Source of the DNA: Actinomycetes bacterium
GTDB taxonomy: Bacteria; Actinomycetota; CALGFH01
NCBI GenBank assembly: GCA_036000965.1
Contig: DASYUT010000305.1
Coordinates: forward strand, 1 to 32,584
DNA length: 32,584 bases
Direction of reading: 5' to 3'
This document shows positions 1-32,584 of the stretch, in pieces. The translations under genes were made by a program, and so were the position numbers. The notes under the pieces are model-generated. The model did no database searches. It worked only from the letters and a program-made list of their open reading frames with translations, and was not told where the DNA came from. Positions within the stretch are counted from its first letter, which is position 1; each line of letters begins with the position of its first letter.

Positions 1-1
1 G

Positions 2-187
2 CGGGTCCGCCGGGCGGCCGCCGCCTTGCAGGGGCAGCGCACCGCCTTGGAGGGGCAGCGCACCGCCTTGGAGGGGCAGGGCACCGGCCTGGAGGGGCAG
101 GCTGCTGTGGCGCCGGGCCATGCCGCCGCCCTGCGGGGGCAGGCAGACGCTGCCCTGCGGGAGCAGGCCGGGGAGGGCCCGCGGTGA
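2..187 (+). CDS. C-terminal end of an upstream protein with 7-residue repeats (partial)
   Basis: The reading frame is open from the window edge to a TGA at 185-187. That stop overlaps the GTG start of the next gene in a GTGA, an arrangement typical of translationally coupled genes. The visible 61 residues are low complexity: about four consecutive 7-residue repeats of the form [A/T]-[A/G]-L-E-G-Q-R, then looser copies, ending in AGEGPR. No domain is visible. Genes directly before MauD-like thioredoxins are often MauE/DoxX-type membrane proteins, so the missing N-terminal part could be one, but this is inference from position only. The repeats may form a helical or coiled tail. The frame choice rests on the 4-bp overlap and the regular in-frame repeat. 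Confidence 0.6.
   Translation, partial: RVRRAAAALQGQRTALEGQRTALEGQGTGLEGQAAVAPGHAAALRGQADAALREQAGEGPR
20..103 (+). repeat. 21-bp tandem repeat, four copies
   Basis: Four consecutive 21-bp units begin at 20, 41, 62 and 83. The middle copies are nearly identical, and weaker copies lie near 125 and 149. The unit is a multiple of three and reads through in frame as seven residues of the upstream protein's tail. Confidence 0.85.
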
Positions 188-780
188 CCGGACCGTGGAT
201 CGCGGCCTTCGTGGTGCTGTGGCTGCTGGTACTCGCGCTCGCCTTCCTCCACCTCGGCGTGCTGCGCCGGATCCTCCCGGTGCTCGAGGCGGCCGAGCGG
301 CACGGCCACGGCGCGCGGTTCGGCCTGGGCGGCCTGCCCGCGGGGACGCCGCTGCCCGACTTCGAGGTCGAGACCGAGGCCGGCGACCCCGTCCACACCA
401 GGGACCTGCGCAACCGCCAGGCGGTCTGGCTGCTGGCCAGCCCGGGCTGCGAGCCCTGCGAGGCGCTGGCCGCGGAGCTCCGGGAGGCGGGCGAGCCCGC
501 CCTCGGCGTCCCGCTGCTGGCCATCTCCGACGTGTCCGAGACGGAGCGGACGCTCGGGCTCCCTCCCGGGGTGACCACGCTGTACCAACGCCAGGGGGCG
601 GCGGCCGACGCCCTCCGGACCGACGCCACCCCGCACGCGCTGGCCGTCGACGCCAGGGGCGTCGTCGTCGCCACCACCACGCCGAACACCCTCGACGACC
701 TGCGGGCGCTCGCCAGGCGGCTCACGGAGGAAGGCGACGCGCCGCCGCAAGCGCCCAGCGGGACCGCCGCCCGCGCGTGA
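184..780 (+). CDS. Membrane-anchored thioredoxin-like protein, MauD-like
   Basis: Probable disulfide oxidoreductase acting outside the membrane (198 aa). Residues 4-26 form one hydrophobic anchor with few charges before it. A thioredoxin-fold domain follows from about residue 55, with a C89-E-P-C92 redox motif after the first strand and a cis-proline loop near P150 (T-P-H-A). This layout matches MauD/TlpA-type proteins, which keep cysteines of exported partners in the right redox state. The GTG start at 184 is supported by the 4-bp overlap with the preceding stop, so the two are probably coupled. A 12-cysteine exported protein lies about 220 bp downstream and is an obvious candidate substrate, although this is inferred from neighbourhood only. 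The C-terminal 15 residues are Ala/Pro-rich and look disordered. Confidence 0.75.
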   Translation: MTGPWIAAFVVLWLLVLALAFLHLGVLRRILPVLEAAERHGHGARFGLGGLPAGTPLPDFEVETEAGDPVHTRDLRNRQAVWLLASPGCEPCEALAAELREAGEPALGVPLLAISDVSETERTLGLPPGVTTLYQRQGAAADALRTDATPHALAVDARGVVVATTTPNTLDDLRALARRLTEEGDAPPQAPSGTAARA

Positions 781-787
781 ACCGCCC

Positions 788-930
788 CAGCGCACGGAAG
801 ACAGACGACCTCTACCAGCGCCCGAAGCCAGGTGACATACCCCAGCGCAGCGCCCGAAGCCAGGTGACATGCCCCAGCGCCCCGAGGGCCTCTGACATCC
901 ACCAGCGCCCCGAAGGCAGGTGACGTCCAG
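788..930 (+). repeat. Array of five degenerate ~28-bp direct repeats
   Basis: Copies begin at about 788, 816, 848, 875 and 903. The core reads CAGCGCCC(C)GAAG followed by CAGGTGACAT in the best copies, with spacing of 27-32 bp. Copies 2 and 3 are nearly identical. The array fills the gap between the thioredoxin-like gene and the Cys-rich gene. Spacing and length vary and there are no unique spacers, so it is not a CRISPR. It could be a multi-site operator, an RNA element or a decayed tandem duplication. Confidence 0.7.
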
Positions 931-1004
931 ACGACAGGCCCGACGTGACACTGTCCGGTCCGCACCCCCGACCCATCCGCTCACGACGCTCCGGAGGCGA
1001 TCAC

Positions 1005-1358
1005 GTGACCACCGACCAGCACGAGGCAGGAACCGCGACGACCGTCCGCTCCAAGCCGCACCCTGTGGCCGGAACCAGCAGGAGGAGCAGCCGCCGAGCG
1101 TTCGTGCGGCAGCTCGGGACCACGCTGGGCGTGGGCCTCGGCGTCGCGCTGCTTCCCGGCCAGGCCGCGGCCAACCGCAAGCAGAGCACGCTGGACTGCG
1201 ACATCCTCTGCAGCCCGTACAAGTGCACCAACACGGGCTGCTGCCGCAACGCCCACATCTTCTACTGCCGCTGCAGCCCCTTCGCCAGGTACATCTGCCT
1301 CCCTGGCTTCACCTGCACGTCCTTCTGCACCCACAGCTGCCCGACCGGGCAGTGCTGA
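1005..1358 (+). CDS. Tat-exported small protein with 12 cysteines
   Basis: The start chosen is GTG at 1005, because GGAGG at 993-997 sits 7 bases upstream; the longer in-frame start at 945 has no such site. The product is 117 aa. Residues 29-35 carry S-R-R-A-F-V-R, a good twin-arginine motif, followed by a hydrophobic stretch and a Q-A-A-A cleavage region near residue 56. The predicted mature part is about 61 residues with exactly 12 cysteines, including a C-C pair, and contains no tryptophan. Tat export and the even cysteine count suggest a compact, disulfide-knotted or metal-binding secreted protein. The Mau-like neighbour recalls the methylamine dehydrogenase light chain, which also has 12 cysteines and a Tat signal. 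That enzyme needs two tryptophans for its TTQ cofactor, so this protein cannot be a functional version. Function unknown. Confidence 0.75.
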   Translation: MTTDQHEAGTATTVRSKPHPVAGTSRRSSRRAFVRQLGTTLGVGLGVALLPGQAAANRKQSTLDCDILCSPYKCTNTGCCRNAHIFYCRCSPFARYICLPGFTCTSFCTHSCPTGQC

Positions 1359-1370
1359 GCGGCACGGGCT

Positions 1371-1410
1371 GGCCCGGGGCGGACGCTGCCGCCATCCGCC
1401 CGCCCCGGGC
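1371..1410 (+). terminator. GC-rich hairpin after the Cys-rich gene
   Basis: CCCGGGGCG-GA at 1373-1383 pairs with TCC-GC-CCGCCCCGGG at 1395-1409, with a small bulge and an 11-base loop. It begins 14 bases past the stop codon. There is no T-tract, so termination is plausible but not certain. Confidence 0.5.
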
Positions 1411-1668
1411 GGGGTGACCCGGCGCCGGCACGCCGGCACGCCGGCGCGCCCGCCGCCCGCCCGCGGCCCGGGGAAGCCCCGCCACGCCGCCCGCAGGCCG
1501 GAAGCGCCATGCCCGCCTGCCGGAGCGGGCGCGGCGGCGTGCCCGCTCGGCGTGCCCGCTCGCCGCCCGGAGCACGGCGCCCGGAGCGCGGAACCAGGCT
1601 CTTGGCCTCCTCGCCGGGCGCAGCGACGGCAAAATGGCCCCACAGTCGGCGCAACGGTGCCGACCTCG
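1411..1668. other. Non-coding GC-rich stretch with micro-repeats
   Basis: No convincing gene is visible on either strand. Open frames here are arginine/proline-rich chance frames. The stretch contains short tandem duplications near 1429-1450, 1539-1563 and 1565-1590. GC content drops slightly from about 1620, where the livK promoter region begins. Confidence 0.6.
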
Positions 1669-1697
1669 TAGTTTCCGCCCTTCCGTTGCGGTACAGT
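1669..1697 (+). promoter_or_regulatory. Possible livK promoter
   Basis: TAGTTT at 1669-1674 and TACAGT at 1692-1697 are separated by 17 bases in a locally less GC-rich patch. The -35 match is weak. The implied leader of about 150 bases before the livK start leaves room for regulation. Confidence 0.25.
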
Positions 1698-1850
1698 GCG
1701 GCGGTCGCGACCTGGCCCGACGCCACGGTGGGACGTCCGTCGGACGATGGCTGGGGTCGCTGAGCATACGCTGCACCTCGCCGGGTGCCCCGACCGGCGA
1801 TGGCGCAAGGTCCCGGGGCTCGTGGCAGGAACAGGAAGGGGGCACGACCC

Positions 1851-3071
1851 TTGAAGGGCAGAATTCTCCGAGTGGTGGCCGTCGGCGCCATCCTCGCCTT
1901 GGCGGCCAGCGCTTGCTCGCGCGAGAAGTCGGCTGGCACTGCCGGTGGCGGGGAGAAGAAGACAGTCAAGCTCGGCGTGATCGCGCCGCTCACCGGACCG
2001 CTGTCCGCACTCGGTCTCGGCATCAAGAACGGCGTCGACCTGGCCGTCAAGCAGGCCAACTCGAAGGGGACGCTCAAGGACTACACCATCGTCCTGGACG
2101 CCCAGGACGACACCGCGACCGCGGCCGTGGGCGCGAACGCGGCCAACAAGCTGGCCAGCGACCCGCTGGTAGCCGGGATCATCGGCACGCTGAACTCCTC
2201 GGTCGCCCAGCAGGTCGCGCCGGTGCTGGCCAAGTCAAGCATCGCCCAGATCTCGCCGGCCAACACCAACCCGACCTTGACCAGAGGCCAGGACCCGCTC
2301 AAGAACCCCAAGCGGGTCTGGCCGACCTACTTCCGGGTCTGCACCACCGACTCCATCCAGGGCCCGTTCGCGGCCGACTACGCCTACAAGCAGGCCGGCT
2401 TCAAGAAGGTCATCACCGTCCACGACAAGAAGACCTACGGCCAGGGCCTGGTGGCGGCCTTCGCGGAGCAGTTCAAGAAGGACGGCGGCCAGATCGCCTC
2501 CGCAAAGACGATCAACGCCGGCGACCGCGACTTCGGCCAGATCGCCGGTGAGATCGCCGCCGCCAAGCCCGACTTCGTCTACTACGGCGGCGAGTTCCCC
2601 GAGGCCGGCCCGCTCTCCTCCCAGCTCCACGACCGCGGCTTCAAGGGCCCGCTGTTCGGCGGGGACGGCATCTTCGACGCCGGCTACATCAAGGGCGCCG
2701 GCGCCAAGAGCACGGGCGACCTGGCCACCTCGGTGGGCGCGCCCACGACCAAGCTCGACACCGCCAAGCAGTTCGTGTCCGACTACCAGGCCGGCGGCTA
2801 CAAGGAGAACTTCTCGGCCTACGGGGCGTTCGCCTACGACGCAGCCAACATCCTGATTCAGGCCATGTCCAAGGGGCTCGAGGGCGCGAGCGACGTCAGG
2901 TCGGCCCGGCCCAAGATCGTCGAGGCCCTCGGCCAGACCTCCAACTACCAGGGCGCCATCGGCACCACCACCTTCGACGAGTTCGGCGACACCTCCAACA
3001 AGGTGCTGACCGTCTACAAGGTCGAGGGCGGCGACTGGAAGGACGTGTTCTCGGGCAGCTTCGGCGAGTAA
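1851..3071 (+). CDS. livK: Branched-chain amino acid ABC transporter, substrate-binding lipoprotein
   Basis: Periplasmic-binding-protein family (Peripla_BP_6) that captures leucine, isoleucine, valine or related amino acids and delivers them to LivHM. The preferred start is TTG at 1851, because GGAAGGGGG at 1834-1842 lies 8 bases upstream and the result is a compact signal peptide. A longer frame from ATG 1785 adds 22 charged residues before it. From TTG, residues 5-18 are hydrophobic and the lipobox A-S-A-C places the lipid-modified cysteine at residue 22. The mature protein begins with the typical K-L-G-V-I-A-P-L-T-G-P and runs 406 residues, normal for the family. It heads the livKHMGF operon; two GC-rich hairpins separate it from livH and may raise its expression relative to the membrane genes. 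Confidence 0.88.
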   Translation: MKGRILRVVAVGAILALAASACSREKSAGTAGGGEKKTVKLGVIAPLTGPLSALGLGIKNGVDLAVKQANSKGTLKDYTIVLDAQDDTATAAVGANAANKLASDPLVAGIIGTLNSSVAQQVAPVLAKSSIAQISPANTNPTLTRGQDPLKNPKRVWPTYFRVCTTDSIQGPFAADYAYKQAGFKKVITVHDKKTYGQGLVAAFAEQFKKDGGQIASAKTINAGDRDFGQIAGEIAAAKPDFVYYGGEFPEAGPLSSQLHDRGFKGPLFGGDGIFDAGYIKGAGAKSTGDLATSVGAPTTKLDTAKQFVSDYQAGGYKENFSAYGAFAYDAANILIQAMSKGLEGASDVRSARPKIVEALGQTSNYQGAIGTTTFDEFGDTSNKVLTVYKVEGGDWKDVFSGSFGE

Positions 3072-3088
3072 GCATCCGCGTGGGTGAC

Positions 3089-3134
3089 GCAGGCGGAGCG
3101 CACGGGCCGGGAACGGCCGTGGCGGTCCGCCTGC
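3089..3134 (+). terminator. Intra-operon hairpin after livK
   Basis: GCAGGCGGA at 3089-3097 pairs perfectly with TCCGCCTGC at 3126-3134. The interior can form a second stem around CGGCCGT. There is no T-tract. The position between the binding-protein gene and the permease gene suits partial termination or mRNA 3'-end protection. Confidence 0.5.
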
Positions 3135-3150
3135 CCGCCCTCCACCTCCG

Positions 3151-3172
3151 GCGGGTGGGCAGGCCCGCCCGC
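3151..3172 (+). terminator. Second hairpin between livK and livH
   Basis: GCGGGTGGGC and GCCCGCCCGC at 3151-3172 form a tight stem with one G-T wobble and a minimal loop. It lies 26 bases before the livH start, so it could also affect livH translation. Confidence 0.4.
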
Positions 3173-3198
3173 CGTCTGATCCTCAACCTGGGGGCAGC

Positions 3199-4101
3199 GT
3201 GGCAGACCTCATCCAGCCGCTCGCCAACGGCATCACCAAGGGCTCCTACTACGCCCTGATCGCGCTGGGCTACACGATGGTGTACGGCATCATCCAGCTG
3301 ATCAACTTCGCCCACGGCGAGGTGTACATGCTGGGTGCCTTCATCGGCCTGTGGACGTTCAACTTCGGGGCGAGCAACTTCGGCTGGGGCACCGGCTCGC
3401 TCATGGCGCTCCTCGTGGTGCTGCTGGTCTCCACCCTGCTGACCCCGGTGGTGGGCATGTCCCTGGAGCGCCTGGCCTACCGGCCGCTGCGCAACGCGCC
3501 CAGGCTGGCCCCGCTGATCACCGCGCTCGGGGCCAGCTTCGTGCTCCAGCAGCTCGTGGCGGTGTTCTACAGCAGGGACTTCTTACCGTTCCCGCGGCTG
3601 TTCCCGGACGGCGGGTTCGTCCTGGGCGGCGTCACCATCAAGACGCTCTGGGTGTTCATGGTCGTGATCGCCCTGGCCTTGATGGGCGCGCTCGGCGCCT
3701 TCATCCGGGGCACCCGGCTCGGCAAGGCGATGCGGGCCACCGCCGAGGACCGGGACACGGCCAAGCTCATGGGGATCGACGTCGACCGGATCATCCTGCT
3801 CACCTTCATCCTCGGGTCGGCCCTGGCCGGCGTGGGCGGCGTGCTCACCGGCCTGTACATCGGGCAGGTGAACTTCTTCATGGGGTTCATCGCCGGCCTG
3901 AAGGCGTTCACCGCCGCGGTGCTCGGCGGCATCGGCAACATCACCGGCGCCGTGTTCGGCGCCTTCCTGCTCGGCATCCTCGAGTCCTACGGCACCCGCT
4001 ATCTGGGCGGGCAGTGGCAGGACGTGTTCGCGTTCGGCGTCCTCATCCTCGTCCTCGTCTTCCGCCCGACGGGCCTCTTGGGAGAGCGGGTGAGCGGCTG
4101 A
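3199..4101 (+). CDS. livH: Branched-chain amino acid ABC transporter permease LivH
   Basis: Inner-membrane channel subunit (300 aa, usual length). The start is GTG 3199, giving M-A-D-L-I-Q-P-L, with a G-rich stretch at 3190-3194 as ribosome site. The N-terminal signature G-Y-T-M-V-Y-G-I-I-Q-L-I-N-F-A-H-G-E is characteristic of LivH. Several further hydrophobic segments follow, and the loop R-A-T-A-E-D-R-D-T-A-K-L-M-G-I that contacts the ATPases is present. The stop overlaps the livM ATG by one base, so the two permeases are translationally coupled. Confidence 0.93.
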   Translation: MADLIQPLANGITKGSYYALIALGYTMVYGIIQLINFAHGEVYMLGAFIGLWTFNFGASNFGWGTGSLMALLVVLLVSTLLTPVVGMSLERLAYRPLRNAPRLAPLITALGASFVLQQLVAVFYSRDFLPFPRLFPDGGFVLGGVTIKTLWVFMVVIALALMGALGAFIRGTRLGKAMRATAEDRDTAKLMGIDVDRIILLTFILGSALAGVGGVLTGLYIGQVNFFMGFIAGLKAFTAAVLGGIGNITGAVFGAFLLGILESYGTRYLGGQWQDVFAFGVLILVLVFRPTGLLGERVSG

Positions 4102-5852
4102 TGGAAGCGACCACCGCCGTCCGGCCCGAGCGGGCAGGCACCACCAGGGAGGCGCTGGCCCGAAGATGGGCCAAGGTCAAGCTCCCGCTGGCCGCCGCGC
4201 CCATCGGGGGCGTGGTCGGCGTGGTGGGCTCCTACCTGTTCTGGACCACCGAGACGCTGATCTCCAAGGCGCAGGGCGTGCCCCTGACCGGCGACCTCTA
4301 CAACTACGGCTTCGGCGGCGTCCGGCTCTACACCCTGCCGCTGGCGCTCGCCACCACCGTCTACGGCGCGCTGGTGCTGCGCCGGCCGTCGCTGCGGACC
4401 GACCAGCACGGGCGCGCCCTGGGCCGGATCGGGCTCGGCCTCGCCGCGATCCCGGTCATCTGGATGCTCACGATCGTGTTCTTCGAGGGCCTGTCCATCA
4501 GCCAGGTGGGGCCCGGCCCCTGGGTCGTGCTCGCCGGCGGGGTGGTGGTGTGGCTGGCGGCACGCACCCTGATCCAGGAGGCGCCCACGGCGGCCAAGCC
4601 GGTGGCCTGGGAGCGGCGGACCCGGGGGAACGACCTCACCGTCGTGCTCGCGGTCGAGTTGATCGGGTTCGTGACCTTCGTGTACGGGGTGAAGGTGGAG
4701 GACCCGGGCGAGTTCCTCGGCTACTTCGTCGGGCTCGTCGCCGCGATCCTCGCGCTGGGTGGGCTCGGCGTGCTCAAGGGTCTCACCGGCCCGTTCGAGC
4801 GCGAGCGGGCCGCGGCCATCGGGGCCATGGTCGTCCTGCTCGTGGTCTTCCCGCCGCTGCAGCAGGCCCTGTCCGGCGACACCTTCTGGGTCCGGGTGGC
4901 AGCCCAGGCCGGCATCTTCGTAGTCGCCGCGCTCGGCCTGAACATCGTGGTCGGCTCGGCCGGCCTGCTCGACCTCGGCTACGTCGCCTTCTTCGGCATC
5001 GGCGCCTACGTGGCCGCGCTGGTCGGCAACGCCGGGCTGGCCCAGTTCCAGTTCCCGCACGTGCCCTTCCTGCTCGTGCTGCTGGTGCTCGCGCCCGTGG
5101 TCGCCGCGATCTTCGGCGTGCTGCTTGGCGCGCCGACCCTGCGGCTGCGCGGCGACTACCTGGCTATCGTCACCCTCGGCTTCGGGGAGATCGTCCGCAT
5201 CACCCTGAACAATCTGGACGCCCTCACCGGCGGGCCGAACGGGATCGCCTCCATCCCGGCCCCGGAGCTGTTCGGGAACTCGATGTCCGACGACCTCGTG
5301 ATCGGGCCGCTTACCCTGTCCGGCAACGCCCAGTACTTCTACCTGACCCTGCTCCTCATCGCGCTCGTGCTCCTGGTCATCTACCGGCTCAACGACTCCC
5401 GGGTCGGGCGGGCGTGGGTCGCCGTCCGCGAGGACGAGGTGGCGGCGGCCGCGATGGGGATCAACACCACCGTCATCAAGCTGCTGGCGTTTGGCGCTGG
5501 CGCGTTCTTCGCCGGCATGGCCGGGTCGGTCGACGCCCACTTCGGCACCCAGGTGTCACCCGACTCCTACGTGTTCCAGATCTCGGTGCTGATCCTGGCC
5601 ATGGTCGTGCTCGGCGGGATCGGCAACCCGCCCGGGGTGGCGCTCGGCGCGGCGCTGCTCATCTTCCTGCCCGAGAAGCTGCGCGACCTGTCCGACATCC
5701 GCTTCCTGGTGTTCGGGCTCGCGCTGGTGTTCATCATGCGGTTCCGCCCCGAGGGGCTGCTGCCGTCGGCCCGGCGCCGCAGCGAGCTGCGGGCCGGCGG
5801 GGAAGAGGCGGCGGCCGAGTCGCAGCAGCTGTTCGACGTCAGGGGGACGTGA
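4101..5852 (+). CDS. livM: Branched-chain amino acid ABC transporter permease LivM, with long N-terminal extension
   Basis: Second permease subunit. The ATG at 4101 overlaps the livH stop by one base. At 583 aa it is much longer than the usual 300-420. The conserved LivM core starts near residue 268 (G-L-N-I-V-V-G-S-A-G-L-L-D-L-G-Y) and includes the L-R-L-R-G-D-Y-L-A-I-V-T-L-G-F-G-E-I segment and the loop A-V-R-E-D-E-V-A-A-A-A-M-G-I that docks on LivG/LivF. The first ~265 residues hold about six extra hydrophobic segments (around residues 32-50, 75-93, 108-128, 139-155, 178-224 and 237-252). Some LivM proteins carry extra N-terminal helices, but this extension is large. The C-terminal ~25 residues are charged and cytoplasmic. 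Confidence 0.9.
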   Translation: MEATTAVRPERAGTTREALARRWAKVKLPLAAAPIGGVVGVVGSYLFWTTETLISKAQGVPLTGDLYNYGFGGVRLYTLPLALATTVYGALVLRRPSLRTDQHGRALGRIGLGLAAIPVIWMLTIVFFEGLSISQVGPGPWVVLAGGVVVWLAARTLIQEAPTAAKPVAWERRTRGNDLTVVLAVELIGFVTFVYGVKVEDPGEFLGYFVGLVAAILALGGLGVLKGLTGPFERERAAAIGAMVVLLVVFPPLQQALSGDTFWVRVAAQAGIFVVAALGLNIVVGSAGLLDLGYVAFFGIGAYVAALVGNAGLAQFQFPHVPFLLVLLVLAPVVAAIFGVLLGAPTLRLRGDYLAIVTLGFGEIVRITLNNLDALTGGPNGIASIPAPELFGNSMSDDLVIGPLTLSGNAQYFYLTLLLIALVLLVIYRLNDSRVGRAWVAVREDEVAAAAMGINTTVIKLLAFGAGAFFAGMAGSVDAHFGTQVSPDSYVFQISVLILAMVVLGGIGNPPGVALGAALLIFLPEKLRDLSDIRFLVFGLALVFIMRFRPEGLLPSARRRSELRAGGEEAAAESQQLFDVRGT

Positions 5853-5853
5853 G

Positions 5854-6675
5854 ATGTCCGAGGAGTCGCACGACCTGACCGGCGACGGGGCCCGGTCCGC
5901 CGGGACGGGCGCCCTGGTCCTCGAGGCGCGCAAGGTCACCCGTCGGTTCGGCGGGCTGGTGGCGGTGCGCGAGGTCGACTTCACCGTGGGCGAGCGGGAG
6001 ATCGTGGGCCTGATCGGCCCCAACGGCGCCGGCAAGACGACCTTCTTCAACTGCATCACCGGGATCTTCAGCCCCAGCGACGGCGACGTGCTGTTCCAGG
6101 GGCGGCGCGTGAACGGGTTGCCGCCCGACCGGATCACCAAGCTCGGCGTGGCCCGGACGTTCCAGAACCTGCGCCTGTTCAGCAACATGACCGCGCTCGA
6201 GAACGTCCAGGTCGGGCGCCACGCCCGCACCCGCGAGGGGGTGGTGGGCGCGGTCCTGCGGACGGCCAGGTTCCGGCGCGAGGAGGAGGCGAGCCGCAGG
6301 CGGGGCATGGAGCTGCTCGAGTTCGTCGGTCTGGCCGGCATGCACGACGAGGTCGCCCGCAACCTCTCCTACGGCGACATGCGCCGGCTGGAGATCGCCC
6401 GGGCGCTGGCCACCGAGCCGCAGCTCGTGCTGCTCGACGAGCCGACCGCTGGCATGAACCCGCAGGAGACGGCGCGCGCGGCCGAGCTGGTGCAGCGCAT
6501 CCGCGCGATGGGGCTGTCGATCGTGGTGATCGAGCACGACATGAAGTTCCTGATGGGGATCTCCGACCGGGTGACCGTCCTCGACCACGGCGAGAAGCTG
6601 GCCGAGGGCCGGCCGCAGGACGTGCAGCGCGACCCGAAGGTCATCGAGGCGTACCTGGGAAAGGCGGCGTCGTAG
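5854..6675 (+). CDS. livG: Branched-chain amino acid ABC transporter ATP-binding protein LivG
   Basis: Cytoplasmic ATPase of the LIV importer (273 aa). The start ATG lies one base after the livM stop. Walker A G-P-N-G-A-G-K-T is at residues 55-62, the signature L-S-Y-G-D-M-R-R at 171-178, Walker B L-V-L-L-D-E-P at 191-197 and the H-loop histidine near 228. The LivG-type insert around residues 120-155 and the C-terminal A-Y-L-G motif are present. The signature has Y-G instead of G-G, as is common in LivG. The first ~20 residues are a polar extension. The next gene starts immediately at the stop. Confidence 0.93.
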   Translation: MSEESHDLTGDGARSAGTGALVLEARKVTRRFGGLVAVREVDFTVGEREIVGLIGPNGAGKTTFFNCITGIFSPSDGDVLFQGRRVNGLPPDRITKLGVARTFQNLRLFSNMTALENVQVGRHARTREGVVGAVLRTARFRREEEASRRRGMELLEFVGLAGMHDEVARNLSYGDMRRLEIARALATEPQLVLLDEPTAGMNPQETARAAELVQRIRAMGLSIVVIEHDMKFLMGISDRVTVLDHGEKLAEGRPQDVQRDPKVIEAYLGKAAS

Positions 6676-7392
6676 ATGGGCGAGGTGCTGCTCGACGTCA
6701 AGGACATCCACGTCTTCTACGGCAACATCGAGGCCGTCAAGGGGGTGAGCTTCCACGTCGACCGCGGCGAGATCGTCACCCTCATCGGCGCCAACGGGGC
6801 CGGCAAGACGACCACCCTGCGCACCGTGTCCGGGCTGCTCCGGCCGGCCGAGGGCGGCATCTTCTACGACGGCCAGCGCATCGACCTGGTACCCGCCCAC
6901 GACATCGTGCGGCTCGGGGTGGCCCAGTCCCCGGAGGGCAGGCGGATCTTCCCGCGCATGACCGTGCGCGAGAACCTCGACATGGGTGCGTTCATCCGCA
7001 AGGACACGGAGCAGCGCGAGGACATGGACCGTGTCTTCGAGCTGTTCCCGATCCTCAAGGAGCGGGCACGCCAGGCCGCCGGCACCCTGTCAGGCGGGGA
7101 GCAGCAGATGCTCGCCATGGGCCGCGCGCTGATGGCCAAGCCGAGGCTGCTGCTGCTGGACGAGCCGTCGATGGGGCTGGCGCCCATCGTCGTCCAGCGC
7201 ATCTTCGACACCATCCGCGAGATCAACGAGCTCGGCACCACGATCCTGCTGGTGGAGCAGAACGCGGCCCAGGCCCTCAGCCTCGCCCACCGCGGGTACG
7301 TGATCGAGACGGGCCGGATCGTGCTCGAGAACGAGGCGAGGGCTCTGCTCGCCGACGAGCAGGTGCGCAAGGCGTACCTCGGCGAGGAGTAG
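6676..7392 (+). CDS. livF: Branched-chain amino acid ABC transporter ATP-binding protein LivF
   Basis: Second ATPase of the LIV importer (238 aa). The ATG directly follows the livG stop with no gap. Walker A G-A-N-G-A-G-K-T is at 38-45, the signature L-S-G-G-E-Q-Q at 138-144 and Walker B L-L-L-L-D-E-P at 158-164. The switch position carries V-E-Q-N, with Gln where most ABC ATPases have His, which is normal for LivF. It ends A-Y-L-G-E-E. The last codons and the stop are exactly duplicated downstream at 7402-7422. Confidence 0.93.
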   Translation: MGEVLLDVKDIHVFYGNIEAVKGVSFHVDRGEIVTLIGANGAGKTTTLRTVSGLLRPAEGGIFYDGQRIDLVPAHDIVRLGVAQSPEGRRIFPRMTVRENLDMGAFIRKDTEQREDMDRVFELFPILKERARQAAGTLSGGEQQMLAMGRALMAKPRLLLLDEPSMGLAPIVVQRIFDTIREINELGTTILLVEQNAAQALSLAHRGYVIETGRIVLENEARALLADEQVRKAYLGEE

Positions 7393-7422
7393 GGCCGCGG
7401 AGGCGAGGAGTAGGGCCGCGGA
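7381..7422 (+). repeat. Perfect 21-bp tandem duplication across the livF stop
   Basis: Bases 7381-7401 and 7402-7422 are identical. The first copy encodes G-E-E-stop of LivF. The second repeats those bases in the untranslated spacer, so it has no coding effect. Confidence 0.95.
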
Positions 7423-7437
7423 GGAGGGGCGACGGTG

Positions 7438-7459
7438 GCCGCCGGGACGGTCCGGCGGC
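7438..7459 (+). terminator. Hairpin between the LIV operon and the next transporter
   Basis: GCCGCCGG at 7438-7445 pairs perfectly with CCGGCGGC at 7452-7459 around a 6-base loop. No T-tract follows. It may partially terminate LIV transcripts ahead of the next binding-protein gene. Confidence 0.4.
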
Positions 7460-7486
7460 TCGGACGAGACGATAGGAGTGCGGAGC

Positions 7487-8389
7487 ATGGTGGGAAGCGC
7501 ACACAGATGGCGGCTGCGCGTCCTCGGCGTGGGCTTGGCCCTCGCCCTGGCCGCGTGCGGGAGCAGCGGCACGGAGAGCGGGGGTACCGCGACGACTGCT
7601 GGCTCGACCCCGTCGGTCGACCAGGCGCTCGCCGCGAAGGTGCCGGCCGCGATCAAGTCCGACGGCAAGATCCTCGTCGGGACCGACGCGAGCTACGCAC
7701 CGAGCGAGTTCCTCGACACCGACGGCAAGACGGTCATCGGCTTCGACGTCGACCTGTTCAACGCCGTCGCGGCCAAGCTCGGCCTGAAGACCGAGTACCA
7801 GTCGGCGGTCTTTTCCGCGATCATCCCGGGCATCCAGTCCGGGAAGTACGAGATCGGCGTCTCGTCGTTCACCATCAACGCCGAGCGCAAGCAGCAGGCC
7901 AACATGGTCAGCTACTACAGCGCGGGCACCCAGTGGGCGACGAAGCAGGCCAACCCGAACGGGGTCAAGCCCGACGACGCCTGTGGCAAGAAGGTCGCCG
8001 TCCAGACCGACACCGTCCAGGACACCGAGGACCTGCCGAAGCGTCAGCAGGCGTGCAAGGGCGCGGGGAAGCCGGCCATCACCGTCGACCGGTACCAGCG
8101 GCAGGACCAGGCGACCGCCTCCGTGGTCTCGGGCAAGGACGACGCCATGCTCGCCGACTCCCCGGTGGTCGCCTACGCGGTGAAGCAGACCAACGGCCAG
8201 CTCGAGCTGCTCGGTGACATCTACGACTCGGCGCCGTACGGTTACGTCGTCAAGAAGGATCAGACCGAGTTCGCCCAGGCGCTCGCCGGCGCGGTCGGCG
8301 CGCTCGTCTCCGACGGGACCTACAAGAAGGTGCTGGAGAAGTGGGGCGTCGAGGCAGGTGCCATCGACAACCCGGCCGTCAACCCCTGA
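7487..8389 (+). CDS. Polar amino acid ABC transporter substrate-binding lipoprotein (GlnH/FliY-like)
   Basis: Family 3 solute-binding protein (SBP_bac_3) that binds a polar amino acid outside the membrane. The ATG at 7487 is preferred, because AGGAG at 7474-7478 is 8 bases upstream; a GTG at 7478 is the alternative. The product is 300 aa. Residues 9-20 are hydrophobic and the lipobox L-A-L-A-A-C predicts a lipoprotein. The family signature G-F-D-V-D-L-F-N-A-V-A-A-K-L-G is clear, as is the D-A-S-Y-A-P-S-E-F start of the fold. Two cysteines (D-A-C-G-K and Q-Q-A-C-K) flank the hinge region and could form a disulfide. The exact substrate cannot be read from sequence; glutamine, glutamate or arginine are typical. 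The permease and ATPase follow directly. Confidence 0.88.
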   Translation: MVGSAHRWRLRVLGVGLALALAACGSSGTESGGTATTAGSTPSVDQALAAKVPAAIKSDGKILVGTDASYAPSEFLDTDGKTVIGFDVDLFNAVAAKLGLKTEYQSAVFSAIIPGIQSGKYEIGVSSFTINAERKQQANMVSYYSAGTQWATKQANPNGVKPDDACGKKVAVQTDTVQDTEDLPKRQQACKGAGKPAITVDRYQRQDQATASVVSGKDDAMLADSPVVAYAVKQTNGQLELLGDIYDSAPYGYVVKKDQTEFAQALAGAVGALVSDGTYKKVLEKWGVEAGAIDNPAVNP

Positions 8390-8414
8390 TGTCCAGGTAT
8401 CGGGACGCGGTGTC

Positions 8415-9368
8415 ATGACTGAGACGAAGACGGCGGAGCAGGCACGGCCGGAGGCCATCACGGCCGTGCCCGTCCGCCACCCGGGCCGTTGGGTCGCCAT
8501 CGTCGTCATCGCGATCCTGGCGGCGATGTTCGCCCACATGCTGGTGACGAACGAGGCGTTCCAGTGGCGCTTCATGTTCGACAACATGTTCCGCCCGCCG
8601 GTCGTGGAGGGCGTGCGCACGTCGCTGGTCCTCACCGTCCTCGCGATGGTCATCGGCGTGACACTGGGCGTCGTGATCGCGGTGATGCGTCTCTCCCCGA
8701 ACCCGGTGCTCTCTGGCGCGGCGTGGGTCTACACCTGGTTCTTCCGTGCCGTGCCGCGCGTCGTGCTGCTCGTCCTGTTCGGCAACCTCGGGATCCTCTA
8801 CGCGCGCTACGAGTTCGGGCTCCCGTTCGACCGCCAGATCGGCAACCTGTTCGGGGTCGACCTCGACGGTCGGCTGTTCGGTGTGGACGCCCGGACCGTC
8901 GTGACCGGCTTTGTCGCCGGCCTGCTTGGCCTGGCGCTGTCCGAGGCGGCCTACATGGCCGAGATCGTGCGGGGGGGCATGAAGGCGGTCGACCCGGGGC
9001 AGCAGGAGGCCGCCCATGCGCTCGGCATGGGGAACGGCACCACCCTGCGCCGGATCGTCCTGCCCCAGGCGATGCGGGTGATCGTCCCGCCGACCGGCAA
9101 CGAGACGATCGCGATGCTCAAGGACACCTCGCTGGTCGCCTTCGTCCCGGTCACCAACGAGCTGTTCTTCCAGCTCCAGGCGATCGGCGCCCGCACGTTC
9201 CGGGTCTTCCCGATGCTGGTCGCGGCCTGCCTGTGGTACCTGGCGATGACCAGCGTGCTCATGGTCGGCCAGTACTTCCTGGAGCGGTACTTCAGCCGGG
9301 GCTTCGGCACCGGCGGGCGGCAGCCCCGCGTCCGCGCCGCGGGGCCAGGAGGTGCACATGGCGTCTGA
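8415..9368 (+). CDS. Polar amino acid ABC transporter permease (HisM/GlnP family)
   Basis: Membrane subunit of the importer (317 aa from ATG 8415). A longer in-frame extension overlaps the previous gene and is not credible. The inner-membrane permease domain contains T-S-L-V-L-T-V-L and the EAA-type loop [22 protein letters not shown] that engages the ATPase, then [10 protein letters not shown]. It is longer than the usual 220-250 residues because of an N-terminal helix (about residues 29-46) plus an insert near residues 133-155 between transmembrane segments. Its 3' end overlaps the ATPase start by 11 bases. Confidence 0.9.
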
Positions 9369-10164
9369 TCTCGCTGGCACGGCGGCCACCGGTCCCGGGG
9401 CCGCGACACCGATGGTGAAGGCCGAGGCGGTGCACAAGCGGTTCGGCCACCTGGAGGTGCTCAAGGGCATCGACCTCGAGGTTCGGCCCGGCCAGGTGGT
9501 CGTGCTGCTGGGCGCGTCGGGCTCGGGCAAGTCGACGTTCCTGCGCTGCATCAACCACCTCGAGAAGATCAACGCGGGGCGGCTGTGGGTCGACGGCGAG
9601 CTGGTCGGCTACCGCCAGGTGGGCGACAAGCTCCACGAGCTGCGCGAGCGCGAGGTCGCCCGCAAGCGCGCCGAGATCGGCATGGTGTTCCAGCGCTTCA
9701 ACCTGTTCGGGCACATGACGGTGCTCGAGAACGTGTGCGAGGCGCCCTGCCAGGTCAAGCGGGTGTCCAAGGGGTCGGCACGGCAGCGCGCGAGGGAGCT
9801 GCTCGAGCAGGTCGGCCTGGCCGAGAAGGCCGACGTCTACCCCGCGCAGCTCTCGGGTGGGCAGCAGCAGCGCGTCGCGATCGCCCGCGCGCTGGCCATG
9901 GACCCGAAGCTGATGCTGTTCGACGAGCCGACCAGCGCGCTCGACCCTGAGCTGGTCGGCGACGTGCTGGAGGCGATGAAGCAGCTCGCGCGGGACGGCA
10001 TGACGATGATCGTGGTCACCCACGAGATGGGCTTTGCCCGCGAGGTGGGGGACTGGCTGGTCTTCATGGACGGGGGCGTCATCGTGGAGGAGGGCCCCCC
10101 GGTCGAGGTGTTCGCCAACCCGCAGCACCAGCGCACGAAGGCATTCCTGTCCAAGATCCTCTGA
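9358..10164 (+). CDS. Polar amino acid ABC transporter ATP-binding protein (GlnQ/HisP-like)
   Basis: Cytoplasmic ATPase (268 aa) of the same importer. The ATG at 9358 is chosen because AGGAGG at 9347-9352 lies five bases before it. Walker A G-A-S-G-S-G-K-S is at 52-59, the signature L-S-G-G-Q-Q-Q at 165-171, Walker B L-M-L-F-D-E-P at 185-191 and the H-loop H222. The sequence [10 protein letters not shown] is typical of the polar amino acid class. Compared with GlnQ it carries a ~15-residue insert around residues 82-100 ([11 protein letters not shown]) seen in some homologues. It is the last gene of the operon, followed by a strong hairpin. Confidence 0.92.
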
Positions 10165-10193
10165 GGGTGGCCGTCTGAAGGGTGGCCGTCTGC
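10164..10193 (+). repeat. 15-bp tandem duplication directly after the glnQ-like stop
   Basis: AGGGTGGCCGTCTGA at 10164-10178 is repeated at 10179-10193 with only the last base changed. It duplicates the left arm of the following hairpin, so either copy could pair with the right arm. Confidence 0.85.
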
Positions 10194-10207
10194 GGGGCGG
10201 CCACCCT
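10179..10207 (+). terminator. Terminator-like hairpin after the polar amino acid operon
   Basis: AGGGTGGCCG at 10179-10188 pairs with CGGCCACCCT at 10198-10207, ten perfect pairs around a 9-base loop, 15 bases after the stop. There is no T-tract, but the strength and position suit a terminator. Confidence 0.6.
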
Positions 10208-10230
10208 CCGGCGACGGGAGCCGGGAAGGG

Positions 10231-10319
10231 GTCCGGCGAGGAGTCAAGGCCTTTGGGGCCGTTCGCACCTTCCCCGAGCGCGAACGTTCTCTACTCGGTC
10301 CTTGACTCCCCCGCCGGAC
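10231..10319. other. 89-bp element closed by a near-perfect 19-20 bp inverted repeat
   Basis: GTCCGGCG at 10231-10238 pairs with CGCCGGAC at 10312-10319, and GGAGTCAAGG at 10240-10249 pairs with CCTTGACTCC at 10300-10309. The two stems stack with one small unpaired offset. The interior holds a second perfect stem, CGTTCGC at 10260-10266 with GCGAACG at 10280-10286. No protein frame fits. Possible identities are a structured RNA (small RNA or leader), a miniature inverted-repeat element, or a large DNA operator. No target-site duplication is obvious. Confidence 0.6.
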
Positions 10320-10325
10320 GGAACT

Positions 10326-10349
10326 CGGGGCCCCCTATCGGGGACCCCG
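10326..10349 (+). terminator. GC hairpin with tetraloop
   Basis: CGGGGCCCCC at 10326-10335 and GGGGACCCCG at 10340-10349 form a ten-pair stem with one mismatch around TATC. It follows the 89-bp element by six bases and could be its terminator if that element is transcribed rightward. Confidence 0.4.
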
Positions 10350-10398
10350 ATCGGCGCTCAAGCTAACAGCCGTCCCGGCGCCGGTCAACTCGTCGAAT

Positions 10399-10415
10399 CC
10401 GTTGTGCCGCAACGG
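10399..10415. promoter_or_regulatory. Inverted repeat, possible operator
   Basis: CCGTTG and CAACGG flank a five-base spacer at 10399-10415, with partial extension of the arms on both sides. It lies in the gene-free region about 270 bp upstream of the RsbW-like gene. Confidence 0.3.
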
Positions 10416-10556
10416 TTTCATCGATCCGTGCAGGTGCCACCTGCGACGATGGTCGCGGAGAATTTCCGTCGGGTGTCGCCCACCGGTCGCGTGGAATTCG
10501 GTCCACCGAAACGGGCTGGTCATCTGCCCCGAGTGGAGCCGGCTGAGCGACGAGCG

Positions 10557-10604
10557 GGAACGTCCGGCGCGACCGGTCGTCCCCGTAGGGGACGACACTA
10601 TACA
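10557..10604 (+). promoter_or_regulatory. Promoter/operator region of the RsbW-like gene with a perfect palindrome
   Basis: GTCGTCCCC at 10576-10584 and GGGGACGAC at 10588-10596 form a perfect inverted repeat with a three-base centre. A GGAAC at 10557-10561 followed after 16 bases by CGTC at 10578-10581 resembles an ECF-sigma promoter, whose -10 would lie inside the palindrome. TATACA at 10599-10604, just past the palindrome, could instead be an ordinary -10 box. Either reading puts the palindrome where a regulator could block transcription. Confidence 0.4.
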
Positions 10605-10680
10605 AGGCGGACACAATGCAGGAGCGAAATAACCAAGTCGAGCTAGTCACCCGCTCGCGACGTTTCAGCCGGGTAGGGAA

Positions 10681-11136
10681 ATGGGTATGGCTGGCCGCGC
10701 CGGATCGTCGTCGACCTCTCCCGGGGTGCCCGTGGAACTGGAGATCGCCCCGTCGTCGGTGTACCTCCCCGAGATCCGCCGGGCGGCCCAGGGCGTGCTC
10801 GCAGGCATCGCCCGCGAGGTCGCCGCCGACGTCCTGCTCGCGCTCCACGAGGCGGTGGCCAACGCCATCCGCCACGGCTCCGGGGGTGGCGGGCCGATCC
10901 GGGTCGCCCTGGTGGTGCGGAGCGGCTGGATCGAGATGGCGGTCCAGGACCACGGCCCCGCCCCCCGGCTGCCGCGGCTGCCCGCCGACTCGCCCACGCC
11001 CCTGGCCAACGGGGGCCGCGGCCTCTGGCTCATCCTGCACCTCGTCGACGAGGTGCGGCTCACCCGGGTCGGCGAGGGCACCCTGCTGTCGCTCCGCCGC
11101 CGGGCCGAGGCGTTCACCGGCGCGACCAGGCGGTAG
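10681..11136 (+). CDS. RsbW-like anti-sigma / serine kinase ATP-binding protein
   Basis: Small HATPase_c protein (151 aa) of the RsbW/SpoIIAB type, which in known cases binds a sigma factor or phosphorylates an antagonist. The N-box H-E-A-V-A-N-A-I-R-H-G lies at residues 56-66, the G1 box D-H-G near 90-92 and the G2 region G-G-R-G-L-W-L-I at 111-118, so ATP binding looks intact. The start is ATG 10681; ATG 10687 is also possible, with AGGG at 10674-10677 as a weak ribosome site. No sigma factor or STAS antagonist gene lies next to it, so its partner is elsewhere. It stands alone between a structured intergenic region and polA, with its own palindromic promoter region. Confidence 0.8.
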   Translation: MGMAGRAGSSSTSPGVPVELEIAPSSVYLPEIRRAAQGVLAGIAREVAADVLLALHEAVANAIRHGSGGGGPIRVALVVRSGWIEMAVQDHGPAPRLPRLPADSPTPLANGGRGLWLILHLVDEVRLTRVGEGTLLSLRRRAEAFTGATRR

Positions 11137-11166
11137 CCGGACGGCCCGGACGGCCGGGCCGTGGGC

Positions 11167-11324
11167 AGGTGCCGCCGGGTGAGCCCCCGGACCGGTGCGG
11201 CCGGGTGGGGCCCCTGGGCCGGTGCGGCCGGGTGGGGCCCCGGGCCGGTGCGGCCGGGTGGAGCCCCCGGACTGTGGCGCCGGGTGAGCCCCTGGTCTGC
11301 CGGGTCCCACTGCCGGGTCCCACT
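11167..11324 (+). repeat. 26-27 bp tandem repeats upstream of polA
   Basis: About five units of 26-27 bp run from 11167 to about 11297, each containing (C/G)CCGGGTG(G/A)(G/A)GCCCC. The three middle units are nearly identical. They are followed by two copies of a 13-bp TGCCGGGTCCCAC unit ending at 11324. The array ends three bases before the polA -10 box. No coding role is evident. Confidence 0.8.
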
Positions 11325-11326
11325 GT

Positions 11327-11332
11327 TAGACT
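11327..11332 (+). promoter_or_regulatory. polA -10 box, leaderless arrangement
   Basis: TAGACT at 11327-11332 is a good actinobacterial -10. Seven bases separate it from the GTG start at 11340, so transcription would begin at or next to the start codon. No Shine-Dalgarno sequence is present. The -35 region lies in the tandem repeats and is not recognisable. Confidence 0.6.
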
Positions 11333-11339
11333 CGCCATC

Positions 11340-14054
11340 GTGACGACCGAAGCGACCACCCAGCACACCGACCGCCCGCTCGTGCTCCTCGACGGCCACA
11401 GCCTGGCCTACCGGGCGTACTTCGCGCTGCCCGACGACCTGGCCACCACCACCGGCCAGATCACCAACGCCGTCTACGGCTTCACCAGCATGCTCGTCAA
11501 GCTGTTCGGCGAGGTGGCGCCGGACCGGATCGCGGTCTGCTTCGACCTCGGGCGGCCTGCCTACCGGTACGACGTCTACGACGGCTACAAGGCCAACCGC
11601 TCGACCGCCCCCGACCAGTTCCGCTCCCAGCTCCCTCTGATCCGCGAGGTGCTGGCCGCGCTGCGCATCCCGGTCGTCGAGGTGGAGGGCTACGAGGCCG
11701 ACGACGTGATCGCCACCCTGGTGGAGCAGGCCAGGGCCGAGGGCGTGCCGGTCCTGGTGGTCACCGGCGACCGGGACAACCTCCAGCTCATCAACGACCA
11801 GGCCGGCGTCAAGGTGATGATGACCCGCCGGGGCGTGACCGACACGGTCACCTACGACGAGGCCGGCGTGCGCGGGCGCTACGGGGTCGAGCCCGGCCAG
11901 TACGTCGACCTGGCCGCGCTGCGCGGCGACAGCTCCGACAACCTGCCCGGGGTGCCCGGGGTGGGGGACAAGACCGCGGCCAAGCTGGTCAACCAGTACG
12001 GCACCGCCGAGGAGGTCGTCGCCCACGCCGGCGAGCAGAAGGGCAAGCTCCGCGACAACCTCCTCGCCCACGCCGAGGGCGTGCTGCGCAACAAGCAGCT
12101 CGCGACCCTGCGGCGGGACGTGCCCCTGCCGGTCGGCGTGGCCGACCTGCGCATGGGCGACTGGGATCGGGCCGAGATCCACCGGCTGTTCGACACCCTC
12201 GAGTTCCACCCGCTGCGGGAGCGGCTGTTCGCCGCCAGGGCCCAGCCGACCAGCTCCGACGTCGGCTTCGAGGTCGACGCCAGCAGGCTCGCCCCGGGGG
12301 AGCTGGCCGGCTGGCTGGCCCGGGTGCCCGAAGGCGCGCCGGTCGCCCTCGCCGCGCGCCTGGCCACCGGGCCGGGCCGGGCCGAGCTCTCCGGGGCGGC
12401 CCTGTGGGCGGCCGGGCCTGGTGCGGTCTGGTTCGACCTGGCCAGGGCCGACCCTGCCGACGTCGACGCCTTGCAGGCGCTGCTCGCCGACCCGGCCCGG
12501 CCCAAGGTCGCCCACGACGCCAAGCAGCTCTACCTGGGCGTCTGGGGCCGCGACGGCCGGTTCGACGGGCTCGCCCTGGACACCGCGCTGGCCGCCTACC
12601 TCGCTCTGCCCGCGCAGCGGACCTACGACCTGGCCGACCTCGCCCTGCGCTACCTCCGCAAGGAGCTGCGCCCCGAGGGCACGGCCAAGGAGGGAGCGGC
12701 GGCCGGGGACGGGACCCAGCTCGCGTTCGACACCGGCGAGGAGGACGACGACTGGGCCGACTGGTGCCTGCGCGCCCAGGCGGTCGGCGAGCTCGGCCAG
12801 GCCCTGGCCGGCGAGATGGCCTCCATGGGCGTGGAGCGGCTCAACCAGGAGGTCGAGCTGCCCCTGGTGCCGATCCTGGCCAAGCTCGAGCGGACCGGGA
12901 TCGCGGTCGACCTGTCGGTGCTCACCGACATCGACGACCGCCTGATCGACCAGATCCGCGACCACGAGGCGCGCATCTACGAGCTGGCCGGGGAGAAGTT
13001 CAACATCGGGTCGAACCCGCAGCTCCAGGTCATCCTGTTCGAGAAGCTGGGGCTGCCCAGGACCAAGCGGATCCGCACCGGCTACACCACCGACGCGGCC
13101 GCGCTGAACCAGCTCGCCGGCACCCACCCGATCGTGGAGGAGCTGCTCGCCTACCGCGAGGTGGCCAAGCTCAAGAACACCTACAGCGACGCCCTGCCCA
13201 AGCTGGTCCAGCCCGACGGGCGCATCCACGCCCAGTTCAACCAGCTCATCGCCTCGACCGGCCGCCTGTCCAGCCAGAACCCCAACGTGCAGAACATCCC
13301 CACCCGGACCGAGTCCGGGCGGGAGATCCGGCGCGCGTTCGTGGCCGGCCCCGAGGCCGAGACGCTGCTGGTGGCCGACTACGCCCAGCTCGAGTTCCGG
13401 GTGCTCGCCCACCTGGCCGGCGACGAGACCCTGGTCGCCGCGTTCCTGGGCGGGGAGGACGTCCATGCCACGGTGGCCGCCATGGTCTGGGGCCTGCCGC
13501 CCGACCAGGTCGACCGGGACCTGCGCAACCGGGTCAAGGTGGTGACCTACGGGCTCGCCTACGGCCTGAGCGCCTTCGGCCTGGCCCAGGCGCTCGGCAT
13601 CACCGCCGAGGAGGCCCGGGCGCTGATGGACACCTACTTCGAGCGGTTCGGCAAGGTCAAGTCGTACCTGGACGGGGTCGTCACCCAGGCCAGGCGGGAC
13701 GGCTACACCCAGACGATCCTGGGCCGGCGCCGCTACCTGCCCGACCTTGCGTCCGACTCCTACCAGCGCCGCCAGATGGCCGAGCGGATGGCGCTGAACG
13801 CCCCCATCCAGGGCTCGGAGGCCGACATCATCAAGATGGCGATGGTCGCCGTGGACCGGGCCATGACCCGGGCCGGGCTGGCCTCGCGCATGGTCCTGCA
13901 GGTGCACGACGAGCTCGTCTTCGAGGTGGTGCCGGGCGAGGCCGATCCCTTGGCCGAGCTGGTCCGCCGCGAGATGCAGGACGTCTACCAGCTCAGGGTG
14001 CCGCTCGAGGTGTCGATGGCCACCGGCCGTTCCTGGGCCGAGGCCCAGCACTGA
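11340..14054 (+). CDS. polA: DNA polymerase I
   Basis: Repair and Okazaki-fragment polymerase (904 aa). The GTG at 11340 gives V-T-T-E-A-T-T before the conserved L-V-L-L-D-G-H-S-L-A-Y-R-A. The 5'-3' exonuclease domain (about 10-290) carries Y-E-A-D-D-V near 118-123, T-G-D-R-D near 142-146 and the helix-hairpin-helix G-V-P-G-V-G-D-K-T. The middle domain (about 310-500) lacks the acidic D-x-E pair of a working 3'-5' exonuclease, so proofreading is probably absent, as in many actinobacterial Pol I enzymes. The polymerase domain has motif A D-Y-A-Q-L-E-F-R (near 680), the O-helix R-N-R-V-K-V-V-T-Y-G-L-A-Y-G with Tyr at the ddNTP-discrimination site, and motif C V-H-D-E. It is convergent with the Nudix gene. 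Confidence 0.96.
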   Translation: MTTEATTQHTDRPLVLLDGHSLAYRAYFALPDDLATTTGQITNAVYGFTSMLVKLFGEVAPDRIAVCFDLGRPAYRYDVYDGYKANRSTAPDQFRSQLPLIREVLAALRIPVVEVEGYEADDVIATLVEQARAEGVPVLVVTGDRDNLQLINDQAGVKVMMTRRGVTDTVTYDEAGVRGRYGVEPGQYVDLAALRGDSSDNLPGVPGVGDKTAAKLVNQYGTAEEVVAHAGEQKGKLRDNLLAHAEGVLRNKQLATLRRDVPLPVGVADLRMGDWDRAEIHRLFDTLEFHPLRERLFAARAQPTSSDVGFEVDASRLAPGELAGWLARVPEGAPVALAARLATGPGRAELSGAALWAAGPGAVWFDLARADPADVDALQALLADPARPKVAHDAKQLYLGVWGRDGRFDGLALDTALAAYLALPAQRTYDLADLALRYLRKELRPEGTAKEGAAAGDGTQLAFDTGEEDDDWADWCLRAQAVGELGQALAGEMASMGVERLNQEVELPLVPILAKLERTGIAVDLSVLTDIDDRLIDQIRDHEARIYELAGEKFNIGSNPQLQVILFEKLGLPRTKRIRTGYTTDAAALNQLAGTHPIVEELLAYREVAKLKNTYSDALPKLVQPDGRIHAQFNQLIASTGRLSSQNPNVQNIPTRTESGREIRRAFVAGPEAETLLVADYAQLEFRVLAHLAGDETLVAAFLGGEDVHATVAAMVWGLPPDQVDRDLRNRVKVVTYGLAYGLSAFGLAQALGITAEEARALMDTYFERFGKVKSYLDGVVTQARRDGYTQTILGRRRYLPDLASDSYQRRQMAERMALNAPIQGSEADIIKMAMVAVDRAMTRAGLASRMVLQVHDELVFEVVPGEADPLAELVRREMQDVYQLRVPLEVSMATGRSWAEAQH

Positions 14055-14080
14055 CGACCCGGCCAGGGACTGCTGGGAGC

Positions 14081-14114
14081 GCGGCCAAGTTCGGCCGGCG
14101 GCCAAGTTCGGCCG
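14081..14114. repeat. 17-bp tandem duplication in the polA/Nudix convergent gap
   Basis: GCGGCCAAGTTCGGCCG occurs at 14081-14097 and again at 14098-14114. Each copy can fold as CGGCC-loop-GGCCG. The gap lies between convergent stops, so the hairpins may act as a bidirectional terminator. An inverted copy of 19 matching bases occurs at 19922-19940. Confidence 0.75.
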
Positions 14115-14119
14115 TGAGT

Positions 14120-14866
14120 TCAGTCCAGGTCGGGTGGCAGCTCCGGGTTGGCGGCGAGCACGGCCAGGCGGCGGATCTGCTCGGCCGTGATCCGGCCCAG
14201 CGACAGCTCCGGCAGGTCGTCGACGCCGAACCAGCCGACCCCGAGCGTCTCATACCCGGCCTCGGGCCGGCCGCCGGTGATCTCGCAGGCGATGGCCAGC
14301 TTGTAGACCGAGCTGAGGCTCGGGGTCGGGTTGTGGCGGGCCCGCTCCCAGACGGCGAGCAGGCGGGTGGCCCGCACCTGGTAGCCGGACTCCTCGGCGA
14401 CTTCGCGGACGGCCATCTCGGCCGGGGAGGAGCCCACGTCGGCCCAGCCGCCAGGCAGCGACCAGCGGCCGTCGGCGCGCTCCCTGACCAGCAGCACCTC
14501 GCCGTCGCGCTCGACGAACGCGCGCACGTCCACCTTGGGGGTGGGGTAGCCGGAGTCCGCGGCGAACAGCTCGCCGAGCCGCACGAGGTCCTCGCGCGAC
14601 CCGGCGTCGACGTGGCGGGCCACGATCTCCACCGACAGGGCCTGCAGGGTCCGGTACCGGTCGAGGTCGTAGGGGTTGTGCGTATAGGTGATCCCGGCCT
14701 GGGCGATCGCCTGGATGCGCTTGGCCCACGCGAGCCACTGCGGCTCCCTGGACCCCGGCCCGGGCGCTGTCGGGTCGCCTCCCGGATGCTCCCTGGACTC
14801 CGGCCCGGGCTGCGTCGGGTCGCCTTCCGGAAGCTCCCCGGGTCCCTCCGGCTGCCTCTCCGTCAC
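14120..14866 (-). CDS. Nudix hydrolase with N-terminal Nudix-associated domain
   Basis: Probable nucleoside-diphosphate-linked pyrophosphatase (248 aa). The GTG start overlaps the alaX stop in a GTGA, so it is coupled to alaX and has no clear ribosome site of its own. Residues 7-41 are a Pro/Gly-rich low-complexity stretch with two copies of a G-D-P-T-x-P-G-P-x-S-R-E unit. Residues 43-105 resemble the N-terminal domain found in YjhB-type Nudix proteins (W-A-K-R-I-Q-A-I-A-Q-A-G-I-T-Y). The Nudix box at 140-162 reads G-W-A-D-V-G-S-S-P then R-E-V-A-E-E-S-G-Y. The metal-binding R-E-x-x-E-E-x-G is intact, but the first glutamate of the consensus is Ser. The substrate is not predictable. Confidence 0.88.
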   Translation of the reverse strand: MTERQPEGPGELPEGDPTQPGPESREHPGGDPTAPGPGSREPQWLAWAKRIQAIAQAGITYTHNPYDLDRYRTLQALSVEIVARHVDAGSREDLVRLGELFAADSGYPTPKVDVRAFVERDGEVLLVRERADGRWSLPGGWADVGSSPAEMAVREVAEESGYQVRATRLLAVWERARHNPTPSLSSVYKLAIACEITGGRPEAGYETLGVGWFGVDDLPELSLGRITAEQIRRLAVLAANPELPPDLD

Positions 14867-15594
14867 CTCGGGGCCGGGGCGGGGGCCGGGTCCAGGGCGA
14901 TGCGCAGGCGCTTGTTGCCCTTGCCCTTCGACTCGTGCCCGACCACCCGGACCGTGCCGACCTCGGCGGTGCGGGCCACATGGGTGCCACCGTCGGCCTG
15001 CCGGTCGAGCCCCTCGATGTCGATCACCCTGACCACCCCCAGGCCGGACGGGACCAGGTTCGACTTGGTACGGATGAGCTCGGGCCGGGCCAGGAACTCC
15101 TCGGGGCTGAGGAACGAGACGTGCACCGGGCGGTCGACCTCCACCTCCCGCAGCAGCGCCCGCTCGACCTCCTCGGCGAAGCCTGCGCTCATCGCTGCCA
15201 GCTCGAAGTCCATGCGGGCCTTGAGGGGCTCCATGTTGCCGCCGGTGACCAGGGCGCCGTGGTCGCGGCCGATCACGCCGGCGAGCACGTGCAGGGCGGT
15301 GTGGGTGCGCATGAGGGCGTAGCGGCGCTCCCAGTCGAGCGCGCCACGCACGGCGGTCCCGGCGGGCGGGGGCGGGCCGTCGACGAGCAGCACGACGGCG
15401 TCCTCCCGGCGCTGGGCGCCGGTGACCCGGACGCCGGTGCCGTCGTGGGACAGGGTGCCCTGGTCGGCCGGCTGGCCGCCGCCACCGGGGAAGAACGCGC
15501 TCCGGTCGAGCACCACCCCGTCGGGGTGGGTCGCGGTGACGTGGGCGTCGAACGCGGCCAGGTAGGCGTCGCGCTGGTAGAGAGGATCAGTCAT
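14863..15594 (-). CDS. Alanyl-tRNA editing protein, AlaX-like
   Basis: Free-standing editing domain that hydrolyses mischarged tRNA(Ala) (243 aa). The ATG at 15594 has a GGGGGCGAG stretch just upstream. The early motif F-F-P-G-G-G-G-Q-P-A-D-Q-G (34-46) is the tRNA_SAD second-domain hallmark. The zinc or catalytic centre is H98-T-A-L-H102, with a later D201-G-G-T-H205. In AlaRS and many AlaX proteins the last motif is C-G-G-T-H, so a cysteine ligand is replaced by aspartate. The C-terminal K-G-K-G-N-K-R-L-R-I strand resembles the RNA-facing end of these proteins, followed by an Ala-Pro tail. It is divergent from rpsA and forms an operon with the Nudix gene. Confidence 0.88.
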   Translation of the reverse strand: MTDPLYQRDAYLAAFDAHVTATHPDGVVLDRSAFFPGGGGQPADQGTLSHDGTGVRVTGAQRREDAVVLLVDGPPPPAGTAVRGALDWERRYALMRTHTALHVLAGVIGRDHGALVTGGNMEPLKARMDFELAAMSAGFAEEVERALLREVEVDRPVHVSFLSPEEFLARPELIRTKSNLVPSGLGVVRVIDIEGLDRQADGGTHVARTAEVGTVRVVGHESKGKGNKRLRIALDPAPAPAPR

Positions 15595-15655
15595 CTCGCC
15601 CCCGTTCTGGGAATCGGTTCACAAGGTCGCATGGCACACAGGCTGACCAGGTGAT

Positions 15656-15682
15656 CCTCCCATGCCGCGCTGGGATGGGAGG
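15656..15682. promoter_or_regulatory. Inverted repeat in the alaX/rpsA divergent region
   Basis: CCTCCCAT at 15656-15663 and ATGGGAGG at 15675-15682 are perfect complements around 11 bases. The site lies between two divergent genes and could be an operator. The rest of the ~300-bp gap holds the rpsA promoter and leader; no gene was seen. Confidence 0.35.
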
Positions 15683-15757
15683 CGCGGCGGCGGGGGAAGG
15701 CGATCCGGCTTCCGGGGCGAGCTTGCAAATCCGCAGGTCACCAGGGATCCGAAAACG

Positions 15758-15787
15758 TTGACGCGGCGAAGCGGCGGCGACTACCAT
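15758..15787 (+). promoter_or_regulatory. rpsA promoter
   Basis: TTGACG at 15758-15763 and TACCAT at 15782-15787 with an 18-base spacer form the best housekeeping-type promoter in the window. The implied leader of about 105 bases could carry autoregulation by S1, which is known in other bacteria. Confidence 0.65.
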
Positions 15788-15898
15788 CTCCAAAACCACC
15801 CGTGGGCTTTTCTGCCAGTGTGTTCTGACGCGGTCGCGTCTTCTCCCACCAAGGAAACGTCCCTCGAGGGGATATCTCTGTCCGACAGCTCAGGAGAC

Positions 15899-17416
15899 AT
15901 GCAGTTGACCGAGTCCATCGACCAACCGACCACCCAGCACGAGCAGCCCATGCCGGGCGTGACCACCCAGGTCACCGAGAACGACGTCGGCTCGGCGGAA
16001 GAGCTCGAGGCCGCATACGAGCAGACCCTCAAGGACTTCAACGAGGGGGACATCGTTGACGGCCATGTGGTCAAGGTCGACCACGACGAGGTGCTGCTCG
16101 ACATCGGCTACAAGTCGGAGGGCGTGATCCCCTCCCGCGAGCTGTCGATCAAGCACGACGTCGACCCCAACGAGGTCGTGTCCCTCGGTGACCACATCGA
16201 GGCGCTCGTCATGCAGAAGGAGGACAAGGACGGCCGCCTGATCCTGTCCAAGAAGCGCGCGCAGTACGAGCGCGCCTGGGGCACGATCGAGAAGAAGAAG
16301 GAGAACGACGAGATCGTCGAGGGCACGGTCATCGAGGTCGTCAAGGGCGGCCTCATCCTCGACATCGGGCTCCGCGGCTTCCTCCCTGCCTCCCTGGTCG
16401 AGATGCGCCGCGTCCGCGACCTGCACCCCTACGTCGGTCGCACGCTCGAGGCGAAGATCATCGAGCTGGACAAGAACCGCAACAACGTGGTGCTGTCGCG
16501 CCGGGCCTGGCTCGAGGAGACCCAGTCGGCGACCCGCAAGGCGTTCCTGCACACCCTGCGCAAGGGCGAGATCCGCAAGGGCGTGGTCTCGAGCATCGTG
16601 AACTTCGGGGCCTTCGTGGACCTGGGCGGTGTCGACGGGCTGGTGCACGTGTCCGAGCTGTCCTGGAAGCACATCGACCACCCCTCCGAGGTCGTCGAGG
16701 TCGGCCAGGAGGTCGAGGTCGAGGTGCTCGACGTCGACCTGGAGCGCGAGCGGGTCTCGCTGTCGCTGAAGGCGACCCAGGAGGACCCCTGGCGCCAGTT
16801 CGCCCGCTCGCACCAGATCGGCGAGCTGATCCCGGGCCGGGTCACCAAGCTGGTGCCGTTTGGTGCGTTCGTCCGGGTGGACGACGGCATCGAGGGGCTG
16901 GTGCACATCTCCGAGCTGGCCGAGCGGCACGTCGACATCCCCGAGCAGGTCGTCAGCGTCGGCGAGGAGATCACCGTCAAGGTGATCGACATCGACCTGG
17001 ACCGCCGCCGGATCTCCCTGTCGCTCAAGCAGGCCCTGCAGGATGCCGGACAGGCCGCGGTGGCCGAGGACGAGCTCGCCCTCGAGGAGGGCGGCTACAC
17101 CGAGGGCTACGAGGGTTACGACGAGGGCACCTACGTCGAGGGCGACTACCAGGGCTACTACGACGAGCAGGGCAACCTGATCGGCGTGGTGCCCGGGACG
17201 GCCATGGCCGACGCCTTCTCCCAGGCCGGGTACTACGACAACACCTACGCCGAGCCCGCGGAGGGTGCCGAGCCCGCGGCGGGTGCCGAGGGCGAGGTGG
17301 CGGTGGCGGCCCAGGCCGAGCAGGCCGAGCAGGCCCTCCAGGCGGAGCAGGGCGGCGCCGACGAGCGTCTCGAGGACATCGTCGAGGACCTGAAGCGCAA
17401 GAACGCTACCGAGTAG
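15899..17416 (+). CDS. rpsA: 30S ribosomal protein S1
   Basis: RNA-binding ribosomal protein that helps load mRNA on the 30S subunit (505 aa from ATG 15899). TTG at 15905, also in frame, may be the true start because GGAG at 15893-15896 lies 8 bases before it but only 2 before the ATG. A frame open further upstream crosses the promoter and is rejected. Four S1 repeats follow: about 50-120 (E-G-V-I-P-S-R-E-L), 138-202, 223-291 (F-G-A-F-V-D-L-G-G-V-D-G-L-V-H) and 308-378 (F-G-A-F-V-R-V-D-D-G-I-E-G-L-V-H), the usual actinobacterial number. Residues 397-505 form a very acidic tail rich in Gly, Tyr, Glu and Ala, ending in a charged helix. A strong terminator follows. Confidence 0.96.
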   Translation: MQLTESIDQPTTQHEQPMPGVTTQVTENDVGSAEELEAAYEQTLKDFNEGDIVDGHVVKVDHDEVLLDIGYKSEGVIPSRELSIKHDVDPNEVVSLGDHIEALVMQKEDKDGRLILSKKRAQYERAWGTIEKKKENDEIVEGTVIEVVKGGLILDIGLRGFLPASLVEMRRVRDLHPYVGRTLEAKIIELDKNRNNVVLSRRAWLEETQSATRKAFLHTLRKGEIRKGVVSSIVNFGAFVDLGGVDGLVHVSELSWKHIDHPSEVVEVGQEVEVEVLDVDLERERVSLSLKATQEDPWRQFARSHQIGELIPGRVTKLVPFGAFVRVDDGIEGLVHISELAERHVDIPEQVVSVGEEITVKVIDIDLDRRRISLSLKQALQDAGQAAVAEDELALEEGGYTEGYEGYDEGTYVEGDYQGYYDEQGNLIGVVPGTAMADAFSQAGYYDNTYAEPAEGAEPAAGAEGEVAVAAQAEQAEQALQAEQGGADERLEDIVEDLKRKNATE

Positions 17417-17423
17417 GGGCCAC

Positions 17424-17456
17424 GACCCGTGCGGCCGGAGCCCGGCCGCACGGGTC
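17424..17456 (+). terminator. rpsA terminator
   Basis: Fifteen perfect base pairs, 17424-17438 with 17442-17456, around a three-base loop, followed by TTCG. It begins eight bases after the rpsA stop and is the strongest hairpin in the window. Confidence 0.85.
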
Positions 17457-17519
17457 TTCGCGTGGATGCCGGCCGCCGGCGCGAGCGCCGGGCCGGCTCC
17501 TGCCGTCCGAGGAGGCGCC

Positions 17520-18152
17520 GTGCTGCTCGTCGGGCTGACCGGGGGGATCGCGTCGGGCAAGAGCACCGTCTCGGCCATGCTCGCCGAGCGCGGGGCCGAG
17601 ATCGTCGACGCCGACCTCATCGCCCGCCAGGTCGTCATGCCTGGCACCCCCGCCTGGCACAAGATCCGCGATCACTTCGGTCCGGGGATGCTCCGCCCCG
17701 ACGGCTCGATCGACCGCCAGGCCCTGGCCGATGTCGTCTTCCAGGACAAGGCCAAGCTCGCGCTGCTCAACGAGATCACCCATCCGGAGATCTTCGAGCG
17801 GATCGCCGGGCGGCTCGAGGGGTCGATCGGCCGCGAGGTCGTCGTGGTCCTCGACGCCGCCCTGCTGATCGAGACCAGCCTGGCCGACGGCGTCGACGTC
17901 CTCGTGGTGGTGGACGCCACCCGCGACGCCCAGCTCGGCCGCCTCGCCGCCAAGGGCCTGCCGGCGAGCGACGCCGAGGCGAGGCTCGAGGCCCAGCTCC
18001 CCGCCGAGCAGCGCCTGGCCAGAGCCGACTACGTCGTCGAGAACGCCGGCTCGATCGAGGAGCTGGGCGCCCGCGTGGACGAGCTGTGGGAGGAGCTGCA
18101 GCGCCGCCTCCGGGAGCGCCACGGCCCGTCGCCCATCATCCGCCTGCCCTAG
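17520..18152 (+). CDS. coaE: Dephospho-CoA kinase
   Basis: Last step of coenzyme A synthesis: phosphorylates dephospho-CoA on the ribose 3'-OH (210 aa). GTG 17520 is preferred over ATG 17466 because GGAGG at 17511-17515 precedes it and the protein then opens with the P-loop strand L-L-V-G-L-T-G-G-I-A-S-G-K-S-T. The D-A-D-L-I-A-R-Q substrate motif, the L-L-N-E-I-T-H-P segment and the D-A-A-L-L-I-E-T lid strand are all present. The rpsA-coaE order is common in actinobacteria, although the rpsA terminator suggests coaE may need its own promoter. Length is normal for the minimal enzyme, with no C-terminal UPF0157 fusion. Confidence 0.93.
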   Translation: MLLVGLTGGIASGKSTVSAMLAERGAEIVDADLIARQVVMPGTPAWHKIRDHFGPGMLRPDGSIDRQALADVVFQDKAKLALLNEITHPEIFERIAGRLEGSIGREVVVVLDAALLIETSLADGVDVLVVVDATRDAQLGRLAAKGLPASDAEARLEAQLPAEQRLARADYVVENAGSIEELGARVDELWEELQRRLRERHGPSPIIRLP

Positions 18153-18163
18153 GAGGCCACTGA

Positions 18164-18186
18164 GCAAGGGCCGTTCTCGCCCTTGC
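18164..18186 (+). terminator. coaE terminator-like hairpin
   Basis: GCAAGGGC at 18164-18171 and GCCCTTGC at 18179-18186 are perfect complements around seven bases. The hairpin begins 12 bases after the coaE stop. Confidence 0.55.
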
Positions 18187-18207
18187 CGGGCTGCAACGCC
18201 GCTGGTG

Positions 18208-18213
18208 TAGCCT
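18208..18213 (+). promoter_or_regulatory. -10 box for the HAD gene, leaderless arrangement
   Basis: TAGCCT at 18208-18213 ends six bases before the GTG at 18220. TTGCCG at 18183-18188 could be a -35 with a 19-base spacer. No Shine-Dalgarno is present, so the mRNA is probably leaderless. Confidence 0.45.
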
Positions 18214-18219
18214 CCCCCC

Positions 18220-19029
18220 GTGACCGACACCATCCCGCGCCCGCTGGCCGCCGTCTTCCTCGACGCGGGCGACACGCTTCTCGCGCCCGCACCCAGCTTC
18301 GAGGGCCGCTTCATCGGGGTCGCCCGCGTCGAGGGGGTGGAGCTGGCCGAGGCGGCAGTAGCGGCCGCGGCCGCCGCCGCCGCCCGCCGCGCCGTCTGGC
18401 CGACCGACTGGACCGACCCGGCCACCCAGCGGGAGTTCTGGTGCGGGCACTACACCGACATCCTGGGTGAGCTCCGCTACCAGGGGGACCGGGCGGCGCT
18501 CGCCGACAGGATGTTCGAGGCGTTCAGCGACCCGGCCGCGTACAAGCTGTTCGACGACGCCCGCCCCGCCCTCGACGCGCTGGCCGCGCGCGGCCTCAAG
18601 CTCGGGGTGATCTCGAACTTCGAGCCGTGGCTCGCCACCGTGCTGGAGCTCGAAGGGGTCGACCACCTGTTCGCGGCCACCGCGATCTCGGGCGTGCTCG
18701 GGGTCGCCAAGCCGGAGCCAGGCATCTTCCTGTCGGCCCTCCAGCAGGCCGGCGTCGAGGCGGGCAGCGCCATCCACGTCGGCGACCACCTCGACGTCGA
18801 CGTGACAGGCGCCCGTGCGGTCGGCATGACCGGGGTGCTGATCGACCGGTACGGGCGGGTCCCCGACCCGCCTCCAGGCGTGCTCCGGATCAAGTCGCTC
18901 GCCGAGCTGGTCGACCTGGTCGACGCCGGGCTGTCTGAAGCGTGTGGGGCGGGGCTGTCTGAAGCGTGTGGGGCGGGGCTGTCTGAAGCGTGTGGGGCGG
19001 GGCTGTCTGAAGCGCGTGAGGCCCGGTAG
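18220..19029 (+). CDS. HAD-family hydrolase with C-terminal octapeptide repeats
   Basis: Haloacid-dehalogenase superfamily phosphatase of the IA / HDHD3-like type (269 aa). The nucleophile motif is F-L-D15-A-G-D18-T-L. The +2 position, normally the Asp general acid, is Gly here and the Asp sits at +3, a variant seen in some HDHD3-type members. Motif II is V-I-S-N-F-E, motif III the Lys in K-P-E-P-G-I-F, and motif IV H-V-G-D-H-L-D-V-D. A cap domain spans about residues 25-100 and includes an alanine-rich helix. The last 34 residues are three full and one partial copy of G-L-S-E-A-C-G-A, encoded by a 24-bp tandem repeat. Substrate unknown. The next gene overlaps its stop by one base. Confidence 0.85.
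   Translation: MTDTIPRPLAAVFLDAGDTLLAPAPSFEGRFIGVARVEGVELAEAAVAAAAAAAARRAVWPTDWTDPATQREFWCGHYTDILGELRYQGDRAALADRMFEAFSDPAAYKLFDDARPALDALAARGLKLGVISNFEPWLATVLELEGVDHLFAATAISGVLGVAKPEPGIFLSALQQAGVEAGSAIHVGDHLDVDVTGARAVGMTGVLIDRYGRVPDPPPGVLRIKSLAELVDLVDAGLSEACGAGLSEACGAGLSEACGAGLSEAREAR
18928..19017 (+). repeat. 24-bp tandem repeat in the HAD gene 3' end
   Basis: Perfect 24-bp units lie at 18928-18951, 18952-18975 and 18976-18999, with a partial fourth at 19000-19017. They encode G-L-S-E-A-C-G-A repeats. A related CTGAAGCGCG(T/C)GAGGCC string recurs after the next gene near 19905-19921. Confidence 0.95.
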
Positions 19030-19895
19030 TGGAGGCCGTCGACCGGGGGGTCCTTCGATTCCTGGTCAGCGCCGACAACGCCCTCCCCCAGGGACAGTGG
19101 GTGGCCGAGCTCACCCCGGAGCTGCTGTCGTGGCTCGGGTCGGTCGACCACGAGCTGCGCGACGAGTTCGCCTACCCGATCCTGGCCACCTGGATCGAAC
19201 GCGGCGAGTACGCCCCGGACGAGCTGCGCGCCATGGCCCGGCGCATGGTCGGCAACCTGGAGGTGGGCCTCGGCGAGGACGGGACCGACTCGGTGTTCCT
19301 GCGCACGTTCTCGACCCTGATCCTCATGGAGCTGGTCGCCTACGACAACGCCCACCCCTTCCTCGACGAGGACGAGGTGCTCGAGCTGCTGGACAGCGGC
19401 CTGTCCTACCTGCGCCGGGAGCGGGACCTGCGCGGGTACGTGCAGGGTCCCGGCTGGGCGCACGCCGTCGCCCACACCGCCGACCTGCTCATGATGCTCG
19501 CCCGCAGCCGGCACGCCGACGCCCGCGAGCTCGAGCGGCTGCTGGACGGTATCGCCGACAAGCTCCTGGAGCCGGTCGCCGCGGTCTACTTGTACCAGGA
19601 GGACGAGCGGCTTGCCTACGCGGCGCTCACCGTGCTGCGCCGCGGCCTGGTCTCCCGGGAGTTCCTGACCGCCTGGTTCGGCCGCTTCGCGCGACCGCCC
19701 GGCCACGACTCCTGGCGGCCGGTCTACACCGACCCCGGGCTGGCCACCGCCCGGATGAACGCCACCAGCTTCCTCCGCAGCCTGTACTTCCAGCTCCTGC
19801 TCACCACCGAGCCGCCCGCCGGCCGCGCCGAGACCCTGGACGCCCTGGTCGCCACCCTGCGCCAGATGGACATCGGGTTCTACGACCTGACCTGA
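19029..19895 (+). CDS. DUF2785-like protein
   Basis: Largely helical soluble protein (288 aa) resembling the DUF2785 family. The best match from memory is the central G-Y-V-Q-G-P-G-W-A-H-A-V-A-H-T-A-D-L-L motif at about residues 138-156, with conserved His residues that might bind metal. It also has paired acidic segments (H-P-F-L-D-E-D-E-V-L-E-L-L) and repeated R-x-L/E-x-L-L helices. No signal peptide or membrane segment is present. The GTG at 19029 overlaps the HAD stop by one base, so the two are co-translated. Molecular function is unknown for the family. Confidence 0.75.
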   Translation: MEAVDRGVLRFLVSADNALPQGQWVAELTPELLSWLGSVDHELRDEFAYPILATWIERGEYAPDELRAMARRMVGNLEVGLGEDGTDSVFLRTFSTLILMELVAYDNAHPFLDEDEVLELLDSGLSYLRRERDLRGYVQGPGWAHAVAHTADLLMMLARSRHADARELERLLDGIADKLLEPVAAVYLYQEDERLAYAALTVLRRGLVSREFLTAWFGRFARPPGHDSWRPVYTDPGLATARMNATSFLRSLYFQLLLTTEPPAGRAETLDALVATLRQMDIGFYDLT

Positions 19896-19921
19896 CCACC
19901 CGCCTGAAGCGCGCGAGGCCG

Positions 19922-19940
19922 ACGGCCGAACTTGGCCGCC
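19922..19940 (-). repeat. Inverted copy of the polA-gap repeat
   Basis: The reverse strand here reads GGCGGCCAAGTTCGGCCGT, identical over 19 bases to 14097-14115. Both copies lie in gaps between convergent genes and contain CGGCC/GGCCG arms. Confidence 0.75.
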
Positions 19941-19980
19941 GAAATGAATGCCCGCGCCGCAGGCGCCCCGAGCAGTTCCG

Positions 19981-20022
19981 GGCGGCGGACCTGCCGGGCG
20001 GATCAACCGGTCGTCCGCCGCC
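19981..20022. terminator. Hairpin between convergent DUF2785-like gene and murA
   Basis: GGCGGCGGAC at 19981-19990 and GTCCGCCGCC at 20013-20022 are perfect complements separated by 22 bases. The position 86 bases after one stop and 19 bases from the murA stop suits a bidirectional terminator. Confidence 0.5.
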
Positions 20023-20040
20023 AGGCGGGCTCCGAGCAGT

Positions 20041-21321
20041 TCAGCCCGTGGCCCGCTCGATGCTCGCGCCGAGGGCGCGCAGGCGCTCGTCGACTCGCTC
20101 GTAACCCCGGTCGATCTCGCCGACGTTGCCGATGACCGACTCGCCCTCGGCGGCCAGGGCGGCGAGCAGCAGCGCCATGCCGGCCCGGATGTCGGGCGAG
20201 GCCAGGCGCTCCCCGTAGAGCCGGGTCGGCCCGTTCACCACGGCCCGGTGGGGGTCGCAGATGATGATGCGGGCGCCCATCCCCACCAGCTTGTCCACGA
20301 AGAACAGCCGGTTCTCGAACATCTTCTCGAAGATCAGCACGGTGCCCTTGGCCTGGGTGGCTACCGCGACCGCGATCGAGGTGAGGTCGGCCGGGAACGC
20401 GGGCCACGGCCCGTCGTCGATCTTCGGGATGGCCGCGCCCAGGTCGTCCTGCACGACCAGCCGCTGGTCGGGCGGCACCCGCAGCGTGGAGCCCTCCAGC
20501 TCCCAGATCACCCCGAGGCGGGTGAAGCCGACCGCGACCGGGCGCATGTCGTCCTCGATCACGCCCTCGATCACGAGCTCGCCGCCGGTGGCGGCGGCGA
20601 TCCCGATGAAGCTGGCCACCTCGATGTGGTCGGGCCCGATGGTGTACTCGCCGCCGGAGAGCCCCTCGACGCCGGTGACCGTGAGCCGGTTCGAGCCAAC
20701 CCCCTCGATCCTGGCCCCGAGCGCGCCGAGGAACCGGCACAGGTCCTGTACGTGGGGCTCGCAGGCGGCGTTGCCGATGATCGTCTCGCCCTCGGCGAGC
20801 ACGGCCGCGGTCACGGCGTTCTCGGTGGCCGTCACCGACGCCTCGTCCAGGAACATCGGCTTGCCGGTGAGCCGGTCGGCCGACAGCTCGAGCACCCCGT
20901 CGAACTCGACCGTGGCCCCGAGCGAGCGGAACGCGAGCAGGTGGGTGTCGAGCCGGCGGCGACCGATCACGTCGCCCCCGGGCGGGGGCAGGGTGCAGCG
21001 GCCGGTCCGGGCCAGCAGGGGAGCGGCCAGCAGCACCGAGGCCCGGATGCGGGCGCACAGGGCCGGGTCGAGGCTCACCTGCCGGACGCCGCGTGGGTCG
21101 ATCCGCACGTCGTTGGGGCCGACGTCGGCGACCTGGGCTCCGGTCATGGCGGTGAGCTGGAGCATGGCGTCCACGTCACGGATGCGGGGCACGTTGTGGA
21201 GCACGACCGGGCCGTCGGCCAGCAGGGACGCCGCGATGATGGGCAGCGCGCCGTTCTTGTTGCCGGTCGGGCGCACGGTGCCGCTGAGCGGCAACCCGCC
21301 CTTGATGACGAAGCTCTCCAT
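20041..21321 (-). CDS. murA: UDP-N-acetylglucosamine 1-carboxyvinyltransferase
   Basis: First committed step of peptidoglycan synthesis: transfers enolpyruvate from PEP to UDP-GlcNAc. The ATG at 21321 is chosen because GGGAG lies just upstream and the protein then starts M-E-S-F-V-I-K-G-G; a longer frame from 21348 is less likely. The product is 426 aa. The K22-N pair in T-G-N-K-N-G-A-L-P and the C-terminal R-G-Y-E-R are present. The catalytic loop reads P-P-G-G-D117-V-I-G-R, with Asp where most bacteria have Cys. This is the Mycobacterium-type substitution known to abolish covalent fosfomycin inhibition. The Asp near residue 305 (F-P-A-D-L) is kept, but the surrounding segment L-T-S-I-A-V-A-V-A-T-Q differs from the usual T-D-M-Q-A-Q. 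It is divergent from uvrB. Confidence 0.93.
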   Translation of the reverse strand: MESFVIKGGLPLSGTVRPTGNKNGALPIIAASLLADGPVVLHNVPRIRDVDAMLQLTAMTGAQVADVGPNDVRIDPRGVRQVSLDPALCARIRASVLLAAPLLARTGRCTLPPPGGDVIGRRRLDTHLLAFRSLGATVEFDGVLELSADRLTGKPMFLDEASVTATENAVTAAVLAEGETIIGNAACEPHVQDLCRFLGALGARIEGVGSNRLTVTGVEGLSGGEYTIGPDHIEVASFIGIAAATGGELVIEGVIEDDMRPVAVGFTRLGVIWELEGSTLRVPPDQRLVVQDDLGAAIPKIDDGPWPAFPADLTSIAVAVATQAKGTVLIFEKMFENRLFFVDKLVGMGARIIICDPHRAVVNGPTRLYGERLASPDIRAGMALLLAALAAEGESVIGNVGEIDRGYERVDERLRALGASIERATG

Positions 21322-21356
21322 CGTTCTCCCACTCGGCTGTCCTGGCACGGCCGCAT

Positions 21357-21385
21357 ACTCTACCGTGCCCTGGCAAGGTTGTCGG
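21357..21385 (-). promoter_or_regulatory. Likely murA promoter
   Basis: On the minus strand CCGACA (21385-21380) and TAGAGT (21362-21357) are separated by 17 bases, with the -10 about 36 bases before the ATG. This leaves a short leader with a GGGAG ribosome site. Confidence 0.5.
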
Positions 21386-21473
21386 GCGGCGGGTGCCGCC
21401 CGCGTCTCGCACGGGTTGCAGTTGGGTGAAGCAGGCGCCCCGGCGTGGCCGGGCGGCTGTCACGGGGGCCGCC

Positions 21474-21479
21474 TACACT
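21474..21479 (+). promoter_or_regulatory. uvrB -10 box, leaderless arrangement
   Basis: TACACT at 21474-21479 ends seven bases before the ATG at 21487 and no ribosome site intervenes. No actinobacterial LexA box (GAAC-N4-GTTC type) was found in the murA/uvrB gap. Confidence 0.55.
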
Positions 21480-21486
21480 GGTCGCC

Positions 21487-23574
21487 ATGCCTGACCATCA
21501 CCCCCCGGAGTCCCCACCGATGCCCGAGTTCAAGCTCGTCAGCGACATGCCCGCCGCCGGCGACCAGCCGGCGGCCATCGAGGCGCTGGTCGACGGGCTG
21601 CACGACGGCGAGCCGGCGCTCACCCTGCTCGGGGTCACCGGGTCGGGCAAGACCCGGACCATGGCCGGGGTGATCGAGCGCATGGGCCGGCCCGCGCTGG
21701 TGATGGCACCCAACAAGACCCTCGCGGCTCAGCTCACCAACGAGTTCAAAGAGCTGTTCCCGGGCAGCGCGGTCGAGTACTTCGTGTCCTACTACGACTA
21801 CTACCAGCCCGAGGCGTACATCCCGCAGACCGACACCTACATCGAGAAGGACTCCTCGCTGAACGAGGAGATCGACCGCCTGCGCCACTCGGCCACCCTC
21901 GCCCTGCTCACCCGGCGCGACGTGATCGTGGTGGCCTCGGTCTCAGCCATCTACGGCCTCGGCTCCCCCGAGGAGTACCGCGACCAGATGCTGTGGCTCC
22001 AGGTCGGGGAGGAGCACGACCGGGACGGGGTGCTGCGCAAGCTGGTCTCCATCCACTACGACCGCAACGACCTCAACTTCGTCCGTGGCAAGTTCCGCGT
22101 CCGGGGCGACACCCTCGAGGTGTTCCCGGCCTACGAGGAGCAGGCCATACGGATCGAGTTCTTCGGCGACGAGGTCGAGCGCATCCTGGTCATGGACCCG
22201 GTCACCGGTGAGATCGTCGGGGAGCGGCAGGACCTGTTCATCTTCCCGGCCACCCACTACGTGGCCAGCTCGGCCCGCATGCAGCGGGCCGTCTCGGGGA
22301 TCGAGGCGGAGCTGGCCGAGCGCCTGCAGGAACTCGAGCGCGAAGGCAAGCTGCTCGAGGCCCAGCGGCTGCGCATGCGCACCAGCTACGACCTCGAGAT
22401 GCTGCGGGAGGTCGGCTTCTGCAACGGCATCGAGAACTACTCGCGCCACATCGACGGGCGCGGGCCGGGCAGCCCGCCGAACACCCTGCTCGACTACTTC
22501 CCGAGCGACTTCCTGCTGTTCCTCGACGAGTCCCACGTGACCGTGCCGCAGATCGGCGGGATGTACGAGGGCGACCGCAGCCGCAAGACGACCCTGGTCG
22601 AGCACGGCTTCCGCCTGCCGTCGGCCCTGGACAACCGGCCTCTGCGCTTCGACGAGTTCCTCGAGCGGATCGGCCAGCGGGTCTTCGTCTCGGCCACCCC
22701 GGGGCCCTACGAGCTACGCGAGTCCGGCACCGTGGTCGAGCAGATCATCCGCCCGACCGGCCTGGTCGACCCCGAGGTGCTGGTGCGGCCGACCAAAGGC
22801 CAGATCGACGACCTGATCCACGAGGTCAAGCTCCGGGTCGAGCGGGAGCAGCGCACGCTGGTGACCACGCTGACCAAGAAGATGGCCGAGGACCTCACCG
22901 ACTACCTGCTCGAGATGGGCCTGCGCGTGCGCTACCTCCACTCCGAGATCAACACCGTGGAGCGGATCGAGATCCTGCGCGACCTGCGCCTGGGCGAGTT
23001 CGACACCCTGGTCGGCATCAACCTGCTCCGCGAGGGCCTGGACCTGCCCGAGGTCACCCTGGTCGCCATCCTCGACGCCGACAAGGAAGGCTTCCTGCGC
23101 TCGGAGACCTCGCTGGTGCAGACCATCGGCCGGGCCGCCCGCAACGTCGACGGCCAGGTGGTCATGTACGCCGACCAGGTCACGGCGTCGATGCGCCGCG
23201 CCATCCACGAGACCAACCGCCGCCGCAAGCTCCAGCTCGACTACAACGAGGCCAACGGCATCGACCCGCAGACCGTGCGGCGCCGGGTGACCGACATCAT
23301 CCAGACGCTCCGCGGCGAGGAGGACGAGGCCGGCGGCCGCGGCCGGGGCCGCCGCGGCCGGGCGCCCACCCCGGGCCGGGGCCGGGCCGGGCGGGGCGAG
23401 CCGGCGGTCAGCGGGATGCCCCGCGCCGACCTGGAGCGGCTGATCCAGTCGCTCGAGGAGGAGATGCACGAGGCGGCCAAGGACCTGCGCTTCGAGTACG
23501 CCGCCCGCCTCCGCGACGAGGTGGCCGACCTCCGCCGCGAGCTGCGCGGCATGGTCGAGGCCGGCGTCAGCTGA
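21487..23574 (+). CDS. uvrB: Excinuclease ABC subunit B
   Basis: Damage-verifying helicase-like subunit of nucleotide excision repair (695 aa). The ATG at 21487 fits the leaderless promoter; ATG 21520 is a second choice. Walker [10 protein letters not shown] is near residue 50. The beta-hairpin segment [12 protein letters not shown] follows, then the DEAD-like [13 protein letters not shown], motif VI I-G-R-A-A-R-N and the R-R-x-x-Q-x-x-Y-N region (here [11 protein letters not shown]). A Gly/Arg-rich linker of about 35 residues (near 612-646) precedes the C-terminal UVR domain [12 protein letters not shown] that contacts UvrC. No truncation is seen. Confidence 0.97.
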
Positions 23575-23654
23575 GCCCCGGGCCCTCGCCGCGGCCGGGT
23601 CGGGCCGGTCGCCGGGGCGCCAGGCCGGAAGGGGCGCGAACCCGACCCGGCCGG

Positions 23655-23660
23655 TAGACT
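23655..23660 (+). promoter_or_regulatory. -10 box for the penicillin-binding protein gene
   Basis: TAGACT at 23655-23660 precedes the GTG at 23694 by 33 bases. A GGAGGGAGGGG ribosome site at 23680-23690 lies in the short leader. The -35 region is not clear. Confidence 0.5.
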
Positions 23661-23693
23661 GCCCGCTCGGCCGTCGCTCGGAGGGAGGGGCCG

Positions 23694-25598
23694 GTGTCAA
23701 AGGGCTCCAAGGTGGTCGGGCTGGTGGTCGCCGTCGCCCTGGTGCTCGGTGCCGCCGGGGCCGGGGCGTGGTGGTTCGTGCTGCGCCCGCGCGGCTCGCC
23801 CGAGCCGGTGGCCGCCGCCTACCTGGACGCCTGGCAGCGGGCCGACTGGGCCGCCATGCAGCGCCTGGTCGCGGCGCCCCCGGCCGACTTCGCGGCCCAG
23901 CACGCCGCCATGCTGGACAACCTCAAGGTGCGTGGGCGGACGTTCGCCCTCGGACCGGTGCGGCGCGACGGCGACCGGGCCGAGGCGCCCTTCACCGCCC
24001 GGCTCGACCTGCGCGGCCTCGGCGAGTGGAGCTACCAGGGCGCGCTCCGGCTGGCCAGGAGGGACCGGCGGACCTGGCTGGTCGACTGGTCACCGGCCAC
24101 GATCCACCCGTCGCTGGTCGCTGGGAAGCGCTTCGCGCGCAGCCGCACGCAGGCCGAGCGCGCCCCCATCCTCGCCCGGGACGGCAGCCTGCTGGCCGGG
24201 CCGGGCAGCGTCGTGGTCGTCGGCGTCGTAGGGCAGGGGGTCAAGGACCGCGGCCAGGCGCAGCGGGCCCTGACCGGCCCCGCCGGTGCCGCCCCGGCCG
24301 CCGTGGCCCGCGCGCTCGGCCAGGCGGCCGCCACGCCCGCCCAGTTCGTGCCCGTGGTCACCCTCTCGGAGGCCCGCTACCAGGCCGTCAGGCCCGAGGT
24401 CTTCCCGGTGCCCGGGATCCGGTTCCGGCGCGAGACCGGCCGGCTGGCCAGCGCACCCGCCTCGGCCGCGCTGGCCGTGGGCCGGGTCTCGCCGGCCACC
24501 GCCGACGACCTGAAGCGGCTCGGCCCGCCCTACCAGACCGGCGACCTGGTCGGGCACGGCGGCCTCGAGGGCGCCTTCGAGCGCCAGCTCGCCGGCACCC
24601 CCACCGGCGAGGTACTCCTGGCCGACGCCCAGCAGGGCGCTGACGGGGCGGCCGCGCCACGAACGGTCCTGCAGCGCTTCCCGGGCAGGCCGGGCACGCC
24701 ACTGCGGACCACGCTCGACCCGCGGGTCCAGGCGGCAGCCGACAAGGCCCTGGCCGGGGTGGCCAAGCCGGCCGCGCTGGTGGCGGTGCAGGCGTCCACG
24801 GGGGAGCTGCGCGCGGTCGCCAACTGGCCGCCCGGCGGGGGGTTCGACCGGGCGCTGCTCGGCCGGTACCCGCCCGGGTCGACGTTCAAGGTGGTGACCA
24901 CCGAGGCGCTCCTCGAAGCCGGCGTGAAACCGGCCGACCGGGTCACCTGCCCGCCCACCGTGGCCGTCGGGGGCCGGTCGTTCCGCAACTTCGAGGGCGA
25001 GCAGCTCGGGGCGATCCCGTTCTCCGCGGCGTTCGCCCACTCCTGCAACACCGCGTTCGTCCAGCTCGCCGCCGGCCGGCTCGACGCGGCCAAGCTGGCC
25101 GCGGCCGGCGAGCGCTTCGGCTTCGGCAGCGACCTGTCCCCGGGGATCCCGGCCGTCAAGGGCAGCTTCCCGGCCCCCGGGGACAGGACCGAGCTGGCCG
25201 CCGCCGCGATCGGCCAGGGCCGGGTGGTGGCCAGCCCGCTCCAGATGGCCACCGTGGCCGCGACCGTGCAGAGCGGTGCCTGGCGCGCGCCCCGACTGGT
25301 CACGTCCGGGCCGCCGCCAGCGCCCCCGCGCCCCCTGGACCCGCAGGTCGCCGGCGCCCTGCGCGGCCTCATGCGGGCGGTCGTGACCGAGGGCACGGCC
25401 GCGCCGGCCAGGCTCCCGGCCGGCGCGGGGGGCAAGACCGGCACGGCCGAGTTCGGCCGTGGCGACCCCTTGCCGACCCACGCCTGGTTCATCGGGTTCC
25501 GTGGCGACCTGGCGTTCGCCGTGGTCGTCGAGGGCGGCGGCGTCGGCGGCCGGGTGGCCGCACCGGTCGGTGCCCGCTTCCTCGGCGCGCTCCGCTAG
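23694..25598 (+). CDS. Penicillin-binding protein, transpeptidase with MecA_N/NTF2-like domain
   Basis: Cell-wall cross-linking enzyme anchored in the membrane (634 aa). The GTG at 23694 is supported by the GGAGGGAGGGG site. Residues 7-29 form the single membrane anchor. Residues 35-135 resemble the NTF2-like MecA_N domain ([12 protein letters not shown]), followed by a PBP dimer-type region to about 330. The transpeptidase domain holds all three active-site motifs: S396-T-F-K399, S450-C-N452 and K581-T-G583. The SxN motif has Cys in the middle position. The architecture matches class B-like PBPs common in actinobacteria; the family as a whole ranges from septal enzymes to low-affinity beta-lactam-resistant ones, and the sequence alone does not decide which this is. 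Leucine/alanine-rich composition is normal for this genome. Confidence 0.9.
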
Positions 25599-25601
25599 CC
25601 C

Positions 25602-25750
25602 AACCCGGTAGCGAGCCTCGGCGCTGGCGTCCCAGGCGGTGACCTCGACCTCGGGTGGCAGCTCGAGCCCGAACTCGGCCAGCACCGCCCGCGGCTCCCG
25701 GACCATCCGGGCCCGATAGGCCTCGCTGACCGGGCCGGGCCGCAACCGAT
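25602..25750 (-). pseudogene. Remnant of a nitrile hydratase alpha subunit gene
   Basis: The minus strand between about 25750 and 25602 encodes [19 protein letters not shown] then L-P-P-E-V-E-V and W-D-A-S-A-E-A-R-Y. This is very close to the region of nitrile hydratase / thiocyanate hydrolase alpha subunits that follows the metal centre (Y-R-x-R-V-V-x-x-P-R-x-V-L-x-x-F-G then V-x-V-W-D-S-S-x-E-x-R-Y). The metal-binding C-x-x-C-S-C part and everything N-terminal are missing, and the match stops at the 3' end of the penicillin-binding protein gene. No beta subunit is nearby. It is therefore a short orphan fragment, probably left by deletion. The rest of the 240-bp gap shows no gene. Confidence 0.65.
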
Positions 25751-27157
25751 CCCGGGACGAGCCGGCAGTCAGCGGCCAGCGTGGGTCGATTGCTGGACGT
25801 GGCTCAGGTGGACTGGTGATCGTCCGATGCAACCAGTATGCGAACACGTGCATGGCAGGGTTACCTGGTCATCGGTCTGCTGGTCAGCGTCGCGGCCTGG
25901 GTGCTGCCCGAGGTGGTCAGCGCGGCGCCGCTGGTCAGCAGGGTCGTCTGCTACGAGCTGCTGAGCGCGGCGGCGGTTGCGGCGATCGTGGTCGGGGTGC
26001 GCTGGCACCGGCCGGCGTTTCGGCTGCCCTGGGTGCTGTTCGCCACCGCGCAGCTGGTGTACTTCGCAGCGGACGTCACGTTCTACACCTACCACGAGTT
26101 GCTCCACGACACGCGCTACCCGGCGCCGGCGGACGGCCTGTACCTGGGCCACTACCCGATGTTCGTGACCGGGCTGCTGCTGCTGTTGCGCCGACGCAGC
26201 CCCGGGCGGGACCGCGACGGCCTGCTGGACGCGCTGATCATCACCACCGGGATCGGGCTGCTCGCCTGGGTGTTCCTGCTCGCGCCCTACCTGCAAACGG
26301 CTGCCCTGTCCTGCCGGTGCGGGCGGTGTCGCTGGCCTACCCGTTGATGGATCTGCTGGTCGTGGCGGTCGTGGCCCGCATGGCCGTCAGCGGCGGTGCC
26401 CGCCCACCCGCCTATTGGCTGCTCCTGGGCGGCCTGGCCGCGCTCTTGGGCGCCGACGGCCTGTACGCACTGGCGCAGCTGCACGGCGCCTACCAGATCG
26501 GGGGGCTGCCAGACGCAGGCTGGCTGCTGTCCTACGTCGGCTGGGGCGCGGCCGCGTTGCACCCGTCGATGGGGGCGCTGTCCGAGCCGGGCGAGCCGGC
26601 CGCAGCCCGGCTGTCGCGTGCGCGGCTGGCCGCGCTCGCCGGGGCCGCACTGGTGGCCCCAGCCGTGCTCTTCGTCCAGGCCGTCCTCGGCGAGCCGATC
26701 GACGGGACGATCATCGCGGGTGCCTCGGCGGTGCTGTTCGGGCTCACCCTGCTGCGCATGCGCAGCCTCGCCGGCCAGGTCGCCGCCCAAGCCGAACGGG
26801 AGCGGCTGCTGCACCGGCTCAGCGCGATCATCGACGCCTCTCCCGTCGCCATCGTCGAGCTCGACCGCAACCGGCGGGTGCGGCTGTGGAACCCGGCCGC
26901 CGAGCGCATCTACGGCTGGCGGCGCGAGGAGGTCCTGGGTCAGCCCCATCCGGCCAGCCTCGAGCCGGGCTGGCCGGCGGTCCAGCCTGTCGCCGCCCGC
27001 GGTCAGGGGCAGGCCACCGCCCGCTTGGAGCTGCGCCAGCACCGCAGCGACGGCATCCCCATCGACGTGGAGCTGTCGACCGCGCCGCTGCGGACCCCCA
27101 GTGGTGAGCCGGCCGGCATGATCAGCCGCCGGGCCGGGCGCCCAGCCGGGCGACCTG

Positions 27158-28072
27158 GTGCGCGACGCCGACGTGGCCATGTACCAGGCCAAGGCGGACG
27201 GCGGGAACGGCTTCCGGGTCTTCGACCCGAGCATGCGCGCCGCCGTGGTCGACCGCGCGGAGCTCGAGGCCGACCTGCGCCAGGCCCTTGACCACGACCA
27301 GTTCCGCCTGCACTACCAGCCGATCGTCGACCTGCGCAGCGGCCGTGTCACCGGCCTGGAGGCCTTGGTGCGCTGGCAGCACCCGACCCGGGGGCTGCTG
27401 GCCCCGGGCAGCTTCATCCCCTTGGCTGAGGAGACCGGCCTGCTGGTCGGGATCGGCGCCTGGGTGCTGCACCACGCCTGCCAGCAGACCCGTTACTGGC
27501 AGGCCACCATCCCCGGATGCGAACAGCTGGGCATCAGCGTGAACCTGTCGGCGGTCCAGCTCGCCCAACCTCACCTGGCCGGCGAGGTCGCCCAGACCCT
27601 GGCCACGACCGGCCTGGAACCCCGCCACCTGACCCTTGAGCTGACCGAAAGCCTGCTGATCACCGACGTCGACACCACCACGATCACCCTGGCCGAGCTC
27701 GACGGCTTGGACGTCCGGCTTGCGATCGACGACTTCGGCACCGGCTACTCCTCACTGAGCTACCTGCGCCGCCTGCCCGTCGACGTCCTCAAGATCGACA
27801 AGGCCTTCGTGGACGAGGTCGCCAGCAGCCCCGACGCCGCCGCGCTCACCCAAGCCGTCATCGAGCTCGCCACGACCTTCGGCCTGGCCACGGTCGCCGA
27901 AGGCATCGAGCAGCTCGACCAGCTCGAACGGCTGCGCGACCTGGGCTGCCAGCTCGGCCAGGGCTACTACTTCGCCAGACCTCTGGATGCCGAGCAGCTC
28001 GCCGGCCTGCTCCACGCCCGGCAGGGGCTCACGCCACAGTCCCAGGGGCTCACGCCACAGTCCCAGGGGTGA
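27158..28072 (+). CDS. EAL-domain c-di-GMP phosphodiesterase remnant (still open)
   Basis: This is the intact 3' part of the broken signalling gene (304 aa from GTG 27158). Residues 1-22 are the end of a GGDEF domain. The EAL domain keeps its known active-site residues: E68-A-L, the Asn of N-L-S-A-V-Q-L, the Glu of E-L-T-E-S, the D-D-F-G-T-G-Y-S-S loop, the Lys of L-K-I-D-K and the Glu of V-A-E-G-I-E. Hydrolysis of c-di-GMP would be possible if the domain were expressed alone. No ribosome site precedes the GTG, so independent translation is doubtful. The C-terminus is two copies of a Q-G-L-T-P-Q-S unit from a 21-bp tandem repeat. Confidence 0.65.
   Translation: MRDADVAMYQAKADGGNGFRVFDPSMRAAVVDRAELEADLRQALDHDQFRLHYQPIVDLRSGRVTGLEALVRWQHPTRGLLAPGSFIPLAEETGLLVGIGAWVLHHACQQTRYWQATIPGCEQLGISVNLSAVQLAQPHLAGEVAQTLATTGLEPRHLTLELTESLLITDVDTTTITLAELDGLDVRLAIDDFGTGYSSLSYLRRLPVDVLKIDKAFVDEVASSPDAAALTQAVIELATTFGLATVAEGIEQLDQLERLRDLGCQLGQGYYFARPLDAEQLAGLLHARQGLTPQSQGLTPQSQG
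28022..28072 (+). repeat. 21-bp tandem repeat at the EAL gene end
   Basis: Identical units lie at 28022-28042 and 28043-28063. A third, partial copy (CAGGGG) runs directly into the TGA at 28070-28072, so the stop sits inside the repeat pattern. Confidence 0.92.
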
Positions 28073-28170
28073 GCCAGCCCGGCGCCGGCGCGGACGGCGG
28101 GACCGTGAGACCCTCGAGCGGCTGGCGCTCCGCCTCCGGGAGGTGAGCCAGCCCGGCGCCGGCGCGGACG
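28068..28170 (+). repeat. 29-bp perfect direct repeats, 74 bp apart
   Basis: Bases 28068-28096 and 28142-28170 are identical. The 45-base spacer between them reads in one frame as R-E-T-L-E-R-L-A-L-R-L-R-E-V, which looks like a real protein helix and may be a remnant. The first copy contains the EAL stop codon. Confidence 0.85.
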
Positions 28171-28259
28171 ACGCCAGCGCCGAGGGCGGCGGGCCGGGCC
28201 CGAGCCGAGGGTCGGGCGGCCCGGCGACGCGTGGGCGAGGTCCCCGCAGGACGCGTCGG

Positions 28260-28919
28260 CTACCAGCCCCGCGCCCGCCACTCCTCGAGGTGGGGCGCCT
28301 CGGTGCCGACCAAGGTGTCGTCGCCGTGGCCGGGGGAGACGCGGGTCTCGGCCGGCAGCGTGAACAGGTGCTGCTCGATCGAGGCGATGGCCTGGTCGAA
28401 CGCTGCCCGGCCCTCGGTCCTGCCCGGGCCGCCCGGGAACAGCGCGTCGCCGGTCAGCACCTGGCTGGACGGGAGCTTGAACGAGATGCTGCCCTCGGTG
28501 TGGCCCGGGGTGTGCAGCACGGTGATGCCCCAGCCGCCGACGCCGATGGTGTCGCCGTGCTCGAGCACGCGGTCGGGCGTCACCCCGACCTCGGCCGCGA
28601 TCGCGTCGGCGTCGGCGGGGTGCGCCCCGTTCCAGACGTCGTGCTTGCGCAGCACGGCCCGGAGGGCCTGGACGTGGTCGGGGTGCCGGTGGGTGGTCAC
28701 GATCCCCACCAGCTGGATCCCGGTCAGCAGCTCGGAGAGCAGGCGGTCGGCCTCGTTGGCCGCGTCGACCAGCAGCCCCTCGTTGGACTGGGGGTCGTGG
28801 AGCAGGTAGGCGTTGTTCTCCCACGGCCCGACGTGGAGCTTGGTCACGCGCAGGGCGCCGTCGGGGTACTGGTACGGTGGGCCGCCCCGCTCGACGTGGG
28901 CTGGGTCGAAGCTGGCCAT
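28260..28919 (-). CDS. Metallo-beta-lactamase-fold hydrolase (glyoxalase II-like)
   Basis: Cytoplasmic zinc hydrolase (219 aa). The ATG at 28919 has a GAGGAGG site just upstream. The metal motif T-H77-R-H79-P-D81-H82 is at 76-82. The other ligands are H140 in T-P-G-H-T-E-G-S, D158 in L-T-G-D-A-L-F-P-G-G and H198 in S-P-G-H-G-D-D-T. This order and the C-terminal G-H-G-D-x-T-x-x-x-E-x-P-H match hydroxyacylglutathione-hydrolase-like proteins; the true thioester substrate is unknown, and actinobacteria often lack glutathione. It is divergent from uvrA, a neighbourhood I recall from other actinobacteria. Confidence 0.9.
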   Translation of the reverse strand: MASFDPAHVERGGPPYQYPDGALRVTKLHVGPWENNAYLLHDPQSNEGLLVDAANEADRLLSELLTGIQLVGIVTTHRHPDHVQALRAVLRKHDVWNGAHPADADAIAAEVGVTPDRVLEHGDTIGVGGWGITVLHTPGHTEGSISFKLPSSQVLTGDALFPGGPGRTEGRAAFDQAIASIEQHLFTLPAETRVSPGHGDDTLVGTEAPHLEEWRARGW

Positions 28920-29056
28920 GGGGTGCCTCCTCGGCTGCGCGGGTCAGGTGGGAATGCGCCGGGCGCCGTAGGCATTGTCACCCATGACGGCGACGACGGC
29001 TGACGGCCGACGACGGCAGGCCGTGCCCGGGTGAGGCCCGTTGTCACACCCGTCCT

Positions 29057-29062
29057 TACAAT
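29057..29062 (+). promoter_or_regulatory. Likely uvrA -10 box
   Basis: TACAAT at 29057-29062 is the only good -10 in the uvrA upstream region. It implies a transcript start near 29069 and a ~38-base leader to the proposed CTG start. No convincing -35 or LexA box was found. Confidence 0.5.
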
Positions 29063-29106
29063 GTGGGGGCCGATCCACGCTTCCCCCTGACCACGAGGAC
29101 ACGACC

Positions 29107-32100
29107 CTGAGCGCCACCGACCGCCTCGTCATCCGGGGCGCCCGCGAGCACAACCTGAAGAACATCAGCCTCGACCTGCCTCGCAACGCGCTGGTCGTGT
29201 TCACCGGGCTGTCCGGGTCCGGGAAGTCGTCGCTCGCCTTCGACACCATCTATGCCGAGGGCCAGCGTCGCTACGTGGAGTCGCTGTCGGCCTACGCCCG
29301 CCAGTTCCTCGGGCTGATGGAGAAGCCCGACGTCGACTTCATCGAGGGGCTCTCCCCGGCCATCTCGATCGACCAGAAGTCGACCTCCAAGAACCCGCGC
29401 TCGACGGTCGGCACGATCACCGAGATCTACGACTACCTGCGGCTGCTCTACGCCCGCATCGGCCAGCCCCACTGCCCCAAGTGCGGCCGGCCGATCGCCC
29501 GGCAGACCCCCGACCAGATCGTCGACCAGATCCTCGACCTCCCGCCGGGCACCCGCTTCCAGGTGCTCGCCCCGGTGGTCCGCGGCCGCAAGGGCGAGTA
29601 CGAGGCGCTGCTGCGCAGCTTCTCGGCCAAGGGGTTCGCCCGGGCCAGGGTCGACGGCGAGGTCCGCGACCTCTCCGAGCCGATCCGGCTGGCCAAGACC
29701 TACAAGCACGACATCGAGATCGTGGTCGACCGGCTGGTGGCCAGGGGCCCGGAGGCCGACGAGAAGTCCAGGCGGCGGCTGGCCGACTCGGTCGAGACCG
29801 CCGTCGGCCTGGCCGACGGGCTGGTCCACGTCGAGCTGGTCGACCAGCAGCGGGAGCTGCGGTTCTCCACCCACCTGGCCTGCCTGTACGACAACCTGTC
29901 GTTCGAGGACCTGGCGCCGCGGAACTTCTCGTTCAACGCCCCCTACGGTGCCTGCCCGGACTGCACCGGGCTCGGCGTCAAGCAGGAGGTCGACCCCGAG
30001 CTGGTCGTGCCCAACCAGGCCCTGTCGGTCGCCGAGGGCGCGATCACCCCCTGGCAGTGGGGCAAGGGCAACACCGAGTACTTCGACCGGCTGCTGTCGG
30101 CGGTGGCCGAGACCTACGGCTTCGACGCGGCCACCCCCTGGGGCGAGCTCGCCCCCGAGCACCAGCGGGTGCTGCTGTACGGAGCCGACCAGCAGGTCTA
30201 CGTCAGGTACAAGAACCGCTACGGGCGCAGCCGTGCCTACCACACCAGCTACGAGGGCGTGGTGCCCTACCTCAACCGCCGCTACGCCGAGGCCGAGTCC
30301 GACGCGCTGCGCGAGCGGGTCGAGTCGTTCATGCGCGAGGTGCCCTGCCCGACCTGCAAGGGCGCCCGGCTGCGGCCCGAGAGCCTGGCCGTGACCGTGG
30401 CCGGGCGCAACATCGCCGAGGTGGCCGGCATGTCGGTAGGGGAGACGGCCGCGTTCTTCCGCTCCCTGGAGCTTTCCGACCGGGACGCGTTCATCGCCGC
30501 CCGGGTGCTCAAGGAGATCAACGCCCGGCTCGGCTTCCTGCTCGACGTCGGGCTCGACTACCTCAGCCTGGACCGGGCCTCGGCCAGTCTGGCCGGAGGC
30601 GAGGCGCAGCGCATCCGGCTGGCCACCCAGATCGGCTCGGGCCTCACCGGGGTGCTGTACGTGCTCGACGAGCCCTCGATCGGGCTGCACCAGCGCGACA
30701 ACCACCGGCTGATCGAGACGCTGGTCCGGCTCCGGGACCTCGGCAACACCCTGATCGTGGTCGAGCACGACGAGGCCACCATCAAGACCGCCGACTACCT
30801 GGTCGACATCGGGCCGGGCGCCGGCGAGCACGGCGGCGAGATCGTCGCCGAGGGCGGCTTGGCCGACCTCGAGCGGGTCGAGGCGTCGCTGACCGGGCAG
30901 TACATGTCGGGCAAGCGGTCGATCGCGGTGCCGCCGTCCCGGCGCAAGCCCGGCGAGCGCTGGCTCGAGGTGACCGGGGTGCGCGAGCACAACCTCAGGA
31001 ACCTGACCGCCCGCTTCCCGCTCGGGGTGTTCACCTGCGTCACCGGCGTGTCCGGGTCTGGCAAGTCCACGCTGGTCAACGACGTGCTGCTCAAAGCGCT
31101 CATGCAGGCCGTGTACCGCTCGCGGAGCTCCCCGGGCCGGTTCGTCGCGCTCACCGGCGCCGAGCACCTCGACAAGGTGATCGACGTCGACCAGTCGCCC
31201 ATCGGCCGCACGCCGCGGTCCAACCCGGCCACCTACACCGGCGTGTTCGACCACGTCCGCCGGTTGTTCGCCCAGACCAACGAGGCCAAGGTGCGCGGGT
31301 ACCAGCCGGGACGGTTCTCCTTCAACGTCAAGGGAGGCCGCTGCGAGGCGTGCTCGGGCGACGGCACCATCAAGATCGACATGCAGTTCCTGCCCGACAT
31401 CTACGTCCCCTGCGAGGTGTGCAAGGGCAAGCGCTACAACCGCGAGACCCTCGAGGTCCACTACAAGAGCCACACGATCGCCGACGTGCTGGACATGTCG
31501 GTCGAGGAGGGCCTGGCCCTGTTCGCCAACATCCCGCCGATCGCCCGGCACCTCGAGACGCTCAACGACGTGGGTCTCGGCTACATCAAGCTCGGGCAGC
31601 CGGCGCCGACGCTGTCGGGCGGGGAGGCGCAGCGGGTGAAGCTGGCCAGCGAGCTGGCCAAGCGGGCCACCGGCCGGACCCTGTACGTGCTCGACGAGCC
31701 CACCACCGGGCTGCACTTCGAGGACGTCAACAAGCTGCTCGGGGTGCTCCACCGGCTGGTCGACACCGGCAACTCGGTGATCGTGATCGAGCACAACCTC
31801 GACGTGATCAAGACGGCCGACTGGGTCCTCGACCTCGGCCCGGAGGGCGGCAGCGGGGGCGGGCAGGTCGTCGCCCAGGGCCCCCCGGAGCGGGTCGCGC
31901 GCGCCCCCGGCTCCTACACCGGCTGGTTCCTGGCCGACGTGCTCGGCGTCTCGCCCGCCGCCGAGGACGCCCCCGCCGCCGCCAACGCCGAGGACGCCTC
32001 CGCCGCCGAGGACGCCGAGGACGCCTCCGCCGCCGAGGACGCCCCCGCCGCGGCCAAGCCCAAGCGGTCCCGGGCACCCGGCAAGCGGGCCACCGGCTGA
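29107..32100 (+). CDS. uvrA: Excinuclease ABC subunit A, probable CTG start
   Basis: Damage-recognition ATPase of nucleotide excision repair (997 aa). The conserved N-terminus ([18 protein letters not shown]) begins at a CTG at 29107, with GAGGA at 29095-29099 spaced seven bases upstream. No ATG, GTG or TTG lies between the -10 box and the conserved region. A TTG at 29041 is in frame but precedes the -10. Walker A motifs G-L-S-G-S-G-K-S (near 34) and G-V-S-G-S-G-K-S (near 648), signatures L-A-G-G-E-A-Q and L-S-G-G-E-A-Q, and the zinc C-x-x-C pairs (C-P-T-C-K, C-E-A-C-S, C-E-V-C-K) are all present. The first signature has Ala for Ser. The last ~50 residues are an Ala/Glu/Asp repeat tail. Confidence 0.96.
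31957..32055 (+). repeat. Imperfect repeats in the uvrA 3' end
   Basis: GCCGCCGAGGACGCC(C/T)CC-type units recur about five times. They encode A-A-E-D-A-[P/S] repeats just before a basic K-P-K-R-S-R end. Confidence 0.75.
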
Positions 32101-32119
32101 CGCCGCGTCGGCCTCCCGC

Positions 32120-32147
32120 TTCACGCTCTCATCTCGTCTGGTAGTTT
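32120..32147 (+). promoter_or_regulatory. Possible promoter for the last gene
   Basis: TTCACG at 32120-32125 and TAGTTT at 32142-32147 are 16 bases apart, in a region of lower GC than the rest of the window. The matches are moderate. The implied leader is about 115 bases. Confidence 0.3.
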
Positions 32148-32269
32148 CGCACCCCCTTCACACAGGTCCCCTCGGATGTCATCAGTAGATGGGAGCAGGA
32201 GGGTCGCATCTCTCGTAGGGTCCTGCGTCGGGACCGGCCGGACCAGCGGTCAAGACAAGGGAGGAGACG

Positions 32270-32584
32270 GTGAGCACCTGGGAGCGGTTCGCTGGCGATA
32301 CTGCCCGGTTCGCCGTACGGCTCTCGTTCGAGCGGGATCCTGACAAGGATGGGTTCGATGACCCCGCCTACAGCGGCTCCTGGGGAAGCCTTCGGATCTG
32401 GATCGATGGGGTCAACATCTGTACTCATGCGGTCGCCGACGAGTCAGACGACTCGGTGCATTGGTATCTCCTTCCGCTGATCGAATGGCTGGCCGAGCAG
32501 TGGGATCCGCTGCTGCACGAGGAGCGACTGCCAGTAGCCGACCGGTTCGCAACTGCGGCGGAGGTGATGACTACCGAGCCCCCC
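32270..32584 (+). CDS. Unrecognised protein, N-terminal part only (runs off the window)
   Basis: An open frame starts at GTG 32270 with a GGGAGGAG ribosome site just upstream and stays open to the end, 105 codons. The product begins S-T-W-E-R-F-A-G-D-T-A-R-F-A-V-R-L-S-F-E and contains S-W-G-S-L-R-I-W-I-D-G-V-N-I-C, then V-H-W-Y-L-L-P-L-I-E-W-L-A-E-Q-W-D-P-L-L-H-E-E-R-L-P. It is rich in tryptophan and acidic residues, with no signal peptide or membrane segment in view. I cannot assign a family. By hand count 26 of 105 codons end in A or T, far more than in uvrA or rpsA, which suggests acquisition from another source. Confidence 0.75.
   Translation, partial: MSTWERFAGDTARFAVRLSFERDPDKDGFDDPAYSGSWGSLRIWIDGVNICTHAVADESDDSVHWYLLPLIEWLAEQWDPLLHEERLPVADRFATAAEVMTTEPP

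What the first reader, a model, noticed from the sequence alone, without database searches (positions are those of the whole stretch)
1..1358. Redox/export locus: MauD-like thioredoxin beside a Tat-exported 12-cysteine mini-protein
The sequence shows a membrane-anchored C-x-x-C thioredoxin, coupled to an upstream gene, followed by a small protein with a twin-arginine signal and a ~61-residue mature part holding 12 cysteines. MauD is known to support maturation of the disulfide-rich methylamine dehydrogenase light chain. Here the exported protein has no tryptophan, so it cannot form the TTQ cofactor. I infer a dedicated disulfide-folding pair for an unknown secreted knot, metal-binding or antimicrobial-like protein.
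Basis: partly seen in the sequence, partly recalled or inferred. Interest (0 to 1): 0.7.

Follow-up and report, generated by a model that had tools for sequence, protein, structure and literature searches.

The report
MauD-like thioredoxin with cysteine-rich Tat mini-protein
A gene for an exported 61-residue protein packed with 12 cysteines sits beside a gene for a membrane-bound thiol-disulfide enzyme; relatives of the enzyme in the same phylum repeatedly carry different, unrelated cysteine-rich exported proteins, so it is probably a dedicated folding helper with an interchangeable client.

Summary
In detail: a MauD-like, membrane-anchored CEPC thioredoxin-family ORF (184-780, start GTGA-overlapped with a truncated upstream ORF) is followed by a Tat-signal precursor (GTG 1005, SD 993-997) whose 61-residue mature part has 12 Cys and no Trp. 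It is not a methylamine dehydrogenase (MADH) light chain. The mature part has no detectable homologue and is an orphan. The pairing is not accidental. In a phylum sample, loci with MauE plus a MauD-like gene recurrently carry a Tat-signal Cys-rich ORF (20/39, against 1/41 MauE loci without MauD). The partners fall into several dissimilar families, and the MauD tree clusters by partner type, even inside genomes that hold two systems. The window's MauD is sister to one from another family whose partner is also a short Cys-rich Tat protein. Best explanation: a client-specific disulfide-formation or isomerisation module. The client's role is unknown; an FtsX/LolD-type ABC pair adjoins some short-type loci but not this one. 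MauE/MauD with precursors of 8 or more Cys was already noted in Streptomyces by decRiPPter (PMC7794033), so this is a new variant of a known candidate kind. The upstream MauE gene is inferred: the contig starts at base 1.

The parts
2..187 (+). C-terminal tail (61 aa, low complexity) of an upstream gene cut by the contig start; MauE by inference only
   Evidence: Open frame ending in TGA that overlaps the GTG start of the next ORF; 21-bp tandem repeat 21-100; no MauE over cut-off elsewhere in the assembly; relatives have MauE directly before MauD
184..780 (+). MauD-like membrane-anchored thioredoxin-family protein, 198 aa
   Evidence: TIGR02661 36.8 bits, PF00578 23.5 bits; profile of 11 relatives hits ResA/TlpA-type structures, best 3ia1 E 9.8e-11; confident N-terminal helix in an otherwise poor AF2 model
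448..459 (+). CEPC redox motif (residues 89-92); Thr-Pro of the thioredoxin cis-Pro loop follows at T149-P150
   Evidence: Sequence; both Cys and P150 invariant in 11 relatives
787..929 (+). Imperfect 28-bp tandem repeats in the spacer between the two genes
   Evidence: TRF, 5.0 copies, 73% matches; function unknown
993..997 (+). Shine-Dalgarno-like GGAGG, 7 nt before GTG 1005
   Evidence: Sequence
1005..1358 (+). Precursor of the Cys-rich mini-protein, 117 aa
   Evidence: ORF with GC3 0.94; sub-threshold TIGR01409 Tat signal match (13.5 bits, cut-off 16.7)
1005..1172 (+). Tat signal region: SSRRAFVRQLGTTLGVGLGVALLPGQAAA
   Evidence: Twin Arg (R30, R31) and F33 invariant in six aligned precursors
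1173..1355 (+). Mature part, 61 aa, 12 Cys, no Trp
   Evidence: no homologue in Pfam, NCBIfam, PDB, plasmids or genome contigs

Best explanation
The two genes are one folding-and-export unit. The Cys-rich precursor is routed through the Tat pathway, its signal is cut after AAA, and the mature part, with six Cys pairs outside the membrane, is oxidised or shuffled into the correct disulfides by the membrane-anchored CEPC protein. That protein is kept in the right redox state by a MauE/DoxX-type membrane partner, whose gene is expected just upstream of base 1. Shown: the two genes, their features, the recurrence of the pairing and the clustering of MauD by client type. Inferred: Tat export, disulfide formation, the MauE gene here, and the secreted end product being a small disulfide-rich effector (antimicrobial or signalling more likely than enzymatic).
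For: Features and 12 Cys far above composition. Among 80 loci chosen only by MauE, a Tat-signal Cys-rich ORF was detected in 20 of 39 with a MauD-like gene and 1 of 41 without, Fisher 3e-7; reversed sequences gave 4 of 80, unrelated loci 1 of 20. Four further MauD loci of this set (L095, L149, L159, L171) have Cys-rich ORFs that the strict motif missed. All strong short-type hits (E<1e-7) lie near MauE and/or MauD. The MauD tree clusters by partner type (9 changes, shuffled mean 25.4); G230 carries two systems whose MauDs sit in different partner clades; window MauD is sister to L042 MauD (96/95), itself beside a short 12-Cys Tat protein. MauD profile matches ResA/TlpA oxidoreductases. MauE/MauD are required for methylamine metabolism in Paracoccus (reference 66 quoted in PMC7794033).
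Against: No biochemical evidence. The upstream gene cannot be read and no MauE reaches the cut-off in this assembly. The window's mature part is not significantly matched by the profile of other short-type clients once the signal is removed (2-7% of shuffles score as high), so client homology is not shown. A 224-bp repeat-containing spacer separates the two genes, so they may not be one transcript. Loci counted are related by descent, so the p-value overstates independence.
Confidence: 0.68

Rival explanations
1. Member of a secreted antimicrobial or RiPP-like peptide system: the Cys-rich protein is a bacteriocin-like effector, folded by MauE/MauD and handled by an FtsX/LolD-type ABC exporter or immunity pump.
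For: decRiPPter lists three Streptomyces candidate RiPP families with mauE, one with mauD, each with a precursor of at least 8 Cys. A ~920-aa FtsX-type permease plus LolD-like ATPase follows the short Cys-rich gene in L049, L139 and L205; the permease occurs in 6 of the 8 genomes with a short-type client and in 5 of about 388 others. A dedicated DsbA-like enzyme is needed for a disulfide bacteriocin in TMcin clusters (PMC13252029).
Against: In the window no ABC pair of this kind is adjacent; the own-genome copy lies on another contig (C353) without a Cys-rich neighbour. The permease also occurs without a Cys-rich gene. Host relatedness inflates the co-occurrence. No activity data.
Confidence: 0.35
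2. A degenerate or shortened MADH light chain (TTQ protein) that kept its MauD/MauE maturation genes.
For: Tat signal, 12 Cys and a MauD-like neighbour are also features of the MADH light chain system (family knowledge).
Against: No Trp in the whole precursor; mature part 61 aa (family knowledge: about 131 aa in MADH); no PF02975 or TIGR02659 match and no PF02975 match in the whole assembly. The one TIGR02659 match among relatives (L057, 27 bits) vanished with the mature part alone.
Confidence: 0.03
3. Metal-binding (metallothionein-like or copper-peptide-like) secreted protein; the thioredoxin keeps its thiols reduced for metal loading.
For: 12 Cys including CC and CxC motifs; L042 MauE weakly resembles HvfX, a Cu-binding RiPP maturation protein (23.6 bits, cut-off 80).
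Against: Exported Cys-rich proteins beside thioredoxin-family enzymes are usually disulfide-bonded (general knowledge); Cys spacing is not conserved among clients, as a shared metal cluster would require.
Confidence: 0.12
4. Chance neighbourhood: a housekeeping ResA/TlpA-type protein next to an unrelated orphan ORF.
For: 224-bp spacer; no homologue of the mature part; the two other genomes of the same class lack both genes.
Against: Recurrent pairing with Cys-rich Tat ORFs and partner-type clustering of MauD.
Confidence: 0.06

Closest known systems
mau cluster MauE/MauD with MADH light chain MauA (Paracoccus)
   Same: MauD-type membrane thioredoxin with CxxC next to a Tat-signal, 12-Cys secreted client; MauE adjacent in relatives
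   Different: Client here is half the size, has no Trp so no TTQ, no heavy chain or other mau genes seen, no sequence match; MauD match far below equivalog cut-off
decRiPPter candidate RiPP families with mauE (and mauD) in Streptomyces (PMC7794033)
   Same: MauE/MauD beside a short precursor with at least 8 Cys, outside methylamine metabolism
   Different: That report describes three Streptomyces families and does not report a Tat signal in the passages read; the present data cover many families of a phylum, several unrelated client families, and partner-type clustering of MauD
ResA/TlpA thiol-disulfide oxidoreductases
   Same: Fold family, membrane anchor, CEPC motif
   Different: Genomic partner is a Cys-rich client rather than cytochrome c biogenesis genes
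TMcin and actifensin bacteriocin clusters (PMC13252029, PMC6989792)
   Same: Small disulfide-stabilised secreted peptide with ABC transporter genes; TMcin has a dedicated oxidoreductase
   Different: No Tat signal or MauE/MauD reported there; no ABC pair adjacent in the window; no sequence similarity shown

Membership tests
MauD (TIGR02661 equivalog) | Score over curated cut-off 188.6 bits | tested here: not met
   36.8 bits, E 2.6e-9: MauD-like, not MauD equivalog
MauD-like / ResA-TlpA thioredoxin family | N-terminal membrane helix, CxxC, cis-Pro loop, thioredoxin-fold profile match | tested here: met
   CEPC and T149-P150 conserved in relatives; profile hits ResA-type structures to E 9.8e-11; helix at N terminus
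MADH light chain (PF02975, TIGR02659) | Profile match | tested here: not met
   No match; no PF02975 match in assembly
MADH light chain (PF02975, TIGR02659) | Two Trp that form TTQ | tested here: not met
   0 Trp in 117 aa
Tat substrate | S-R-R-x-F-x-[KR] motif, hydrophobic core, AxA site | tested here: met
   SRRAFVR...GVGLGVALLPGQAAA by sequence; TIGR01409 13.5 bits, below cut-off 16.7; export itself not testable
MauE-MauD-client module | MauE/DoxX gene directly upstream of MauD | not testable with these tools
   Contig begins at base 1; tail of an overlapping upstream ORF present; no MauE over cut-off in assembly
MauE-MauD-client module | Tat-signal Cys-rich ORF directly downstream of MauD | tested here: met
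   ORF 1005-1358
Short Cys-rich client family (alignment A1) | Mature part matched by profile of the other members above shuffled controls | tested here: not met
   Only the signal region scores; 2-7% of shuffles score as high as the mature part
RiPP precursor | Leader processing and enzymatic modification of a core peptide | not tested
   No modification enzyme other than the MauD-like protein next to it; no product known

The most novel reading that the evidence does not exclude
MauE/MauD is a general, swappable disulfide-folding cassette for fast-evolving Tat-exported Cys-rich effectors across this phylum. Each MauD lineage co-evolves with one client family, and the window holds a new orphan 12-Cys mini-protein fold (effector or antimicrobial) that no existing family describes.
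Probability: 0.4. Interest if true: 0.75.

Novelty: new variant of a known kind. Interest (0 to 1): 0.5.

Why it matters
If right, MauD and MauE, known from one enzyme (methylamine dehydrogenase), are in fact client-specific disulfide catalysts used for many unrelated secreted Cys-rich proteins. That gives a genomic handle (search next to MauD) for finding small disulfide-rich proteins too divergent for homology search, and a testable system for how six disulfides are set in a 61-residue protein exported by Tat.

Tried and rejected
Homologues of the Cys-rich protein: two genome-contig scans, plasmid tblastn and a PDB search gave nothing; weak phylum hits L005-L007 lay in frames overlapping longer ORFs of other genes and were discarded. 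MADH relationship of the 'CGQSGV' clients (L057) was dropped when the mature part alone gave no TIGR02659 match. Homology of the window's client to the other short clients was tested and not upheld. AF2 of the mature part (pLDDT 48.5) and MauD (53.9) without an alignment was too poor for disulfide pairing or fold search. A lactococcin-972-type reading of the ABC pair was not kept: the ATPase scores higher with LolD (222 bits) than with L_ocin_972_ABC (186 bits). Looking for the missing MauE on another contig failed.

Full report
WHAT IS THERE. The window is the first 32,584 bases of contig C305 of a 6.47-Mb draft genome. Bases 184-780 encode a 198-aa protein with an N-terminal membrane helix and one CxxC (C89-E-P-C92). 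It matches TIGR02661 MauD at 36.8 bits, far below that equivalog's cut-off of 188.6, and AhpC-TSA at 23.5 bits. A profile of it and ten relatives matches ResA/TlpA-type solved structures (best 3ia1, E 9.8e-11). Its GTG start overlaps the stop of an upstream frame (2-187) in GTGA. That upstream tail is low-complexity (21-bp tandem repeat) and the rest of its gene is off the contig.

After a 224-bp spacer with imperfect 28-bp repeats comes GTG 1005, preceded by GGAGG at 993-997. The 117-aa precursor carries SSRRAFVRQLG, a hydrophobic core and an AAA site; the mature part is 61 aa, NRKQSTLDCDILCSPYKCTNTGCCRNAHIFYCRCSPFARYICLPGFTCTSFCTHSCPTGQC, with 12 Cys and no Trp. GC at codon positions is 0.52/0.62/0.94, all Cys codons are TGC, and with the Cys frequency of ten other window proteins (0.53%) P(>=12 of 61) is 7e-16. 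The rest of the window is mostly housekeeping genes by reading (branched-chain amino acid ABC genes, uvrB, murA, uvrA).

THE CLIENT IS AN ORPHAN. No Pfam, NCBIfam or PDB match, nothing in plasmids or in two genome-contig scans, nothing in the two other genomes of its class. Weak phylum hits were spurious frames.

THE PAIRING RECURS. Searching the MauD-like protein in 396 genomes of the phylum gave matches in 19, the window's own included. Reading their neighbourhoods showed small Tat-signal Cys-rich ORFs directly downstream in most of them, of several unrelated kinds. To avoid choosing by MauD, MauE (PF07291) was used as the anchor: 103 of 396 genomes had it, and 80 loci were fetched. A Tat-signal Cys-rich ORF was detected in 20 of 39 loci with a MauD-like gene and in 1 of 41 without (Fisher 3e-7; reversed sequences 4 of 80; unrelated loci 1 of 20). 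Four of the 19 MauD-positive negatives do have Cys-rich ORFs that the motif missed (L095, L149, L159, L171). About eight others have only a weak MauD-like gene on the opposite strand. The single exception, L101, is a contig that ends just after MauE. In the other direction the detector missed L139, which has a short client beside a MauE remnant and no MauD. These loci are related by descent, so the p-value is a guide only.

CLIENT TYPES. (a) Short, mature about 42-61 aa: the window, L042, L049 (two), L139, L052 and near-copies, and a remnant in L205. (b) 'HICGHTYTTGSCPHP...GGGWSRCC' clients, about 127 aa, the commonest. (c) 'RVCGQSGVAPKC...' with long C-terminal extensions (L057, L142, L143). 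(d) 'TCPPG..GGWWK...FRYGQCN' (L159, L161, L166, L168, L171). (e) Singletons, including a phospholipase-A2-like one by eye (L117). The clients scanned match no Pfam family convincingly.

MAUD TRACKS THE CLIENT. A maximum-likelihood tree of 52 MauD-like proteins clusters by client type: 9 changes against 25.4 in shuffles, none of 200 as low. G230 carries type (a) at L042 and type (b) at L043, and its two MauDs fall in their partner's clades, not together; G037 likewise holds several. The window's MauD is sister to L042's (96/95), whose client is also short. One row (L171_A4_3) is labelled by its locus but is a second, short-type-like MauD; corrected, the short group would be a single weakly supported group (81/76).

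HOMOLOGY OF THE SHORT CLIENTS. A profile of six short precursors (A1) finds strong matches (E<1e-7) only near MauE and/or MauD. But when the window protein is left out of the profile, only its signal region scores; 2-7% of shuffles score as high as its mature part. The window client is therefore a short client by architecture and MauD phylogeny, not by demonstrated sequence homology.

ABC LINK. In L049, L139 and L205 the short client is followed by a ~920-aa FtsX-type permease and a LolD-like ATPase. The permease occurs in 11 of 396 genomes, six of them among the eight with short clients. The window's genome has one copy, on contig C353, without a Cys-rich neighbour. This hints at an exporter or immunity function in some lineages but is not part of the window locus.

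MECHANISM. Most likely the client is exported by Tat and oxidised or isomerised outside the membrane by the CEPC protein, supported by a MauE/DoxX-type partner. This follows the proposed, though not fully proven, role of MauE/MauD for the six-disulfide MADH light chain. Tat export, disulfides, MauE here and client function are inferences.

KNOWN OR NEW. The decRiPPter study (PMC7794033) found three Streptomyces gene-cluster families with mauE (one with mauD), each with a precursor of at least 8 Cys, and suggested that they modify precursors. The present locus is a variant of that candidate kind, with three additions: the Tat signal, the multiplicity of unrelated client families, and the client-specific clustering of MauD. 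It is not MADH: no Trp, no PF02975/TIGR02659 match, no PF02975 match in the assembly.

Noticed in passing
G000:C353:10658-13369 (L227:5656-8427): Own-genome copy of the ~920-aa FtsX-type permease with LolD-like ATPase and a divergent PadR-like regulator by eye, no Cys-rich or MauE neighbour.
   Followed up: partly
L139, L205, L230: MauE is truncated or frameshifted and MauD missing before the short Cys-rich gene or the permease, as if these clusters decay quickly.
   Followed up: partly
L046:4540-5130 and similar loci (cluster 1): A ~196-aa membrane protein weakly like DsbD_2 (21.8 bits, cut-off 24.9) follows the 'CGHTYTT' clients in most loci; possible further redox partner.
   Followed up: no
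L117:3888-4649: MauE-MauD locus whose Tat-signal Cys-rich client looks like a secreted phospholipase A2 by eye.
   Followed up: no
window 21-100 and 787-929: 21-bp tandem repeat in the upstream ORF tail and imperfect 28-bp repeats in the MauD-client spacer; meaning unknown.
   Followed up: no
L049:1807-2058: A second short Cys-rich Tat precursor 3' of the FtsX/LolD-type ABC genes, next to dipeptide-type permeases.
   Followed up: partly
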